Assembly: GCF_000012745.1 (NCBI RefSeq)
Contig: NC_007404.1
Location: 2,542,001-2,606,000 of the forward strand
DNA length: 64,000 bases
Reading direction: 5' to 3'
Origin: Thiobacillus denitrificans ATCC 25259
GTDB taxonomy: Bacteria > Pseudomonadota > Gammaproteobacteria > Burkholderiales > Thiobacillaceae
The notes beneath the pieces are model-generated. The model was given only the letters and a program-made list of their open reading frames with translations. It was not told where the DNA came from and ran no database searches. The position numbers and the translations under genes were made by a program. Position 1 is the first letter of the stretch. Each line of letters begins with the position of its first letter. Positions 1 through 64,000 of the stretch are shown here, piece by piece.

Positions 1-2022
1 CGCCGAGACCGGCAGGCCGTCGCCGTGGCCGTGGTAGAGCGGCAGCGTGAGCTCGCGTACGAAGTCCGGCAGGTCTTGCGCCGGGGCGGCGGGCGCGCGC
101 GGCGGCTGGACGGAATCGGCGGCCGGGATGTCGACCCGGTGCAGCGCGCCCAAGGCGCTATCGATCGCGCGGTAATTCAGTTCCACGAGGCGGCGGCTCT
201 TTCTGCCGTAGGTCTTGTCGACCGCCTGCTTGATCGCTGCAATCGCCTCGTCCTTCGGCAGGACGCCGGAGATCGCGAAGAAACACGTCTGCATGATCGT
301 ATTGATGCGTCGCCCCATTCCGCTCTCGTTGGCGACCGCGTAGGCGTCGACGACCCAGAGCTGCAGCGCTTTTTCGCGAATCTGCGCGCGCATCGCGGCG
401 GGCAGCGTGTTCCACACCGCGTCGGGCGCGGCGTCGGTGTTGAGCAGGAAGACCGCGCCCGGTGCGGCGTGCGCGAGCAGCTCATAGCGCTCGACGAACA
501 CGGGCTGGTGGCAGGCGACGAAGCCGGCCATGCCGGGCTCGACGAGATAGGCCGAGCGGATCGGTCCGGCGCCGAAGCGCAAGTGCGAGACCGTGACCGC
601 GCCCGATTTCTTCGAGTCGTAGACAAAGTAGCCCTGCGCGTCGAGCGGCGTGGCCTCGCCGAGGATCTTGATCGAGTTCTTGTTCGCCGACACCGTCCCG
701 TCCGAGCCGAGCCCCCAGAACACCGCGTGCTGCAGCGTGCGCGACGCGTCGGTGCGGAACTCGGCATCCCAGGGCAACGAGCGCTGCGTCAGGTCGTCGT
801 GGATGCCGACTGTGAACTCGCGCATCCGGTCTTTCCCTGGCTTGGCGGGCTTCGGCGAGGAGCGGCCGAGTTCGTCGAAGACCGCCTTGACCATCCCCGG
901 CGTGAATTCCTTGCTCGCGAGCCCATAGCGGCCGCCGATCACGCGCGGCATCGTGCGCATGCCATCGGCACTCGCCTGCGCGAGCGCCGTGACGACGTCC
1001 TTGTAGAGCGGCTCACCGTCGGCGCCGGGCTCCTTCGTGCGGTCGAGCACGGCGATGCCGGAGACGCTCGCCGGCAAGGCCGCCAGCAGTGCGTCCGCCG
1101 CCAGCGGTCGATACAGGCGCACCTTGAGCACGCCGACTTTCTCGCCCCGCGCGCACAGATGGTCGACGGTCTCGTGCACGCTCTCCGCGCCCGAGCCCAT
1201 CAGCACGATCACGCGCTCGGCGTCCGCGCTGCCGACGTAGTCGAACAGACGGTAGCGCCGTCCGGTCAGCGTGGCGAAGCGGTCCATCGCATCCTGCACG
1301 TGCTGCGGGAAGGCGTCGTAGTAGGGATTCGCGCGCTCGCGCGACTGGAAGAAGACGTCGGGATTCTGCGAACTGCCGCGCAGCACCGGATGCTCGGGCG
1401 ACAAGGCGCGCGCGCGGTGCGCGGCGATGTGCGCGGGGTCGAGCATCGCGCGCAGGGTCTCGGGGTCCACCGCGACGAGTTTCGCGACCTCGTGCGAGGT
1501 GCGGAAGCCGTCGAAGAAATGGATCACCGGAATGCGGCCGGCGAGCGTCGCGGCCTGGGCGATGACCGCGAAGTCCTGGGCCTCCTGCGGCGAATTCGAC
1601 GCGAGCAAGGCGCAGCCGGTCGCGCGACACGCCATGACATCCGAGTGGTCGCCGAAGATCGACAGCGCGTGGGTCGCGATCGCCCGCGCCGCGACGTGCA
1701 GCACGAAGGGCGTCAGTTCGCCGGCGAGCTTGTATAGGTTAGGGATCATGAGCAGCAGCCCCTGGCTGGCGGTGAAGCTCGTCGCCAGCGCCCCCGAGGT
1801 CAGCGCACCGTGCAGCGCCCCGGCCGCCCCGCCCTCGGACTGCATCTCGATGATCTTGGGGACCGCGCCCCACAGGTTGGTGCGGGCCTGCGCGGCCCAC
1901 TCGTCGGCCCATTCCCCCATGCTCGACGCGGGGGTGATCGGATAGATCGCGATCACCTCGTTGGCGAGGTAGGCGATGCGCGCGACCGCCTCGTTGCCGT
2001 CGATCGTGAGCGCGTGACTCAT
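1..2022 (-). CDS. nifJ: Pyruvate:ferredoxin (flavodoxin) oxidoreductase, N-terminal 674 residues, truncated by window edge
   Basis: The minus-strand frame starts at an ATG at 2022 and stays open to base 1, so the C-terminal part (ferredoxin-like and thiamine-diphosphate domains) is outside the window. The protein begins MSHALTIDGNEAVARIAY and soon shows IYPITPASSMGEWADEW, the substrate-binding signature of the POR N-terminal domain. In this family the enzyme oxidatively decarboxylates pyruvate to acetyl-CoA and reduces ferredoxin or flavodoxin in the cytoplasm. No stop or frameshift was seen in the visible part. It is divergent from the antiporter gene at 2158 and is not obviously cotranscribed with the sulfur genes. 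A different 2-oxoacid specificity cannot be excluded from this fragment. Confidence 0.9.
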   Translation of the reverse strand, partial: MSHALTIDGNEAVARIAYLANEVIAIYPITPASSMGEWADEWAAQARTNLWGAVPKIIEMQSEGGAAGALHGALTSGALATSFTASQGLLLMIPNLYKLAGELTPFVLHVAARAIATHALSIFGDHSDVMACRATGCALLASNSPQEAQDFAVIAQAATLAGRIPVIHFFDGFRTSHEVAKLVAVDPETLRAMLDPAHIAAHRARALSPEHPVLRGSSQNPDVFFQSRERANPYYDAFPQHVQDAMDRFATLTGRRYRLFDYVGSADAERVIVLMGSGAESVHETVDHLCARGEKVGVLKVRLYRPLAADALLAALPASVSGIAVLDRTKEPGADGEPLYKDVVTALAQASADGMRTMPRVIGGRYGLASKEFTPGMVKAVFDELGRSSPKPAKPGKDRMREFTVGIHDDLTQRSLPWDAEFRTDASRTLQHAVFWGLGSDGTVSANKNSIKILGEATPLDAQGYFVYDSKKSGAVTVSHLRFGAGPIRSAYLVEPGMAGFVACHQPVFVERYELLAHAAPGAVFLLNTDAAPDAVWNTLPAAMRAQIREKALQLWVVDAYAVANESGMGRRINTIMQTCFFAISGVLPKDEAIAAIKQAVDKTYGRKSRRLVELNYRAIDSALGALHRVDIPAADSVQPPRAPAAPAQDLPDFVRELTLPLYHGHGDGLPVSA

Positions 2023-2157
2023 GGCAAACTCTTTATAGGACAAACTAATCCTTTATTGTAGACCTGCCGCGGAAATGAACCACCCTTGCCGGCGCGGGGG
2101 CGGCGGCGCCCGCGTTGCATCCGGTACACTCGGACGACCTCGACGAAAGGGTCTGGA

Positions 2158-3867
2158 ATGCACGGCACGGATCTGATCACCACCATCGCCGCGGCTCTCG
2201 GGATGGCGCTCGTATTCGGCTTCCTCGCGGTACGCGTCAAGCTGCCGGCCTTGGCCGGCTATCTGCTCGCGGGCATCGTCATCGGCCCCTTCACCCCCGG
2301 TTTCGTCGCCGACACGGCGCTCGCGAGCGAACTCGCCGAAATCGGCGTGATCCTGCTGATGTTCGGCGTGGGGCTGCATTTCTCGCTCGATGACCTGCTG
2401 TCGGTGAAGAAGATCGCGCTCCCCGGGGCGATCGTGCAGATCGCCGCGGCCACCGCCATGGGCGCGGCGCTGGCGGCCTGGTGGGGCTGGAATCTGACGG
2501 CGGGGATCGTGTTCGGGCTCTCGCTCTCGACCGCGAGCACCGTCGTCCTGCTCAAGGCGCTCGAAAGCCGCGGCATACTCGCGACGCCAAACGGGCGCAT
2601 CGCGGTCGGCTGGCTCGTGGTCGAAGACCTGGCCATGGTGCTCGTCCTGGTGCTGTTGCCGCCCGTGGCCGAAATCGCCAGCGGAAACAGCGCCGCGAGC
2701 CCCGGCTCGCTGGCAGGGACACTCGCGCTCACCGTGGGCAAGGTGGCCATGTTCATCGCGCTGATGCTCGTCGTCGGCCGACGTTTCTTCCCCTGGCTGC
2801 TGTGGCAGGTCGCGCGCACCGGCTCACGCGAATTGTTCACGCTCTGCGTCGTCGGCGCCGCGCTCGGCATCGCCTACGGCTCCTCCGCGCTGTTCGGGGT
2901 CTCGTTCGCGCTCGGTGCCTTTTTTGCCGGGATGGTGCTGCGCGAGTCGGCACTGAGCTACCGCGCCGCGGAGGAGTCGCTGCCCTTGCGCGACGCCTTC
3001 GCCGTCCTGTTCTTCGTTTCGGTCGGCATGCTCTTCGATCCACGCGTGCTGGTCGAACAGCCGCTGCAGGTCCTGGCAGTCGTCGCAATCATCGTGTTCG
3101 GCAAATCGCTCGCCGCGTTCCTGCTCGTGCTCGCCTTCCGCTATCCGCTCAATACCGCGTTGACCGTTTCGGCGAGCCTCGCGCAGATCGGCGAATTCGC
3201 CTTCATCCTGGTCGGCCTCGGCGTCGCGCTCGGCATGTTGCCGGTGCAGGGCCAGAGCCTGATTCTCGCCGGTGCATTGATCTCGATCGCGCTCAATCCG
3301 CTCGTCTTCCGCGCCGTCGAGCCGGTGCAGGCGTGGCTGCGCCGTCACTCTGCGCGGGCGCGCCGACTCGAGTCACCCGATGACCCTTTGGCCGAGCTTC
3401 CCGCAGACGTCGCCGCGGATACGCTGACCGATCACATCGTGCTGGCGGGATACGGGCGCGTCGGCCGGCGCATCGCCGACGCGCTCGACGCCGAGGGGCT
3501 GCCCTACATCGTCGCCGAACAGCAGCGCGAGGCGGTCGAGAAGCTGCGCGGCCGTGGGCACAAGGCCGTCGTGGGCGACGCCTCGGACCCCGGCGTGTTG
3601 ATCCAGGCGCACGTCGCCCGGGCCCGGCTGCTCGTCATCGCCACGCCGGACAGCTTTCGCGCGCGCAAGATGATCGAGATCGCGCGCACCCTCAATCCTG
3701 CCATCCGCGTCGTGGTCCGCAGCCACAGCGTCGACGAAGCGGCGTTGCTGCGCCGCGAGCACGCGGCCGACGTGCTCGTCGGCGAAGAGGAGCTTGCGCA
3801 GAGCATGGTCCTCCGCGTGCGCGCGCATGCGCGGCAGGCGGGGGCCGACGTGTTCGCACAGCCATGA
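2158..3867 (+). CDS. ybaL: YbaL-type CPA2 cation:proton antiporter with TrkA-N domain
   Basis: A 569-residue inner-membrane protein. Residues 1 to about 400 form a dozen hydrophobic segments of the Na+/H+ exchanger (CPA2/Kef) fold and resemble E. coli YbaL closely, for example in the stretches around FTPGFVADTAL, ILLMFGVGLHFSLDDL and LPLRDAFAVLFFVSVGML. After a short linker, a cytoplasmic Rossmann (TrkA-N/RCK) domain begins at ITDHIVLAGYGRVGRR with a GxGxxG nucleotide-binding loop. The family exchanges monovalent cations for protons under nucleotide control; the exact ion is not known here. I chose the ATG at 2158 because GAAAGG lies about 7 bases upstream; an in-frame start at 2086 would add 24 non-conserved residues. 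Confidence 0.9.
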   Translation: MHGTDLITTIAAALGMALVFGFLAVRVKLPALAGYLLAGIVIGPFTPGFVADTALASELAEIGVILLMFGVGLHFSLDDLLSVKKIALPGAIVQIAAATAMGAALAAWWGWNLTAGIVFGLSLSTASTVVLLKALESRGILATPNGRIAVGWLVVEDLAMVLVLVLLPPVAEIASGNSAASPGSLAGTLALTVGKVAMFIALMLVVGRRFFPWLLWQVARTGSRELFTLCVVGAALGIAYGSSALFGVSFALGAFFAGMVLRESALSYRAAEESLPLRDAFAVLFFVSVGMLFDPRVLVEQPLQVLAVVAIIVFGKSLAAFLLVLAFRYPLNTALTVSASLAQIGEFAFILVGLGVALGMLPVQGQSLILAGALISIALNPLVFRAVEPVQAWLRRHSARARRLESPDDPLAELPADVAADTLTDHIVLAGYGRVGRRIADALDAEGLPYIVAEQQREAVEKLRGRGHKAVVGDASDPGVLIQAHVARARLLVIATPDSFRARKMIEIARTLNPAIRVVVRSHSVDEAALLRREHAADVLVGEEELAQSMVLRVRAHARQAGADVFAQP

Positions 3868-3977
3868 GCGCCAGCTCCGTGCGCGCCGCGCGGAGCAATG
3901 CCTGAGCTCTGCCGCGGGCTTGCGCCCCGCACACCCAGGAACGGATGAGGCCAGCGGGGAACGGAAGCATGGCGCCT

Positions 3978-4005
3978 CGCTTTCTCGGCGGCGCGAGAGA
4001 AAGCG
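3978..4005. terminator. Hairpin between convergent genes
   Basis: CGCTTTCTC (3978-3986) and GAGAAAGCG (3997-4005) form a perfect 9-bp stem with a 10-base loop. It lies between the convergent antiporter gene and the kinase-like gene. There is no clear T-run on either side, so a terminator role is inferred from position. The rest of 3868-4048 holds nothing recognisable. Confidence 0.35.
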
Positions 4006-4048
4006 CGCAGCCCCCGAATGAACACCGCATCGCGAGCACGCCGAGGCG

Positions 4049-4864
4049 TCATGCCCGGCCGGCGCGCCCCCGGCACTGACGCGCCAATTCACCGTAGCAC
4101 GCGGTCTTGACGACGTCGCGGCGGCGTAGGGCGCGCGGAAGGCGGCGCGCGATCGCGACCCAGGCGGTGCGGCGCATCAGACGCGCGACACCGTCGCGGA
4201 CCCGTGGCGTCTCGTTCGCCAACGCGGCCTCGATTTCCGCGCACAGTGTGGCCATATCGGTCTCGAAATAAACTGCGGTCGAGAAGAAATACGGTATCCA
4301 GTCGCGCATCTGCGCCTCGTCACGGCGCATGACGGCGAGCGGGTCGTCCTCGAAATCGATCGCGCCGAGCCCGCCCTCGGGCGACCAGACCAGATTGCGC
4401 GCGAAAGGCTGGCCGAGGTATTGGCCGGCCGCATGCACACCGTGGATATAGGCCGCACCCGTGCGCCAGTGCGCGAGGCGCGCCTCGCCGCTTGCGTGAC
4501 GGAGCAGCGATTCGAGCGTGGTGCGGCCGATTCCCGATATCAGGAGCCAGTCCGCGCCGCGGGCGAGCACCTGCGGCACGTGGGCGCCGGCTGCGGCAAG
4601 CGCGTCGAGCCGGGCGGCCTCGTTGCCGATTCCTGCCGTGCCACCGCGCGGACGGACCGGCTGCAGCGCCGAGAGGCCGAGCAGGCGCGCGACGGCCCCC
4701 TGGATCTGGTAGCGCCAGGCCGGCGGCTCGGCGACGGCGAGCTTGAGCCACGCCGGCGCACCCTGCCAGGAAACCGGCGCGATGTGCCGCCCGTTCCCGC
4801 GCATGGCGGCGACCTCTGCTTCGATCTCCGGCCGGCTCTCGAGCCGCGGCGGATCGGTCGGCAT
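4049..4864 (-). CDS. Kinase-fold phosphotransferase-like protein of unknown substrate
   Basis: A 271-residue cytoplasmic protein with weak but visible features of a protein-kinase/aminoglycoside-phosphotransferase fold. A catalytic-loop-like stretch has a conserved His and a downstream Asn (HGVHAAGQYLG, then FARNLVW), followed by an IDFEDDP motif that resembles the metal-binding DFD/DxD of these kinases. The N-terminal half has a possible lysine in PAWLKLAVAE. It starts 7 bases after the cysG stop and may be the last gene of the dsr transcript. The substrate is unknown; lipopolysaccharide or small-molecule kinases are alternatives. The C-terminus is very arginine-rich. Confidence 0.6.
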   Translation of the reverse strand: MPTDPPRLESRPEIEAEVAAMRGNGRHIAPVSWQGAPAWLKLAVAEPPAWRYQIQGAVARLLGLSALQPVRPRGGTAGIGNEAARLDALAAAGAHVPQVLARGADWLLISGIGRTTLESLLRHASGEARLAHWRTGAAYIHGVHAAGQYLGQPFARNLVWSPEGGLGAIDFEDDPLAVMRRDEAQMRDWIPYFFSTAVYFETDMATLCAEIEAALANETPRVRDGVARLMRRTAWVAIARRLPRALRRRDVVKTACYGELARQCRGRAGRA

Positions 4865-4871
4865 CGCCGGG

Positions 4872-6311
4872 TCAGGCGAGGTGGTCGGGGGCTTCGAGCG
4901 GAGTGGCGGCGGCCGCTTCGCCGGCGGCCTGCGGCCGGTACCAGGCGAGCTTCTCGCGCAATTTGACGACGTTGCCGACGATGATCAGCGTCGGTGCCTT
5001 GAGGCCGGCCTCCACGGCGAGCGTCGGCAGCGTCGCGAGCGTGCCGGTGATGACACGCTGCGTCGGCAGCGTGCCGTGCTGGACGATCGCCGCCGGCGTG
5101 TCGGCGGTCAGCCCGTGCTTGATCAAGGCTTCGCACAGCATCGGCAAGCCCTTCAGCCCCATGTAGATGACGATCGTCTGGTCGCGGCGCGCGATGCCCT
5201 CCCAGTTCATGTTGAAGGTGTTTTCCTTCAGGTGACCGGTGACGAAGGCGACCGACTGCGCGTAATCGCGATGGGTCAGAGGAATGCCGGCATACGAGGC
5301 GACGCCCGCCGCCGCCGTGATGCCGGGGACGACCTGGAATGCCACGCCGTGCTCGACCAGCGTCTCGATCTCCTCGCCGCCGCGGCCGAAGATGAACGGG
5401 TCGCCACCCTTGAGGCGCAGCGTGCGCTTACCCTCCTTGGCGAGGCGCACGAGCATCATGTTGATTTCTTCCTGCGGCACCGCATGGTCGTCGCGTTCCT
5501 TGCCGACGTAGATGCGTTCGGCGTCGCGCCGGCACATGTCGAGGATGGGCTGCGAGACGAGGCGGTCGTAGACGACGACGTCGGCCTGCTGCATCAGGCG
5601 CAGCGCGCGGAAGGTCAGCAGGTCGGGGTTGCCCGGACCCGCGCCGACGAGGTAGACCTCGCCGCGCGCCGGCTCGTGCGCGGCGCTGTCCTTGATCATC
5701 GCCTCGAGCTGCGCTTCGGCCTCGCTGTCGCGCCCGGAAAACACCATTTCGGCGACCGACGAGAGGAAGACCTTTTCCCAGAAGGCGCGGCGCTGCCCAG
5801 GCTGGATCGCTTCGCGCACACGCGCCTTGTAGCGCGAGGCGAGCGCCGAGAGCCGGCCGTAGGCGGCAGGAATCAACGTCTCGAGCCGCGCGCGCAGCAG
5901 CCGGGCGAGCACCGGCGATTCGCCGCCGCTCGAGACCGCGACCATGATCGGCGAGCGGTCGATGATCGACGGCAGGATGAAGCTGCACAGCGCCGGCTTG
6001 TCGGCGACGTTCACGGGCAGGTGACGCGCGCGCGCAGCGTCGGCGACGATCTGCGCCGCCGCCGCATCGTCCTCGACGACGATGACCGCATCCTTGCCGT
6101 CGAGCAGCGCGGGGCTGAAGGTGTCGGCGACACGCGTGAGCCGCTGCCGGTCAGGCAACTGCTCGAAGCCCGCGTGCAGGGCCGGCGCGGCGACGGCGAC
6201 GTGCGCGCCGGCGCGCAGCAGCAATTCGGCCTTGCGCGCGGCCGTCTCGGAACCGCCCACGACAAGACAGTGACGGTCGCGCAGGTCGAGGAAAATCGGC
6301 AGATAGTTCAT
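4872..6311 (-). CDS. cysG: Siroheme synthase (uroporphyrinogen methyltransferase / precorrin-2 dehydrogenase / ferrochelatase)
   Basis: A 479-residue fusion enzyme of normal CysG length. The N-terminal part starts MNYLPIFLDLRDRHCLVVGG, a Rossmann fold for NAD-dependent precorrin-2 dehydrogenation and ferrochelation. The C-terminal part, from about residue 220 (GEVYLVGAGPGNPDLLTFRA), is the SAM-dependent uroporphyrinogen-III C-methyltransferase. Together they make siroheme, the prosthetic group of DsrAB. The start is 4 bases after the dsrR stop, so it is almost certainly cotranscribed with the dsr genes, supplying cofactor to the reductase encoded 11 kb upstream in the same run. The linkage does not exclude use by an assimilatory sulfite reductase. 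Confidence 0.95.
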   Translation of the reverse strand: MNYLPIFLDLRDRHCLVVGGSETAARKAELLLRAGAHVAVAAPALHAGFEQLPDRQRLTRVADTFSPALLDGKDAVIVVEDDAAAAQIVADAARARHLPVNVADKPALCSFILPSIIDRSPIMVAVSSGGESPVLARLLRARLETLIPAAYGRLSALASRYKARVREAIQPGQRRAFWEKVFLSSVAEMVFSGRDSEAEAQLEAMIKDSAAHEPARGEVYLVGAGPGNPDLLTFRALRLMQQADVVVYDRLVSQPILDMCRRDAERIYVGKERDDHAVPQEEINMMLVRLAKEGKRTLRLKGGDPFIFGRGGEEIETLVEHGVAFQVVPGITAAAGVASYAGIPLTHRDYAQSVAFVTGHLKENTFNMNWEGIARRDQTIVIYMGLKGLPMLCEALIKHGLTADTPAAIVQHGTLPTQRVITGTLATLPTLAVEAGLKAPTLIIVGNVVKLREKLAWYRPQAAGEAAAATPLEAPDHLA

Positions 6312-6315
6312 CGCT

Positions 6316-6636
6316 TCACTCGGCAGGAGCGGCGGCGTCGCCGGAATCGGCCGAATACGGCGGAATGAAGATGAAGCGCATGTCGCCGGGGTTCATCTCG
6401 ACGAAGTCGAGCGTGACCCCTTGCAGGTAAGGCGTGCTCTGCGGCGCGATCAGGAGCTGGATGCCGTTGACGATCAGATGCTCGTCGGCCTCTCGCTCGA
6501 TGTCGAAGCCCATGCCGTAGTTCACGCTGCCGTCTTCTTCCTGATAGGCGGCTACCCGGAGAATCATCTCGAAGACGTCGGGATTGTTGTTGGCTGCGCG
6601 GATTTGCGCGGCAGCGGCGTCGGTGATCTTGATCAT
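6316..6636 (-). CDS. dsrR: DsrR, cysteine-free A-type scaffold-like protein
   Basis: A 106-residue protein with the IscA/SufA-like beta fold (MIKITDAAAAQIRAA at the start, TLDFVEMNPGDMRFIFIPP near the end). It contains no cysteine at all, so it cannot bind an iron-sulfur cluster as true A-type carriers do. That is the hallmark of DsrR, which in Allochromatium vinosum was reported to affect dsr expression after transcription. Its place directly between dsrN and cysG supports the name. The acidic C-terminal tail (DSGDAAAPAE) is variable in this family. Confidence 0.9.
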   Translation of the reverse strand: MIKITDAAAAQIRAANNNPDVFEMILRVAAYQEEDGSVNYGMGFDIEREADEHLIVNGIQLLIAPQSTPYLQGVTLDFVEMNPGDMRFIFIPPYSADSGDAAAPAE

Positions 6637-6652
6637 AAGGCGATCCTTTGCG

Positions 6653-8074
6653 TTAAGCGGAAACGCGCGCCTTGTGCGCGCGTACCTGATTCAGAAACGG
6701 GACGATCCAGCCGCGCGCCCCCGCGCCGCGGCGATGCACGTAGCCCGCGAGAAGATTGTATTGCTGATAGCCGTCGTGGCGGCCATCGATGCCGTGGCCA
6801 CGCTTGACGTCGTAGGCAAAGCTCGCGTCGGCGGGGAGGTTTTCGAGGCTCGAATAATGGAACTCGTGCGCGGGAATCGCCGCCGATTCCTGCCAGTGGT
6901 CGGCGCCCGTGGGTTCGAGCCGGGCGTACCCGCGGCCGACCGGCCGCTCGTGCATGACCGTGTCGCCCGGCACCACGCCGACCATCAGCCGTGTCTGCCC
7001 CTGCCAACTCAGGGTCTTCGACAGATACATCAGCCCGCCGCACTCGGCGTAGGTCGGCAGGCCCGCCTCGACCGCCGCGCGCAACTGGGCACGAAATGAG
7101 GCGTTGTCCTCGAGTTCGCGCATGAACATCTCGGGAAATCCGCCGCCGATGATGAGCCCGTCGAGCGCGGGAAGGGTCTGCGCGTTCAGGGTGTCGATAG
7201 GGACGAGTTCGGCGTTCGCCGCACGCAGGGCGTCGAGGTCCTCGCTGTAGTAAAAGCCGAAGGCCTGATCGTGCGCGACGCCGACGCGGACCCGCTCCGC
7301 TGGCGCCGGCGCTTCCGCGGTCGGCGCGATGTCGAGCGGCCTCGCCCCGTCGGCGATCGCGAGCAGCGCGTCGAGATCGACCTGCGCGGCGATGCGCTCG
7401 CCGACCACGCGGATGCGCGCGCGCGCGGCGTCCTGCTCGTTGGCCGGGACGAGCCCGAGATGGCGCTCGGCGATCTGCAGTGCGGGGTCGTACTGCACCG
7501 CGCCGATGACGTCGACGTCGGTGTAATGCTCGATCACCGCGCGCAGCTTCGACTCGTGGCGGCTGCCGCCGAGGTTGTTGAGGATCACGCCTGCGATCTG
7601 GATGTCGCAGTCGAAGGCCTGGTAGCCGAGGATCAGCGGCGCGACGCCGCGCGTCATGCCGCGCGCGTCGATCACGAGAATGACGGGAATGCCGAGCAGC
7701 TTGGCGAGCGCGGCGTTGCTGTTGCTGCCGTCGAGATCGAGCCCGTCGTAGAGGCCCTTGTTGCCTTCGACCAGGCTGACGCGCGCATCCTGCGCGGCGC
7801 GCGCAAAGCCGCCCTCGATCTCGGCGCGCTCCATCATGTGGAAGTCGAGGTTGTAGCAAGGGCGGCCGGCGGCCATGCCGAGCCACAGGGGATCGATGTA
7901 GTCGGGCCCCTTCTTGAACGGCTGCACGGCGTGGCCGCGGGCGTGCAACGCCGCGCAGAGGCCGAGGGTCAGCGTCGTCTTGCCCGACGACTTATGGCCC
8001 GCGGAAATGAACACGCGGGGCATGGGGACCCCGCGTGCGCTTGTGTCGGTGGAAGAAAGGACGGCCCGGCTCAT
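6653..8074 (-). CDS. dsrN: DsrN, siroheme amidase (cobyrinic acid a,c-diamide synthase family)
   Basis: A 473-residue glutamine-dependent amidotransferase of the CbiA family. The N-terminal ATP-binding domain has a deviant Walker A, AGHKSSGKTT, and PFKKGPDYIDP. The C-terminal glutamine amidotransferase domain has the nucleophile Cys in YAECGGLMYL. In sulfur oxidisers DsrN is thought to amidate the siroheme of DsrAB, so it acts with CysG encoded just downstream. I kept the ATG at 8074 because GGGGAA lies about 8 bases upstream; a second ATG at 8023 (MPRVFISAGH) fits the homologues' N-terminus and is a real alternative. Confidence 0.92.
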   Translation of the reverse strand: MSRAVLSSTDTSARGVPMPRVFISAGHKSSGKTTLTLGLCAALHARGHAVQPFKKGPDYIDPLWLGMAAGRPCYNLDFHMMERAEIEGGFARAAQDARVSLVEGNKGLYDGLDLDGSNSNAALAKLLGIPVILVIDARGMTRGVAPLILGYQAFDCDIQIAGVILNNLGGSRHESKLRAVIEHYTDVDVIGAVQYDPALQIAERHLGLVPANEQDAARARIRVVGERIAAQVDLDALLAIADGARPLDIAPTAEAPAPAERVRVGVAHDQAFGFYYSEDLDALRAANAELVPIDTLNAQTLPALDGLIIGGGFPEMFMRELEDNASFRAQLRAAVEAGLPTYAECGGLMYLSKTLSWQGQTRLMVGVVPGDTVMHERPVGRGYARLEPTGADHWQESAAIPAHEFHYSSLENLPADASFAYDVKRGHGIDGRHDGYQQYNLLAGYVHRRGAGARGWIVPFLNQVRAHKARVSA

Positions 8075-8086
8075 GGCTGGCTTTCC

Positions 8087-8113
8087 CCTGCGGGCCCCAC
8101 TGGACCCGGCAGG
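8087..8113 (-). other. Imperfect hairpin in the dsrP-dsrN gap
   Basis: Read on the minus strand, CCTGC-C-GGGTCC and GGGGCCCGCAGG pair as a stem with one bulged C and an AGT loop, just before the dsrN ribosome binding site. It lacks a T-run, so it is more likely an mRNA-processing or translation-modulating structure than a terminator. Confidence 0.4.
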
Positions 8114-8122
8114 ATCATGCGC

Positions 8123-9325
8123 TCAATGTTCGAGCTTGGCGACCGTCGCGTCGTCGAGGCTGGCCGGCAGCAGGCGCAACACCTTGACCGCGAACGTCGT
8201 GACCAGCAGAGCGATCGCGACGCCGCCGAGTCCGAGGAAGAACTCCGGTACGCTCGGCGCGTAGGCGTGGATCTCGCCGTCGAAGAAGCTGCTCGTTTCG
8301 TCGAGGCCCGGGAACATGTCGAGCGGATACGCCTGGGCACCGATGATGGTGACGTACATCTGCGCGACGCCACCGAGGATCACGAGCGCGCAGGCGACGA
8401 GTATCCATGCGCGCTGCCTGCCGAGGCCGCTCAGCAGGATCACGAGCGGAACGACGCCGCCGATCACGATCTGGCCGACCCAGAACAGTGTCGTGAAGAT
8501 CCCACCGTCGCGCAGGATGAACGCCTCGACTGCATGGTACTTGGTGAAGTACAGGTTGGTCAGGTGATGCACAACGACGAAGTACAGCACCGCGGCGACG
8601 AAGACCGCGAGCAGGCTCTTCAGGCGCATCATGACCGCATCACCCAAGGTGCGGCCGCTCCAGGCGTAGGCAGCAACCAGCACCATCAGGTAGATCGCGA
8701 GACCGTAGGCGAAGGACATGATGATGAACATCGGCGCCAGCATCGCGCTGCCGTAGAGTTCGCGCGCGACCAGAAAGCCGAACAGCGAGCCCGTACCAGT
8801 GGTCAGCAGCAGCCGCCAGATGAAGGCCGCGGTGCCCGCCGTCTTGGAATAGGTCTTGACATTGCGGTCGAGCATCGTCCACAGGTACACCCCGACCAGG
8901 GCGAAGAAGCCCGAGTAGAGGAAGACGTTCCAGGTGAACATCGACTTGAAGTTGAAGTTCGTCATCGCGACGATCAGACGGTCCGAACGCCCGAGATCGA
9001 GCACCAGAACCAGCAGGCCGCCGAGCATCAGCGCCAGCGCGAGAATCGCCGACAGCGGGGCGAGCGGCTTGTAGAGCGGCTTGTTGAACACCGAAGCGAT
9101 CGAAGCGACGTTGAGCGCACCAGAGGCGGCGACGATCAGGAAAACCGCGAACACATGCGGCAGGCCCCATACGATCTGGTTGTCCATGCCGCTGACCACA
9201 TGCCCGTGATGGTGCATGTAATTCCAGGACAGCGCCCCGAACAGGACGAAGAGGCCGAGGCCACCCAGGAGCAGCCAGTACTTGAGGCTGCTGCCCTCGA
9301 CTTCGCGGAAGGTAATGCTTGCCAT
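8123..9325 (-). CDS. dsrP: DsrP, NrfD-family integral membrane subunit of DsrMKJOP
   Basis: A 400-residue polytopic membrane protein with about ten hydrophobic helices, typical of the NrfD/PsrC quinone-interacting family. With DsrM it forms the membrane part of the DsrMKJOP complex, which links the quinone pool or periplasmic cytochrome to cytoplasmic DsrK. It starts with ATG at 9325, only 6 bases after the dsrO stop, consistent with cotranslation with its periplasmic ferredoxin partner. Length and hydropathy fit the family; no internal break was seen. Confidence 0.93.
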   Translation of the reverse strand: MASITFREVEGSSLKYWLLLGGLGLFVLFGALSWNYMHHHGHVVSGMDNQIVWGLPHVFAVFLIVAASGALNVASIASVFNKPLYKPLAPLSAILALALMLGGLLVLVLDLGRSDRLIVAMTNFNFKSMFTWNVFLYSGFFALVGVYLWTMLDRNVKTYSKTAGTAAFIWRLLLTTGTGSLFGFLVARELYGSAMLAPMFIIMSFAYGLAIYLMVLVAAYAWSGRTLGDAVMMRLKSLLAVFVAAVLYFVVVHHLTNLYFTKYHAVEAFILRDGGIFTTLFWVGQIVIGGVVPLVILLSGLGRQRAWILVACALVILGGVAQMYVTIIGAQAYPLDMFPGLDETSSFFDGEIHAYAPSVPEFFLGLGGVAIALLVTTFAVKVLRLLPASLDDATVAKLEH

Positions 9326-9331
9326 ATTATT

Positions 9332-10111
9332 TTAGATTCCGTGATAGCGAACGCCGGTATTGAGCTTGAGGTCGGCACGCACCTGCTTGGTGGGCAGTTC
9401 GCGCAAACGCTTCGAGATCTCGCTATCGGGGTCGTTCAGGTCGCCGAAGACGATCGCGTTATGACCGGCCGCGGAGCAGGCTTCGGCGCACGCCGTGGTG
9501 CCGTCGCCGCGATCGACCTTCTGCACGCACAGTGAGCAGGACTCGACGCAACCGACGCCGCGCGGTACGTCGGCCTTCTGCGTGTCGTTGAGGGGCTCGT
9601 GCACGAGGGAGCGTGCCTTGTAAGGACACGCCATCATGCAGTAGCGGCAGCCGATACAGGTGTGGCGGTTGACGAGCACGATGCCGTCGGCACGCTTGAA
9701 CGACGCGCCGGTCGGGCAGACGTCGACGCACGGCGGCTCGGCGCAATGCTGGCACATCATCGGCAGATTGGTTTCCATCTGCGTCAGCGGATCCTGCAGC
9801 TCGAGCTTGCGTATCCACTGAGGCGCCTGCCGCGGCTTGGCGCTCTCGGCGACCGGCGTCCAGCCGTTTTCGGTGCTGCACGCGGACACGCAGTCATCAC
9901 AGCCGGTCGCACACTTGGTCGCGTCGACCAGCATGCCCCAGCGCACGGCGCTGCTCGCGCCCTGCTCCTCCGGACGTGCCTGTGCGACCTCGATCAGCTT
10001 GATCCCCGGCGCGATGGCAAGACCGGCCGCGGCGGCGGCGAGCCCGCCGATCACCCGGCGGCGCTCCGCCGACTCGGGCGTGTTGTCAGACATCGGTTTC
10101 AATTCGCTCAT
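9332..10111 (-). CDS. dsrO: DsrO, periplasmic four-cluster ferredoxin-like subunit (Tat-exported)
   Basis: A 259-residue iron-sulfur protein. The N-terminus has a twin-arginine signal, SAERRRVIGG followed by an alanine-rich stretch, so it should be exported folded by Tat. Four groups of cysteines follow (CATGCDDCVSAC, CQHCAEPPCVDVC, CIGCRYCMMAC, CVESCSLC with a later CAEAC), as expected for four [4Fe-4S] clusters of the PhsB/DmsB type. The ATG at 10111 overlaps the dsrJ stop as ATGA. A second in-frame Met six residues later (MSDNTPES) is possible. It should pass electrons between DsrJ and DsrP. Confidence 0.93.
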   Translation of the reverse strand: MSELKPMSDNTPESAERRRVIGGLAAAAAGLAIAPGIKLIEVAQARPEEQGASSAVRWGMLVDATKCATGCDDCVSACSTENGWTPVAESAKPRQAPQWIRKLELQDPLTQMETNLPMMCQHCAEPPCVDVCPTGASFKRADGIVLVNRHTCIGCRYCMMACPYKARSLVHEPLNDTQKADVPRGVGCVESCSLCVQKVDRGDGTTACAEACSAAGHNAIVFGDLNDPDSEISKRLRELPTKQVRADLKLNTGVRYHGI

Positions 10112-10611
10112 TGGACAATCCCGGCCATCTCTTCTGCGCTCACCTTGCTGTTGGCCTGGGCCGCCAGCTTGTGCCTGTAATGCGCGGTTTCCGCGTTCAG
10201 CGCATGCTGTGCCACCGAACCTTGCGGCTTGGTCGAATGGCATTCGAAGCAATCGATCTTCACGGCAGCGTAGCTGTGGCAGCTGACGCAGAAGTCGTCC
10301 TTCGCGGCCGCGACGCTACCGGTCTTTTCGCTGGCGTGGCAGTTGATGCACTCTTTCAGGCTGTACTTCTTGGTGCGGATGCCCTCGACCACGGTTTCGT
10401 CACGATGATGGTTCAGAAACTTCATGTGGTCGCGGCGCATGATGTCGGTATCCTCGACACATTGCTCGCCCTTGACGGCCTTGGTGATCACCGGCTTCGG
10501 TGCGCCCGCGACCTTGGTCGGGCTGCCGGCGTCGCTCCCGGCCCAGGCAAGGGCCGCCGTCGTCATGACGGCCGCACCCAATGCCAGCAGACGTTTGAAC
10601 TTGGGCGTCAC
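10108..10611 (-). CDS. dsrJ: DsrJ, periplasmic triheme cytochrome c
   Basis: A 167-residue protein with a signal peptide/anchor (residues 1-24, ending near ALAWA) and exactly three CxxCH haem motifs, at residues 88-92, 108-112 and 121-125. A lone extra cysteine, Cys51 in GEQCVEDTD, matches in position the distal haem-ligand Cys of A. vinosum DsrJ that gives the unusual His/Cys ligation. The start codon is GTG at 10611, only two bases after the dsrL stop. It is the periplasmic electron-transfer subunit of DsrMKJOP. Confidence 0.94.
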   Translation of the reverse strand: MTPKFKRLLALGAAVMTTAALAWAGSDAGSPTKVAGAPKPVITKAVKGEQCVEDTDIMRRDHMKFLNHHRDETVVEGIRTKKYSLKECINCHASEKTGSVAAAKDDFCVSCHSYAAVKIDCFECHSTKPQGSVAQHALNAETAHYRHKLAAQANSKVSAEEMAGIVQ

Positions 10612-10613
10612 GC

Positions 10614-12575
10614 TCAGTCACCCATCCCCATGACGATGTAGCCGGTCGGGCAGACGTCGGCACAGATGTGGCAGCCGATGCACTTGCCGTAGTCGGTATC
10701 GACGTAACGGCCCACGGTCGGGTTGTCCTTCTTCTTGACCTTGAACACGGCCGTCTGCGGGCAGTACACCACGCAGTTGTCGCATTCGAAGCACTGGCCG
10801 CAGGACATGCAGCGCTTGGCCTCGGCGACCACGTCCTTCTCCGACAGCGCGTGCAGACGCTCTTCGAAGTTGCCGAGCGCACCTTCCTTGTCGAGCACCG
10901 TCACTTCACGGATGTGGCGCGCTTCGTTGGGGAAGTGGCCGAGGAACAGCTCGTTGTGCGGAATGACGTGACGCTGCGAACGGTCCTCGAAGTTGTGCAG
11001 GATGTCCTTGCGCTCGGACGTGCCCCAGATCTGACCCTTGACCTCGCTGTACTCGTGGCCGGATTCGAGCCACTTGCGGATTTCGTCGAAGTGGTGAACG
11101 TCGACCTTGGGACGCTTGTCGAGCTCCTTGCCTGCGAGGAAGGCGTCGATGCCGTCGACGGCGATCGAGGCGTGGCCGATCGCGGTCGTCAGCAGGTGCG
11201 GACGGATCACGTCGCCACCGACGAAGACCTTCTCGTTGTTGGGGAAGCGGTAGTTCTTGTCGGCCTTGATCAGGCCATTGTTGTTGTTGAACTGCTCGAG
11301 GCCGGTGAAGTCGACGCCTTGGCCGATCGCAGACACGATCAGGTCGGCCGGCAGATCACGCTCGGTGCCTTCGACGATCTTGGTTTCCTTGCCTTCCATC
11401 ACGAAGTCGGCGACGCGCAGTGCGGTCGCACGGCCATTGGCGTCGACGACGACGGAGACCGGGGTCACGCCGCCGATGATTTCGATGCCTTCCTGCTGGG
11501 CGTGCTCGACTTCATGCTTGTTGGCGGCCATCTTGTCGACCGTGGCACGCGACACGAGCACCACTTCGGCACCCTCGCGGGCGGAAATCGACGCGACGTC
11601 GGAAGCCATGTGGCCCGCGATCACGGCTTCGGGACGGTCATCATGGGTGCCAGACTTTGTGACATTGCCGAGGCGGCGCGCAACGGTCGCGACGTCGATC
11701 GAGGTGTCGCCACCACCGATCACGACGACGCGGTTGCCGACGTGCTGCAGACGACCTTCGTTGAAGGCACGCAGGAACGCGACGGCGGTCACGCAGTTCG
11801 GCGCTTCGGCGCCGGGAACGGGCAGCGGACGACCCGCTTGCGCGCCCATCGCCATGAAGATGGCGTCGTAGTTCTTGTCGAGCTCATCGAAGCTGATATC
11901 CGAGCCGACGCGCGTCTTGAGGCGGGTCTCGACGCCCAGCGCGATGATGCGGTTGATTTCCGCGTCGAGCATTTCACGCGGCGTGCGGAAGCCCGGGATG
12001 CCGTAGCGCATCATGCCGCCGAGCTCTTCGTGCTCGTCGAAAATGGTCACGCCGTGTCCACGCAGGCGCAGCTGGTAGGCGGCCGCCAGACCGGCCGGGC
12101 CGGCGCCGATGATCGCGATCTTCTTGCCGGTTTCGGCAGCGGTCGACGTGTAGGCCATGTTGTTTTCGATGCCCCAGTCGCCGATGAAGTGCTCGACCGA
12201 GTTGATGCCGACATGGTCTTCGACCATGTTACGGTTACAGCCCGATTCACACGGAGCGGGACACACGCGGCCCATCACGCCCGGGAAGGGGTTGGCTTCG
12301 GTCACGCGGCGGAAGGCATACTCCTGCCAGGTCACGCCTGCTGGCGGCTTCTCGATGCCGCGCACGATGTTGAGGTAACCGCGGATGTCTTCACCGGCCG
12401 GGCAGGAACCCTGGCAAGGCGGCGTGGAGAGCATGTACTCTGGGCACTTGTGCGTCCAGCTCGACTGGAAAATGCGGTCCTGAGCCGAACGGATGTTCGC
12501 TTCCGACTCGCCATCCTTGTAGCGACGCCACGTCATGCCTTCGGTCTTTGCTGCTTTGTTCGTCGTGACAGCCAT
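10614..12575 (-). CDS. dsrL: DsrL, NAD(P)H-binding iron-sulfur flavoprotein of oxidative Dsr
   Basis: A 653-residue protein related to the glutamate synthase small subunit (GltD). An N-terminal Fe-S region carries cysteines in CPAPCESGCNRNM. A FAD-binding motif follows (IAIIGAGPAGLAAAYQL), then a second dinucleotide site (RVVVIGGGDTSIDVA). The C-terminus carries a two-cluster ferredoxin domain (CMSCGQCFECDNCVVYC and CIGCHICADVC). In sulfur oxidisers DsrL accepts electrons from DsrAB and reduces NAD+ or NADP+, which marks the pathway as running oxidatively. ATG at 12575 has AGGAGA about 7 bases upstream. Confidence 0.94.
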   Translation of the reverse strand: MAVTTNKAAKTEGMTWRRYKDGESEANIRSAQDRIFQSSWTHKCPEYMLSTPPCQGSCPAGEDIRGYLNIVRGIEKPPAGVTWQEYAFRRVTEANPFPGVMGRVCPAPCESGCNRNMVEDHVGINSVEHFIGDWGIENNMAYTSTAAETGKKIAIIGAGPAGLAAAYQLRLRGHGVTIFDEHEELGGMMRYGIPGFRTPREMLDAEINRIIALGVETRLKTRVGSDISFDELDKNYDAIFMAMGAQAGRPLPVPGAEAPNCVTAVAFLRAFNEGRLQHVGNRVVVIGGGDTSIDVATVARRLGNVTKSGTHDDRPEAVIAGHMASDVASISAREGAEVVLVSRATVDKMAANKHEVEHAQQEGIEIIGGVTPVSVVVDANGRATALRVADFVMEGKETKIVEGTERDLPADLIVSAIGQGVDFTGLEQFNNNNGLIKADKNYRFPNNEKVFVGGDVIRPHLLTTAIGHASIAVDGIDAFLAGKELDKRPKVDVHHFDEIRKWLESGHEYSEVKGQIWGTSERKDILHNFEDRSQRHVIPHNELFLGHFPNEARHIREVTVLDKEGALGNFEERLHALSEKDVVAEAKRCMSCGQCFECDNCVVYCPQTAVFKVKKKDNPTVGRYVDTDYGKCIGCHICADVCPTGYIVMGMGD

Positions 12576-12621
12576 GTTGGTTCTCCTAACGCCTACGAAT
12601 TGAATAAGTTGTCAAATATGG

Positions 12622-14145
12622 TCAGTCGAGCTTGATCGCCTTGCTGACCAATTGATGCACCCCGCCCACCATGCTCATATCGAAGCCGTACTTGGGCAGA
12701 ACCTTGGTGAATTGCGCCTTGCAGATCGCGCAGATGGTCGCCATGAAGTTCACCTGGTGTTCCTTCACCACGTTGTTCAACGCCGTCATGCGCGGCATGG
12801 CGCCCTTGACGCGGACTTCCATCAGATCGTCGGTCAGCAGGCCGCCGCCGCCGCCACAGCAGAAGGTCGATTCGTAGATCGTCTCCTCGGCCATGTTGTG
12901 GAAGTTGTTCGCCACCGATTGGATCAGTTCGCGCGGGATCGCGAACTGCCCGCCGGGCTCGTCGCCCATGCGCGACGCACGCGCGACGTTGCACGAATCG
13001 TGATAGGTCACGACGAGATCGTCGTTCGCCGAGGGGTCGACCGCGATCTTGCCCTGCTTGATCAGATCGTTGGTCAGTTCGCAGATGTGCTGCGGCTGCG
13101 GGTAGTTCGGGTCGAGCTGCTTCTGCAGTTCGATCGAGAACGGATCGTTGCCGCCGTAGCCGATGCCGGTCAGCGTGTTCCAGAAGCTGTACGCGACGCG
13201 CCAGGCGTGGCCGCATTCGCCGACGACGATACGCTTGACGCCGAGTTCGAGCGCGGCGTCGCGGATGCGCATCGCGACCTTGCGCATGGTCTCGTAGTTG
13301 CCGTTGAAGAGGCCGAAGTTACCGGCTTCCGACGCGTGCGACGACAGCGTCCAGCTGATGCCGGCGGCGTGGAACACCTTGGCGTAACCGATCAGCGACT
13401 CGACGTGCGGCTCGGAGAAGAAGTCGGCAGACGGCGTGACCAACAGCACTTCGGCGCCCTGCACGTCGATCGGCAGCTTCACCGGCACGCCGGTGTCGGC
13501 CTCGATGTCCTCTTCCAGACCTTCGAGCGTGTCTTCCAGCGCGGGGCCGGGCAGGCCGAGGTTGTTGCCGATCTTCTGCACCTTGCCGAGGATTTCGTTC
13601 GAGTACTTCTGACCCATGCCGACGTGGTTGAGGATCTCGCGGCCGGCCATCGTGATCTCGGCGGTGTCGATGCCGTACGGGCAGAACACCGAGCAGCGAC
13701 GGCACTCGGAACACTGGTGGTAGTAGCTGTACCAGTCGTCCAGCGTCTCCTTGGTCAGATCCTTGGCGCCGACCAGCTTCGGGAACAGCTTGCCCGGGGT
13801 CGTGAAATAGCGACGGTAGACCTGACGCATCAGATCCTGGCGCGCGACCGGCATGTTCTTCGGGTCCGACGTGCCGAGATAGTAGTGGCATTTGTCGGTG
13901 CAAGCGCCGCAGTGGACGCAGGCGTCGAGGAACACCTTGAGCGAGCGGTATTTGCCCAGCAGGTCGCCCATCTTGTCGATGGCGCGCTCTTTCCAGTCTT
14001 CGCTCAGTTCGTGGGGGTAACCCATGAAATCCTGAACGGGCTTCGGCGCGAGGAACGACTTGGCGTGCGCCATCGAGCCTTCCCTTATCTTGGGAACTTC
14101 GATGTCGTCCTTCAGTTCCGGAACGTCAAATTCAGCAGCCGCCAC
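12622..14145 (-). CDS. dsrK: DsrK, cytoplasmic HdrD-like iron-sulfur subunit of DsrMKJOP
   Basis: A 507-residue protein related to the heterodisulfide reductase subunit HdrD. Two [4Fe-4S] sites are visible (Cys76/79/82/86 and Cys145/148/151/155). The C-terminal CCG-type region (Cys311, Cys385, Cys429-Cys430, Cys472, Cys475) should hold the non-cubane cluster that handles the DsrC trisulfide/disulfide. It faces the cytoplasm on DsrM. The start codon is GTG at 14145, giving MAAAEFDVPEL. It is the probable site where DsrC-bound sulfur intermediates are processed. Confidence 0.95.
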   Translation of the reverse strand: MAAAEFDVPELKDDIEVPKIREGSMAHAKSFLAPKPVQDFMGYPHELSEDWKERAIDKMGDLLGKYRSLKVFLDACVHCGACTDKCHYYLGTSDPKNMPVARQDLMRQVYRRYFTTPGKLFPKLVGAKDLTKETLDDWYSYYHQCSECRRCSVFCPYGIDTAEITMAGREILNHVGMGQKYSNEILGKVQKIGNNLGLPGPALEDTLEGLEEDIEADTGVPVKLPIDVQGAEVLLVTPSADFFSEPHVESLIGYAKVFHAAGISWTLSSHASEAGNFGLFNGNYETMRKVAMRIRDAALELGVKRIVVGECGHAWRVAYSFWNTLTGIGYGGNDPFSIELQKQLDPNYPQPQHICELTNDLIKQGKIAVDPSANDDLVVTYHDSCNVARASRMGDEPGGQFAIPRELIQSVANNFHNMAEETIYESTFCCGGGGGLLTDDLMEVRVKGAMPRMTALNNVVKEHQVNFMATICAICKAQFTKVLPKYGFDMSMVGGVHQLVSKAIKLD

Positions 14146-14193
14146 GTGAGAGTCCTTTGTCCTTGCTTAAATGCGCGTCGATCGCTCGACGAC

Positions 14194-14928
14194 TCAATTG
14201 CCTTGATCCAGCCTCGCAGCCCAGGCCGCGACGTGGCGACGTTCGCGCGGATTGTCGGCCTGGTTGCGGGTCGGGCTGAAGAACAGGCCGGGCGCGTGCA
14301 ACAGCTTGCTGATCGGAAAGATCACCATCAGCAAGGCCACCAGCGCGAGGTGGACCAGCAGCGCCGGGTCCTGCGGCAGGGGCTGGATGTCCAGATACAT
14401 GAGCCCGAGGAAGAAGCCCTTCAACGCGATGATGTCGGTGTGCGTAACGAAGGTCATCATCATGCCGGAGAGGCCGATCGCGAGAAGCAGCACGAGCATC
14501 AGGTAATCCGACGGCGTCGAGATGTAGCGCACGCGATCGACCAGGAAACGCCGCGCGAGCAGGCCGCCCAAGCCGATGACCATCATGATGCTGGCGTATT
14601 TGCCGAAAGGCTGCAGGATGTCGACCCAGAACCAGACCGGCTGAGTGAAGTAGCGCAGGTGACGCAGCAGGACCAGCAACAGACCGAAATGGAAGAGCCA
14701 GCCGAACACCCAGATCCACTTGTTGGACTTGAACAGGGATTCGAACAGCACGACTTCCTTGGCCATCCGGTAGATGACGCCCTTCTGGGTGGTCGGCGCC
14801 GGCGTGGTCGGGATTTTCAGCGGCGCAGGCGTGCGGCTGTAATCAAAAATCTTGTAGACCAGGCCTGCCACCAGCAACAGCGTGGCGATGTAGAACATCC
14901 CGGCGTAAATGATCGTCACAGTAGACAA
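14194..14928 (-). CDS. dsrM: DsrM, membrane haem b subunit of DsrMKJOP
   Basis: A 244-residue membrane protein with about five to six hydrophobic helices and His residues within them (for example LLRHLRYF), like the NarI-type di-haem b subunit. It anchors DsrK and exchanges electrons with quinones. The likely start is TTG at 14928, supported by AGGGGAT a few bases upstream; no ATG start fits. A perfect hairpin separates it from dsrC upstream. The weak start codon may help keep the membrane complex below DsrC in amount (inference). Confidence 0.92.
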   Translation of the reverse strand: MSTVTIIYAGMFYIATLLLVAGLVYKIFDYSRTPAPLKIPTTPAPTTQKGVIYRMAKEVVLFESLFKSNKWIWVFGWLFHFGLLLVLLRHLRYFTQPVWFWVDILQPFGKYASIMMVIGLGGLLARRFLVDRVRYISTPSDYLMLVLLLAIGLSGMMMTFVTHTDIIALKGFFLGLMYLDIQPLPQDPALLVHLALVALLMVIFPISKLLHAPGLFFSPTRNQADNPRERRHVAAWAARLDQGN

Positions 14929-15003
14929 ACCTATCCCCTAACAACGTTTTGTTTGCAAATCGAACGCGAACCGAATTCGATTTGGAAACAAGCCGGAATC
15001 GGC

Positions 15004-15024
15004 GCCGTCCGCTAAGCGGACGGC
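15004..15024 (-). other. Perfect hairpin in the dsrC-dsrM gap
   Basis: GCCGTCCGC (15004-15012) and GCGGACGGC (15016-15024) form a perfect 9-bp stem with a 3-base loop, 17 bases after the dsrC stop on the minus strand. No T-tract follows. It may stabilise the 3' end of a dsrC-containing mRNA or partly terminate transcription, which would fit the high DsrC levels known in sulfur oxidisers. Confidence 0.55.
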
Positions 15025-15041
15025 CCGATGGCTACAACTTC

Positions 15042-15377
15042 TTAGATACAGCCGGTCGGCTTGGGCAGGCCAGCGATCTTACAAGCCTGCTTGGCGGGGC
15101 CGTAGGGAAACAACTCGTACAGGTACTTGTTGTTGCCCTTCTCGGGGCCGAGCTTCTTGCCGATAGCCTTGGTCAGAACGCGGACAGCAGGTGCGATCTG
15201 GTACTCGGCGTAGTACTCACGCAGGAAGTTGACGACTTCCCAGTGGCTGTCGGTCAGTTCGACTTTTTCTTCGACGGCCATGTACTTGGCGATGTCTTCG
15301 TTCCACTGCGACAGGTCGACCAGATAGCCTTCTTCGTCGACTTCGACTTCCTTACCGGCGATGTTCACCATGGGCAT
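15042..15377 (-). CDS. dsrC: DsrC, sulfur-carrier substrate protein with both redox cysteines
   Basis: A 111-residue protein matching DsrC along its full length. The flexible C-terminal arm (KQACKIAGLPKPTGCI) carries both conserved cysteines: Cys99 (the upstream CysB) and Cys110 (the penultimate CysA). Having both is diagnostic of true DsrC rather than TusE. It receives sulfur from DsrEFH and presents it as a persulfide/trisulfide to DsrAB and DsrK. ATG at 15377 follows a strong AAGGAG about 7 bases upstream, consistent with high expression. Confidence 0.97.
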   Translation of the reverse strand: MPMVNIAGKEVEVDEEGYLVDLSQWNEDIAKYMAVEEKVELTDSHWEVVNFLREYYAEYQIAPAVRVLTKAIGKKLGPEKGNNKYLYELFPYGPAKQACKIAGLPKPTGCI

Positions 15378-15398
15378 AGCAATACTCCTTTTGTTAAG

Positions 15399-15698
15399 TT
15401 ACAGCCAAGACTGACAGTTGCGGTGTTCTGCGACCAGATCCACAAAACCGCCGTAATCCACGACATTGACGCCGTCCAGTACGCGCCCGGCCATGCCGCG
15501 CGCCGCCAGATCGGGACCGAGTGCGTAAATCTTGAGGTCAGCTGCTGCTGCCTGGATTTTCGCCGCCACCGTGTTGCCCTTGGTTGCGGCGTAGACCGCG
15601 TCCTCGATCAGCAAAACGGCAGAACCCTTGGTGGCCAGGCGCAGGCAGCTTTCCAGCGAGCCGCGCTCAGAGGCCGATTTATTCACGATATGCAGCAT
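15399..15698 (-). CDS. dsrH: DsrH, TusB-like subunit of the DsrEFH sulfurtransferase
   Basis: A 99-residue cytoplasmic protein of the DsrH/TusB family, starting MLHIVNKSASERGSLESCL. Cys18 lies where the family has its partly conserved cysteine; a second cysteine is near the C-terminus (NCQSWL). It assembles with DsrE and DsrF into the hexameric E2F2H2 relay that moves sulfur to DsrC. The gene sits directly after dsrF (10-base gap) and before dsrC. Confidence 0.93.
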   Translation of the reverse strand: MLHIVNKSASERGSLESCLRLATKGSAVLLIEDAVYAATKGNTVAAKIQAAAADLKIYALGPDLAARGMAGRVLDGVNVVDYGGFVDLVAEHRNCQSWL

Positions 15699-15708
15699 GT
15701 CTGTCCCC

Positions 15709-16104
15709 TTAGAAGCTGATCACGACGTCTTGCTCGTCCATGAGATTCTTCATCTCATCGTCGGAGAGAACGCTTACGTCGACAATCAGATCATCCTCGG
15801 TCAGGCCACGCGCTTCCATCGAGGAGCGATCGACGTAGAGTTTCTCGATGTCGTAGCCTTCCAGCGCACGATAGGTCTTCGAGAAGTCCTTGACCTCGAT
15901 GCCCTTGGTGTCGATGCCCTTCATCAACTGGTAGATCCCGTCGTCGGTGAACACCAGGCTGACGTCCTGATCGAAAGCAGCCGTAATCAGGACCACTTCC
16001 AGACCTTCCAGCGCGTACACGGTACCGTGAGGCGCCTTGCGGTTCAGGAACATGAATTTCTTGACGACGCCGGAGCCGTCTTCCATCTCATCCATATCGC
16101 TCAT
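15709..16104 (-). CDS. dsrF: DsrF, TusC-like subunit of the DsrEFH sulfurtransferase
   Basis: A 131-residue protein of the DsrE/DsrF/TusC family. It begins with an acidic leader (MSDMDEMEDGSG) and then KKFMFLNRKAPHGTVYALEGLEVVLITAAF, the first beta-alpha unit of the fold. It contains no cysteine, so it can only be a structural subunit of the DsrEFH hexamer and the active cysteine must come from DsrE. It starts 11 bases after the dsrE stop. An in-frame Met at residue 4 or 7 is a possible alternative start. Confidence 0.93.
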   Translation of the reverse strand: MSDMDEMEDGSGVVKKFMFLNRKAPHGTVYALEGLEVVLITAAFDQDVSLVFTDDGIYQLMKGIDTKGIEVKDFSKTYRALEGYDIEKLYVDRSSMEARGLTEDDLIVDVSVLSDDEMKNLMDEQDVVISF

Positions 16105-16115
16105 CTCGCTATCCC

Positions 16116-16475
16116 TTAATCACCGAACGTCACGAGACGATCGTACTGAATGCCCATCTCGACCAACTGACCCAGTCCGGAGATCCGGAATCCGGGGGCA
16201 AGGAGTTCGTCCTTGATGCCGCGACGCAACGCTGCTGCCACGCACACCACCAGATCGATCCCATGCTCTTCGGCCAGTTTGGACCAGCGCGTAGTGACGT
16301 TGCGATCGTCCTGCGGGGGCTCGCCCATGCGCGTGGAATTGTTCACGCCGTCATGGTAGAAAAAGATACGCGGTACTTTGTGACCCTTCTCGATCGCGGT
16401 GCGCGCGAAGAGGTATGCGGAGTCACTGGCCTGATGGTTGTAAGGCCCTTCGTTTACAAGAATGCCGAATTGCAT
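16116..16475 (-). CDS. dsrE: DsrE, TusD-like catalytic subunit of the DsrEFH sulfurtransferase
   Basis: A 119-residue protein with the DsrE fold (MQFGILVNEGPYNHQASDSAY). Its only cysteine is Cys78 in DLVVCVAAALRRG, the same position as the active-site Cys78 of A. vinosum DsrE, which carries the persulfide. It forms the DsrEFH complex with the next two genes and passes sulfur to DsrC. The gene lies about 90 bases downstream of dsrB, with a strong hairpin in the gap. Confidence 0.95.
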   Translation of the reverse strand: MQFGILVNEGPYNHQASDSAYLFARTAIEKGHKVPRIFFYHDGVNNSTRMGEPPQDDRNVTTRWSKLAEEHGIDLVVCVAAALRRGIKDELLAPGFRISGLGQLVEMGIQYDRLVTFGD

Positions 16476-16517
16476 GGCTACTCAAACTCCGAAAAATCCA
16501 GTCATTGTTATCGGGGA

Positions 16518-16546
16518 CTCGCCGGAGCCACAATGGCTCCGGCGAG
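16518..16546 (-). other. Perfect 12-bp hairpin in the dsrB-dsrE gap
   Basis: CTCGCCGGAGCC (16518-16529) and GGCTCCGGCGAG (16535-16546) form a perfect 12-bp GC-rich stem with a 5-base loop between the dsrB stop and the dsrE start. There is no T-run in the minus-strand direction, so an mRNA-stabilising or processing role is more likely than full termination. Confidence 0.6.
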
Positions 16547-16567
16547 CGTGACTGCCTCCCAGCCCGC

Positions 16568-17638
16568 TCAGAAGCGGATGTGCGCAGACGCGTTCAGGTT
16601 GTAGCGGCCACCGCGCCAGTTATCGATGTGATACTTGGTGAAGGGCAGACCGGTCTTCTCGAAGAACGCGGGCCAACCGATACGGTCGATCCAGTCGATC
16701 ATGCGCTCCCACGGCTTGCCGTCTTCCTTGTAGGTCGCGAGGATCTTCTTGACCACTTCGGCGACTTCGGGCCAACGCGGGGCGTTGTTCGGCAGGCCGG
16801 CAGCGACCAGCTTGTGGAAGGTCGGCTTGGAGCGGGCGTTCGAGTTCTTGCCGCCAACCCAGATCGCGATCTTCGAGTGCTCGGGATCGTTGATCTGCAT
16901 CGGCGGGCAGGGCGGGAAGCAGGCGCCGCAGCAGATGCACTTCTTCTCGTCGACTTCCAGCGAGGGCTTGCCGTTCACCAGAGCGGGACGGATCGCAGCA
17001 ACCGGGCAGCGGGCAACGACGGACGGACGCTCACACACGTTGGCGACCAGATCGTGGTTGATCTTCGGCGGCTTGGTGTGCTGGACGATGATGGCGATGT
17101 CAGCCTGGCCGCCGCAGTTGATTTCGCAGCAGGAGGTCGACAGCTTGACGCGGTTTGGCATCTCGCACTTGACGAAGTCGTCGTACAGCTCGTCCATCAG
17201 CGCCTTGACCACGCCGGAGGCGTCGGTGCCGGGGATGTCGCAGTGCAGCCAGCCCTGGGTGTGGGCGATCATCGACACCGAGTTCGCGGTGCCGCCGATG
17301 GGGTAACCCTTGTCGGAGAGCGCCTTGATCAGCGGCTCGACCTTGGAACCGTCGGCCACCATGTATTCGATGTTGGAACGCGCAGTGAAACGCACGAAGC
17401 CGTCGCCGTATTGGTCGGCGATGTCAGCCAGTTCACGGATCGTGTAGTGATCCATCTGACGCGCCGTACCGGCCTTGACCGTCCAGATCTCATCGCCGGA
17501 CTCAGCACGGTGATACAGAACACCCGGCTTGGGGTGGCTGTGGAAAGCCCACTTGCCGTAGTTCTTCACCATCACGGGGTGCATGTAGGGCATCGGATCG
17601 GGCGCGCCGGATTCGATGGGCGGACGTAGTTCAGCCAT
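16568..17638 (-). CDS. dsrB: DsrB, beta subunit of oxidative dissimilatory sulfite reductase
   Basis: A 356-residue protein. The siroheme/[4Fe-4S] region carries cysteines in LSTSCCEINCGG (Cys170, Cys171, Cys175). An inserted ferredoxin domain has Cys211 and the CICCGACFPPC group (Cys234, 237, 240, 244). With DsrA it forms the alpha2-beta2 enzyme that, in sulfur oxidisers, oxidises DsrC-bound sulfur to sulfite in the cytoplasm. Start ATG at 17638. The length is normal for DsrB and no motif is missing. The oxidative direction is inferred from the accompanying dsrEFH and dsrL. Confidence 0.97.
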   Translation of the reverse strand: MAELRPPIESGAPDPMPYMHPVMVKNYGKWAFHSHPKPGVLYHRAESGDEIWTVKAGTARQMDHYTIRELADIADQYGDGFVRFTARSNIEYMVADGSKVEPLIKALSDKGYPIGGTANSVSMIAHTQGWLHCDIPGTDASGVVKALMDELYDDFVKCEMPNRVKLSTSCCEINCGGQADIAIIVQHTKPPKINHDLVANVCERPSVVARCPVAAIRPALVNGKPSLEVDEKKCICCGACFPPCPPMQINDPEHSKIAIWVGGKNSNARSKPTFHKLVAAGLPNNAPRWPEVAEVVKKILATYKEDGKPWERMIDWIDRIGWPAFFEKTGLPFTKYHIDNWRGGRYNLNASAHIRF

Positions 17639-17663
17639 GTTATATCTCCAACTGGTTAATGCA

Positions 17664-17687
17664 CGGCCCCCGTGTCATCGGGGGCCG
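17664..17687 (-). other. Perfect hairpin in the dsrA-dsrB gap
   Basis: CGGCCCCCG (17664-17672) and CGGGGGCCG (17679-17687) make a perfect 9-bp stem with a 6-base loop between the two subunit genes. A hairpin here is odd because DsrA and DsrB are needed one to one. No T-tract follows, so transcription should continue. Confidence 0.55.
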
Positions 17688-17701
17688 GGTTAGGCGAAAA
17701 C

Positions 17702-19003
17702 TTAAGCAGCGGTCTGCTTGTACTCGTTCCACTTCTCGACTTGCTCGTCCCAGTCGTCCGAACGGAAGTAGGGGTTGGAACGCGGCGCGCTGATCATGTT
17801 GGGGTCGACCGGGATGTCCAGACCTTCGAGGAAGTTGGTCAGGCCGATACGCTCGATCATCTCGCCGGTACGCTCGTGCTCCAGCGCGTTTTCCGCGAAG
17901 AAGTCGATGATGTTGCGGGCCAGATCGTTCAGCTTCTCGAAATCCTCTTCCGACTCGAGCTTCATGAACGGGATCACGACGGTGCCCATGGTCGCACCGA
18001 TCTTCAGCACACCCTTGCCGCCGACGAGGATGCTCACGCCCTTGTCGACACCGGGACGCAGGCCGCCGGGGATGACGTTCAGGCAGTGCATGCAACGCAC
18101 GCAGTTCTTGTTGTCGATGCACAGCGTGTTGCCGTCACCCAGGTTGGCCGCGGACACGGTCTCGCTCGGCGCAAACTTGTCGCTCGCAACGAGGGTGATC
18201 GCCTTGGTCGGGCACTTGCTGATCACGTCGTTGACCAGGTCGTTCATGCCGTGGGCCTTGTAGTAGGCCTGGACCTGCTCTTCGTTGACGCGGATGTTGT
18301 CGCGCCAGGTGCCGATCGTCGCCATGTCGGAGCGCTGGATCGCGTTCACGCAGTCGTTCGGGCAGCCCGAGAACTTGAACTTGAACTTGTAAGGCAGCGA
18401 CGGACGGTGCATGTCGTCGAGGTTGTTGTTGATGACGGTGCGCAGCGCCTTGGCTTCGTCGAAGCAGGACATTTCGCAGCGCGCAGCGCCGACGCAGGAC
18501 ATCGAGGTGCGGAGCGCGGGACCGGCGCCACCGAGGTCGAAGCCCATTTCGTTGAACTCGTCGAAGGCACGCTGCACATCGGCAGTCTTGATGCCCTGGA
18601 ACATGATGTCGCCGGACTGGCCGTGGAAGGCGATCAGGCCCGAACCACCGGTCGCGGACCAAGTGTCACACATCTTGCGCAGCAGATCCGAAGTGTAGTG
18701 CATGCCGGCAGGCGGCTGGATGCGCAGGGTGTGGAATTCGGCAGCCTCGGGGAACAGGGGCTGGTGGTTTTCGTCCTTCAGTTCGGTGAAACGCGGGATC
18801 ACGCCGCCGCCGTAGCCGAACACGCCGACCGTGCCGCCCTTCCAGTAGCCGAACTTGGTCTTGTACGACGTCTCGAGCTGACCCATCAGGTCGACCATCA
18901 TGTCGTTGTCCTTGGCCAAACGCTTCAGCCCGGTCACGAAGCTGGGCCACGGGCCTTTCTCGAGCTCGTCCAGATTGGGCGTATCAATCATTTGCTTTGC
19001 CAT
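17702..19003 (-). CDS. dsrA: DsrA, alpha subunit of oxidative dissimilatory sulfite reductase
   Basis: A 433-residue protein. The siroheme-coupled [4Fe-4S] cluster ligands are complete: C-x5-C at Cys170/Cys176 (SCVGAARCEMSC) and C-x3-C at Cys214/Cys218 (SGCPNDC). The ferredoxin domain has Cys264 and Cys301/304/307 (NCVRCMHC). It is first in the minus-strand dsr run. The ATG at 19003 has AGGAGAG about 6 bases upstream. It is the catalytic partner of DsrB; together they release sulfite from DsrC-bound sulfur and feed electrons to DsrL. No sign of disruption. Confidence 0.97.
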   Translation of the reverse strand: MAKQMIDTPNLDELEKGPWPSFVTGLKRLAKDNDMMVDLMGQLETSYKTKFGYWKGGTVGVFGYGGGVIPRFTELKDENHQPLFPEAAEFHTLRIQPPAGMHYTSDLLRKMCDTWSATGGSGLIAFHGQSGDIMFQGIKTADVQRAFDEFNEMGFDLGGAGPALRTSMSCVGAARCEMSCFDEAKALRTVINNNLDDMHRPSLPYKFKFKFSGCPNDCVNAIQRSDMATIGTWRDNIRVNEEQVQAYYKAHGMNDLVNDVISKCPTKAITLVASDKFAPSETVSAANLGDGNTLCIDNKNCVRCMHCLNVIPGGLRPGVDKGVSILVGGKGVLKIGATMGTVVIPFMKLESEEDFEKLNDLARNIIDFFAENALEHERTGEMIERIGLTNFLEGLDIPVDPNMISAPRSNPYFRSDDWDEQVEKWNEYKQTAA

Positions 19004-19359
19004 TGTTCTCTCCTAGAAAATTTTCGAAATGCCCGCTCAGCCGGCAGCTCAACGGTATTCGAGCATCGTATTGGTTCGGGGACCGCGCGGCCATCATTCT
19101 CATGGGTAAACCTGCTAACCCCTTGCGGTAGGACGATACCTACCCGAAGGGAGTAGGCGGGTTTCCCCAACGCGGTAATGCCCTATTCCGGCGAAGAGTG
19201 CGACATTAGGCGCCGGTCGGGGGCAGTCCGCAGCAATCGATAAGAGTATTAAAATATTGTTGCACACGCAAGCCCCTGGCCCGAGCAGGGTCGAGGAGCC
19301 GGAGCATCGGCGGAACGGCCCGGAACAACGTGATCAACGAAGCGCCAACGCGAGACCCC
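19004..19359. other. 356-bp divergent control region between dsrA and the Cas6-like accessory run
   Basis: No gene is visible here. It should hold the promoter of the dsr run (leftward) and of the accessory genes (rightward). I could not place a convincing sigma-70 -35/-10 pair. The notable content is a cluster of GGTAGG/CCTACC repeats at 19127-19157 and an ATGGGTA at 19102-19108. Confidence 0.6.
19127..19157. promoter_or_regulatory. Candidate operator: nested inverted repeats upstream of dsrA
   Basis: GGTAGG (19127-19132) faces CCTACC (19139-19144) across 6 bases. The second half also forms CCTACCC-GAAG-GGAGTAGG (19139-19157) with a GTAGG arm at 19153-19157. Two overlapping dyads about 125-155 bases upstream of dsrA look like binding sites for a regulator such as a NarL/LuxR-type response regulator; the regulator's identity is inference. 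Confidence 0.45.
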
Positions 19360-19581
19360 ATGCCTGAAATCACTCCTCTCGACAAGCTGCGACTGCCGTT
19401 CGGCGGCCAGGAAATCGAATTCCAGCACCTGACCCACGAGTCCGGCGGCGTGCCGTTTCTGCGCATCCGCATCCGCGAGAACAAACGGTTCACGATCTTC
19501 GACGTGGACCCGGTCAGCGCTCAGGCCTGGGCCGGGATCATGGGCGCCTGGGCAAAGGCGCACGCAGGGGAGGTGCCGTGA
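19360..19581 (+). CDS. Conserved-looking 73-residue protein upstream of the Cas6-like gene
   Basis: I do not recognise this family. The 73-residue product (MPEITPLDKLRLPFGGQEIEF... ending AKAHAGEVP) has no membrane segment, no signal and no cysteine. Alternating hydrophobic residues (FLRIRIRENKRFTIFDV) suggest a small beta-sheet protein. ATG at 19360 is chosen over an in-frame GTG at 19330, which would add ten residues. Its stop overlaps the GTG start of the next gene, so the two are translationally coupled and probably work together. It is divergent from dsrA. Confidence 0.75.
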   Translation: MPEITPLDKLRLPFGGQEIEFQHLTHESGGVPFLRIRIRENKRFTIFDVDPVSAQAWAGIMGAWAKAHAGEVP

Positions 19582-20237
19582 CCTGGGGCGGCTGGCCGGA
19601 AGACAAGCCGGAAGAATATACGCCGCGCCTGATCGACCTGCAGTTCGAGCTGGCCGGCTCGACGATCCCGGCCGACAACGCGCAGATGCTCTGCGACGCG
19701 CTGCTCGGCGTGTTGCCATGGCTCGGTGAGGATCCGGGCAGCGGCATTCAGCACCTCAAGGGCGCCGCAACGAACAGCGGCGACACCGTGCTCAACATCA
19801 ACCGGCGTACCCGGCTGTTCATGCGCGTGCCGAAGACCCGCGTCGACGACATGCAGCGGCTGATTGGCGAGCAACTCGACCTCGGCGGTCACGCCCTGCG
19901 GATCGGCAGCTTCAAAACGCGTGACTTCAGTCCTTTTGCCAACATTTACGCCCACTTTATTGACACCGGCAGCGCCACTGAAGAACAATTCGTGCAGGAC
20001 GTGATGCGCGAACTGGACAGCCGCTTTCAGTTGCGTTGCGGTTTCATCTGCGGCAAACAGCAAACCCTGCAAAGCGCATCGGGGCCCCTGTTCGGCCACA
20101 GCCTGATGTTGCACGACGTCCCGCCGCACAAGTCGCTGCAACTGCAGGACGAGGGCCTGGGGCGAAACCGTCTGTTGGGCTGCGGGATCTTCATCCCGCA
20201 TAAATCCATCGCGCCGGTCATGCCGGCAATTCTTTGA
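19578..20237 (+). CDS. Cas6-like RAMP protein (Cmx6-type), not next to any CRISPR array
   Basis: A 219-residue protein that resembles the Cas6/Cmx6 family described from type I-MYXAN CRISPR systems. Residues 193-203 read GLGRNRLLGCG, an exact fit to the GhGxxxxxGhG glycine-rich loop of Cas6 RNA endonucleases, in the expected C-terminal place. His59 (GIQHLKG) is a candidate catalytic histidine, but I cannot confirm it. The start is GTG at 19578 in a GTGA overlap, with GGGGAGG just upstream. No repeat array or other cas gene is in the window, so a CRISPR role here is doubtful. Its partners are a small protein and a DsrC paralogue beside rDsr, suggesting an RNA-related function tied to sulfur metabolism (inference). 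Confidence 0.75.
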   Translation: MTWGGWPEDKPEEYTPRLIDLQFELAGSTIPADNAQMLCDALLGVLPWLGEDPGSGIQHLKGAATNSGDTVLNINRRTRLFMRVPKTRVDDMQRLIGEQLDLGGHALRIGSFKTRDFSPFANIYAHFIDTGSATEEQFVQDVMRELDSRFQLRCGFICGKQQTLQSASGPLFGHSLMLHDVPPHKSLQLQDEGLGRNRLLGCGIFIPHKSIAPVMPAIL

Positions 20238-20268
20238 AAATCAATTACTCAACTCGAAAGGAGAGATC

Positions 20269-20601
20269 ATGCCCTACGTTGTGAATGGCGAAGAACTGGA
20301 AACCGGCGAAGAGGACTTCCTGCTGGAAGCGAACTTCAGCGACGACGTCCCGCCCGTCATCGCCGCCAACGAGAAGATCACGTTGACCGACGACCACTGG
20401 ATCGTCATCAACTGGCTGCGCGAGCGCTACAAGGAAGACGGCTCGACCCCGAACTTCCGCAACATGGTCAGCATGCTCGATGAGGAGTATCCGGGCAACG
20501 ACTGGAAGAAAAAGCTCTACGAGCTGTTCCCCAACCAGCCGGCCCGCCAAGGCTGCCGCGTCGCCGGTTTGACCAAGCCCTACGGCAAGGGCGGCTACTG
20601 A
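20269..20601 (+). CDS. DsrC/TusE-family paralogue retaining only the upstream cysteine
   Basis: A 110-residue protein clearly homologous to DsrC (MPYVVNGEELETGEEDFLL; ITLTDDHWIVINWLRERY; KKLYELFPNQPARQGCRVAGLTKP). The C-terminal arm ends TKPYGKGGY: Cys96 matches the upstream CysB, but the penultimate CysA of DsrC and TusE is replaced. It therefore cannot form the DsrC intramolecular disulfide and lacks the cysteine used by TusE. GAAAGGAGAG lies just before the ATG. It follows the Cas6-like gene by 31 bases and is likely in the same transcript. A regulatory or specialised sulfur-carrier role is inference. Confidence 0.9.
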   Translation: MPYVVNGEELETGEEDFLLEANFSDDVPPVIAANEKITLTDDHWIVINWLRERYKEDGSTPNFRNMVSMLDEEYPGNDWKKKLYELFPNQPARQGCRVAGLTKPYGKGGY

Positions 20602-20617
20602 TCCAGGCGCCAGGATC

Positions 20618-20670
20618 TAGGGGCTAGGGGCTAGGGACAGGCATGCCTGTCCCATTATCCCTGGCCCCTA
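20618..20670. repeat. Intergenic inverted repeat with a perfect 20-bp palindrome at its centre
   Basis: Bases 20634-20653 are a perfect palindrome, GGGACAGG-CATG-CCTGTCCC allowing for symmetry. The flanks extend it imperfectly: two tandem GGGGCTA units on the left, CCCTGGCCCCTA on the right. The T-run expected of a terminator is missing. It could end the DsrC-like transcript or be a REP-like dispersed element. Confidence 0.55.
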
Positions 20671-20695
20671 ATTCCTGTTTCCTGATTACCGACCC

Positions 20696-21544
20696 ATGTT
20701 CTCCAACACCCTCGTCAGCACGGAAGACCTGGCCGCGCATCTCGACGACCCGAACTGGGTCGTGCTCGACTGTCGCTTCACGCTCACGGACCCCGGAGCC
20801 GGTCGCGAGGCCTATGAGAAGGCCCATGTCCCGGGCGCGCGCTACGTGCATCTGGACGAAGACCTGTCCGCACCGCCCGGCGAAAAGACCGGCCGCCACC
20901 CCCTGCCCGACGCCGAGTTGCTGAACGAGAAGCTCTGCCGGTGGGGCGTCGGCGTCAACAAGCAGGTCGTCGTCTACGATGACAGCTTCGGCTCGATGGC
21001 GGTGCGCCTATGGTGGCTGATGCGCTGGCTTGGCCACCCGGGTGTCGCGCTACTCGACGGCGGCTACCCGAAGTGGACGCGCGAGAAGCGCCCGGTCAGC
21101 GCCGACGTGCCCGCGCCGCACAAGGCCGCCTGCGCCTGCCTGCCCGAACCGAGTCAGGTCGTCACGGCCGACGAAATCCTGCGCGCCTCGCAGACCGGCG
21201 AGCAGCTGATTCTCGACGCCCGTCCCGACCGGCGCTTCAGCGGCGAGTACGAGCCGCTCGACCCGGTCGCCGGCCACGTTCCTGGCGCGATCAACCGGCC
21301 GTTCGAGGACAACCTCGACCTCGACGGCACTTTCCAGCCGCCCGAGGCGCTGCGCGAGGAGTACCAGGCCCTGCTCAAGGGCCGCGCGCCCTGGCAGGTC
21401 CTGCACATGTGCGGCTCGGGCGTCACGGCGTGCCACAACGTGCTGGCGATGGAAATCGCCGGCCTGCCGGGCTCCCGCCTTTACCCCGGTTCGTGGAGCG
21501 AATGGATCACCGATCCGTCGCGCCCCGTCGCCACAGGAGAATAA
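20696..21544 (+). CDS. sseA: Rhodanese-type sulfurtransferase (3-mercaptopyruvate/thiosulfate sulfurtransferase family)
   Basis: A 282-residue two-domain rhodanese. The N-terminal inactive domain has VVLDCRFTLTDPGAGREAYEKAHVPGA. The C-terminal catalytic domain has the active-site loop MCGSGVTAC, with the nucleophile Cys in CGSGVTA, the form typical of mercaptopyruvate sulfurtransferases (CG[ST]GVT). In this setting it may move sulfane sulfur into the DsrEFH-DsrC relay. There is no signal peptide, so it is cytoplasmic. The gene begins after the palindromic repeat; whether it shares the upstream transcript is unclear. Confidence 0.88.
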   Translation: MFSNTLVSTEDLAAHLDDPNWVVLDCRFTLTDPGAGREAYEKAHVPGARYVHLDEDLSAPPGEKTGRHPLPDAELLNEKLCRWGVGVNKQVVVYDDSFGSMAVRLWWLMRWLGHPGVALLDGGYPKWTREKRPVSADVPAPHKAACACLPEPSQVVTADEILRASQTGEQLILDARPDRRFSGEYEPLDPVAGHVPGAINRPFEDNLDLDGTFQPPEALREEYQALLKGRAPWQVLHMCGSGVTACHNVLAMEIAGLPGSRLYPGSWSEWITDPSRPVATGE

Positions 21545-21546
21545 AC

Positions 21547-22167
21547 ATGGTCAAACCCGTACGTGTCCGCACCGTTTGGTTCAAGAAGGACGGCGAGCGC
21601 AGCGCCGAGGAAATCGCCACCGCGGTCGCCTCGACCGTCTGGCGCGTCGCCGACAAGGCCGTCGACAACCTGGGCCGCGAGAACTACGACATCATCACGC
21701 CGGCGCGCGGCTTCAAACTCATCGCCGAATTCGTCGCCTTCCTCGCCCACTACTGCGACCGCATGGCCTATGCCTCGCTCGCGCCCGAGCGCCGCGTCGC
21801 GGTGCTGCAGGCGATCAGCACCCGCCTCGGCGAGGTCATGGAAGAAAACATCATTAGCGTCGTCGGCCCGGATCCGAGCCGCAACTACAAGGCCGAGTTC
21901 ATCGACTTCCTCAATCGCCGCTTCGGCGACTACGCCGAATTCGAATTCCCTGACGACGAGAAGGCGAGCTTTCCAGCGCTGCGCTTCCTGGGCCTGCAGA
22001 TCCGCGAGGAAATGGGCGACAACGACAAGACCTGGATCATGGACCAGATCATGGACATCGAAATGCCCGAAATGATGGGCACGGTGAGGAAGAGCTTCAA
22101 GGGCCTGCTGTCCGACGCGCCGGTCAAGCGCGGCTTCGGCTCGCCCGACATGCTGCCGCCGGAATAA
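21547..22167 (+). CDS. Unrecognised 206-residue soluble protein
   Basis: I do not recognise the family. The start is ATG at 21547, two bases after the sulfurtransferase stop (ACAGGAGAATAAACATG, with AGGAGA as ribosome binding site). The product is mostly helical and charged, with the stretch NIISVVGPDPSRNYKAEFIDFLNRRFGDYAEFEF and a methionine-rich helix near the end (MDQIMDIEMPEMMG). It has a single cysteine (HYCDRM) and no signal or membrane segment. Position in a compact run with sulfurtransferase and dioxygenase genes suggests an accessory role in sulfur metabolism; no function can be assigned. Confidence 0.8.
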   Translation: MVKPVRVRTVWFKKDGERSAEEIATAVASTVWRVADKAVDNLGRENYDIITPARGFKLIAEFVAFLAHYCDRMAYASLAPERRVAVLQAISTRLGEVMEENIISVVGPDPSRNYKAEFIDFLNRRFGDYAEFEFPDDEKASFPALRFLGLQIREEMGDNDKTWIMDQIMDIEMPEMMGTVRKSFKGLLSDAPVKRGFGSPDMLPPE

Positions 22168-22169
22168 GC

Positions 22170-23075
22170 TTGCGCGGCTCTCCCTTCGACCTCGGCAACG
22201 CGTCGGCCTACCGCGCCTGGCGCGACGCCAAGCTCGCCGCCTATCCGCGCAGCGCCGACGAACTCGTCGTGCCGCTCGCCGACCCGCGCCAGTTGACGGC
22301 GGCCGAGACCGCCGCACTCGCAGATCGCTGCGGACGCGCCAACATGGCGATCTACAGCGCGCCGCATCTTCCCGCTGCCGACAAGTCGCTCGCCAGCGAA
22401 CTCGCGCGCCAACTCGGCCTGACCCGGCTCGAAGGCAATTACCTCGCCGACGAGGACGGGCTCTCGAGCATCACGCCGGCCGGCGACGAAGGCACCGTGC
22501 GCGGCGACTACATCCCCTACACGCACAAGCCGATCAACTGGCACACCGACGGCTATTACAACGCGCTCGACCGGCGCATCCTCGGCATGACGCTGCACTG
22601 TGCACAGGACGCCGAGGCAGGGGGCGAGAACGCGCTGCTCGATCACGAAATCGCCTACATCCAGCTGCGTGACACCGATCCCGACTATGTCGCCGCACTC
22701 ATGCAGCCCGACGCGATGACGATTCCGGCGCGCATGGACGAGAACGACATCGCGCGTCCCGCGCAGAGCGGCCCGGTGTTCGCGGTCGACCCGGACCAGG
22801 GCTTCCTGTACATGCGCTACACGGCCCGTACCCGCTCGATCGTCTGGAAGGACGACGCGCTCACGCAATGCGCAGTCAAAGCGCTCACCGAGATCCTTGC
22901 CGGCTCGCCCTACATCCTCAGCGCACGGCTACGGCCCGGTATGGGCCTCGTCTGCAACAACGTGCTGCACACACGCAGCGCGTTTTCCGACTCGCCAGGG
23001 CGTCGCCGCCTGCTCTATCGCGGGCGTTACTACGACCGCCTCGACTTCGCCGCGCGCGGCCGGGGCCGCGGGTAA
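22170..23075 (+). CDS. TauD/TfdA-family Fe(II)/2-oxoglutarate dioxygenase-like protein
   Basis: A 301-residue protein of the TauD/TfdA fold. The iron facial triad appears as HTD in NWHTDGYYNALD and the distal His in NVLHTRSAF; a 2-oxoglutarate-binding Arg is likely in GRRRLLYRGRYYDRL. The substrate is unknown. Taurine or another organosulfonate would fit the neighbours, but that is inference. The start is taken as TTG at 22170, two bases after the upstream stop; the next in-frame Met is at residue 59, too far into the fold. It is the last gene of the plus-strand accessory run. Confidence 0.75.
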   Translation: MRGSPFDLGNASAYRAWRDAKLAAYPRSADELVVPLADPRQLTAAETAALADRCGRANMAIYSAPHLPAADKSLASELARQLGLTRLEGNYLADEDGLSSITPAGDEGTVRGDYIPYTHKPINWHTDGYYNALDRRILGMTLHCAQDAEAGGENALLDHEIAYIQLRDTDPDYVAALMQPDAMTIPARMDENDIARPAQSGPVFAVDPDQGFLYMRYTARTRSIVWKDDALTQCAVKALTEILAGSPYILSARLRPGMGLVCNNVLHTRSAFSDSPGRRRLLYRGRYYDRLDFAARGRGRG

Positions 23076-23116
23076 AGTAGAATAGCGGTCTCCTGTTTCG
23101 GCCTTCCGCCGTCGTC

Positions 23117-24367
23117 ATGCAGCTGCTCACCCTCGGGGTCAATCATCACACCGCACCGCTCGCGATCCGCGAACAGGTAGCCTTCGGGCCCGACAAGCTC
23201 GTCCAGGCGCTGCATGAACTAACCCTGAGCAAGCGCGCGTCCGAAGCCGCGATTCTGTCGACCTGCAACCGCACCGAGCTTTACGTCAACACCGTGTCGC
23301 CCGACGCGCTCTCGCAGTGGTTCGCCGACTTCCATCATCTCGACGTGCGCGAACTCGCGCCCTATCTCTACACGCTGCCGCGTGAAAAAGCCGCGCAGCA
23401 CGCGTTTCGCGTCGCGGCCGGGCTCGACTCGATGGTGCTCGGCGAGACCCAGATCCTCGGCCAGATGAAGCAGGCGGTCGCCGCCGCCGAGGAAGCCGGC
23501 ACGCTCGGGCTGCTGCTGCACAAGTTGTTCCAGCGCACCTTTTCGGTCGCCAAGGAGGTCCGCAGCAGCACCGAAATCGGCGCCAACTCGGTATCGATGG
23601 CGGCTGCCGCGGTGCGGCTCGCCGAGCGCATTTTCCCGAGCGTCAAGGAACAGGCCTGCCTGTTCATCGGCGCCGGCGAAATGATCGAGCTGTGCATGAC
23701 TCATTTCGCTGCCCAGCATCCGCGCCGCATGACCGTCGCCAACCGCACGACCGAGCGCGCGCGCCCGCTGGCCGAGCGCTTCAACGCGGGCGTGATCCCG
23801 CTGACCGCGCTCCCGGACGAAGTCGCCGCCTACGACATCATCATCACCTCGACCGCGAGCCCGCTGCCCATCCTCGGCAAGGGCATGCTCGAGCGCGCGA
23901 TCCGGCAGCGCCGCCACCGCCCGATCTTCATCGTCGACCTCGCCGTGCCGCGCGACGTCGAAGCGGAAGTCGCCGACATGAACGACGTCTTCCTCTACAG
24001 CGTCGACGACCTCGGCCAGGTGGTGCGCGAGGGAATGGACAACCGCGTCGCGCAGGTCGCGCAGGCCGAGGCGATCATCGAGACCAGCGTCGCGAGCTTC
24101 ATCCACTGGATGGAGGGACGCGAGCTCGTTCCGGTCATCCGCGGCCTGCGCGACGCCGCCGAGCGCCATCGCCGCCACGAACTCGACAAGGCCCACAAGG
24201 CGCTCGCGCGCGGTGACGATCCCCACGCGGTGCTCGATGCGATGAGCCACGGCCTCGCGAACAAATTCCTGCACGCGCCGACCCACGGCCTGAGCCACGC
24301 CACGCCCGAGGAGCGCGCCGAACTGGTCCGCCTGATCAGCCAGCTCTACGGGCTGCACCCGGAATGA
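23117..24367 (+). CDS. hemA: Glutamyl-tRNA reductase
   Basis: A 416-residue enzyme that reduces Glu-tRNA to glutamate-1-semialdehyde, the first step of tetrapyrrole (including siroheme) synthesis. The catalytic Cys lies in [13 protein letters not shown]. The NADP-binding domain includes [14 protein letters not shown] and a C-terminal dimerisation helix is present. The product begins [21 protein letters not shown], as usual. A TAGAAT box sits about 35 bases upstream, without a strong -35. Its stop overlaps the prfA start (ATGA), the common hemA-prfA-prmC arrangement of proteobacteria. Confidence 0.97.
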
Positions 24368-25446
24368 AGGCGACGCTCGCCGACAAGCTCGCGCGCGCCG
24401 ACGAGCGACTCGAAGAGCTCGACGCCCTCCTCGCGCAGCCCGAGGTCGCGGCGGACATGGACAGTTATCGCAAGCTCACACGCGAGCACGCCGAGCTGTC
24501 GCCGGTGGTGGGCCTGTACCGCCAGTACAAGCAGGTCGAGGCCGACCAGAAGACCGCGCAGGAGATGCTCGCCGACGCCGACATGCGCGAGCTCGCCGAG
24601 GCCGAGCTCGCCGACGGTGCGGCACGCATCACCGAGCTCGAAAACGAACTACAAACCGCGCTGCTGCCGCGCGACCCCAACGACGAACGCAACATCTTCC
24701 TCGAGATTCGCGCCGGCACAGGCGGCGACGAGTCGGCACTGTTCGCCGGCAACCTGCTGCGCATGTACACGCGCTACGCCGAGCGCCAGCGCTGGAAGGT
24801 CGAAATCGTGTCCGAGAGTCCCGGCGAAGTCGGCGGCTACAAGGAAGTCATCGTGCGGATCGTCGGCGAGGGCGCTTATTCGCGCTTGAAATTCGAGTCC
24901 GGCGGACATCGCGTGCAACGCGTGCCGGAGACCGAATCGCAGGGCCGCATCCATACCTCGGCCTGCACGGTCGCCGTGATGCCCGAAGCCGCAGAGGTCG
25001 GCGAGGTCGACATCAATCCGGCAGACCTGCGCATCGACACCTTCCGCGCCTCGGGTGCGGGCGGCCAGCACATCAACAAAACCGATTCCGCGGTCCGCAT
25101 CACTCACCTGCCGACCGGCCTCGTGGTCGAATGCCAGGACGACCGCTCCCAGCATCGCAACCGCGCACAGGCCATGAGCGTGCTTGCGGCGCGGCTCAAG
25201 GACCGCGAAATCCAGGCCCAGCAGGCGAGTGAGGCGAGCACCCGCAAAAGCCTGATCGGCAGCGGCGACCGCTCGGACCGCATCCGCACCTACAACTTCC
25301 CGCAGGGCCGCATCACCGACCACCGCATCAATCTCACGCTCTACAAGATCGATGCGGTGATGGACGGCGACCTCGGCGAACTGCTCGACGCGCTCGCCGC
25401 CGAGCACCAGGCCGCGCAGCTGGCGACCTTGTCCGGCGAGGGCTGA
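24364..25446 (+). CDS. prfA: Peptide chain release factor 1
   Basis: A 360-residue class I release factor. The stop-codon recognition loop is PETESQ (PxT-type, RF1, reading UAA and UAG) and the peptidyl-tRNA hydrolysis motif is GGQ in [10 protein letters not shown] allowing for the local sequence [18 protein letters not shown]. It terminates translation on the ribosome and is methylated at the GGQ glutamine by PrmC, encoded 3 bases downstream. Length is standard. Confidence 0.97.
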
Positions 25447-25449
25447 GCG

Positions 25450-26313
25450 ATGACCGGGCACGCGGCCACCGTCGCTGGCCTGCTCGACGTCGCGACCGAC
25501 CGAGTCGGCCGCGCGCTCGGGCTCGACAAGCGCGAAGCCCGGCTCGAAGCCCGCGTGCTCGCCGCCCACGCCTGGCAGGTGACGCCGGCCTGGCTCATCG
25601 CGCACGACACCGATGTGGCGACGGCGCCGCAAACCGCCGCCTTCGACGCGCTGCTCGCCCGGCGCCTGGGCGGCGAACCGATCGCCTACATCGTCGGCGC
25701 GCGCGAGTTCTACGGGCGCAGGTTCGAAGTATCGCCCGCGGTATTGATTCCACGGCCGGAGACCGAACTCCTCGTCGAGTTGGCGCTCGCACGGATCCCG
25801 CCCGACGAGACGACCACGGTGCTCGACCTCGGCACCGGCAGCGGCTGCATCGCGATCACGCTGGCGCTGGAGCGCTCGCGGGCGCGCGTGACCGCGGTCG
25901 AGCGCTCGCCAGCTGCGCTGGCGCTCGCCCGCCGCAACGCGCAAACGCTCGGCGCCAGCGTCGAATTTTCGGCCGGCGACTGGTTCAGCGACCTGACGGG
26001 GCGCAGCTACGACCTCATCGTCGCGAACCCGCCCTACATCGCCGACGCCGACCCGCATCTCGCCCGAGGCGACCTGCGCCACGAACCGGTCGCCGCGCTG
26101 GCCTCTGGTGCGGATGGACTCGACGAGCTGCGGCGGCTGATCGACGGGGCGCGCGACCACCTGCGGCGCCCTGGAATGCTGTTGCTGGAGCACGGCTACG
26201 ACCAGGCCGACGCGGTGCATGCGCTGCTTCGCAGCGGCGGCTTCGCCCGCCCGCGCTGCTGGCATGACCTCGCCGGCAACCCGCGCGTGAGCGGCGCGGA
26301 ATTGTCGAAATAA
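25450..26313 (+). CDS. prmC: Release-factor glutamine N5-methyltransferase
   Basis: A 287-residue SAM-dependent methyltransferase. It has an N-terminal helical substrate-binding region, then the SAM motif VLDLGTGSGCIAITLAL and the catalytic NPPY in LIVANPPYIAD. It methylates the GGQ glutamine of RF1 and RF2. It is placed directly after prfA, as in many proteobacteria. The start is ATG at 25450, 3 bases after the prfA stop. Confidence 0.96.
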   Translation: MTGHAATVAGLLDVATDRVGRALGLDKREARLEARVLAAHAWQVTPAWLIAHDTDVATAPQTAAFDALLARRLGGEPIAYIVGAREFYGRRFEVSPAVLIPRPETELLVELALARIPPDETTTVLDLGTGSGCIAITLALERSRARVTAVERSPAALALARRNAQTLGASVEFSAGDWFSDLTGRSYDLIVANPPYIADADPHLARGDLRHEPVAALASGADGLDELRRLIDGARDHLRRPGMLLLEHGYDQADAVHALLRSGGFARPRCWHDLAGNPRVSGAELSK

Positions 26314-26405
26314 TTTACAGGTGCCCGGCATGGCTTGCGTCCAGCCCACCGCCCCGCACGCGCCCGCGGGCTTCGCCAGCCGGCATCGAGATGCTGGTGC
26401 GATTC

Positions 26406-26434
26406 TTGCTGGTAACCGGACGAATCCTAATAAT
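26406..26434 (+). promoter_or_regulatory. Sigma-70-type promoter for the HPr-rel-A-like cassette
   Basis: TTGCTG at 26406-26411 and TAATAAT at 26428-26434, with a 16-base spacer. The -10 ends 14 bases before the ATG at 26449, so the leader would be very short. The rest of 26314-26405 shows no gene. Confidence 0.5.
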
Positions 26435-26448
26435 GACTGAGGCTAGCC

Positions 26449-27117
26449 ATGTCTAACCGCGACCCTGAGACCTCCAGCACTGCCCCTGCTGCCCCGCAGA
26501 TCGACGCCGTCAACGAGTCCCGCCGCAGGCTGACGGGCGCAGCGCTGGGCGCATCGGCGATCTTCACGCTCGCGAGCCGTCCGGTGTGGGCGAACCAGTG
26601 CACGATTTCAGGCATGGCCTCGGGCAATCTGTCGCAGCCGGGCGGCGTCATCTGCGCCGGCTGCACGCCGGGTTACTGGCTGAACCACCCGCTGAACTGG
26701 CCCTCCGACTTCCGACCGGGAACCTGCCTGCAGTGCGAGGCGACGGGCAGCGGCAACGTCTGCAGCGAATGGGACAACGACGGCACGCGTTTCCCCTTCC
26801 CCGGCGCGCTGCGCGACGCGGGCAAGACGATGATGCAGGTGCTCGCGATGAACGGCAACGAGGATCCCTATCAACTCGGCGCCCACGCGATCGCAGCGCT
26901 GCTGAACTCGGCGGCCCCCTACCCGGCGAACTACAGCTACGGCTACAACACACGGGACATCTACGACCTCTGGAACCGATACGCGGCCACCGATCCCGAG
27001 GGCCTGAAGAACATGTTCCAGTCGCTCAATGAACGCGTCTGCCCGCTCGGCAACGAGGGCGACGCGCAGCAGTGCACGGTCAGCCTCGACGGGCCCAAGC
27101 CCGGCAAAAAGCGATAA
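26449..27117 (+). CDS. Tat-exported cysteine-containing protein with a CTPGYW motif, first gene of the HPr-rel-A-like cassette
   Basis: A 222-residue protein of unknown function. Residues 24-48 form a twin-arginine signal (SRRRLTG, then a hydrophobic stretch ending VWA). The mature part has about eight cysteines, including CTPGYWLNHPLNW at residue 72; CTPGYWK-like motifs are seen in various secreted proteins. The rest is rich in Asn, Tyr and Gly and has no known catalytic motif. It precedes the PqqD-like, kinase and nucleotidyltransferase genes and is a plausible target or cargo of that system (inference). Confidence 0.8.
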   Translation: MSNRDPETSSTAPAAPQIDAVNESRRRLTGAALGASAIFTLASRPVWANQCTISGMASGNLSQPGGVICAGCTPGYWLNHPLNWPSDFRPGTCLQCEATGSGNVCSEWDNDGTRFPFPGALRDAGKTMMQVLAMNGNEDPYQLGAHAIAALLNSAAPYPANYSYGYNTRDIYDLWNRYAATDPEGLKNMFQSLNERVCPLGNEGDAQQCTVSLDGPKPGKKR

Positions 27118-27129
27118 ACTCGGAACGCT

Positions 27130-27420
27130 TTGTCCGTACCGACCAAAAAAGGAGCCGCCGTTCACGCTGATGGCTGGCTCTTAAAATCCTGGGACAACGA
27201 GGCCGTTCTGTTCAATACCGCCTCGGGCGACACCCATTACCTGAGACCGCTGACGCTGGCGCTGTACGAGACCTGTCGTGACCATCCGGGCTACACCGTG
27301 AGCGAACTCACGAGCGCCCTGGCCGCGCGACTCGGCGTCGCCGAAAGCGCGTCCTTCCGCGAAGCGGCCGAAGACACGTTGCACCGTCTGCACGAAATCG
27401 GCCTGCTGGAAACCGCATGA
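27130..27420 (+). CDS. PqqD-like protein of an HPr-rel-A-type system
   Basis: A 96-residue protein with the PqqD fold pattern: short strands (GWLLKSWDNEAVLFNTASGDTHYL), then helices with ALYETC and a C-terminal helix LHRLHEIGLLETA. In characterised pathways PqqD-type domains bind precursor peptides. NCBI family descriptions name a PqqD-like 'peptide chaperone' in HPr-rel-A systems, next to an HprK-related kinase, which is the arrangement here. The start is TTG at 27130; no ATG is available. Its stop overlaps the kinase start (ATGA). Confidence 0.8.
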   Translation: MSVPTKKGAAVHADGWLLKSWDNEAVLFNTASGDTHYLRPLTLALYETCRDHPGYTVSELTSALAARLGVAESASFREAAEDTLHRLHEIGLLETA

Positions 27421-28346
27421 AGCTGCTGCAACTGCCGCGCACCGAACTGCGCCGGCAGCTCGCGGGCCCGGGCGTATGGATGCGTACCGGCCCGTTCTCG
27501 CTCAGGCTGCAGTCGCGCGTGCCCTTCGTCGCGGAAGGACTCGCCGAGCTCTACGGCCAGTTCGAGGTGCGCAGCGCACACGAAGCCTTCGCGGATTTCC
27601 ATGTCTCGGTCAACGCGCCCGCCGGCGTGCGCCGCTGGCTGCGTCCGCAGGTGAGCTTTTATTTCGACGGCACGCAGCCGTTCAAGCCCCTGCCCCGCGA
27701 CCAGGCGTTTCCGATGCTCGAATGGGGCCTCAACTGGTGCGTCTCCACCCAAGCGCACCATTACCTCATCATTCACGCCGCCGTCGTCGAGAAGAACGGC
27801 CTTGCGGCGGTCCTGCCGGCCCCCCCGGGCTCCGGCAAGAGCACGCTGACCGCCGGCCTCGTTCTGTCCGGCTGGCGCCTGCTGTCGGACGAACTCACCT
27901 TGATCCACCGCAAGACCGGCCTGATCCAGCCGCTCCCCCGACCGGTCAGTCTGAAAAACACGTCGATCGATGTCGTCCGCCGCTTCGACGCCGAGGCGTA
28001 TATCAATCGCGCCTCGCACGATACGGTCAAGGGCACGGTCGCCCACATGCGGCCGCCGCGCGACAGCGTGCTGCGGCAGCACGAGGCAGCCCGCCCGGGC
28101 TGGGTCATCTTCCCGCAGTGGCAGGCCGGTGCGGCGACCACGCTGACCCCGCGCTCGCGGGCGCAGACCTTCATGTTCCTCGCGCAGAACGCCTTCAACT
28201 ACAGCCATCTCGGCGCCGACGGGTTCCGCGCGGGCACCGCGCTCGTCGACCAGGCAGCATGCTACGACTTTCGCTACAGCGACTTGCACGAAGCCGTGCG
28301 CGCGTTCGATCGCCTCGCCGAAAGCCGCCCGTCCTCGCTGTCATGA
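27417..28346 (+). CDS. HprK-related kinase A of an HPr-rel-A-type system
   Basis: A 309-residue protein related to HPr kinase/phosphorylase. The P-loop is APPGSGKST (residues 135-143) and a conserved SDE triplet follows at 157-159 in LLSDELTLIH, matching the HprK-like fold. HPr itself and other PTS genes are absent nearby, so the target is unlikely to be HPr. The gene overlaps both neighbours (ATGA junctions), so the three products are made together. The substrate is unknown. Confidence 0.82.
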   Translation: MKLLQLPRTELRRQLAGPGVWMRTGPFSLRLQSRVPFVAEGLAELYGQFEVRSAHEAFADFHVSVNAPAGVRRWLRPQVSFYFDGTQPFKPLPRDQAFPMLEWGLNWCVSTQAHHYLIIHAAVVEKNGLAAVLPAPPGSGKSTLTAGLVLSGWRLLSDELTLIHRKTGLIQPLPRPVSLKNTSIDVVRRFDAEAYINRASHDTVKGTVAHMRPPRDSVLRQHEAARPGWVIFPQWQAGAATTLTPRSRAQTFMFLAQNAFNYSHLGADGFRAGTALVDQAACYDFRYSDLHEAVRAFDRLAESRPSSLS

Positions 28347-29434
28347 AACGCCCCCCGCGCCCGCTGCTTGCCCACATTCTTCACACGCCCGAGGCCGCCG
28401 GGCGGCTGTCGATGGCGGACTGGGATACGCTCGTGCGGCAAGCCCGCGCCGCCGGTCTGCTCGCGCGGCTCGCGCATCGCCTGCGCGAGCACGGCATGGC
28501 AAACAGTCTGCCAGGCGTCGTGCGCTGGCATTTCGACGCGGCCGAAACGCTGGCCGCGAAGCAGCGAACCGCGGTGTGCTGGGAGCTACGACAGATCGCA
28601 ACCGCCTTGCGCAGGCTCGGCGCCCCGGTCATCGTTCTCAAGGGCGCAGCCTACGTCGCCGCGGACCTCCCGGCTGCGCAGGGGCGGCTCTTCAACGACA
28701 TCGACATTCTCGTACCGCGGACGGCGCTCGCCGACGCCGAATCGTCGCTCATGCTCGCCGGCTGGCACGCGACGGGGCTCTCCGAGTACGACAAACGCTA
28801 CTACCGGCGCTGGATGCACGAGATCCCCCCGCTCAAGCACGTGCAGCGCGATACGGTGCTCGACGTCCATCACGCCATCCTGCCCGACACCGCGCGCTAT
28901 CACCCGGATTCTGGCCTGCTGCGCAGCCGCATCGTCGCGGTCGAGTCGCTGCCGGGAATCCATGTGCTGAGCGCGGAGGACCGCATCCTCCACGCCGCCA
29001 CGCATCTATTCCACGACGGCGAACTGCCGCATAGCCTGCGCGATCTGAGCGATCTCGACCTGCTGCTGCGCGACGTCGCCGACGATTTCTGGCCGCGCCT
29101 CGTCGCCCGGGCCGAGCAACTCGAGCTCGGCCGCTCGCTTTTTTACGCCTTGCGCTATCTGCGCCATTTCCTCGACACGCCGATTCCCGAGAGCGCGATC
29201 GCCGCACTGGCGCCCGCCGCACCCTCGGCCGCAATGCTCGCCGTAATGGATCGCGTGTTCATGCGCGCGCTGGCGCCGACCCACGCGAGCTGCGCCGACG
29301 CCTTCACGCCGGCGGCGCGCTTCGCCGCCTTCGTGCGCGCGCACTGGCTGCGCATGCCGATGCACCTGCTCGTTCCCCACCTGCTCCACAAGGCCTTCGT
29401 CAGTCCCACTCGCCGCACGCCGAAGACCGCTTGA
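28343..29434 (+). CDS. Nucleotidyltransferase-family protein of the HPr-rel-A-type cassette
   Basis: A 363-residue protein. The nucleotidyltransferase signature is G-R-L-F-N-D-I-D-I at residues 114-122, with the acidic pair Asp119/Asp121 that would bind metal; a third acidic residue may be in VLDVHHAIL. The N-terminal region is helical. Proteins of this type are found beside HprK-related kinase A. The ATG at 28343 overlaps the kinase stop. Its own stop codon lies within the -35 box of the grxD promoter. Confidence 0.8.
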   Translation: MKRPPRPLLAHILHTPEAAGRLSMADWDTLVRQARAAGLLARLAHRLREHGMANSLPGVVRWHFDAAETLAAKQRTAVCWELRQIATALRRLGAPVIVLKGAAYVAADLPAAQGRLFNDIDILVPRTALADAESSLMLAGWHATGLSEYDKRYYRRWMHEIPPLKHVQRDTVLDVHHAILPDTARYHPDSGLLRSRIVAVESLPGIHVLSAEDRILHAATHLFHDGELPHSLRDLSDLDLLLRDVADDFWPRLVARAEQLELGRSLFYALRYLRHFLDTPIPESAIAALAPAAPSAAMLAVMDRVFMRALAPTHASCADAFTPAARFAAFVRAHWLRMPMHLLVPHLLHKAFVSPTRRTPKTA

Positions 29435-29458
29435 CGGCGATGGCCGCGTGCGTATAAT
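29431..29458 (+). promoter_or_regulatory. Strong sigma-70 promoter for grxD
   Basis: TTGACG at 29431-29436 and a perfect TATAAT at 29453-29458, 16-base spacer. It is the best sigma-70 match seen in the window and lies 37 bases before the grxD ATG. Confidence 0.8.
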
Positions 29459-29494
29459 TCCCGAGTATTCCACTCAGGTATTCAGGAGCGCTTC

Positions 29495-29815
29495 ATGACC
29501 CCCCTCGATCGCATCCGCGAGCAAGTCACCAACAACGCCATCGTTCTGTACATGAAAGGCACGCCGCAGTTTCCGCAGTGCGGTTTCTCGTCGCGCGCGG
29601 CGCAGGTGCTGCAGGCCTGCGGCGTCAAGGATTTCCTGGCCGTCAATGTGCTGGCCGACCCTGAAATCTTCGAGAACCTGAAGTACTACGCGAACTGGCC
29701 GACCTTCCCCCAGCTCTACGTCAAGGGCGAACTGATCGGCGGGTCCGACATCATGATCGAGATGTACCAGAAGGGCGAAATCCAGAAACTGCTCGAAGAA
29801 GCGCAAACCGCCTGA
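29495..29815 (+). CDS. grxD: Monothiol glutaredoxin (Grx4 family)
   Basis: A 106-residue cytoplasmic protein with the CGFS active site (FPQCGFSSRAAQVL) and the glutathione-binding WPTFPQLYVKGELIGGSDI stretch. The family carries and delivers [2Fe-2S] clusters rather than acting as a thiol reductase. It has its own promoter and terminator, so it is monocistronic. It could support the heavy iron-sulfur demand of the dsr proteins (inference). Confidence 0.96.
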   Translation: MTPLDRIREQVTNNAIVLYMKGTPQFPQCGFSSRAAQVLQACGVKDFLAVNVLADPEIFENLKYYANWPTFPQLYVKGELIGGSDIMIEMYQKGEIQKLLEEAQTA

Positions 29816-29835
29816 CCCGCGCGACGCCGACTTGA

Positions 29836-29861
29836 AACGCCGACCCTAGGTCGGCGTTTTT
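29836..29861 (+). terminator. Rho-independent terminator of grxD
   Basis: AACGCCGACC (29836-29845) and GGTCGGCGTT (29849-29858) form a 10-bp stem with a CTA loop, followed by TTT. It lies between convergent genes and may also partly serve ntrC on the other strand. Confidence 0.9.
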
Positions 29862-29868
29862 CATGCCC

Positions 29869-31299
<1,431 letters not shown>

Positions 31300-31302
31300 G
31301 GT

Positions 31303-32394
31303 TCAGACGGGCAGTGGGAGAAAGATTGAAAACACGGTCCGCCCGGGGCGGCTTTCGCAATCGAGCGTGCCGTGGTTCTGCGAGACCAGGGTCTGCGCGA
31401 CGGCGAGGCCGAGGCCACTGCCGCCTTCGCGCCCCGACACCAGCGGAAAGAAGATCTGGTCGCGAATGCTGTCGGGAATGCCGGGGCCGTTGTCGATGAT
31501 CTCGACGCGCAGGCCCAGTTGATAGCGCCGACTCTCGAGCGTGATCTGGCGCGCGACACGGGTGCGGAACACCAGCTCGCCCGCGCCGCGCCCGTGTCCA
31601 TTACCATGTCCGGCCCCGTTACCGTGCATGGCCTGCACCGCGTTGCGCGCGATGTTGAGCGTCGCCTGGATCAGCTGCTCGGCGTCGCCGCGGATTTCGG
31701 GCAGGCTGACGTCGTAGTCGCGGCGCAGCGTGACGCCGGGCGTTTCGGCGAGAACGAGGCTGCGAACCCGCTCGAGCACCTCATGAATGTTCACTGCACC
31801 GAAATGCGGCACGCGGTGCGGCGTCAGTAGGCGCTCCATCAGCGACTGAAGGCGGTCGGACTCCTTGATGATGACCTGGGTGTACTCGCGCAGGCTTTCC
31901 CGAGGGAGTTCGTGTTCGAGCAGCTGCGCCGCGCCGCGGATGCCGCCGAGCGGGTTTTTTATTTCGTGCGCGAGGTTGCGCAGGAGCTCGCGGTTGGCTT
32001 CCTGCTGAAGCCGCGCCTGCTCCAGCCGCGCGATGCGCAACTGCGGGTCGACCGCGCGCATTTCAACCAGCACGCCGTAGCGCGGCCGCTCGAGCGGCGA
32101 GACGCTGCAGCCGACGCGTATCGGCGGATGCCCGCTGGCGACGACATCGAGTTCGTATTCGACGACGGTTTCCTGCTGGGTGCGCGCGGTCTCGATCGCT
32201 GCCAGCAATTCGGGGCTGCGCTCGAAGAGTGTGGACGCCTCGGCGCCGACGAGGAGCACCCCGGACACGCCGAGCAGCGTCTCGGCAGCGGGGTTCAGAT
32301 AGACGACCCCGCCCGCGCCATCGAGAATCATGGCACCCGTGGACAGGCAGTCCAGTCCGGCATACTCGGGGTAAGAGGGCGACGGCATGCTCAT
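31303..32394 (-). CDS. glnL: NtrB, nitrogen-regulation sensor histidine kinase
   Basis: About 363 residues. A PAS domain comes first (AMILDGAGGVVYLNPAAETLLGVS), then the H-box with the phospho-accepting His in NLAHEIKNPLGGIRGAAQLL, then the N and G boxes of the ATPase domain (NIARNAVQAM; IIDNGPGIPD). It phosphorylates and dephosphorylates NtrC under control of PII. I chose the ATG at 32394 (MSMPSPSYPEYAG); the frame is open to a TTG at 32433 and a second ATG lies at 32388, so the start is uncertain by a few codons. Confidence 0.93.
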   Translation of the reverse strand: MSMPSPSYPEYAGLDCLSTGAMILDGAGGVVYLNPAAETLLGVSGVLLVGAEASTLFERSPELLAAIETARTQQETVVEYELDVVASGHPPIRVGCSVSPLERPRYGVLVEMRAVDPQLRIARLEQARLQQEANRELLRNLAHEIKNPLGGIRGAAQLLEHELPRESLREYTQVIIKESDRLQSLMERLLTPHRVPHFGAVNIHEVLERVRSLVLAETPGVTLRRDYDVSLPEIRGDAEQLIQATLNIARNAVQAMHGNGAGHGNGHGRGAGELVFRTRVARQITLESRRYQLGLRVEIIDNGPGIPDSIRDQIFFPLVSGREGGSGLGLAVAQTLVSQNHGTLDCESRPGRTVFSIFLPLPV

Positions 32395-32478
32395 GCGCTC
32401 TATCGAAGCACTGATTGTGCCAGAGCCGAGCAACGAAGCCTCGCGCGCCCGGGTGCGGCGGTGCCGGCCGCCTTCGCT

Positions 32479-32943
32479 TTACTTCAGGTTGGCGAGTTCG
32501 CGCTGGATCGCCGAAACGTTCTGCTCGTGTTGTTGCACGGCTGCGCGCAGTCGCTTGACGCGATCGAGATAGCTCGCGTCGGTCGCGCGCTCGCCCGGCA
32601 GCATGCGCTCGCCGAGCTTGAGCTGCCGGCGGGCTTCGTCGGCGCTGTTGCGCTCGCCGGCGATCTCGTCCTCGAGAACCCGGCGCCGGACGTCGTCGCG
32701 CCGCTTCTGCGTCCCCGCATCGATGCGCGGAAAGTTGGCAGGGCTCGGCGAATACGACGCGCGGCGCGGGCCTTGCGGGCGGGCCAGCGGCGCTGGCGCG
32801 CCAGGCAGGTCGATGCGTTTCGCACCTTTTCGGTGCACGTCGGTGAACGTCACGTGGCCGTTTTCGTCGACGAACTTGTAGATCTCGGCGTGCGCGGGCG
32901 CGGCGAGAAACAGGCACGAGAGAAGGGACAGGGCGGTTCGCAT
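32479..32943 (-). CDS. DUF4124-domain exported protein
   Basis: A 154-residue protein with a Sec signal peptide (MRTALSLLSCLFLAAPAHA) followed by the DUF4124 start EIYKFVDENGHVTFTDVHRKGAK. The rest is a basic linker and a coiled-coil-like helix (ELRRQ-type heptads near the end). Function is unknown; such proteins often sit between glnA and ntrB in betaproteobacteria. It should be periplasmic. Confidence 0.85.
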   Translation of the reverse strand: MRTALSLLSCLFLAAPAHAEIYKFVDENGHVTFTDVHRKGAKRIDLPGAPAPLARPQGPRRASYSPSPANFPRIDAGTQKRRDDVRRRVLEDEIAGERNSADEARRQLKLGERMLPGERATDASYLDRVKRLRAAVQQHEQNVSAIQRELANLK

Positions 32944-33024
32944 GGGGCTTCGAGTGTAGCGTACCGCCTTGTTAACGGAAGGCGACCGCTGAATCTTGAA
33001 GGCGGGACGCCGCCTCGCGGGCGC

Positions 33025-33050
33025 AAAAAAAAGGCGGCCGAAGCCGCCTT
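33025..33050 (-). terminator. Rho-independent terminator of glnA
   Basis: On the minus strand AAGGCGGC-TTCG-GCCGCCTT forms an 8-bp stem with a stable TTCG tetraloop, followed by a run of eight Ts (A-run at 33025-33032 on the plus strand). It lies 17 bases beyond the glnA stop. Confidence 0.95.
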
Positions 33051-33067
33051 TCTCGAGCGCCGCGCGT

Positions 33068-34477
33068 TTACAGCGAGTAGTACATCGCGAACTCGACCGG
33101 GTGCGTGGTCATGCGGAACTTCGTGACCTCTTCCATCTTCAGCGTGATGTAGGCATCGATCATGTCGTTCGTGAACACGCCGCCACGAGTCAGGAACTCG
33201 CGGTCCTTGTCGAGCTCGTCGAGTGCCATTTCGAGGCTGTGGCAGACCTTCGGAATCTTCGCATCCTCTTCGGGCGGCAGGTCGTACAAGTCCTTATCGC
33301 CGGGGTCGCCGGGGTGGATCTTGTTCTGGATGCCGTCGAGGCCCGCCATCATCAGCGCGGAGAACGCCAGATAGGGGTTGGCCAGCGGGTCCGGGAAACG
33401 AACCTCGATGCGGCGTGCCTTCTCGCTCGCAGCGATCGGAATGCGAATCGACGCCGAGCGGTTGCGGGCCGAGTAGGCCAGCATGACCGGCGCTTCGAAG
33501 CCCGGCACCAGACGCTTATACGAGTTGGTGCCCGGATTGGTGATCGCGTTCAGTGCCTTGGCGTGCTTGATGATGCCGCCGATGTAATAGAGCGCGGTCT
33601 CGGACAGCCCGGCGTAGCCGTTGCCGGCGAAGGTGTTCTTGCCGTCCTTCCACAGCGACATGTGCACGTGCATGCCGGAACCGTTGTCGCCGACGATGGG
33701 CTTGGGCATGAAGGTCGCCGTCTTGCCGTAGGCGTGGGCGACGTTGTGCACGATGTACTTGAGAACCTGCGTCCAGTCGGCGCGCTTGGTCAGCGTGCTG
33801 AACTGGGTCCCGATCTCGCACTGGCCCGCGGTCGCGACTTCGTGGTGGAAGACTTCGACCGGAACGCCGGCTTCTTCCAGCGCAACGACCATCGCAGCGC
33901 GGATGTCCTGCAGGCTGTCGACCGGCGGCACCGGGAAGTAGCCGCCCTTGATGCCCGGACGGTGGCCGGTGTTGCCGTTCTCGAACTTCTCGGCGGACGA
34001 CCAGGCGGCCTCCTCCGAATTGATCTTCACGCCCGAGCCCGACATGTCGTCGTGCCAGGTGATCGAATCGAAAATGAAGAACTCGGGCTCGGGTCCGAAG
34101 TAAGCCGTATCGGCCAGCCCCGTCGACTTGAGGTAGGCCTCGGCGCGACGCGCGACCGAACGCGGATCGCGCTCGTAGCCCTTGCCGTCGGACGGCTCGA
34201 TCACGTCGCAGGTCAGGATCAGCGTGGGCTCGTCGAAGAAGGGATCCATGTAGGCCGAGTCGGGATCGGCCTTGAGCAGCATGTCGGACGCCTGGATGCC
34301 TTTCCAACCGGCGATCGAGGAGCCGTCGAAGGGATGGCCGTCCTCGAACCAGTCCTCGGTCACGATGCGGGCAGGAATCGAAACGTGCTGTTCCTTGCCA
34401 CGCGTATCGGTGAAGCGCAGGTCGACGAACTTCACTTCGTCGTCCTGAATTCTCTTGAGCACATCGGCCACGGCCAT
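33068..34477 (-). CDS. glnA: Glutamine synthetase type I
   Basis: A 469-residue enzyme of standard GSI length that makes glutamine from glutamate, ammonia and ATP. The start [22 protein letters not shown] and the adenylylation site region [11 protein letters not shown] (Tyr in [13 protein letters not shown] motif) are clear, so it should be controlled by GlnE adenylylation. The ATG at 34477 has GGAGATC about 8 bases upstream. A sigma-54 promoter lies upstream, and ntrB and ntrC are downstream on the same strand beyond a strong terminator. Confidence 0.97.
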
Positions 34478-34558
34478 GCTGGATCTCCTAACTGAAATGG
34501 GGGTTGAATTCGACTCAGGTGGCAGCATCCGCAACACCGGCGTCACACAAAGACTATT

Positions 34559-34574
34559 AGCAGCAACCGTGCCA
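34559..34574 (-). promoter_or_regulatory. Sigma-54 promoter of glnA
   Basis: Minus-strand TGGCACGGTTGCTGCT matches the -24 (TGGCAC) and -12 (TTGCW, here CTGCT) elements with the correct spacing between the GG and GC dinucleotides. The leader to the ATG would be about 70 bases. Clear NtrC dyads were not identified upstream. Confidence 0.85.
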
Positions 34575-34773
34575 TGCACAAAAACGGGCGCGGAGCATTG
34601 TGCCACAAGGCGCGCGGCGCGGCATAGTCTGAAAGGCGCGGCCCGGGACGCTCCATTATAGGGCGGAGCGATTACGTCCGTGCCCCGTCTTGGTGCACAC
34701 CTTTTTCGAGCCTTATGGCCGTATACGAGACGACAACGCGAATAGGCCCCGGGAACGCTAGAATACGCCCGCC

Positions 34774-35571
34774 ATGACCGACCGCTACGCCGTATTCGGG
34801 CACCCGATCGCCCACTCCAAGTCGCCTCAGATCCACGCCGCGTTCGCCCGCCAGACCGGGCAGGACATGTGCTACGAGGCGATCCTCGCGCCGCTCGAGG
34901 GTTTCACCGAAAGCATTGCGCGGTTCGCCGCCCAAGGCGGACGCGGTGCCAATGTCACGGTCCCGTTCAAGGAGGAGGCCTTCCGTCTCGCCGATCGCCT
35001 GACGCCGCGCGCCGAGCGCGCCGGCGCCGTCAACACGCTCATGTTCGACGCCGACGGCATACTCGGCGACAACACCGACGGCACAGGGCTCGTCGCCGAC
35101 CTGACGGGTAATCTCAAGCGCCCCCTCGCCACGAGGCGAATCCTGCTCGTCGGCGCCGGCGGGGCCGCGCGCGGCGTGATCGCGCCGTTGCTCGAGCAGG
35201 CGCCCGCCGAGCTCGTGATCGCCAACCGTACGGTCAGCCGCGCGGAGCAACTTGCCGAACTGTTCGACGGCCGGCTTCGGGCCTGTGGCTTCGACGCGCT
35301 CGACACGCCGTTCGACGTCGTCATCAACGCCACCGCAGCGAGCCTCGCCGGCGAGCTGCCGCCCCTGCCCCCGCAGGTCTTCGGCACCGGCGCGCTCGCC
35401 TACGACATGATGTACGGCCGCGACACGCCCTTTCTCGCGTTTGCCAGAGCGCACGGCGCGGACACCGCCGACGGCCTCGGCATGCTCGTCGAACAGGCGG
35501 CGGAAGCCTTCCACCTCTGGCGCGGCGTGCGCCCTGACACGGCACCGGTCATCGCCGCCCTGCGCGCGTGA
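34774..35571 (+). CDS. aroE: Shikimate dehydrogenase
   Basis: A 265-residue NADP-dependent enzyme reducing 3-dehydroshikimate to shikimate in aromatic amino acid synthesis. The substrate-binding SKSP (HSKSPQIH) and [11 protein letters not shown] with the catalytic Lys, the nucleotide-binding GAGGAARGV and the late [11 protein letters not shown] are all present. A TAGAAT box 14-20 bases upstream may be its -10. Its stop overlaps the mtgA start. Confidence 0.97.
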
Positions 35572-36269
35572 TGCGCACGCTATGGCGCTGGCTCGGCAAG
35601 GGCGTCGCGGCAGCCGTCGCGCTGGTGCTGCTCTACCAGCTCTGGATCTTTGCGCACGTGTTGTGGTGGATCGACCACGATCCCCGCTCCACGGCCTTCA
35701 TGGAAACGGGCCTCGCGCGCCAGCAGGCGAAGAACCGCGACGCCGTGCTGCGCCACAAGTGGGTGCCCTACGACCGCATCTCCAATAATCTCAAGCGCGC
35801 AGTCGTCGCCGCCGAAGACGCGCGCTTCGTCGAGCACGCCGGCTTCGACGTCGCGGGCATCCAGAAGGCGTTCCAAAAGAATGTGAAAAAAGGCCGCCTC
35901 GTCGCCGGCGGCTCGACGATCACCCAGCAGCTCGCGAAGAACCTCTTCCTCTCCGGCGAACGCAGCTTCCTGCGCAAAGGTCAGGAAGTCGTCATCACGC
36001 TCATGATCGAGTCGACCTGGAGCAAGCGCCGCATCCTCGAGGTCTACCTCAACGTCATCGAATGGGGCAACGGCATCTACGGCGCCGAAGCCGCGTCACG
36101 CCGCTACTACAAGAAGTCCGCCGCGACCCTCAGCCGCGACCAGGCTGCACGCATGGCCGCGATGATCCCGAATCCGCGCTGGTACGAGAACCACCGCGGG
36201 TCGCGGCTGTATCAAAGGCGGGTGGTATTGATCAAGCGGTATATGGGGAGTGTGGCGGTGCCGCGATAA
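35571..36269 (+). CDS. mtgA: Monofunctional biosynthetic peptidoglycan transglycosylase
   Basis: A 232-residue protein with one N-terminal transmembrane helix (about residues 9-32) and a GT51 domain. The catalytic Glu lies in VVAAEDARFVEHAGFD, with QLAKNLFLSGERS and RRILEVYLNVIEWGNGIYGAE following. It polymerises lipid II on the outer face of the inner membrane. The start is either GTG at 35568 or ATG at 35571; I use the ATG, which shares one base with the aroE stop. Confidence 0.95.
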   Translation: MRTLWRWLGKGVAAAVALVLLYQLWIFAHVLWWIDHDPRSTAFMETGLARQQAKNRDAVLRHKWVPYDRISNNLKRAVVAAEDARFVEHAGFDVAGIQKAFQKNVKKGRLVAGGSTITQQLAKNLFLSGERSFLRKGQEVVITLMIESTWSKRRILEVYLNVIEWGNGIYGAEAASRRYYKKSAATLSRDQAARMAAMIPNPRWYENHRGSRLYQRRVVLIKRYMGSVAVPR

Positions 36270-36455
36270 GTGCAGGCTTTCCGCTCCAACCCCCTATTGT
36301 GTGGACGAGAGCGCCTTCCAGTTCCCGACCGGCATAGACGAAGCTCTCACGCCAGACGCCAGATGCCCGGAGCCAACGTTCCGACTCGGTAGGCACCGGC
36401 CAGCCGCCTGCCCATGCTAGCGCGTTACAATCGCGGGGCTTTCCCCACCCCGCCC

Positions 36456-37898
36456 ATGACCGAAAACCTCGAAAACCAGTCGCAGGACGACCTCGAGACG
36501 CATCTCGCGCAGGTGCAGAGCCTGCTCGCCCGGATGCGGCTGGTAGAGGAGCTCGTCCACCGGCAGGGGGGGCCGCGCCAGGATCTGGTCGAGAACCTGG
36601 TGCACAAGCAGAACCTCGCCGAGCTGCAGCGCAAGCTCGATCAACTTCACCCGGCTGACGTCGCCTACATCCTCGAAGCGCTGCCGCTCGACGAGCGTCT
36701 GCTGGTCTGGGATCTGGTCAAGGCCGAGCGCGACGGCGAGATCCTGCTCGAGGTTTCCGACTCGGTTCGCGAATCGCTGATCCAGACGATGGACAAGGCG
36801 GAGCTTCTGGCCGCCGCGGAATCCCTCGACACCGACGAGATCGCCGACATCGCGGCCGACCTGCCGCGCGACGTGATCGAGGAACTGCTGACGACGCTCG
36901 ACGCGCAGAAGCGCGCGCTGCTGCAGTCGGCGCTCGCCTACCCCGAGGACACGGTCGGCGCGCTCATGGATTTCGAGATGGTGACGATCCGCGCCGACGT
37001 CACGCTCGAAGTCGCACTGCGCTACCTGCGCCGGCTCGGCGAACTGCCCGACCAGCTCGACAAACTCTTCGTCGTCGACCGCGACGAGCGGCTGATCGGG
37101 GTGCTGCCGCTCAAACGCCTGTTGACGACCGATCCCGAGGCGTCGGTCGCGGCCGTGATGGTCGAGGACGTCGTGCAGTTTCACCCCGAGGACGAGGCGC
37201 AGGAGGCGGCCCAGGCCTTCGAGCGTTACGACCTCGTGATGGCGCCGGTCGTGGACGCCGTGGGCCGACTGATCGGGCGGCTCACGATCGACGCCGTCGT
37301 CGACTACATCCGCGAGTCGGCCGACGCCGACATGCTGTCGATGGCCGGCCTCAAGGAAGAGGAAGATCTTTTCTCTACCGTCTGGCGCGCCGCGAAGAAC
37401 CGCTGGATGTGGCTCGCGATCAACCTCGCGACGGCCTTCGTCGCATCGCGCGTCATCGGCGCGTTCGAAGGCAGCATCGAGAAACTCGCCGCGCTCGCCG
37501 CGCTGATGCCGATCATCGCCGGCATCGGCGGCAACTCGGGCAACCAGACGATCACGCTGATCATCCGCGGCCTCGCGCTCGGCCACATCACGCCGTCGAA
37601 CGCACGCCGGCTGGTGCTCAAGGAAATCGGCGTCGCGCTGCTCAACGGTTTGGTTTGGGGCTCGGCGGTCGGCGTCTTCGCCTGGCTGCTCTACGACAAC
37701 CCCGCACTCGGCGGCGTCATGGCACTCGCGATGCTGCTCAATCTGCTCGTCGCCGCACTCGCCGGCATCTTCATCCCGATGACACTCGAGCGCGTCAAGC
37801 GCGACCCGGCGATCGGCTCGTCGGTGCTGCTGACCTTCGTCACCGACAGCATGGGCTTCTTCATCTTCCTCGGGCTCGCGACCCTGCTGCTGCTGTGA
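36456..37898 (+). CDS. mgtE: Magnesium transporter MgtE
   Basis: A 480-residue protein with the MgtE order: an N-terminal superhelical domain (ELQRKLDQLHPADVAYILEALP), two CBS domains (about residues 140-265), a plug helix, and five membrane helices with IIAGIGGNSGNQT, the conserved pore motif. It is a Mg2+-gated Mg2+ channel of the inner membrane. The ATG at 36456 is preferred over an in-frame start at 36414. A TACAAT box at 36426-36431 could be a -10. The stop overlaps the start of msbA. Confidence 0.93.
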   Translation: MTENLENQSQDDLETHLAQVQSLLARMRLVEELVHRQGGPRQDLVENLVHKQNLAELQRKLDQLHPADVAYILEALPLDERLLVWDLVKAERDGEILLEVSDSVRESLIQTMDKAELLAAAESLDTDEIADIAADLPRDVIEELLTTLDAQKRALLQSALAYPEDTVGALMDFEMVTIRADVTLEVALRYLRRLGELPDQLDKLFVVDRDERLIGVLPLKRLLTTDPEASVAAVMVEDVVQFHPEDEAQEAAQAFERYDLVMAPVVDAVGRLIGRLTIDAVVDYIRESADADMLSMAGLKEEEDLFSTVWRAAKNRWMWLAINLATAFVASRVIGAFEGSIEKLAALAALMPIIAGIGGNSGNQTITLIIRGLALGHITPSNARRLVLKEIGVALLNGLVWGSAVGVFAWLLYDNPALGGVMALAMLLNLLVAALAGIFIPMTLERVKRDPAIGSSVLLTFVTDSMGFFIFLGLATLLLL

Positions 37899-39634
37899 GC
37901 GCGCCGACTAGCCGTCATCTCTACGGGCGCCTGCTCGGCTACGTGAAGCCGCACTGGCGCATGTTCGCGCTCTCGATTGTCGGCCTGATCCTCACCGCCG
38001 CGACCGAGCCGATGCTGCCGGCGCTGTTCAAACCGCTGCTGGACGAGGGCTTCGTCGCCAAGGACCAGGACTTCATCCGCTGGGTGCCGCTCTTGCTGCT
38101 GGGCCTGTTCGTCCTGAGGGGGGTCGCGAGCTTCATCAGCACCTACAGCATGGCCTGGGTCGGCAGTCGCCTCGTGATGGACCTGCGCGCGGCGATGTTC
38201 GACAAGCTGATGGCGTTGCCGACGCGTTACTTCGACCAGAACCCCAGCGGCCAGCTGATTGCGCAGCTCGCGTTCAACGTCACCCAGGTCACGCAGTCGG
38301 CGACGAGTTCGCTGACGACGCTCGTGCGCGACACGGTCACCGTTCTGGGGCTGCTCGGCTATCTCGTGTGGCTCAACTGGCGGCTCACGCTGATCGTGTT
38401 CGCGCTCGTGCCGCTGACCTTGTGGGTCGTGCGCGTCGCGAGCAAGCGCCTGCGCGGCCTCTCGCGCAAGGCGCAGGAGAACATCGGTGACCTCACGCAG
38501 GTGGTCGACGAGGCCGTCGGCGGCCATCGCGTGGTCAAGCTCTATGGCGGCGAAACCTACGAGCAGGCGCGTTTCCATCGCGCGGCGAACCTCGCGCGCC
38601 AGTTCGAGATGAAGCGCGTCGCGGCCAACGCGGTGTACGAGCCGGTGATCCAGTTCATCGCCGCCATCGCGCTTGCGATCATCGTGTTCATCGCGGCCGG
38701 GCAGGCGAGTGCGAACACGACGACGGTCGGCGGCTTCGTCGCCTTCTTCATGGCAATGCTGCTGCTGTTCGCGCCGCTCAAGCGCCTGACCGCGGTCAAC
38801 GACCAGCTGCAGCGCGGCCTCGCGGCGTCGGAGACGATCTTCGCGCTGCTCGACCAGGACGCCGAGCGCGACACCGGCACCCGCGAACCGGCGCACATCG
38901 AAGGCCGCCTCGCGTTCCGTGACGTGGGCCTGACCTACCCCGGCAAGCAGACGCCTGCACTCGCGCGCATTTCACTCGACATCGCGCCGGGCGAAACGGT
39001 CGCACTCGTCGGTGCGTCGGGTTCGGGCAAGACGACGTTGGCGAACCTCGTGCCGCGTTTCTACGACCCGGATGCTGGGAGGATCGAGCTCGACGGCGTC
39101 GACATCCGCGACGTCAAGCTGCAAAGCCTGCGCGGCCACATCGCGCTGGTGTCGCAGGACGTCGTGCTGTTCAACGACACGCTCGCGCACAACATCGCCT
39201 ACGGCAGCAAGCGCGAGGCGAGCCCCGACGAGATCCGCGCGGCCTGCGTCGCGGCGCATGCCTGGGATTTCATCCAGGCGATGCCCGACGGCCTCGACAC
39301 GTTGATCGGTGAGAACGGCATGCGCCTGTCGGGTGGCCAGCGCCAACGAATCGCCATCGCGCGCGCGATCCTCAAGAACGCGCCGATCCTGATTCTCGAC
39401 GAAGCGACCTCGGCGCTCGACAGCGAGTCCGAACGCCACGTCCAAGCAGCACTCGAGACGCTCATGCAAAACCGCACGACGCTCGTCATCGCGCACCGGC
39501 TGTCGACCATCGAGCGCGCGAACCGCATCGTCGTACTCGAAGGCGGACGCATCGTGGAAACCGGCGCCCACGCCGACCTGCTCGCGAAGCAGGGCCGCTA
39601 CGCGCAACTCCACGCGCTGCAGTTTTCGCAATGA
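37895..39634 (+). CDS. msbA: MsbA-type lipid A export ABC transporter
   Basis: A 579-residue half-transporter, membrane domain first (six helices) and ATPase second. Walker A (GASGSGKTTL), ABC signature LSGGQRQRIAIARAIL and Walker B ILILDEATSALD are intact. It flips lipid A-core across the inner membrane. The start is GTG at 37895, overlapping the mgtE stop (GTGA); an ATG start would remove conserved N-terminal sequence. It matches the two LpxL-type acyltransferases further right in pathway, though not in the same operon. Confidence 0.93.
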   Translation: MSAPTSRHLYGRLLGYVKPHWRMFALSIVGLILTAATEPMLPALFKPLLDEGFVAKDQDFIRWVPLLLLGLFVLRGVASFISTYSMAWVGSRLVMDLRAAMFDKLMALPTRYFDQNPSGQLIAQLAFNVTQVTQSATSSLTTLVRDTVTVLGLLGYLVWLNWRLTLIVFALVPLTLWVVRVASKRLRGLSRKAQENIGDLTQVVDEAVGGHRVVKLYGGETYEQARFHRAANLARQFEMKRVAANAVYEPVIQFIAAIALAIIVFIAAGQASANTTTVGGFVAFFMAMLLLFAPLKRLTAVNDQLQRGLAASETIFALLDQDAERDTGTREPAHIEGRLAFRDVGLTYPGKQTPALARISLDIAPGETVALVGASGSGKTTLANLVPRFYDPDAGRIELDGVDIRDVKLQSLRGHIALVSQDVVLFNDTLAHNIAYGSKREASPDEIRAACVAAHAWDFIQAMPDGLDTLIGENGMRLSGGQRQRIAIARAILKNAPILILDEATSALDSESERHVQAALETLMQNRTTLVIAHRLSTIERANRIVVLEGGRIVETGAHADLLAKQGRYAQLHALQFSQ

Positions 39635-40386
39635 ACGACGCGCCGCAAACCGCCTGGATCAAGCCTTCGCGCTCGCTCGTCACCGCGGCTGGCCGCGCGA
39701 TCGGCGACTACCGCATGATCCGCGATGGCGACCGCATCCTGCTCGGCCTCTCGGGCGGCAAGGACTCGCTGTCGCTCTTGCACGCACTGCATCACCTGCA
39801 GCAGAAAGCCCCGGTCAAGTTCGAGCTGCTGGCGTGCACGGTCGACCCGCAGTCCGACCAGTTCGACCCCTCGCCGCTTGCGCCCTACATGGCCGCGCTC
39901 GGCGTGCCGTATTTTCTCGAGTCCCAACCCATACTCGAAGATGCGCAGAGGACGCTGACCAAGGACACCGATTCCTACTGCGCCTATTGTTCCAGGATGC
40001 GCCGCGGCATTCTCTACCGCGTCGCCCGCGAGCAGCGCTGCAACGTGATCGCGCTCGCGCAGCATCTCGACGATCTCGCCGAGACGCTGATGATGTCGAT
40101 GTTCTTTGGCGGCAAGCTGAGGACCATGTCGCCGCATTATCTGAACGACGCCGGCGACCTCAGGATCATCCGCCCCCTCGCCTACGCGCGCGAACGCCAG
40201 ACCCGCGCATTCGCGGCGGACGCCGGCCTGCCCGTCATTTTCGAGAACTGCCCGGCCTGCTTCGCCAAGCCGCAGCAGCGCTACGCAATGAAGCAGATGC
40301 TGGCCGAGCAGGAGAAGCAGCATCCGCGCATTTTCAACAGCCTGCTCACGGCAATGCGGCCGCTGATGGGAGAGCCGCCCGCCTAG
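39631..40386 (+). CDS. ttcA: TtcA-family tRNA 2-thiocytidine synthetase-like protein
   Basis: A 251-residue PP-loop ATPase. The PP-loop is SGGKDS (residues 41-46). Cysteine pairs at 117/120 (CAYC) and 207/210 (CPAC) can ligate the [4Fe-4S] cluster of the TtcA family. TtcA thiolates C32 of some tRNAs. It is shorter than E. coli TtcA (311), so a TtcA-like paralogue with a different target is possible. The ATG overlaps the msbA stop (ATGA). Confidence 0.85.
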   Translation: MNDAPQTAWIKPSRSLVTAAGRAIGDYRMIRDGDRILLGLSGGKDSLSLLHALHHLQQKAPVKFELLACTVDPQSDQFDPSPLAPYMAALGVPYFLESQPILEDAQRTLTKDTDSYCAYCSRMRRGILYRVAREQRCNVIALAQHLDDLAETLMMSMFFGGKLRTMSPHYLNDAGDLRIIRPLAYARERQTRAFAADAGLPVIFENCPACFAKPQQRYAMKQMLAEQEKQHPRIFNSLLTAMRPLMGEPPA

Positions 40387-40401
40387 CGCGGCCGGTTGCG
40401 A

Positions 40402-40424
40402 TCCGGCGCCAGAAACGCGCCGGA
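40402..40424 (+). terminator. Hairpin after ttcA
   Basis: TCCGGCGC (40402-40409) and GCGCCGGA (40417-40424) form a perfect 8-bp stem with a 7-base loop, followed about 11 bases later by GGTTTTGG. A weak terminator is likely. Confidence 0.5.
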
Positions 40425-40509
40425 GCTCGGACGGGTTTTGGTCGCACCGCTTTAGCCGTAAAATCAACCCTTTGTTTTATTTGACGTTTTCCACATCGAG
40501 ACCAAGGTT

Positions 40510-41643
40510 ATGACGGCTTCCTTCCTCCCTCCCAAGCGCATCCTCATGGGTCCCGGCCCGTCCGACGTACCGCAGCGCGTGCTCGACGCGATGGCGCGTC
40601 CGACGATCGGCCACCTCGACCCGGCCTTCGTCGACCTGATGGAGCAGATCAAGGCCATGTTGCGCATGGCGTTCCGGACCGAGAACGCGCTGACCTTCCC
40701 GGTTTCGGCCCCCGGTTCGGCAGGGATGGAGATGTGCTTCGTCAACCTCGTCGAGCCCGGCGACAAGGTCATCGTCTGCCGCAACGGCGTGTTCGGCGGA
40801 CGCATGCTCGAGAACGTCAAGCGCACGGGCGGCGTGCCGGTGGTCGTCGATGACGCCTGGGGCGCAGCGGTCGACCCGCAAAAGGTGCGCGATGCCTTCA
40901 AGTCGAACCCGGACGCCAAGGTGCTCGCCTTCGTGCACGCCGAGACGTCGACCGGCGCGCAGTCCGACGCTGCGGCCCTGGCGAAGATCGCGCAGGAAGC
41001 CGGCGCGCTCACGATCTTGGACTGCGTCACGAGCCTGGGCGGAACGCCCGTGCTGCTCGACCAGTGGCGCATCGACGCCGCTTACTCCGGCAGCCAGAAG
41101 TGCCTGTCGTGCACGCCGGGCCTCTCGCCGGTCTCGTTCTCGGAACGTGCCATCGAAAAGATCAAAGCACGCAAGACGCCCGTGCAGAGCTGGTTCCTCG
41201 ACCTCAATCTCGTGCTCGGCTACTGGCAGTCGGCGGGCAAACGCACCTATCACCACACCGCGCCGATCAATCCGATGTATGGCCTGCACGAGTCGCTGGT
41301 GATGCTCGAGGAGGAAGGCCTGGAGAATTCCTGGGCGCGCCATCGTGCGATGCACGAGAAGCTGAAGGCTGGCCTCGAAGGGCTCGGCCTGCGTTATGTC
41401 GTCGAGGAAAGCGCCCGCCTGCCGCAGCTCAACTCGATCTACGTGCCTGAAGGCGTCGACGAAGCCGCGATCCGCAGCCGGCTCCTGAGCGAGTTCAATC
41501 TCGAAATCGGTGCCGGACTCGGCGACATGGCCGGCAAGATCTGGCGCATCGGCCTGATGGGCTATTCGGCCAAGCAGGCGAACATCGACCTTTGCCTGCA
41601 GGCGCTGAGTGCCTGCCTCGAGAAAAGCGCAGCCGGGGCTTGA
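40510..41643 (+). CDS. Class V aminotransferase (alanine/serine-glyoxylate family)
   Basis: A 377-residue PLP enzyme beginning ILMGPGPSDVPQRVLDAM, typical of the serine/alanine-glyoxylate aminotransferase group. The PLP lysine is in AYSGSQKCLSC, and SAPGSAGMEM forms the phosphate-binding part. It converts glyoxylate to glycine using alanine or serine; the donor cannot be told from sequence. It stands alone, with a probable TAAAAT -10 about 50 bases upstream. Confidence 0.9.
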   Translation: MTASFLPPKRILMGPGPSDVPQRVLDAMARPTIGHLDPAFVDLMEQIKAMLRMAFRTENALTFPVSAPGSAGMEMCFVNLVEPGDKVIVCRNGVFGGRMLENVKRTGGVPVVVDDAWGAAVDPQKVRDAFKSNPDAKVLAFVHAETSTGAQSDAAALAKIAQEAGALTILDCVTSLGGTPVLLDQWRIDAAYSGSQKCLSCTPGLSPVSFSERAIEKIKARKTPVQSWFLDLNLVLGYWQSAGKRTYHHTAPINPMYGLHESLVMLEEEGLENSWARHRAMHEKLKAGLEGLGLRYVVEESARLPQLNSIYVPEGVDEAAIRSRLLSEFNLEIGAGLGDMAGKIWRIGLMGYSAKQANIDLCLQALSACLEKSAAGA

Positions 41644-41685
41644 GGTCGGCCCGGCGGCGCGTCGCTATTCAAGCGGCGAATGAGG

Positions 41686-41706
41686 ACGGCCCCTGCGCGG
41701 GGCCGT
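41686..41706. terminator. Hairpin between convergent genes
   Basis: ACGGCCCC (41686-41693) and GGGGCCGT (41699-41706) form a perfect 8-bp stem, loop TGCGC. It lies 3 bases beyond the DUF3309 stop on the minus strand. No long T-run. Confidence 0.5.
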
Positions 41707-41708
41707 AG

Positions 41709-41867
41709 TCATATCAGCCCCATCAGCAGCAGCACGATCAGAATGATGACGAGCAGACCGATGCCGCCGGTTGGGCCATAGCCCCAGCTGCGGCTGTACG
41801 GCCAGACGGGAATTGCGCCGATCAGGATCAGGATCAGCACGATCAACAGTATGGTTCCCACACTCAT
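41709..41867 (-). CDS. DUF3309-type small membrane protein (52 residues)
   Basis: An ATG at 41867 opens a 52-codon frame: MSVGTILLIVLILILIGAIP, then VWPYSRSWGYGPTGGIG, then a second hydrophobic helix LLVIILIVLLLMGLI. Two membrane segments around a WPYSRSWGYGP linker are the DUF3309 pattern. Function unknown; members are common in proteobacteria and often stress-linked. AGGAGTAA precedes the start, supporting translation. Confidence 0.85.
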   Translation of the reverse strand: MSVGTILLIVLILILIGAIPVWPYSRSWGYGPTGGIGLLVIILIVLLLMGLI

Positions 41868-41980
41868 GGCTTACTCCTCGTGACGTTGCGAGAGGGGCCC
41901 ACCCGCGCGGGCCCTTGGTCCTGACTTGTGCGACGGGCGCCCGACGCCGAGCGCCCGAGCCCGAACGGGCGCTGGCTGGG

Positions 41981-42364
41981 CTAGCCGCCGTGGCCGCCGC
42001 CCGCAAAGTAGCCGAGCTTCTGCTTGTCTTCCTCGGTGCAGGCGTCGTTGAGACACATGAACTGCTTGCCCTCGTGGTCGAGCGTGGCGATCGAATCAGG
42101 CTGCTCGAAGCCTTCGGCGTCGGTGAAGATGAAGTGATAGGCGCCGGCGACGTCGAGTTCGATCTCGCCTTCGTTGGCTTCACCGTAGTCGTGCCACCGG
42201 TCCCCTTTGCCCCCCGGGATGTCAGGCGCGAACTTGCCGCTGGTGTCGTCCTTCCACGCGACGATCACGGGCTGATCAAGCATTTGGCCTGCTTTGTCCA
42301 CGGCTGCGCGCCGCGCCTGAACGAAATTGTTGACGGGAGTGTCCGATAAGGCGATTCGCTGCAT
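41981..42364 (-). CDS. Unrecognised 127-residue soluble protein
   Basis: I do not recognise the family. The product (MQRIALSDTPVNNFVQARRAAVDKAGQML...) has a central beta-rich segment (WKDDTSGKFAPDIPGGKGDRWHDYGEANEG) and a tail with two cysteines in MCLNDACTEEDK and a glycine/histidine-rich end (AGGGHGG), which could bind metal. There is no signal peptide. CAGGAG lies about 7 bases before the ATG at 42364; a longer frame to 42574 has no homology-like sequence. Confidence 0.75.
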   Translation of the reverse strand: MQRIALSDTPVNNFVQARRAAVDKAGQMLDQPVIVAWKDDTSGKFAPDIPGGKGDRWHDYGEANEGEIELDVAGAYHFIFTDAEGFEQPDSIATLDHEGKQFMCLNDACTEEDKQKLGYFAGGGHGG

Positions 42365-42600
42365 GGTGTTCTCCTGAGCTTTCGTTGACAAACAAAATAG
42401 GTTCAGAGCCGCCGCCGCTCCCGAAAGAACGGCGCCGCTTTGATTCTGGCAGCGACAGCGGGAAAAAACGGTAGGACAAGACCTATCCCCGCGAAGGCAC
42501 AGGCTGAAACCCGTCCGGCAAACCCGGCGGGGGCTTGGCGCAAGCGGCGGCGCACGATATGACCGATACTTCACAGGGCACGCCTCCGAGGAGATACGCC

Positions 42601-42915
42601 ATGAAAGCCTATCTGATCGACGCCAACCAGAGGACCGTCAGCCCAGTTGATCTTGCCGACGGACTCGATGGCATACGCCGCTTGGTCGGCTACGAGTCGA
42701 TCGACTCGGAGGAAATCGACGCCAGCGGCGACCGCCTGTTCTTCGACGAGAGCTGCTTCCTGCGCGATCAGTCCGGCAAGGGGCGTTTCAGGCTCGACAA
42801 TCTGGTGCCGCTCGCAGGCAAGGCGGTCGTCGTGGGAACAACGGCGGACGGTGCTGGTGTGAAGGCCGCCACTGTCGAATTGACGAACTTGCAACGCCGC
42901 ATCACGTGGTTGTGA
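42601..42915 (+). CDS. Unrecognised 104-residue protein
   Basis: The product starts MKAYLIDANQRTVSPVDLADG and resembles small hypothetical proteins with a DUF3846-like beginning, but I am not sure of the family. It has one cysteine (ESCFLRD), no membrane segment and no signal. GAGGAGA lies 8 bases upstream of the ATG. The preceding 236 bases (42365-42600) form a divergent intergenic region with nothing else recognisable. Confidence 0.7.
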   Translation: MKAYLIDANQRTVSPVDLADGLDGIRRLVGYESIDSEEIDASGDRLFFDESCFLRDQSGKGRFRLDNLVPLAGKAVVVGTTADGAGVKAATVELTNLQRRITWL

Positions 42916-42972
42916 CGCCGGTCCATACCACGGAGGCGGCCCCACAGCACAGTGTGCTGCCGGAACGTCGCG

Positions 42973-43794
42973 CTACTGGTAGATGATGACCTGCTCTTTC
43001 TTTTCCGCCCGCGTTTCCGAGTAGCGACGCGTCGCGTCTTTAGATCTCGGCTCGCCCGGACGGTACTGTTCGTCGAGCTGACGTACCACATCAGCCCCGA
43101 GGCTCTTCGACGCTTCGGACATGACACGGCCGCGATTCAGAACGACTTTCGCGGCGCGCGAGCCGAGCAGCTTGACATCTTGTCCCTCGCCCAACGCGCT
43201 GAATCCAGCTTTCACTTCAAAGGTGCGGGTATTCACCAGGCTGAATTCGGCGAGCACTTCGAGACTCAGCGTCGCGGAATAGGCGCTGCCATTCCCCACC
43301 GGGTTGATCTCGTCACGGAACTGGGCGCTGCTCAGCGTACCAAACAGGACGTAATCGGCATTCGGGAAATAGCCCTTCCTGATGCGATCGATCACGTCAT
43401 GGATCCGTTCGTTCTCCTTCGCCGTATAGGGTTTCGGCTGGCTGACGCGATAGCCCGCCTTGATCATCTCGCCCTTGATGTCGGCAACCAGCTTACGCAC
43501 CTCGCCACGGTCGATCCGCTCTTCGACGCCGGATTCGAGCAAAAAACTCGATTCGTGCCGCGCGTCGACCGAATCGCGGGCCGTCGCGCGGGATGCGGCG
43601 TCGCTCTCCGAGACGCGCTCGCGACTCGAAGCGCGCAAGGATGATTTCTCGCGTGCGTCGATCCTGATATAGGGTTGGACGACCTTTTCCTCGTAGGTCA
43701 GATCGGTGACTGCAATACGCGGGCGGTCGGCGTGGGCTGCGGTGGCGACGAGACCGGTGGCAAGTAACATGCCGAGCAAACGCGATGCGCTCAT
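42973..43794 (-). CDS. Exported CsgG/LpoB-like protein downstream of lpoB
   Basis: A 273-residue protein with a Sec signal (MSASRLLGMLLATGLVATAAHA). The mature part begins DRPRIAVTDLTYEEKV and continues with a mixed alpha/beta domain (NADYVLFGTLSSAQFRDEINPV; YSATLSLEVLAEFSLVNTRT) resembling the CsgG/curli-assembly and LpoB-type fold. A charged Arg/Ser/Ala stretch (residues 50-80) interrupts it. It has no lipobox. GGGAG precedes the ATG at 43794. It is the last gene of the LpoB-YcfL run and is probably periplasmic. Confidence 0.75.
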   Translation of the reverse strand: MSASRLLGMLLATGLVATAAHADRPRIAVTDLTYEEKVVQPYIRIDAREKSSLRASSRERVSESDAASRATARDSVDARHESSFLLESGVEERIDRGEVRKLVADIKGEMIKAGYRVSQPKPYTAKENERIHDVIDRIRKGYFPNADYVLFGTLSSAQFRDEINPVGNGSAYSATLSLEVLAEFSLVNTRTFEVKAGFSALGEGQDVKLLGSRAAKVVLNRGRVMSEASKSLGADVVRQLDEQYRPGEPRSKDATRRYSETRAEKKEQVIIYQ

Positions 43795-43831
43795 GACTTC
43801 TCCCTGTATGGATTTATAGAGGCGCGCCAAA

Positions 43832-44446
43832 TTAGCGCACGGACGTCTTGCGGATTTCCTTCTCGTCTGCCCATTCGAGGACGCCGGATTCGATGTCGAC
43901 GAGGACAAGACTGAATTTGTAATACACGTCCTTCACGCTGCTGGAACGTTTCACGATCGAGGTGATGTTGCCCTCGAGCCGATAATCCGCACCTTGCATC
44001 CGGCCGATTTTCTTGGTGGCACTCTTTTTATACAGGCCCGTTTGATTTTGCCGGATCAGCTCGTCCGTCTGTGCCTGCATCGCGTCGTGATCCACGGCAA
44101 AACGCACGGCGCCGCTTTTGAGTAATTGCGCACGAATCGAATCGGTAACCGAGCGGGTGTCAATGTATTCGCTGGTCTTGTTCTTCACGTCCGCGACCGT
44201 GACGAGCGGCCGCCCGCCGCGCGCAATCACCTGTGACTGCAACAGCGAGCGGGTCATGGATTCCGCGATCGTCTGCAGGTCGGTCGAGCCGAACTCGTTG
44301 GTCACGGTTTCCACGGCCTTGGAGTCGCCATACTGCACGTTGCCGCCGACGACCGGACTGCCGGTCGAGGCACAACCACCGAGAAGCGCGACGACGCCCA
44401 AGACGAACGACACCCTGGCAAGCGATGAGGAGAGGGATAAGGGCAT
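43832..44446 (-). CDS. lpoB: LpoB-type outer-membrane lipoprotein, activator of a class A penicillin-binding protein
   Basis: A 204-residue lipoprotein. The signal ends at lipobox LGGC with Cys25. A short linker is followed by the LpoB domain (TIAESMTRSLLQSQVIARGGRPLVTVADVKNKTSEYIDTRSVTDSI, ending SLVLVDIESGVLEWADEKEIRKTS). In E. coli LpoB activates PBP1b. Here it is followed by the CsgG-like gene and preceded by ycfL, the same pairing as in E. coli. The ATG at 44446 is close to the ycfL stop. Confidence 0.9.
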   Translation of the reverse strand: MPLSLSSSLARVSFVLGVVALLGGCASTGSPVVGGNVQYGDSKAVETVTNEFGSTDLQTIAESMTRSLLQSQVIARGGRPLVTVADVKNKTSEYIDTRSVTDSIRAQLLKSGAVRFAVDHDAMQAQTDELIRQNQTGLYKKSATKKIGRMQGADYRLEGNITSIVKRSSSVKDVYYKFSLVLVDIESGVLEWADEKEIRKTSVR

Positions 44447-44473
44447 TACAGAATTCCTTTCTTTGTTTGCGGT

Positions 44474-44884
44474 TTACCAAGTGGAAGCGGGCGCAGTGCT
44501 GTTTTCAGGGCTCTGCACGACGAGACGGAAATCGGTCGCTCGCGGTGTCGGCGCGACCGCCTGGATCACCTGCCGGCCCTTGCCGTGAAAGAGCAGCGGC
44601 TTCCAGGCTTCGTCGTCCCACACGCTGAAACCGTCGGCGTCGAGCCAGCGGAAGCGGTAATACAGGGTTTGTTGGCCCTCATTGTCATTGGCGACCTCTG
44701 CTTGGATCGTCAACAGCTCATTGCGCACAGCCTGACGCAAACCGGCGACCTTGAGGTAGGTCATCTCGCCCTGAGCCTCGATCTTGGAGGCGATGGTATC
44801 GGCAGCGGCCGGCGTAACCGAGACGGCAGCCGACCAGAGACTGAGGGCGGCGAGAGCTCCGCCCAAGGGTTTACGTAGGGTCAT
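44474..44884 (-). CDS. ycfL: YcfL-family (DUF1425) exported protein
   Basis: A 136-residue protein with a Sec signal (about residues 1-28, ending PAAA). The mature part has LTIQAEVANDNEGQQTLYYRFRWLDADGFSV, the beta-sandwich signature of YcfL, and ends in FRLVVQSPENSTAPASTW. Function is unknown; it is almost always next to lpoB. It lacks the lipobox of E. coli YcfL. AAGGAGA precedes the ATG at 44884. Confidence 0.88.
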   Translation of the reverse strand: MTLRKPLGGALAALSLWSAAVSVTPAAADTIASKIEAQGEMTYLKVAGLRQAVRNELLTIQAEVANDNEGQQTLYYRFRWLDADGFSVWDDEAWKPLLFHGKGRQVIQAVAPTPRATDFRLVVQSPENSTAPASTW

Positions 44885-44894
44885 TGCGGTCTCC

Positions 44895-46424
44895 TTAAGA
44901 TGGTTTGGCGACTTTGATCGGCGTTGCGGACTTGACCGCAGGTGCGGAGTTCTTCTTCGCTTTCTTGGACCTGCCATTGGCCGTACCGTAACCCATCCTG
45001 GTTCCGGCACGAGTCGAGGGTTTCGCTTCCGGGGCAGTCCACGCCGCCAGTTGTTCTGGGCTGTAGCGGGTCTGGGCCACATAGACATTGCCGCCTACGA
45101 CGCGCACGGGCACGACGGCGTGCTTGCCGGCGACGACGAAGCGTATTTGTTGCTCTCCCTGCTTGGTCGGGACGGTCAAGGTGTGCTCGCCCACAGGCAA
45201 CATCGCGCGCCCGAGGGATATATGGCTCGGTAGGGTGCGCCAAACGCGCTCGTCTGCGCTTTCCGTCGCAACGGTGGCGATCGTGACCAGCAACCCTGCC
45301 ATGAGCCCGCCCCGGTCGTACGCGACCTTCTGCGCTGCGGTCTTCGCGACCGCGCGAACCGTTCCACGCAGAATGATGCCGGGCATCTCATCCCGCAGTT
45401 GCCGCCGCGCCAGCGCGTCGACGTTGGTGACAAGCGCGAGCGGCAACGCGCGCTTGCCGTCGTCGATGGTCAGCGTCGCCGGTACCGCGCCGCTCGTATC
45501 CGACTGGATGATCGGGAAGGAAATCGGCGTCAGTCCAATGGGGCCCCCCAAAGGAACTGGAATAGGGATAGAAATCGATTTTTTTGCCGGCGCAAAACCG
45601 CTTTCAACAACGAACAGGGTGTCGGTCAGGCCGGGCGTGGGCCGTCGCCGACGGTCGAGATTCTTCAGGCCGTCTTCCAGCAGCGGTATATTCGGACGCA
45701 GTTCGATCGCGGTGCGATAGCCCGGCGCAGCCAGGCTTGCCTCACCGAGCGCCTCGTAGATGAAACCGGCCAGGTAGTGGCTGATTGCGCTCTGGTAGGC
45801 ATTCTTCAGCGCGACGACGTCGGGATCATCGAGGGTCTCGACCGGATAGCCCTTGAGATCCTTGATGGTCGTCGTGACATTGCGCTTCTTCGCTTCCTCG
45901 GCCTCTTTTTCGAATTGCTTGGCGCGCAGTTCGGAAATTACGGCCTCGCGTTCGTGCGTCTTTTTGATCTCGGTGCGTGCGTTGGCCCAGTCGCCGAGGT
46001 TGATATGATCCAGGGCAAGCATCGTGGTCAAGAGGACTTTTTCGTAGTCGGCTCCCTCGTACAACCGGCCCTTGTCGTTGACGACGACGCTGCCAACATT
46101 GCCGAGAAACTTGGCCGGATCGGTCTTGACCGCTTCTTCCCAAGCCTGGATTTTCTCGTCGGCAGCGAACCATGCATCGCGGCTCTCCGCGAAGCGGCCG
46201 TCCAGGCGCAAGAGCTGTCCCTTCTCGAAGTAGTAGAGAAGATCCTTGTCTTTCGACGGATTGTTCTTTTCCAACTGTTGCAGGGCCTGCGTCGTGTTAC
46301 CTGCGCCGACGAGACTGACGGTCTGTTGCAGTTCTCCGTCATAACTGCGCATGGTGCCGGCACAGCCGACGAGCGTGAGCGGCACGACGATCGTCGTGGC
46401 CACGAAACGGACCAGCTTATTCAT
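44895..46424 (-). CDS. TPR-containing lipoprotein of the LpoB-YcfL locus
   Basis: A 509-residue lipoprotein (lipobox LVGC, Cys21). The N-terminal half is helical with TPR-like repeats (ELQQTVSLVGAGNTTQALQQLEKNN; LLYYFEKGQLLRLDGRFAESRDAW; AISHYLAGFIYEALGEASLAAPGY). The C-terminal half contains a hydrophobic glycine/proline stretch (SIPIPVPLGGPIGLTPISFP) and a basic lysine-rich tail. It resembles the COG3014-type proteins seen with lpoB and ycfL. GAAAGGGAG precedes the ATG at 46424. It heads the four-gene minus-strand run and probably acts in the outer envelope. Confidence 0.85.
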   Translation of the reverse strand: MNKLVRFVATTIVVPLTLVGCAGTMRSYDGELQQTVSLVGAGNTTQALQQLEKNNPSKDKDLLYYFEKGQLLRLDGRFAESRDAWFAADEKIQAWEEAVKTDPAKFLGNVGSVVVNDKGRLYEGADYEKVLLTTMLALDHINLGDWANARTEIKKTHEREAVISELRAKQFEKEAEEAKKRNVTTTIKDLKGYPVETLDDPDVVALKNAYQSAISHYLAGFIYEALGEASLAAPGYRTAIELRPNIPLLEDGLKNLDRRRRPTPGLTDTLFVVESGFAPAKKSISIPIPVPLGGPIGLTPISFPIIQSDTSGAVPATLTIDDGKRALPLALVTNVDALARRQLRDEMPGIILRGTVRAVAKTAAQKVAYDRGGLMAGLLVTIATVATESADERVWRTLPSHISLGRAMLPVGEHTLTVPTKQGEQQIRFVVAGKHAVVPVRVVGGNVYVAQTRYSPEQLAAWTAPEAKPSTRAGTRMGYGTANGRSKKAKKNSAPAVKSATPIKVAKPS

Positions 46425-46928
46425 TTTCTCCCTTTCTTTTGGCCTTCGCGTGAGGCTCTCATGCCCGACCGGCGAAATTCCGACACAAGCGCCGGAATGT
46501 CCAATCCATCGCATCACGATCCGTCTGCGGATCGCTCGATGCCCGCGCAAGACATGCAGGCAGCGTAAGTCGCTGCGGTTATCACGGCAGATGGGCAAGT
46601 GAGGGATCGGCAAGTGAAATCTGTCGACCGGTCGCTCGTTGATACCTTCCCCGCCGCGAGGCATGAGGCAGCAAGAACGATGCCGGCGGCAGTGTTGGGC
46701 TGCGCGCCGACGGCGGTGGCGCGACGGGCCCGCGGATTATCTGGAAGTAGGGAGAGATTTTGCGGCTCGGAGAAAACACGACGGCGGCCCGGCACGGGAC
46801 CGCACGGCCACGCGTGGCACATGACCGCGCGTCCGGTACCTGAAATGGCGCCGCGGGGCTCGCGTGGCGATGTGTGCCGTGGGTGAAACGCGCGGGACCT
46901 AGGGCGGGCCTAAGTCAGCGCCCCTGCC
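46425..46928. other. 504-bp region without a supported gene
   Basis: It lies between the start of the TPR lipoprotein gene and the end of metF. It must contain the lipoprotein operon promoter. Plus-strand frames of up to 95 codons are present, but they have no plausible ribosome binding site, no recognisable domain and odd composition (many Arg). I see no RNA gene, repeat or clear terminator. Confidence 0.6.
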
Positions 46929-47759
46929 TCAAAGCCCGAGCCGCTGCCAGATCGTCGTGCTCGGCCCGGCCTGATTCATCGTGTAGAAGTGCAGTCCCGG
47001 TGCGCCGCCGGCAAGCAGACGGTCGCACAGGTCGGTGACGACGTCGAGGCCGAATGCGCGGATCGAGGTCAGGTCGTCGCCGTAGCTTTCGAGCTTCTTG
47101 CGCAGCCAGCGCGGAATCTCCGCGCCGCAGGCGTCGGAAAAGCGCGCGAGTTGGACGTAGTTGCCGATCGGCATGATGCCCGGAACGATCGGGATCGAGA
47201 CACCGAGCGCGCGCGCGTCGTCGACGAAACGGAAATACGCGTCGGCGTTGAAGAAATACTGCGTGATCGCGGCGTTGGCGCCGGCGTCGACCTTGCGCTT
47301 GAAGTTGGCGAGGTCTTCGCCGTAGGAGCGCGCCTGGGGATGGACCTCAGGATAGGCCGCGACCTCGATCTCGAACCAGTCGCCCGTCTCCTTGCGGATG
47401 AATGCGACGAGTTCGTTCGCGTAATTGAATTCGCCGGCGTCGAAGGTGCCCGAGGGCAGGTCGCCGCGCAAAGCGACGAGGTGGCGGATACCTTGGTTCT
47501 TGTATTCGCCGAGGATGTCGCGCAGGTTGTCCGCGGTGGAACCGATGCACGACAGATGAGGCGCGGCCTCGCTGCCGTCGGCCTGGATCTCGCGCACGGT
47601 CTCCAGCGTGCGGTCGCGCGTCGACCCGCCTGCGCCGAAGGTCACCGAAAAGAATTTCGGATGGAGTTGCGCGAGCTGTTTACGCGTCGCGCGCAGCTTC
47701 TCGACGCCTTCCGCAGTCTTGGGCGGAAAGAACTCGAAGCTGAAGGTACGTTCGGTCAT
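46929..47759 (-). CDS. metF: 5,10-Methylenetetrahydrofolate reductase
   Basis: A 276-residue TIM-barrel flavoenzyme giving 5-methyl-THF for methionine synthesis. The start is MTERTFSFEFFPPKT, with FGAGGSTRDRTLETV and later TQYFFNADAYFRFVD. It is the third gene of the ahcY-holin-metF run, so the SAH riboswitch upstream of ahcY probably controls it too. The gap from the previous gene is only 3 bases. Confidence 0.95.
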   Translation of the reverse strand: MTERTFSFEFFPPKTAEGVEKLRATRKQLAQLHPKFFSVTFGAGGSTRDRTLETVREIQADGSEAAPHLSCIGSTADNLRDILGEYKNQGIRHLVALRGDLPSGTFDAGEFNYANELVAFIRKETGDWFEIEVAAYPEVHPQARSYGEDLANFKRKVDAGANAAITQYFFNADAYFRFVDDARALGVSIPIVPGIMPIGNYVQLARFSDACGAEIPRWLRKKLESYGDDLTSIRAFGLDVVTDLCDRLLAGGAPGLHFYTMNQAGPSTTIWQRLGL

Positions 47760-47762
47760 GCT

Positions 47763-48110
47763 TCAACCTTTGGAATTGGGAATGAGGGCCGACAACAGCC
47801 AGGCGATCACGCCGTAGAGAAGCGCGCCGAGAAGCGCGGCGCCGAATCCCTGCACGTGGAATCCCGGAAGCAGCGCACCGGCCAGCCAGAACAGCAGGCC
47901 GTTCAGCACGAGATAAAAAATGCCGAGCGTCAGCAGCGTGATCGGCAGCGTCAGGAGCGTCAGCACCGGCCGCACCAGCGTGTTGATGAAGCCGAGGCCG
48001 AGCGCCGCGAGCAGGGCCGAGCCGAAACCTGCGAGCACGATCCCCGGCAAGAGCCAGGCGACCGCGAGCAGCGCGACGGCGTTCAGTATCCACAGCAGTA
48101 GCAGGCGCAT
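47763..48110 (-). CDS. Phage-holin-family (Phage_holin_4_2-type) membrane protein
   Basis: A 115-residue protein with about four hydrophobic helices (LLLWILNAVALLAVAWLLPGI; FGSALLAALGLGFINTLV; LLTLPITLLTLGIFYLVLNG). The family name is historical; these are common chromosomal proteins in bacteria and are not evidence of a prophage. It sits between ahcY and metF in the methyl-cycle run, an arrangement seen in many betaproteobacteria. Its role is unknown. Confidence 0.85.
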   Translation of the reverse strand: MRLLLLWILNAVALLAVAWLLPGIVLAGFGSALLAALGLGFINTLVRPVLTLLTLPITLLTLGIFYLVLNGLLFWLAGALLPGFHVQGFGAALLGALLYGVIAWLLSALIPNSKG

Positions 48111-48132
48111 CGTCGGCTCCCCGGGTCAGCGA

Positions 48133-49569
48133 TCAGTAGCGGTAGTGATCGGCCTTGTACGGCCCCTCTTTTGGCACGCCGATGTACGACGCCTGCTGCT
48201 CGGTCAGCTCGGTCAACTGGGCGTTGAGTTTCTTCAACTGCAGGCGCGCGACCTTCTCGTCGAGGTGCTTGGGCAGGGTGTAGACACCGACCGGATACTT
48301 GCCCGAATCGCGCTCCTGCCAGAGTTCGATCTGCGCGATCGTCTGGTTGGCGAACGACGAACTCATGACATAGGACGGGTGGCCCGTGGCGCAGCCGAGA
48401 TTCACGAGACGCCCCTTGGCGAGCAGGATGATGCGCTTGCCGTCAGGCTTGTCCGCGGACGGGGGAAAAATCACGTGGTCGACCTGCGGCTTGATCTCCT
48501 CCCACTGATACTTCTCGACCGACGCGACGTCGATCTCGTTGTCGAAATGGCCGATGTTGCAGACGATCGTCTGATCCTTCATCTTCGCCATGTGGTCGTG
48601 CGTGATGACGTGATAGTTGCCGGTCGCGGTGACGAAGATGTCGGCCTTGTCCGCAGCGTATTCCATCGTCACGACGCGGTAGCCTTCCATCGCAGCCTGC
48701 AGCGCGCAGATCGGGTCGATCTCGGTCACCCACACCTGCGCAGAGAGCGCGCGCAGCGCCTGCGCCGAGCCCTTGCCGACGTCGCCGTAGCCCGCGACCA
48801 CGGCGATCTTGCCGGCGACCATCACGTCGGTCGCACGCTTGATGCCGTCGACGAGCGACTCGCGGCAGCCGTAGAGATTGTCGAACTTGGATTTCGTCAC
48901 CGAGTCGTTGACATTGATCGCCGGGAACTTCAGTTCGCCCCTGGCATGCATCTGGTAGAGGCGGTGCACCCCGGTCGTCGTTTCCTCGGTCACGCCCTTC
49001 ACCTGTGCGAGGCGCACCGAATACCAGGTCGGATCGGTCGCGAGCTTGGCCTTGATCGCGGCGTAGAGCACCTGCTCTTCTTCGCTCGTCGGGTTGCCGA
49101 TCACCGCGATGTCCTTCTCGGCGCGCGCGCCCAGGTGCAGCAGCAGTGTCGCGTCGCCGCCGTCGTCGAGGATCATGTTGGAGTAGCCGCCGTCGGCCCA
49201 CTCGAAGATGCGGTGGGTGTAGTCCCAGTAGTCCTTCAGCGACTCGCCCTTGACCGCGAACACCGGAATACCCTCGGCCGCGATCGCCGCGGCGGCGTGG
49301 TCCTGGGTCGAGAAAATGTTGCACGAGGCCCAGCGCACCTGTGCACCGAGCGCGGTCAGCGTCTCGATCAGCACCGCAGTCTGGATCGTCATGTGCAGCG
49401 AACCGGTGATGCGCGCGCCCTTCAAGGGCTGGCTCTTCGCGAATTCGTCGCGAATCGCCATGAGGCCGGGCATCTCGGTTTCGGCGATGCGGATTTCCTT
49501 GCGGCCCCAGTCGGCCAGCGCCAGGTCGGCGACGACGAAATCGGAAGTGGGATTGAGTGCGGCGTTCAT
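48133..49569 (-). CDS. ahcY: S-adenosyl-L-homocysteine hydrolase
   Basis: A 478-residue NAD-dependent enzyme that splits SAH to homocysteine and adenosine, relieving inhibition of methyltransferases. The NAD-binding [16 protein letters not shown] is clear, as are the N-terminal [20 protein letters not shown] and the C-terminal YKADHYRY. The length includes the bacterial insertion. The ATG at 49569 ([16 protein letters not shown]) has AGGAGGG about 7 bases upstream. An SAH riboswitch lies just upstream. Confidence 0.97.
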
Positions 49570-49600
49570 CACGCCCTCCTTTCTGTGCAGAAAAAGAAAA

Positions 49601-49665
49601 CGTGAGCGCCGTTGAAAGGAAGCGTCCCGAGCCTGGCGGGTGAACCGTCGCAGCGCTCCTCGGAA
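49601..49665 (-). promoter_or_regulatory. SAH riboswitch upstream of ahcY
   Basis: The minus strand reads CCGAGGAGCGCTGCGACGG, a variable loop, CCAGGCTCGG, a second loop, then CAACGGCGCTCACG. These are the conserved blocks of the S-adenosylhomocysteine riboswitch. GAGCGC pairs with GCGCTC to form P1, and CCGAG pairs with CTCGG. The start lies about 3 bases from the predicted transcript start below the TAGAAT box. Family knowledge says SAH binding turns the downstream gene on. Confidence 0.92.
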
Positions 49666-49675
49666 CCGAGGCGGC

Positions 49676-49681
49676 ATTCTA
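49676..49681 (-). promoter_or_regulatory. Probable -10 box of the ahcY transcript
   Basis: Minus-strand TAGAAT, with TTCGGC as a weak -35 about 18 bases upstream. Its position fits transcription starting at the first base of the riboswitch. Confidence 0.5.
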
Positions 49682-49715
49682 CTCCCGTCGGCGCCAAATG
49701 CCGAATGCGAATCCT

Positions 49716-50789
49716 CTAGTCCGCTGCAGGCCGCCTTCGCACAAAGCTGACCACCAAGGTCACCACCGTAAGCGGCATCACGTAGCTCAGCATGATGCTC
49801 GAATACTCCGGCAGGACGTCGTGCTGCTGCGCGGCGAGAACGAGATACCCGACGTAAGCCGCGTAGTAAGCGATGAACACCGCGCCTTCCCAGCGCGCGA
49901 TTTCCCGGCCCGTGAGCAGGATGGGCAGGCACGCGAAGGCGACCGCGAGCATCACCCAGAGATCGAAGTTGCGCGCGGCATCGGGCACGCCGAGACCGCT
50001 CCCCGACAGGACGCCCGCGGCGCCGAGGACGGCCAGCAGGTTGAAGATGTTGCTGCCGACCACGTTGCCGACCGCGATGTCGCGCTGGCCACGCCAGGCC
50101 GCGATCAGGGAGGTGGCGATTTCGGGCATCGAGGTGCCGACGGCCACGACCGTGAGGCCGATCACGAGGTCGCTCACACCCATTACTCGCGCGAACGCGA
50201 CGGCTGCGTCAACGAGCCAGTTCGCCCCGAGCACGAGCAAGCCTAGGCCGACGAGCACCATCGCGACCTGCACGCTCCAATGGCGGTCCCACCGGCTGCG
50301 CGGGATTTCGCCGGCGAACTCGTCCGAAGCCGACTGCGAGGCGCGGCGCGACTGAACGACGAGAAACACCGTGTAGGCGACGACCAGCACGAACAGCAGG
50401 GCCGACTCGACGCGGCCGATCGCGCCGTCGAGCGCCATCGCCACGACGATGAGCGAGGCGCCGATCATGATCGGAATCTCCTGCCGGATGATCTGTTCAT
50501 GCACCACGAGCGGCGCGATCAGTGCCGACAGGCCGAGGATCAGCAGCACGTTGGCGATATTGCTGCCGACGACGTTGCCGATCGCGAGGCTGGCGGAACC
50601 CGAGAGCGCGGCGCCGACCGACACCGCCATTTCGGGCGCGCTGGTGCCGAACGCGACCACGGTGAGTCCCACGACGAGAGGCGAAATGCCCCACGACACT
50701 GCGAGCCGCGAGGCGCCGCGCACGAGTGCTTCGGCGCCGGCGATCAGCGCCACCAGACCGAGCAGGAACATCAGCACCTGCATCAGCAT
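49716..50789 (-). CDS. CaCA-family calcium/sodium antiporter (YrbG-like)
   Basis: A 357-residue membrane protein with ten helices and two alpha-repeat motifs typical of the CaCA family: [20 protein letters not shown] with [16 protein letters not shown], then [20 protein letters not shown] with [16 protein letters not shown]. The pair GTSAPE/GTSMPE holds the ion-binding Glu residues. Start could be ATG at 50789 or 50783. It begins 3 bases after metK, so it is cotranscribed with it; no functional link is known. Confidence 0.92.
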
Positions 50790-50792
50790 GTC

Positions 50793-51959
<1,167 letters not shown>

Positions 51960-51975
51960 GACCGCTCCTGTTGTC

Positions 51976-51998
51976 CCGGTTAGCGACTGCGTAACCGG
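51976..51998 (-). other. Hairpin in the metK leader
   Basis: CCGGTTA (51976-51982) and TAACCGG (51992-51998) form a 7-bp perfect stem with a 9-base loop, ending about 17 bases before the metK ATG and close to its ribosome binding site. It does not match a riboswitch class that I recognise. Confidence 0.4.
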
Positions 51999-52193
51999 CT
52001 CCGGGGACACACTGAGCGGTGACGCTTTAGCTGTATTTGTATCCCGCCCGCAAGTTGTCAACGTTAACGCGGCGGCTGCCGCATTGTGCCGCGGTGCTTC
52101 CTCCAGAGTCAATTCCCAGGACAGGACTTCGATCCACAACGGCGGCTTGCCCCCCTCGGGACGCAAGCCCGTGTCGCGTCGCATCGCGGCGTG

Positions 52194-53057
52194 ATGCTGT
52201 TGCTGAAGCTGATCGCCCGCGTGCCGCTGCCGCTGCTGCATAGCTTCGGCATTCTGTTCGGCTGGCTCGTCTATCTGGCGCCCGGGCGCCACGCGCAGCG
52301 CATGCGCGACAACCTGTCCGCCAGCGGGCTGTGTCGACCCGGTACGGAGTGCCGCCGCCTGCTGCGGCAAACGATCGGCGAATCGGGCAAGGCCGTGGTC
52401 GAGTTGCTGCCGGTGTGGCTGCGTCCCCACGAGGGGGTGCTCAGATTGGTGCGGGACACGCGCGACTGGGAACACATCGACGCCGCGCTCGCGGCCGGCC
52501 GTGGCGTGATCCTGATCGCGCCGCACCTCGGCTGCTTCGAGATCATCAACCTCTATTACGCGGCACGTCATCCGTTCACCGCGATGTACAAGCCGCCGCG
52601 CCAGCCAATGCTCGCCAGGCTCATGCTCATGGGCCGCCAGCGCGGCCAGGCGACGCTCGTGCCGACTGACCTTTCCGGCGTGCGCGCGCTGCTCGCGGCA
52701 CTCAAGCGCCACGAGGCGATCGGCATCCTGCCCGACCAGGTCGCGACCGGCGGCGACGGGGTATGGGCGCCCTTCTTCGGCCGCCCGGCCTACACGCCGA
52801 CACTCGTCGCCAGCCTGCAGCGCAAGACCGGCGCGGCAGCGTTCTTCGTCGCGGCGGAGCGCCTGAGCTGGGGCCGCGGCTACCGCCTGCACGTGACCCC
52901 GGTCGGCGACACGCTGCCCGATGACAAGACCGCAGCGGCCTTGCGGATCAACCAGGGCGTCGAAGCCTTCGTGCGGCGCTTTCCGGCGCAGTACATGTGG
53001 AGCTACAACCGCTACAAGCGCCCCGGCGGGGCCCCGCCTCCGGACGCAACGACGTGA
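52194..53057 (+). CDS. LpxL/HtrB-type lipid A acyltransferase (first copy)
   Basis: A 287-residue membrane-associated acyltransferase. The N-terminal helix ([23 protein letters not shown]) anchors it. The catalytic motif is HLGCFE (HX4E form rather than HX4D), followed by [20 protein letters not shown] and the ending [12 protein letters not shown]. It adds a secondary acyl chain to lipid A. The ATG at 52194 is the first start fitting the family; longer frames lack homology. The stop overlaps the next gene (GTGA). Confidence 0.9.
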
Positions 53058-53965
53058 AGCAATCGCGCGCGCAGCTCCTTCATCCCTCGCTTTTCGGCGT
53101 CTGGCTCGGCGTCGGCCTGCTGTGGCTGCTGCACTGGCTGCCTCTGCCGCTGCTGGCCGCGCTGGGCAACGGTCTCGGCTGGCTGCTCGCGATGCGGCCG
53201 GGCAAACGCAAGCGCGTCGTCGCGACCAATCTTGCGCTGTGTTTTCCCGACGTCGCCGAGGCGACGCGCCGGCGCTGGCTGCGCCAGACCTTCCAGGCGT
53301 CGATGCGGGCGGCGCTCGAATACGGCGTGCTGTGGTGGGGATCGGAGGCGCGGCTGCGCCGCGTAGTGCGCATCGACAATCCCGAAGCCGCGCGCGGCGA
53401 CGGCAAGCGTCCGGTGATCTGGCTCGCGCCGCATTTCGTCGGCCTCGACATGGGCGGCGTGCGGCTGACGCTCGATCACGCGATGGCGTCGATATACGCG
53501 CCCGCCAAGGACCCGGTCAGTGACAGATTCATCCGCCGCGGGCGCACGCGCTTTTCCGACATCGTGCTGATCGCGCGCCACGAGGGCTTGAAGTCGACGC
53601 TCAATGCGATCAAGTCCGGGCGCCCGTTCTATTACCTGCCCGACCAGGACCACGGCCGTCACAACGCAGTGTTCGTCCCCTTCTTCGGCGTGCCCGCGGC
53701 GACCGTCTCGGCCTTGCCGCGGCTCGCCAGGCTGACGAACGCACAAGTCGTCCCGGTCGTGACCCGGCAACTGCCGTGGGGACGCGGCTACGCCGTGCAT
53801 TTCTACCCGCCCTGGGACGACTATCCGAGCGGCGACCTCGACGTCGACGTCGCGCGCATGAATGCCTTCATCGAAGCCCGCGTCCGCGAGATGCCGGCGC
53901 AGTACCTGTGGCTGCATCGCCGCTTCAAGACCCGGCCCGCAGGCGAGCGAAGCGTCTATGAGTAA
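53054..53965 (+). CDS. LpxL/LpxM-type lipid A acyltransferase (second copy)
   Basis: A 303-residue paralogue of the preceding protein, with anchor helix [24 protein letters not shown], motif HFVGLD (HX4D), [23 protein letters not shown] and end [14 protein letters not shown]. The pair probably adds the two secondary acyl chains of hexa-acyl lipid A. The start is GTG at 53054 in a GTGA overlap with the first copy, so the two are made together. Confidence 0.9.
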
Positions 53966-54461
53966 GACGCCGTTCGAGGTTTCGCGCCTGGCCGAGGCGG
54001 ACGTCGACGCCGTGCAATCGCTGGCGCGCACGGTGTGGCAGGCGACCTATCCGGCCCTGATCTCGCAGGCGCAGATCGACACCATGCTCGCCGCACGCTA
54101 CGCGGCGCCAAGCGTTCGCGAGCAGCTCGAAAGCCCGCGCGACGCCTGGTGGGTCGCGCGCCAGGACGGCCGCGTGGTCGCCTTCGCCCACGCGCAGGCG
54201 ACGCCGCCCGACTGCAAACTCGACAAGCTCTACGTCGACCCGACGCGGCAGCGCAGCGGCATCGGCGCCGCGCTTATGGATACGGTGGTCGCCTGGGCGC
54301 GCACGCAGCAGGCAACTCGGCTGTGGCTGCAGGTCAACCGCGGCAACGCGCAGGCGATCCGGGCCTACGAAAAATACGGCTTCCGCATCGTCGAGGCACG
54401 CGTGTTCGACATCGGACAGGGTTTCGTGATGGACGACTACATACTGGAGAAGGCGTTGTGA
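53958..54461 (+). CDS. GNAT-family N-acetyltransferase
   Basis: A 167-residue protein with the GNAT acetyl-CoA-binding motif VDPTRQRSGIGAALMD and a later LQVNRGNAQAIRAYEKYGF. It probably acetylates a small molecule or protein N-terminus; the substrate is unknown. The ATG at 53958 lies inside the end of the acyltransferase gene (8-base overlap). Its stop overlaps the next gene (GTGA). Confidence 0.88.
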   Translation: MSKTPFEVSRLAEADVDAVQSLARTVWQATYPALISQAQIDTMLAARYAAPSVREQLESPRDAWWVARQDGRVVAFAHAQATPPDCKLDKLYVDPTRQRSGIGAALMDTVVAWARTQQATRLWLQVNRGNAQAIRAYEKYGFRIVEARVFDIGQGFVMDDYILEKAL

Positions 54462-54877
54462 GCTTCGAAAACCCAGATGACGACACGCTGCGGCGCCTGC
54501 TCGATGACATCAAGACGATCGCCGTGGTCGGCCTTTCGCCGCAGCCTGCGCGCCCGAGCTTCCGCGTCGCGCAGGCCATGCAGGGCTACGGCTTTCGCAT
54601 CGTGCCGGTGCGCCCGGCCGTCGAGCAGGTGTTGGGCGAGAAGGCCTACGCGCGCCTCGACGACATTCCGTTCAAGGTCGACCTCGTCAACGTCTTTCGC
54701 GCGGCCGAACATGTGCCGGCTATCGTCGAGCAATGCCTGGCGCTACACTTGCCCGCAATTTGGATACAGGAAGGCATCGTCCACGTCGAGGCCGCCGAAA
54801 CCGGGCGCGCGGCCGGCATGACCGTGGTGATGGACCGCTGCCTTCTCAAGGAATACATCAGGCTCAGAACCGCATGA
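54458..54877 (+). CDS. CoA-binding (YccU-like) Rossmann protein
   Basis: A 139-residue single-domain CoA-binding protein. After a short lead the beta-alpha unit [34 protein letters not shown] shows the CoA_binding fold, and [13 protein letters not shown] is the later conserved stretch. The true ligand and role are unknown. Start GTG at 54458; stop overlaps dapF (ATGA). Confidence 0.88.
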
Positions 54878-55740
54878 ACAGCCAGGACCGAACCCCCGAC
54901 GCGCGCACGCGGCTGCGCTTCACCAAGATGCACGGCCTTGGCAACGATTTCGTCGTGTTCGACGGCGTCAACCAGACCGTCACGCTCACGCCCGAACGCT
55001 GCCGGCGCATCGCCGACCGCCATTTCGGCGTCGGCTGCGACCAGATCCTCGTGGTCGAAAAACCGACGCGGCCCGACGTCGATTTCCGCTACCGCATCTT
55101 CAACGCCGATGGCGGCGAGGTCGAGCAATGCGGCAACGGCGCGCGCTGCTTCGTCCGCTTCGTGCACGACCACGGCCTTACCGACAAGACCGCGATCCGC
55201 GTCGAAACCGCGTCGGGCGTGATCGAGCCGCGCCTGCTCGCCGACGGCCGCGTCACGGTCGACATGGGTGCGCCGCGCTTCGCCCCAGCGGAGGTCCCCT
55301 TCGTCGCCGAAGCCGAAGCCCTGACCTACCCGCTCAAGATCGGCCAGCATCGCCTCGACATCGCCGTGGTGTCGATGGGCAATCCCCATGCCGTGCTCCG
55401 CGTCAACGACCTCGACAGCGCGCCCGTCGACATTCTCGGCGCGGTGATCGAATCGCACAGCCGCTTTCCGCAACGTGTCAACGCCGGGTTCATGCAGGTG
55501 CTCACGCCGCACGACATTCGCCTGCGCGTCTTCGAGCGCGGCGCCGGCGAAACGCTGGCGTGCGGCACGGGCGCCTGCGCCGCCGCGGTCAGCGGCATCC
55601 GCCAGGGCGCGCTCGCGAGCCCGGTCAGCGTCCACACCCGCGGCGGCGACCTCGTCATCGAATGGGCCGGCGCAGGCGCGCCGGTGCTGATGACCGGGCC
55701 GGCCGAAACCGTATTCGAAGGAGAACTGGAACTCACATGA
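54874..55740 (+). CDS. dapF: Diaminopimelate epimerase
   Basis: A 288-residue cofactor-independent epimerase turning LL- into meso-diaminopimelate for lysine and peptidoglycan. Both catalytic cysteines are present, in EQCGNGARC and LACGTGAC, with the [16 protein letters not shown] start typical of the family. It begins with a variable leader ([13 protein letters not shown]). The next gene overlaps its stop. Confidence 0.97.
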
Positions 55741-56408
55741 ATGCCATCAGCGACATGCAGCCCGAGCAGATTGCCGATTACCTGACGCGGCATCCGAATT
55801 TCTTCAACGACTTCCCGACGTTACTCGCCGACATCCACATCCCGCATCCGCATGGCACGCACGCGGTGTCGATGAGCGAACGGCAGCTGATCGCGATGCG
55901 CGACAAGGTGCGCATGCTGGAAAACAAGCTCGCCGAACTGATCCAGTTCGGCGAGGAGAACGACGGCATCTCCGAGAAGCTGCACGCGCTGACGCTCGCC
56001 CTGCTCGCCGCGCGCACGCCGCAGGAGGTCGTCGCGGCACTCGCGCTCCACCTGCGCGAAGGCTTTGCCGTGCCGCACCACGCCCTGCGCGTCTGGAACC
56101 TCGAGGCCGAGGCGCCGACGCTCAGCGAGCCCGTGTCGCCGGACCTGCGCGACGCGGTCACGACGCTCGCGCAGCCGGCCTGCGGCCCCTTGACGATCGA
56201 CGAAGCCGGCGCGTGGTTCGGCGAGATCGCACCGCACCTGCGCACCTTCGCCTTCATTCCGCTGCGCCCGGCCGCGACGGTCGCGCCGATCGGCCTGCTG
56301 GTGCTCGCCTCCGAGGAAGCGCGCCGCTTCTACCCGGGCATGGGCACGCTCTATCTCGAACGACTCGGACAGATGCTCGGCGCCGCGCTGGTGCGGATGC
56401 AGGATTGA
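55737..56408 (+). CDS. DUF484 (GAF-like) protein upstream of xerC
   Basis: A 223-residue protein with the DUF484 start ([27 protein letters not shown]) and a coiled-coil segment ([26 protein letters not shown]), then a GAF-like domain ending in [22 protein letters not shown]. The dapF-DUF484-xerC order is common in gammaproteobacteria and betaproteobacteria. No activity is known. ATG at 55737 overlaps dapF. Confidence 0.92.
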
Positions 56409-57289
56409 ATCCTTTCGCACCCTATCTGCAACACCTCGCCGCCGAAAGGCGGCTGTCTGCCCACACGCTTTCCGCCTACGCGCGCGACCTCGAAAACCTC
56501 GCCCGGCTGACCGACGGCAAGCCACTCGACACGCTGACGAGCCACGACATTCGCGGCGCCATCGTGAAGCTGCGTGCCGGCGGCCTGGCCGCGGCGAGCG
56601 TCGCGCGTCAACTGTCGAGCTGGCGCGGCTTTTACGCCTTCGCGTGCCGGCGGCTCGGCTACCCCGACAACCCTTGCGCCGGCCTGCGTCCGCCGAAGGC
56701 GTCGCGCGCGCTGCCGGACATTCTTTCGCCGGACGCCTGCGCGCGGCTTCTCGACGCACCCGACGGCGACGAGGATCTGCTCGCGACGCGCGACCGGGCG
56801 ATGTTCGAACTGTTTTATTCGTCCGGCCTGCGCCTGTCCGAACTCGTCGGCATCGATCTGCCCGACCTCGACCTCGCGAGCGGCGAGGCCCGCGTGACCG
56901 GCAAGGGCAAGAAGACACGGCTGGTCCCGGTCGGCCGGCAGGCGGTCGCGGCGATCACCGCCTGGCTACCGTTGCGGCTCACGCTCGTGCGCACGCCGAC
57001 CGAGGCGCTTTTCGTCGGCCAGCGCGGGGCGCGCCTCACCCCGCGCAACGTGCAATTGCGGCTCGCGCGTTGGGCGCGCGCGTCGGGCCTCGGCCAGCAC
57101 GTCCATCCGCACATGCTCCGCCACGCGTTCGCCACGCACGTCCTGCAGTCCTCGGGCGATCTGCGCGCGGTGCAGGAAATGCTCGGCCACGCGAGCATCA
57201 GCACGACCCAGGTCTATACCCATCTCGACTGGCAGCACCTCGCCAAGGCCTACGACCAGGCGCATCCGCGCGCGCGCAAGAAGGACTGA
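56405..57289 (+). CDS. xerC: Site-specific tyrosine recombinase XerC
   Basis: A 294-residue recombinase acting with XerD at dif to resolve chromosome dimers. The N-terminal SAM-like domain has YLQHLAAERRLSAHTLSAYARDL. The catalytic set is Arg in SSGLRLSELVG, Lys in GKGKKTR, HxxR in HMLRHAFATH, His in GHASIS and the nucleophile Tyr in QVYTHLD. The start is TTG at 56405, overlapping the DUF484 stop (TTGA). The last gene of this overlapped run, not a mobile-element integrase. Confidence 0.93.
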   Translation: MNPFAPYLQHLAAERRLSAHTLSAYARDLENLARLTDGKPLDTLTSHDIRGAIVKLRAGGLAAASVARQLSSWRGFYAFACRRLGYPDNPCAGLRPPKASRALPDILSPDACARLLDAPDGDEDLLATRDRAMFELFYSSGLRLSELVGIDLPDLDLASGEARVTGKGKKTRLVPVGRQAVAAITAWLPLRLTLVRTPTEALFVGQRGARLTPRNVQLRLARWARASGLGQHVHPHMLRHAFATHVLQSSGDLRAVQEMLGHASISTTQVYTHLDWQHLAKAYDQAHPRARKKD

Positions 57290-57358
57290 GGAAGCCGACT
57301 CGAGCGCCCGCGCCCCGCGACGGCAGCGAGACGGGCGGCCGAGCGGAGCCCGGTCGAA

Positions 57359-58168
57359 TCAGATGATCGGTGTCCCGGCAACGCCGGCGACCGGTTCGGG
57401 ATACCGCATGTCGAGGCCCTCCAGGGCCTCGATCAGCAGCGCCGAGACGATCAGGTTGCGCGCGAGCTTGTCGTCGGCGGGGACCACGTGCCAGGGGGCG
57501 TGGCGCGTGCTCGTCGCGGACAGCAGAGCGTCGTAGGCCGCCCGGTAATCGTCCCACTGCGCGCGCACGGCGAGGTCGCCGGGCTGGAACTTCCAGCGCT
57601 TTTTCGGCGTGTCGCGCCGCGCTTCGAGGCGCTTCTTCTGCTCGTCCTTTGAAATGTGCAGGTAGAACTTGCGGATCGTCGTGCCCGTTTCGCTCAGCAT
57701 GCGTTCGAAGTCGTTGATCTGACGGTAGCGGCGCTCGCACTCGGCGTGGCCGATCGCGCCGTTGACGCGCGGCACGAGCACGTCCTCGTAGTGGGAGCGG
57801 TTGAAGATGGCGATCTCGCCGGAAGCGGGAACGTGGGGATGCACGCGCCAGAGATAGTCGTGCCTGAGCTCGTGCGTGCTCGGCACGCCGAAATTCGCCA
57901 CCCGGACGCCAAGCGGATCGACGCCGCGGAACACGTGACGTATCGTCGAATCCTTGCCGGCCGTGTCCATCGCCTGCAGCACGACGAGCAAGCGATGCTT
58001 GCCTTCGGCATACAGAAGCTCCTGCAATTCCTCGAGCCGCACCCGGTCGTCGTCGAGGCGCGCCATCGATGCCGCCTTGTCCTTGCCGACGAACGCGTCG
58101 CCGTCGGTATGCCAGTCGGCGAGGCTGACACGGCTGCCCGGCTTGACTCGCGTGTCGCGCGGCTTCAT
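57359..58168 (-). CDS. ppk2: Polyphosphate kinase 2 family protein
   Basis: A 269-residue one-domain PPK2. Walker A is AMDTAGKDST (residues 67-75), Walker B-like FNRSHYEDVLVPRV follows, and the lid contains KKRWKFQPGDL. It transfers phosphate between polyphosphate and nucleotides; whether AMP, ADP or both is accepted cannot be told here. The ATG at 58168 overlaps the end of the upstream lipoprotein gene (ATGA). Polyphosphate use suits fluctuating energy supply (inference). Confidence 0.92.
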   Translation of the reverse strand: MKPRDTRVKPGSRVSLADWHTDGDAFVGKDKAASMARLDDDRVRLEELQELLYAEGKHRLLVVLQAMDTAGKDSTIRHVFRGVDPLGVRVANFGVPSTHELRHDYLWRVHPHVPASGEIAIFNRSHYEDVLVPRVNGAIGHAECERRYRQINDFERMLSETGTTIRKFYLHISKDEQKKRLEARRDTPKKRWKFQPGDLAVRAQWDDYRAAYDALLSATSTRHAPWHVVPADDKLARNLIVSALLIEALEGLDMRYPEPVAGVAGTPII

Positions 58169-58719
58169 GCGCGTTCTCCGGGCGGTAGGAGCGTCATCCA
58201 CCCCCCGAGCGCGCCGCGGATCTCCGCGAGCGTGAGGTGGCGCATCAGATGGCGGTTGCCGGGCGCCATCTGGTTCCACGCGCAGCGCATCCCCCGCAGC
58301 GCGGGCTGGGCCGGGTCGCGCAGGCGAAACGCGGTGACGAAGTAGAGAAAGCTCGGATCGCCATCGTCCTCGATCAGCCGCGTGCGTACCCAGGGCGTCG
58401 CCACCGCCGCGCTGACCGGGTCGACGCTGCGCGTGACGCGCCGTACCTCGAAGCGCCCGGGCTGCAGCGTCTGCGCGGCCTCGCTCACGGTCTCGAGCTC
58501 GACGATGCAGAACGGGTCGTGTTCCTGAACGCTGTTGCGCGGGACGATGCGTCCGTACTGCAGGCGCACGGTCGCTTCCCCGGCGGGGATCGTCAATGGC
58601 CGCTCGAGCCGCACGCTCCAGCCCGTCGACCAGGCGTAATACGGCGACGCCGGGTCGCCGGACTGCAGCGGCACGCAAGCGCCGAGCACGACCAGTCCCA
58701 GCAGGGCCACGAGTCTCAT
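58165..58719 (-). CDS. Small lipoprotein of unknown function upstream of ppk2
   Basis: A 184-residue protein with a lipoprotein signal (MRLVALLGLVVLGAC, Cys15 in lipobox LGAC). The mature part is rich in arginine and aromatic residues (CVPLQSGDPASPYYAWSTGW; DPFCIVELETVSEAAQTLQPGRFEVRRV) and includes WNQMAPGNRHLMRHLTLAEIRGALGGWM. I do not recognise the family. It overlaps ppk2 by 4 bases. Probably in the outer or inner membrane, facing the periplasm. Confidence 0.75.
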   Translation of the reverse strand: MRLVALLGLVVLGACVPLQSGDPASPYYAWSTGWSVRLERPLTIPAGEATVRLQYGRIVPRNSVQEHDPFCIVELETVSEAAQTLQPGRFEVRRVTRSVDPVSAAVATPWVRTRLIEDDGDPSFLYFVTAFRLRDPAQPALRGMRCAWNQMAPGNRHLMRHLTLAEIRGALGGWMTLLPPGERA

Positions 58720-58750
58720 AGGCTTCCTCCGTTCGTTCCCGGGTTCGCGG

Positions 58751-61700
58751 CTACGCCCGCTTCACGCGGAACCATGCGGCATAGAGGGCGGGCAGGAAAA
58801 ACAGGGTCAAAAGCGTCGCCGCGATCAGCCCGCCCATCACGGCCACGGCCATCGGCCCCCAGAAAATCGATCGCGACAAGGGAATCATAGCCAGTACGGC
58901 GGCCGCCGCGGTCAGGCTGATCGGGCGCATGCGCCGCACCGTCGATTCGACGATCGCGTCCCACTGCGACAGACCGCGCGCGAGGTCCTGGCGGATCTGG
59001 TCGACGAGGATGACCGAGTTGCGCATGATCATGCCGGCGAGCGAGATGATGCCGAGCAGCGCGACGAAGCCCATCGGCCGGCCGCTCACGAGCAGCGCGA
59101 TGGCCACGCCGATCAGCCCGAGCGGCGCGGTCAGCACGACCAGCAGCGAGCGCGAAAAGCTGCCGAGCTGCAGCATCAGCAGCGTCAGCGTCGTGATCAC
59201 GATCAAGGGCCACGACGCGCCGATCGCGGCGTTCGCCTTGGCGCTGCTCTCGACCGGGCCGCCGACCTCGAGCCGGAAACCGGGCGGCAGCTGCGCCTTG
59301 AAGGCGGCGACCTGTGGCGCGATCGAATCGATGATTGTCGCCGGCTGGACCGTTCCGATCGGATCGCCGCGCACCGAGATCGTCGGCAGCCGGTCGCGTC
59401 GCCAGATCACGCCGTCCTCGAAGCCGGGCTCGAAGGTCGCGACCTGGCCGAGCGTCACGCTGCGGCCGTCGAAGCGGCCGACCGGGATCGCGCGCAGCGC
59501 GTCGACGTCGCGATGCTCGGCGCGCGGCGCGCGCAGCACGACGTCGATCAATAAATCGTCCTCGCGGAACTGGGTCGCGACGAACCCCGACAGCTGCAGC
59601 GCGACGAGCCGGCCGACCGCGTTGGAGCTGAGGCCGAGGGCCTTGAGCTTGTCCTGGTCGAGCTCGACCTTCACCGCGAGCGCCTGTTCATTCCAGTCGA
59701 GGTTCACGGCCGTCGTCTGCGGCTGCGCGACGAGGATGCGGCGCAGCTTTTCGGCCTCCGCCTTCAGCCGCGGGATGTCGCTGCCCGAGAGCCGGTACTG
59801 CACCGGATAGCCCGACGGCGGTCCGTATTCGAAGCGCACCGCGCGGCCGCGCACGTTCGGGAAATCGCTTTCGAAAAGGCCCCGGATGCGCGTGATGACG
59901 CGCTCGCGCGCTTCGACGTCCTGCGCGATCACGACAAGCTGGGCGAAGTTGCGGTTGGCGAGGCGCTGGTCGAGACCGAGCACGAAGCGCGGGGCGCCCT
60001 GGCCGATGTAGTTGAGCACGTGGGCGACGTCCTTGTCGGAACGCAACAGCGTTTCGAGCCGCACCGCGGCCGCGTGCGTCGCGTCGTAGGACGCCCCTTC
60101 CGGCAGCCACATCTCGACCAGGATCTCGAGCCGGTCGGAGGCCGGGAAGAATTGCTTCTCGACACGCTGCATCGCCGCGACGCCGACGACCAAGGCGACC
60201 AGCGTGAGCCCGATCACGGTCCAGCGCCGCGTGACGCACCAGCCGACCGCGGCGCGGAAGCGCCGGTAGAAGGGTGTGCGGTAGGCATCGGCCTCATCTT
60301 CGACATGGTGCGTCGGCTTCAGCAGGGCATGGCCGAAGTAAGGGGTGACGACCACGGCGACGAGCCAGGACGACAGTAGCGCGATCGTCGTGACGGCGAA
60401 AATCGCGAAGGTATATTCTCCGACGACCGACTTGGCGAGCGCGATCGGCAGGAAAGCCGTCGCCGTGAGCAGGGTCCCGGTCAGCATCGGGAACGCGGTC
60501 GACTGGAAGGCATAGGTCGCCGCCTCGAAGCGGCTCCAGCCCGCCTCGAGCTTGTGCGCCATCATCTCGACCGCGATGATCGCGTCGTCGACCAGAAGGC
60601 CGAGCGCGATGATCAACGCGCCGGTCGAAATACGATGCAGGTCGATGTTGAAGAACCACATCGCGGTAAAGGTGATCGCGAGCACGACCGGGATCGAAAG
60701 CGCGACGACGAGCCCCGCGCGCCATTTCAGCGCGAGGAAGGTCACCGCCAGCACGATCGCGACCGCCTCGGCGAAGGCCTTCATGAAGAGGCCGACCGCG
60801 CTCTCGACGATCTGCGGCTGGTCGTGGATCTTGCGGATCTCGAGGCCGAGCGGCAGGTTTTTCTGCAGTGCGGCGATCGCCGCGCCGACGTCGCGGCCGA
60901 GCGCGAGCACGTCGCCGCCGTCGGCCAGCGACACCCCGAGCAGCACCGCCGGCTCGCCCTGCGAGCGGATTTCGTTCGCGGGCGGATCCTCGTAGCGCCG
61001 CTTCACCTCGGCGATGTCGCCCAGGCGCAGGCTTTGCGCGCCCGCGCGCAGCACGGTTTCGCGCACCCGCTCGACGTCGGAATACGACCCCGACAGACGT
61101 AGCGGAATCGACAACCTGTCGTTCTCGACGCGGCCGTTCGCGACGATGCCGTTCTGCGCCTCGATGGCCGTGCTGATCTGTTCGAGCGTCAGCCCCAGCG
61201 TCGCGAGCTTCTGCGTCGGAATGTCGACGTAGATCTTCTCCGGAACGACGCCGAACAGCTCGACTTTGCCGACATTGGGCAGGCGGCGCACTTCGCGCTG
61301 CGCGTCTTCGGCGGCCCGCCGCAGCTCGGCGCGGCTGAAGCCGTCGCCGGTGAAGGCGTAGATCGAGCCGAAGGTGTCGCCGAATTCGTCGTTGAAGAAG
61401 GTGCCGCGCACGCCAGCGGGCAGTTGCGGCGCGAGGTCGCCGATCTTCTTGCGGACCTGGTACCAGGCGTCGGCGACGTCGCGCCCGCGCACGGTTTCCT
61501 TGAGATTGACGAAGAGCGCCGTTTCGCCCGGCTTGGCGTAGCTCTGCACGTAATCGAGTTCGGGCATCTCCTGCAGCTTCTTCTCGATGCGCTCGGTCAG
61601 CTGCTCCGAGACCTCCTGCGCGCTCGCGCCGGGCCATTCGGCCTGGATCAGCATGGTCTTGAAGGTGAACGGCGGGTCCTCGGCCTGGCCGAGCTGGAAA

Positions 61701-61819
61701 TACGACCGCACCCCGAGCAGCAGGATCAGCACGACGAAGAACCGGACCAGCGCGGGGTGTTCGATCGCCCAACGCGACAGGTTGCCGGCGCCCGGCACGA
61801 AGCGCGGCGCCGGGCTCAT
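58751..61819 (-). CDS. RND efflux permease
   Basis: A 1022-residue inner-membrane transporter of the AcrB/MdtB superfamily, with twelve helices and two periplasmic porter loops. Near the start it has FFVVLILLLGVRSYFQLGQAEDPPF, and the helix 4 region carries the acidic pair in ALGLLVDDAIIAVEMM that relays protons. Substrates are unknown; no TolC gene is in view. The ATG at 61819 overlaps the adaptor stop (ATGA). It should work with the adaptor at 61816. Confidence 0.92.
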   Translation of the reverse strand: MSPAPRFVPGAGNLSRWAIEHPALVRFFVVLILLLGVRSYFQLGQAEDPPFTFKTMLIQAEWPGASAQEVSEQLTERIEKKLQEMPELDYVQSYAKPGETALFVNLKETVRGRDVADAWYQVRKKIGDLAPQLPAGVRGTFFNDEFGDTFGSIYAFTGDGFSRAELRRAAEDAQREVRRLPNVGKVELFGVVPEKIYVDIPTQKLATLGLTLEQISTAIEAQNGIVANGRVENDRLSIPLRLSGSYSDVERVRETVLRAGAQSLRLGDIAEVKRRYEDPPANEIRSQGEPAVLLGVSLADGGDVLALGRDVGAAIAALQKNLPLGLEIRKIHDQPQIVESAVGLFMKAFAEAVAIVLAVTFLALKWRAGLVVALSIPVVLAITFTAMWFFNIDLHRISTGALIIALGLLVDDAIIAVEMMAHKLEAGWSRFEAATYAFQSTAFPMLTGTLLTATAFLPIALAKSVVGEYTFAIFAVTTIALLSSWLVAVVVTPYFGHALLKPTHHVEDEADAYRTPFYRRFRAAVGWCVTRRWTVIGLTLVALVVGVAAMQRVEKQFFPASDRLEILVEMWLPEGASYDATHAAAVRLETLLRSDKDVAHVLNYIGQGAPRFVLGLDQRLANRNFAQLVVIAQDVEARERVITRIRGLFESDFPNVRGRAVRFEYGPPSGYPVQYRLSGSDIPRLKAEAEKLRRILVAQPQTTAVNLDWNEQALAVKVELDQDKLKALGLSSNAVGRLVALQLSGFVATQFREDDLLIDVVLRAPRAEHRDVDALRAIPVGRFDGRSVTLGQVATFEPGFEDGVIWRRDRLPTISVRGDPIGTVQPATIIDSIAPQVAAFKAQLPPGFRLEVGGPVESSAKANAAIGASWPLIVITTLTLLMLQLGSFSRSLLVVLTAPLGLIGVAIALLVSGRPMGFVALLGIISLAGMIMRNSVILVDQIRQDLARGLSQWDAIVESTVRRMRPISLTAAAAVLAMIPLSRSIFWGPMAVAVMGGLIAATLLTLFFLPALYAAWFRVKRA

Positions 61820-62895
61820 GAACGCGCCGACTCGACCAGGCGCACCTCCTGCCCGGGCGCGAGCTTGTGCACGCCCGCGGTCACGACCCACTCGCCCGCA
61901 GCGAGGCCCGCGCGGATCTCGGCACGGTCCGCCTTCAGTTCACCGAGTTCCACGCTGCGCGTGGCGACCTTGCGCGTCGCGGGGTCGACGACCCAGAGCT
62001 GGGGGCGGCCATTGACCCGGAACAGCGCGCTTTGCGGGACCGTGAGCGCAGGCGAGGCGCTGCCGAGGACGTCGACCGTCGCGGTCATGCCGAGGCGCAC
62101 CGCGGCGTCCGGTTCGGCGAGGCTGATGCGCGCGCGGTAGGTCCGCGTCGCCGCATCGGCCATCGGTGCAAGTTCGCGCAGGCGACCCCGGTAGACCTTG
62201 CCCGGCACCGACCACAGGCGCACGTCGAGCGTGCGCGCCGTACGCAAGGCGTCGAGCCCGTTCTCGGGGACGTCGACGCGGACTTCGAGTTCGCCGCTGC
62301 GGGCGAGCTGCGCGAGCGGCTGCCCCGCCTCGACGACCTGGCCGGTCTCGAACGAGATCGCCGTGATCACGCCGGCGTGCGGCGCGGTGAGCCGGGTATA
62401 GGCCTGCTGGTTGCCGAGCCGCGACGCCTCGGCGCGCAGCGCCTGCACCCGCGCCCGCGCAGCGTCGGCGAGCGCTTCGCGGCGATCGAGCTCGGCCTGG
62501 GAAATGAAATTCTGCGCCCGCAAGGCGCGGAAGCGCTCGATGTCGGCCCGCGCGAGCTTCGCTTCGGCTTCGGCGGCGGCGAGCTGGGCACGCGCCGCGG
62601 CCGTGTCGAGCGCGTAGTCCCGCGGGTCGAGCGTCGCGAGCACCTCGCCCGCCCGGACCCGCGAGCCGATCTCGGCCGTGCGGCTTTGCACCCGGCCGCC
62701 GACGCGGAATGCGAGGTCGGTCTCGTAGCGTGCGTGGACGGTGCCGGCGTAGCGCACGACCGGTGCCTCGGCGGCGAGTCCGGCGCGTTCGGCGCGCACC
62801 GTGCGGACGTCGGCGACCCGTGACGCCGCCGACTCGTCGCCGCCACAGCCCCCGAGTGCGAGCAGGGCGGCAAACAGGGGGAGAAAAGCTTTCAT
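61816..62895 (-). CDS. RND efflux periplasmic adaptor lipoprotein
   Basis: A 359-residue membrane-fusion protein. The signal ends at lipobox LGGC (Cys17). Then come a lipoyl/HlyD region (GGRVQSRTAEIGSRVRAGEVLATLDP), a long helical hairpin (residues 100-160 rich in Ala/Arg), a beta-barrel and a membrane-proximal domain. It links the permease to an outer-membrane channel. The ATG at 62895 (MKAFLPLFAALLALGGC) is chosen over an upstream start lacking signal-like sequence. Confidence 0.92.
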   Translation of the reverse strand: MKAFLPLFAALLALGGCGGDESAASRVADVRTVRAERAGLAAEAPVVRYAGTVHARYETDLAFRVGGRVQSRTAEIGSRVRAGEVLATLDPRDYALDTAAARAQLAAAEAEAKLARADIERFRALRAQNFISQAELDRREALADAARARVQALRAEASRLGNQQAYTRLTAPHAGVITAISFETGQVVEAGQPLAQLARSGELEVRVDVPENGLDALRTARTLDVRLWSVPGKVYRGRLRELAPMADAATRTYRARISLAEPDAAVRLGMTATVDVLGSASPALTVPQSALFRVNGRPQLWVVDPATRKVATRSVELGELKADRAEIRAGLAAGEWVVTAGVHKLAPGQEVRLVESARS

Positions 62896-63055
62896 CGGGC
62901 GATTATCGCCGATCCACCCGGATTTCGCGGGGATGTTCCGGGCCGCCGAGGCGGGGTTATGATGCGGGACGCATCGCGTGGCAACCGGCTTCCGGTTGTC
63001 GGCCGGATCCCTATTTGGCCCTGCTTTAACCTTTATATCCGTACGGAGTTGTCCC

Positions 63056-63475
63056 ATGCCCAGTTCGTCGAAGCCCCTCACTGAAGCCGCCCTGCTGAAG
63101 ATGCCTGCGTCCGCCTACATGAACGCCGCGCAACTGGCATTCTTCCGCGAGCGGCTCGAAGCCCTGCGTGACGAGATGCTGAGCAACGCCGCCGACACCG
63201 GCGAGCACCTCAAGGAAAACGAGAATTTCGCCGACCCCAACGACCGCGCGACGGTCGAGGAAGAGCACATGCTCGAGCAGCGCGTGCGCGACCGCGAACG
63301 CAAGCTGCTGAAAAAGATCAACAGCGCGCTCACCCGCATCGAAACCGGCGAATACGGCTGGTGCCTTGAGACCGGCGATCCGATCGGGCTGCCGCGCCTG
63401 CTCGCCCGGCCGACCGCCGAGTACTCGATCGAAGCGCAGGAGCGGCACGAACGCAAGGAAAAGCTGCACGCCTGA
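63056..63475 (+). CDS. dksA: DksA, RNA polymerase secondary-channel regulator (one-cysteine form)
   Basis: A 139-residue protein that acts with ppGpp on RNA polymerase. The coiled-coil tip has the acidic DPNDRATVEEEH. The C-terminal globule holds only one of the four zinc cysteines (C103; the others are T106, S124 and A127), so zinc binding should be lost. This C-T-S-A pattern resembles DksA forms of some proteobacteria that work without zinc. The ATG at 63056 has CGGAG about 10 bases upstream. Confidence 0.93.
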   Translation: MPSSSKPLTEAALLKMPASAYMNAAQLAFFRERLEALRDEMLSNAADTGEHLKENENFADPNDRATVEEEHMLEQRVRDRERKLLKKINSALTRIETGEYGWCLETGDPIGLPRLLARPTAEYSIEAQERHERKEKLHA

Positions 63476-63544
63476 CGCGCGCCCCTCTCGTCCGGGCGCC
63501 GTTCAGGCCGGCGCTCGGCCGCCCCGCCGACATCCGCTTCCGCC

Positions 63545-64000
<456 letters not shown>

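Follow-up and report, generated by a model that had tools for sequence, protein, structure and literature searches.

A Cas6-like RAMP protein gene is a regular neighbour of dsrA in many bacteria

Cas6 is the RNA-cutting enzyme of CRISPR immunity. Among its described forms, the Cas6/Cmx6 proteins of type I-MYXAN systems (TIGR02807) are represented here by six cyanobacterial plasmid examples, which lie next to cas3, cas5 and further effector genes; five of the six stretches also contain cas1 and cas2, and spaced-repeat arrays were seen in three of the five loci searched. A further form is the Cas6 of a type I-B CRISPR-associated transposon (PDB 8fcj and 8fcu), described by the record title as part of Cascade. 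The Cas6 of Sulfolobus solfataricus (Sso1437) is, in the excerpted text of its report, a crenarchaeal dimer that produces CRISPR RNA and still cleaves without the canonical histidine (PMC3652601). On the side of sulfur metabolism, the excerpted report on Allochromatium DsrC describes its penultimate cysteine as the residue that carries sulfur (PMC3397948).

The window, by which we mean the whole 64-kb stretch of DNA that was analysed, carries a Cas6-like gene next to dsrA (Table 1). Its product resembles the type I-MYXAN Cas6/Cmx6 proteins in profile family, length and glycine-rich loop, and is 20-27% identical to the six cyanobacterial examples. The ORF matches TIGR02807 (NCBIfam cas6_cmx6) at 3.4e-75 with 252.3 bits, against a curated cut-off of 98.85, and Pfam PF09559 (Cas6) at 1.1e-60 with 205.3 bits (cut-off 26.7); six Cas6 models in PADLOC match as well, and the sequence match in the PDB is 8fcj_B, the transposon Cas6, at 5.5e-12. 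The first-pass annotation, made from the sequence alone, had proposed a Cas6 protein of Cmx6-type length on the basis of the loop GLGRNRLLGCG at residues 193-203, and each of these points holds: the loop is correct as read from the ORF, the cyanobacterial relatives are alike in length, and both family scores lie above their cut-offs. It had also proposed structure prediction as a check, with the lack of any match to RAMP folds counting against the family. The resulting AlphaFold2 model, built from 61 sequences (pLDDT 89.5, pTM 0.83), has a predicted two-domain RAMP fold; it superposes on 8fcu_B and 8fcj_B, the closest solved structure, with TM values of 0.80-0.82 and rmsd of 2.0-2.1, and more loosely on the Pyrococcus and Thermus Cas6 proteins. 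The gene occurs once in its own genome, a single contig of 2,909,809 bases, and is under purifying selection, with a median omega of 0.145 (41 pairs) compared with 0.081 for DsrA and 0.101 for HemA.

Table 1. Features of the dsr-linked locus, in window coordinates.
Feature	Position	Strand	Basis or remark
dsrB-dsrE intergenic hairpin, considered as candidate target	16476..16567	-	MFE -40.0
dsrB	16568..17638	-	ORF; homologues come after dsrA in related loci
dsrA, divergent neighbour	17702..19003	-	TIGR02064 match at genome 2559720-2560973; same placement in related loci
Operator-like dyad TACTCCCTTCGGGTA upstream of dsrA	19141..19155	-	Sole exact match in window
DUF6967 protein, 83 aa	19330..19581	+	PF22295, 103.5 bits; stop overlaps Cas6-like start by 4 bases (GTGA)
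Cas6-like (RAMP) protein, 219 aa, GTG start	19578..20237	+	ORF, profile families and predicted fold
Glycine-rich loop GLGRNRLLGCG, residues 193-203	20154..20186	+	G193, G195, G201 and G203 unchanged across 25 aligned relatives
Codons of H208-K209, PHK motif of the dsr-linked branch	20199..20204	+	H208 in 157/160, K209 in 159/160; CRISPR-linked 0/6
DsrC/TusE-family protein, penultimate cysteine absent, ends GKGGY	20269..20601	+	PF04358, 102.7 bits (cut-off 24.9)
Rhodanese-domain protein, usual downstream neighbour	20696..21544	+	PF00581; 68/82 loci
TauD-like dioxygenase, frequent neighbour	22170..23075	+	PF02668, 69.1 bits; 60/82 loci

Unlike the cyanobacterial genes, which sit among cas genes, the Cas6-like gene is a regular neighbour of dsrA in many bacteria. 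A divergent dsrA lies within 1.2 kb of it in 127 of 133 loci, counted over two sets (51 and 82) that share genomes, and the clustering of orthologues beside dsrA across sulfur oxidisers, which the first-pass annotation had put forward for checking, is therefore observed. In the first set, which includes 30 best-scoring matches and counts the window's own genome twice, the arrangement is found in 50 of 51 loci, the exception (L044) being a contig end. The second set gives 77 of 82; one locus (L058) has its dsrA 4 kb away, and the other four misses are contig ends lying 3 to 1063 bases ahead of the Cas6-like gene, which brings the misses explained by contig ends to five.

The distribution of the gene across genomes follows the same pattern. 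Within the genus, it is present as a single copy in 53 of 56 genomes, a count in which one carrier (G026) has just the terminal piece of the gene, at the edge of a contig, and another (G021) a partial gene, and it is found in 65 of 100 relatives overall. Among 40 genomes of the same order from other families (G060-G099), all eight with a strong dsrA match (E < 1e-40) carry it and none of the 32 others does. A phylum-wide sample of 397 genomes places the gene in 6 of 39 dsrA-bearing genomes and in none of the 358 without dsrA; the 33 dsrA-bearing genomes that lack it all come from other classes. In another order of the same class (that of G451; 47 genomes), the gene is found in 39 of 39 genomes with dsrA and in three of the eight without a dsrA match, the Cas6-like match reaching the family cut-off in 36 of the 47. 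Proximity is looser there, with the two genes within 5 kb of each other in only 24 of the 39 genomes, about 9 kb (G512), 18 kb (G525) or 164 kb (G518) apart on the same contig in others, and on different contigs in 12. A scan of 84,980 species genomes for the motif GCG[IVL]F[VIM]PHK returned 581 stretches, of which 579 encode relatives; the best 80 of the 581 were read. Two more dsrA copies occur in the window's own genome (G000 C1:1388079 and C1:1449796; L191 and L192); in the 10 kb taken around each, seven other dsr-locus genes were sought and none turned up.

No CRISPR-like array was detected in the 64-kb window, where direct repeats amount to only four families, each of two copies no more than 120 bases apart, in agreement with the earlier statement that CRISPR repeats are absent from it. 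A matching array elsewhere in the genome had been named as evidence that would refute a job outside CRISPR; searches of the whole genome found no pairs of the word ATTGAAAS spaced 55-80 bases apart, and the cyanobacterial I-MYXAN repeat type gave six scattered partial matches versus four in a reversed control. Cas1 was also sought in the whole genome and none was found, leaving the Cas6-like gene with neither Cas1 nor an array of the types tried, and with a dsr locus instead. That the gene is a CRISPR remnant, or a Cas6 serving arrays elsewhere in trans, would fit its family membership and the occurrence of Cas1 among the 100 relatives (33 of 65 carriers versus 9 of 35 non-carriers, p = 0.02), a weak association that may be due to the genus make-up. 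However, Cas1 accompanies the gene in only 26 of the 53 carriers within the genus, and this genome's lack of Cas1 and of both array types, together with a locus, residues and charge unlike those of the CRISPR-linked kin, makes either of these very improbable. Regular placement beside dsrA with no visible CRISPR link suggests instead a CRISPR-type protein recruited for sulfur metabolism. Both its family and its tie to the dsr locus have good support, and we are highly confident that a protein of Cas6 fold has here been recruited to the reverse Dsr pathway.

Public annotations nevertheless name the dsr-linked genes CRISPR-associated. Such labels can suggest CRISPR systems where none exist, and they hide a conserved member of the rDsr locus. 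Among open-licence papers, covered by titles and the starts of abstracts, none was found on a dsr-linked Cas6; where Cas6 is mentioned in the parts of the papers checked, it concerns ordinary CRISPR systems or a gene-presence table. A text search of the Dsr synteny paper (PMC10504309) found neither Cas6 nor CRISPR.

Residues and charge also set the dsr-linked proteins apart from their CRISPR-linked kin. The comparison covered 160 dsr-linked rows, redundant in genomes (67 Thiobacillus-like, 63 other betaproteobacterial and 30 gammaproteobacterial), and six CRISPR-linked Cas6 proteins from cyanobacterial cas operons; the seventh plasmid relative, from Gloeobacter, having no adjoining cas genes, was left out of the latter group. 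Histidine at position 50 occurs in four of the six CRISPR-linked proteins, in two of the 30 gammaproteobacterial rows and in none of the 63 other betaproteobacterial or 67 Thiobacillus-like rows. The window protein has glycine at this position and thus lacks the histidine presumed to be the canonical N-terminal catalytic residue. The transposon Cas6 (8fcj) differs in keeping a histidine at the equivalent of position 50, and resembles the window protein in having asparagine at the equivalent of position 34, where histidine is found in 6 of 6 CRISPR-linked, 29 of 30 gammaproteobacterial, 58 of 63 other betaproteobacterial and 1 of 67 Thiobacillus-like rows. Other residues mark the dsr-linked branch, including W48 (156 of 160 rows versus none of the six CRISPR-linked proteins), R77 (160 of 160 versus one of six) and the PHK motif (Table 1). 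The branch is neutral to acidic, with median pI values of 6.2, 6.8 and 7.7 in its groups, whereas the CRISPR-linked proteins are basic (9.4). In a 53-row tree, which contains some long branches and whose root was drawn for display, the dsr-linked rows split from the CRISPR side with support of 100/99. The tree has no outgroup, and the direction from CRISPR to dsr is our inference; the protein would descend from a CRISPR Cas6 and would have given up the maturation of CRISPR RNA.

These differences bear on whether the protein still cuts RNA. Histidine at position 58 is present in 30 of 30 gammaproteobacterial and 56 of 63 other betaproteobacterial rows, and histidine at position 59 in 64 of 67 Thiobacillus-like rows; either could replace the usual Cas6 histidine, and the histidine at position 34 persists in rows other than the Thiobacillus-like ones. 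Because the transposon Cas6 also has histidine at 58, a shifted active site is possible in the dsr-linked proteins, and the example of Sso1437, which likewise departs from the canonical histidine, means that the missing residue is no proof of inactivity. Lacking both the usual histidine and a net positive charge, the protein is more suggestive of a part that binds or regulates than of an ordinary RNA-cutting enzyme, and cleavage is probably weak or absent. We give slightly less than an even chance to a role in binding or regulation in which catalysis is not the main function.

The RNA on which such a protein might act was sought at the dsr locus itself. Strong hairpins between the dsr genes had been reported in the first-pass annotation, and they are real: the one between dsrB and dsrE can be recognised in 71 of the 79 loci carrying the Cas6-like gene, taking a whole-gap folding energy of -15 or below as the criterion (it is absent from seven, and one row is masked), and shows compensatory changes in eight of nine pairs across 19 Thiobacillus-type sequences. 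The same annotation had suggested that the protein processes or binds these hairpins, and this part is not supported. Among seven dsr loci in which dsrE is present and the Cas6-like gene is missing, four also possess the hairpin, as judged by the best 40-base piece just after dsrB, a criterion that differs from the whole-gap one. Since the hairpin is found without the gene and the gene without the hairpin, the structure goes with dsr operons and not with the Cas6-like protein, and this leading candidate for a specific target was ruled out. An active endoribonuclease that cuts the hairpins between dsr genes, thereby setting the ratio of dsrAB to downstream message, lies close to the original suggestion and could draw on the Cas6 fold and glycine loop, on the covariation of a widespread hairpin, and on a histidine at 58 or 59 that could act as the base. 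With hairpin and gene uncoupled, the usual histidine missing and the pI acidic, we regard it as quite unlikely.

Nor did any other RNA qualify as a target. The region upstream of dsrA, aligned for 37 Thiobacillus sequences over 492 columns, yielded weak consensus folds of -10.0 and -20.1 kcal/mol. Strong local hairpins in many of its rows come from an operator-like DNA dyad, and for this reason the region was set aside as an RNA target. The dyad TACTCCCTTCGGGTA looks like a putative binding site for a regulator; a related pattern occurs in 73 of 126 dsrA upstream regions and in none of five shuffles, while matches with two mismatches allowed are at chance level in the window (4 versus 3.64 expected).

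Two RNAs named in Rfam were noted elsewhere in the window. A Moco-II match (RF01713, 44.3 bits) lies at 14993-15036 on the minus strand, directly after dsrC and ahead of the following ORF in that operon, a position that suggests its molybdenum-cofactor name may mislead; as a common feature of dsr loci it was rejected, since 10 others gave no Rfam match that reached the gathering score. A SAH riboswitch (RF01057, 62.9 bits) lies at 49597-49667, also on the minus strand. In addition, a long imperfect inverted repeat built of CTAGGGG units spans 20603-20685, between the DsrC-like and rhodanese genes, for which Rfam returned sub-threshold matches only.

Two small proteins accompany the Cas6-like gene. 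The first belongs to DUF6967, which is present in 63 of the 100 relatives, corresponding to the 65 Cas6-like carriers minus the two with incomplete genes (G021 and G026). In 10 clusters, those of Sulfuricystis multivorans and nine others forming one clade, DUF6967 and the Cas6-like protein are a single protein, and DUF6967 is likely to be its physical partner, as this natural fusion would suggest. Pfam assigns the protein to no family beyond DUF6967, and its predicted order comprises four strands and a helix, a part in which pLDDT varies from 65 to 80 by block. A PC4-type nucleic-acid-binding fold is an idea that this model might accommodate; among the Foldseek matches listed, none covers the predicted four-strand-plus-helix part, and a phmmer search of the PDB returned only consensus TPR proteins over 20 residues, with no stretch significant alone.

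The second companion shares PF04358 and TIGR03342 with the DsrC/TusE family, has 41% identity to the window's canonical DsrC, and differs from the family in its KGGY end and its absent penultimate cysteine. In 146 of 161 loci, the Cas6-like gene is followed within 1.2 kb by a DsrC/TusE-family gene in the same orientation; of the remaining 15, 12 are gammaproteobacterial loci in which the sequence extends 1.0-1.5 kb past the Cas6-like gene, and the rest are L116, L121 and L144. The KGGY end is found in 144 of these 146 neighbours and the penultimate cysteine in none of them, the two others (L108 and L154) not being read to the usual end. Exclusive pairing of the Cas6-like gene with either companion was ruled out by their occurrence without it. 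KGGY proteins are encoded in four dsrA-bearing genomes of other classes that lack the Cas6-like gene (G331, G201, G290 and G264; L203, L206, L207 and L208), with no Cas6-like ORF found within 1.5 kb on either side, and DUF6967 lies beside dsrA in four loci without a Cas6-like gene (L175, L176, L179 and L180).

Two further readings of the protein were considered. In one, a sulfur relay, the Cas6-like protein would hold an RNA, for example a tRNA, for modification by the DsrC/TusE-type and rhodanese proteins encoded next to it, as TusE passes sulfur on for tRNA thiolation in the excerpted account cited above (PMC3397948). The DsrC-like neighbour, however, lacks the very cysteine that carries sulfur in DsrC according to that excerpt, none of the 146 reads showing it, and we consider the relay distinctly improbable. 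In the other, RNA binding has been lost and the RAMP fold serves as a scaffold that binds Dsr proteins. The acidic pI, the absent histidine and the fusion with DUF6967 would suit such a protein, whereas the glycine loop is retained, with R198 within it conserved in 152 of 160 dsr-linked rows; we consider a protein-only scaffold unlikely.

In the explanation that we favour, a Cas6-family RAMP protein acts outside CRISPR and regularly accompanies the reverse Dsr, sulfur-oxidising locus as an accessory, probably in a binding or regulatory capacity, and we give this explanation as a whole about an even chance. The Cas6-like protein and its natural fusion partner DUF6967 may form a small binding module, in which the RAMP groove and glycine loop would hold a specific RNA and thereby tune how the Dsr machinery is expressed or assembled, with the cysteine-less DsrC-like protein perhaps taking part. 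The acidic charge of the Cas6-like protein counts against RNA binding itself. In its fullest form, the proposal would be one of an exapted CRISPR fold: reverse dissimilatory sulfite reductase would have a dedicated nucleoprotein control module made up of the Cas6-like protein, DUF6967 and the cysteine-less pseudo-DsrC, and an enzyme that once processed crRNA would now sense or hold an RNA to govern sulfur oxidation in the beta- and gammaproteobacteria that oxidise sulfur. We offer this version tentatively and consider it rather doubtful. If the protein does serve sulfur oxidation, it would represent a case of a Cas6 lineage recruited outside immunity, and it would offer, next to dsrA, a definite gene that can be deleted to test its role.

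The Gloeobacter relative mentioned above adds a minor observation. On a plasmid of Gloeobacter morelensis (L060), a Cas6/Cmx6 gene with no annotated cas neighbours lies two genes before a gene of the PAPS-reductase family, which is possibly a second non-CRISPR setting of the Cas6/Cmx6 family.
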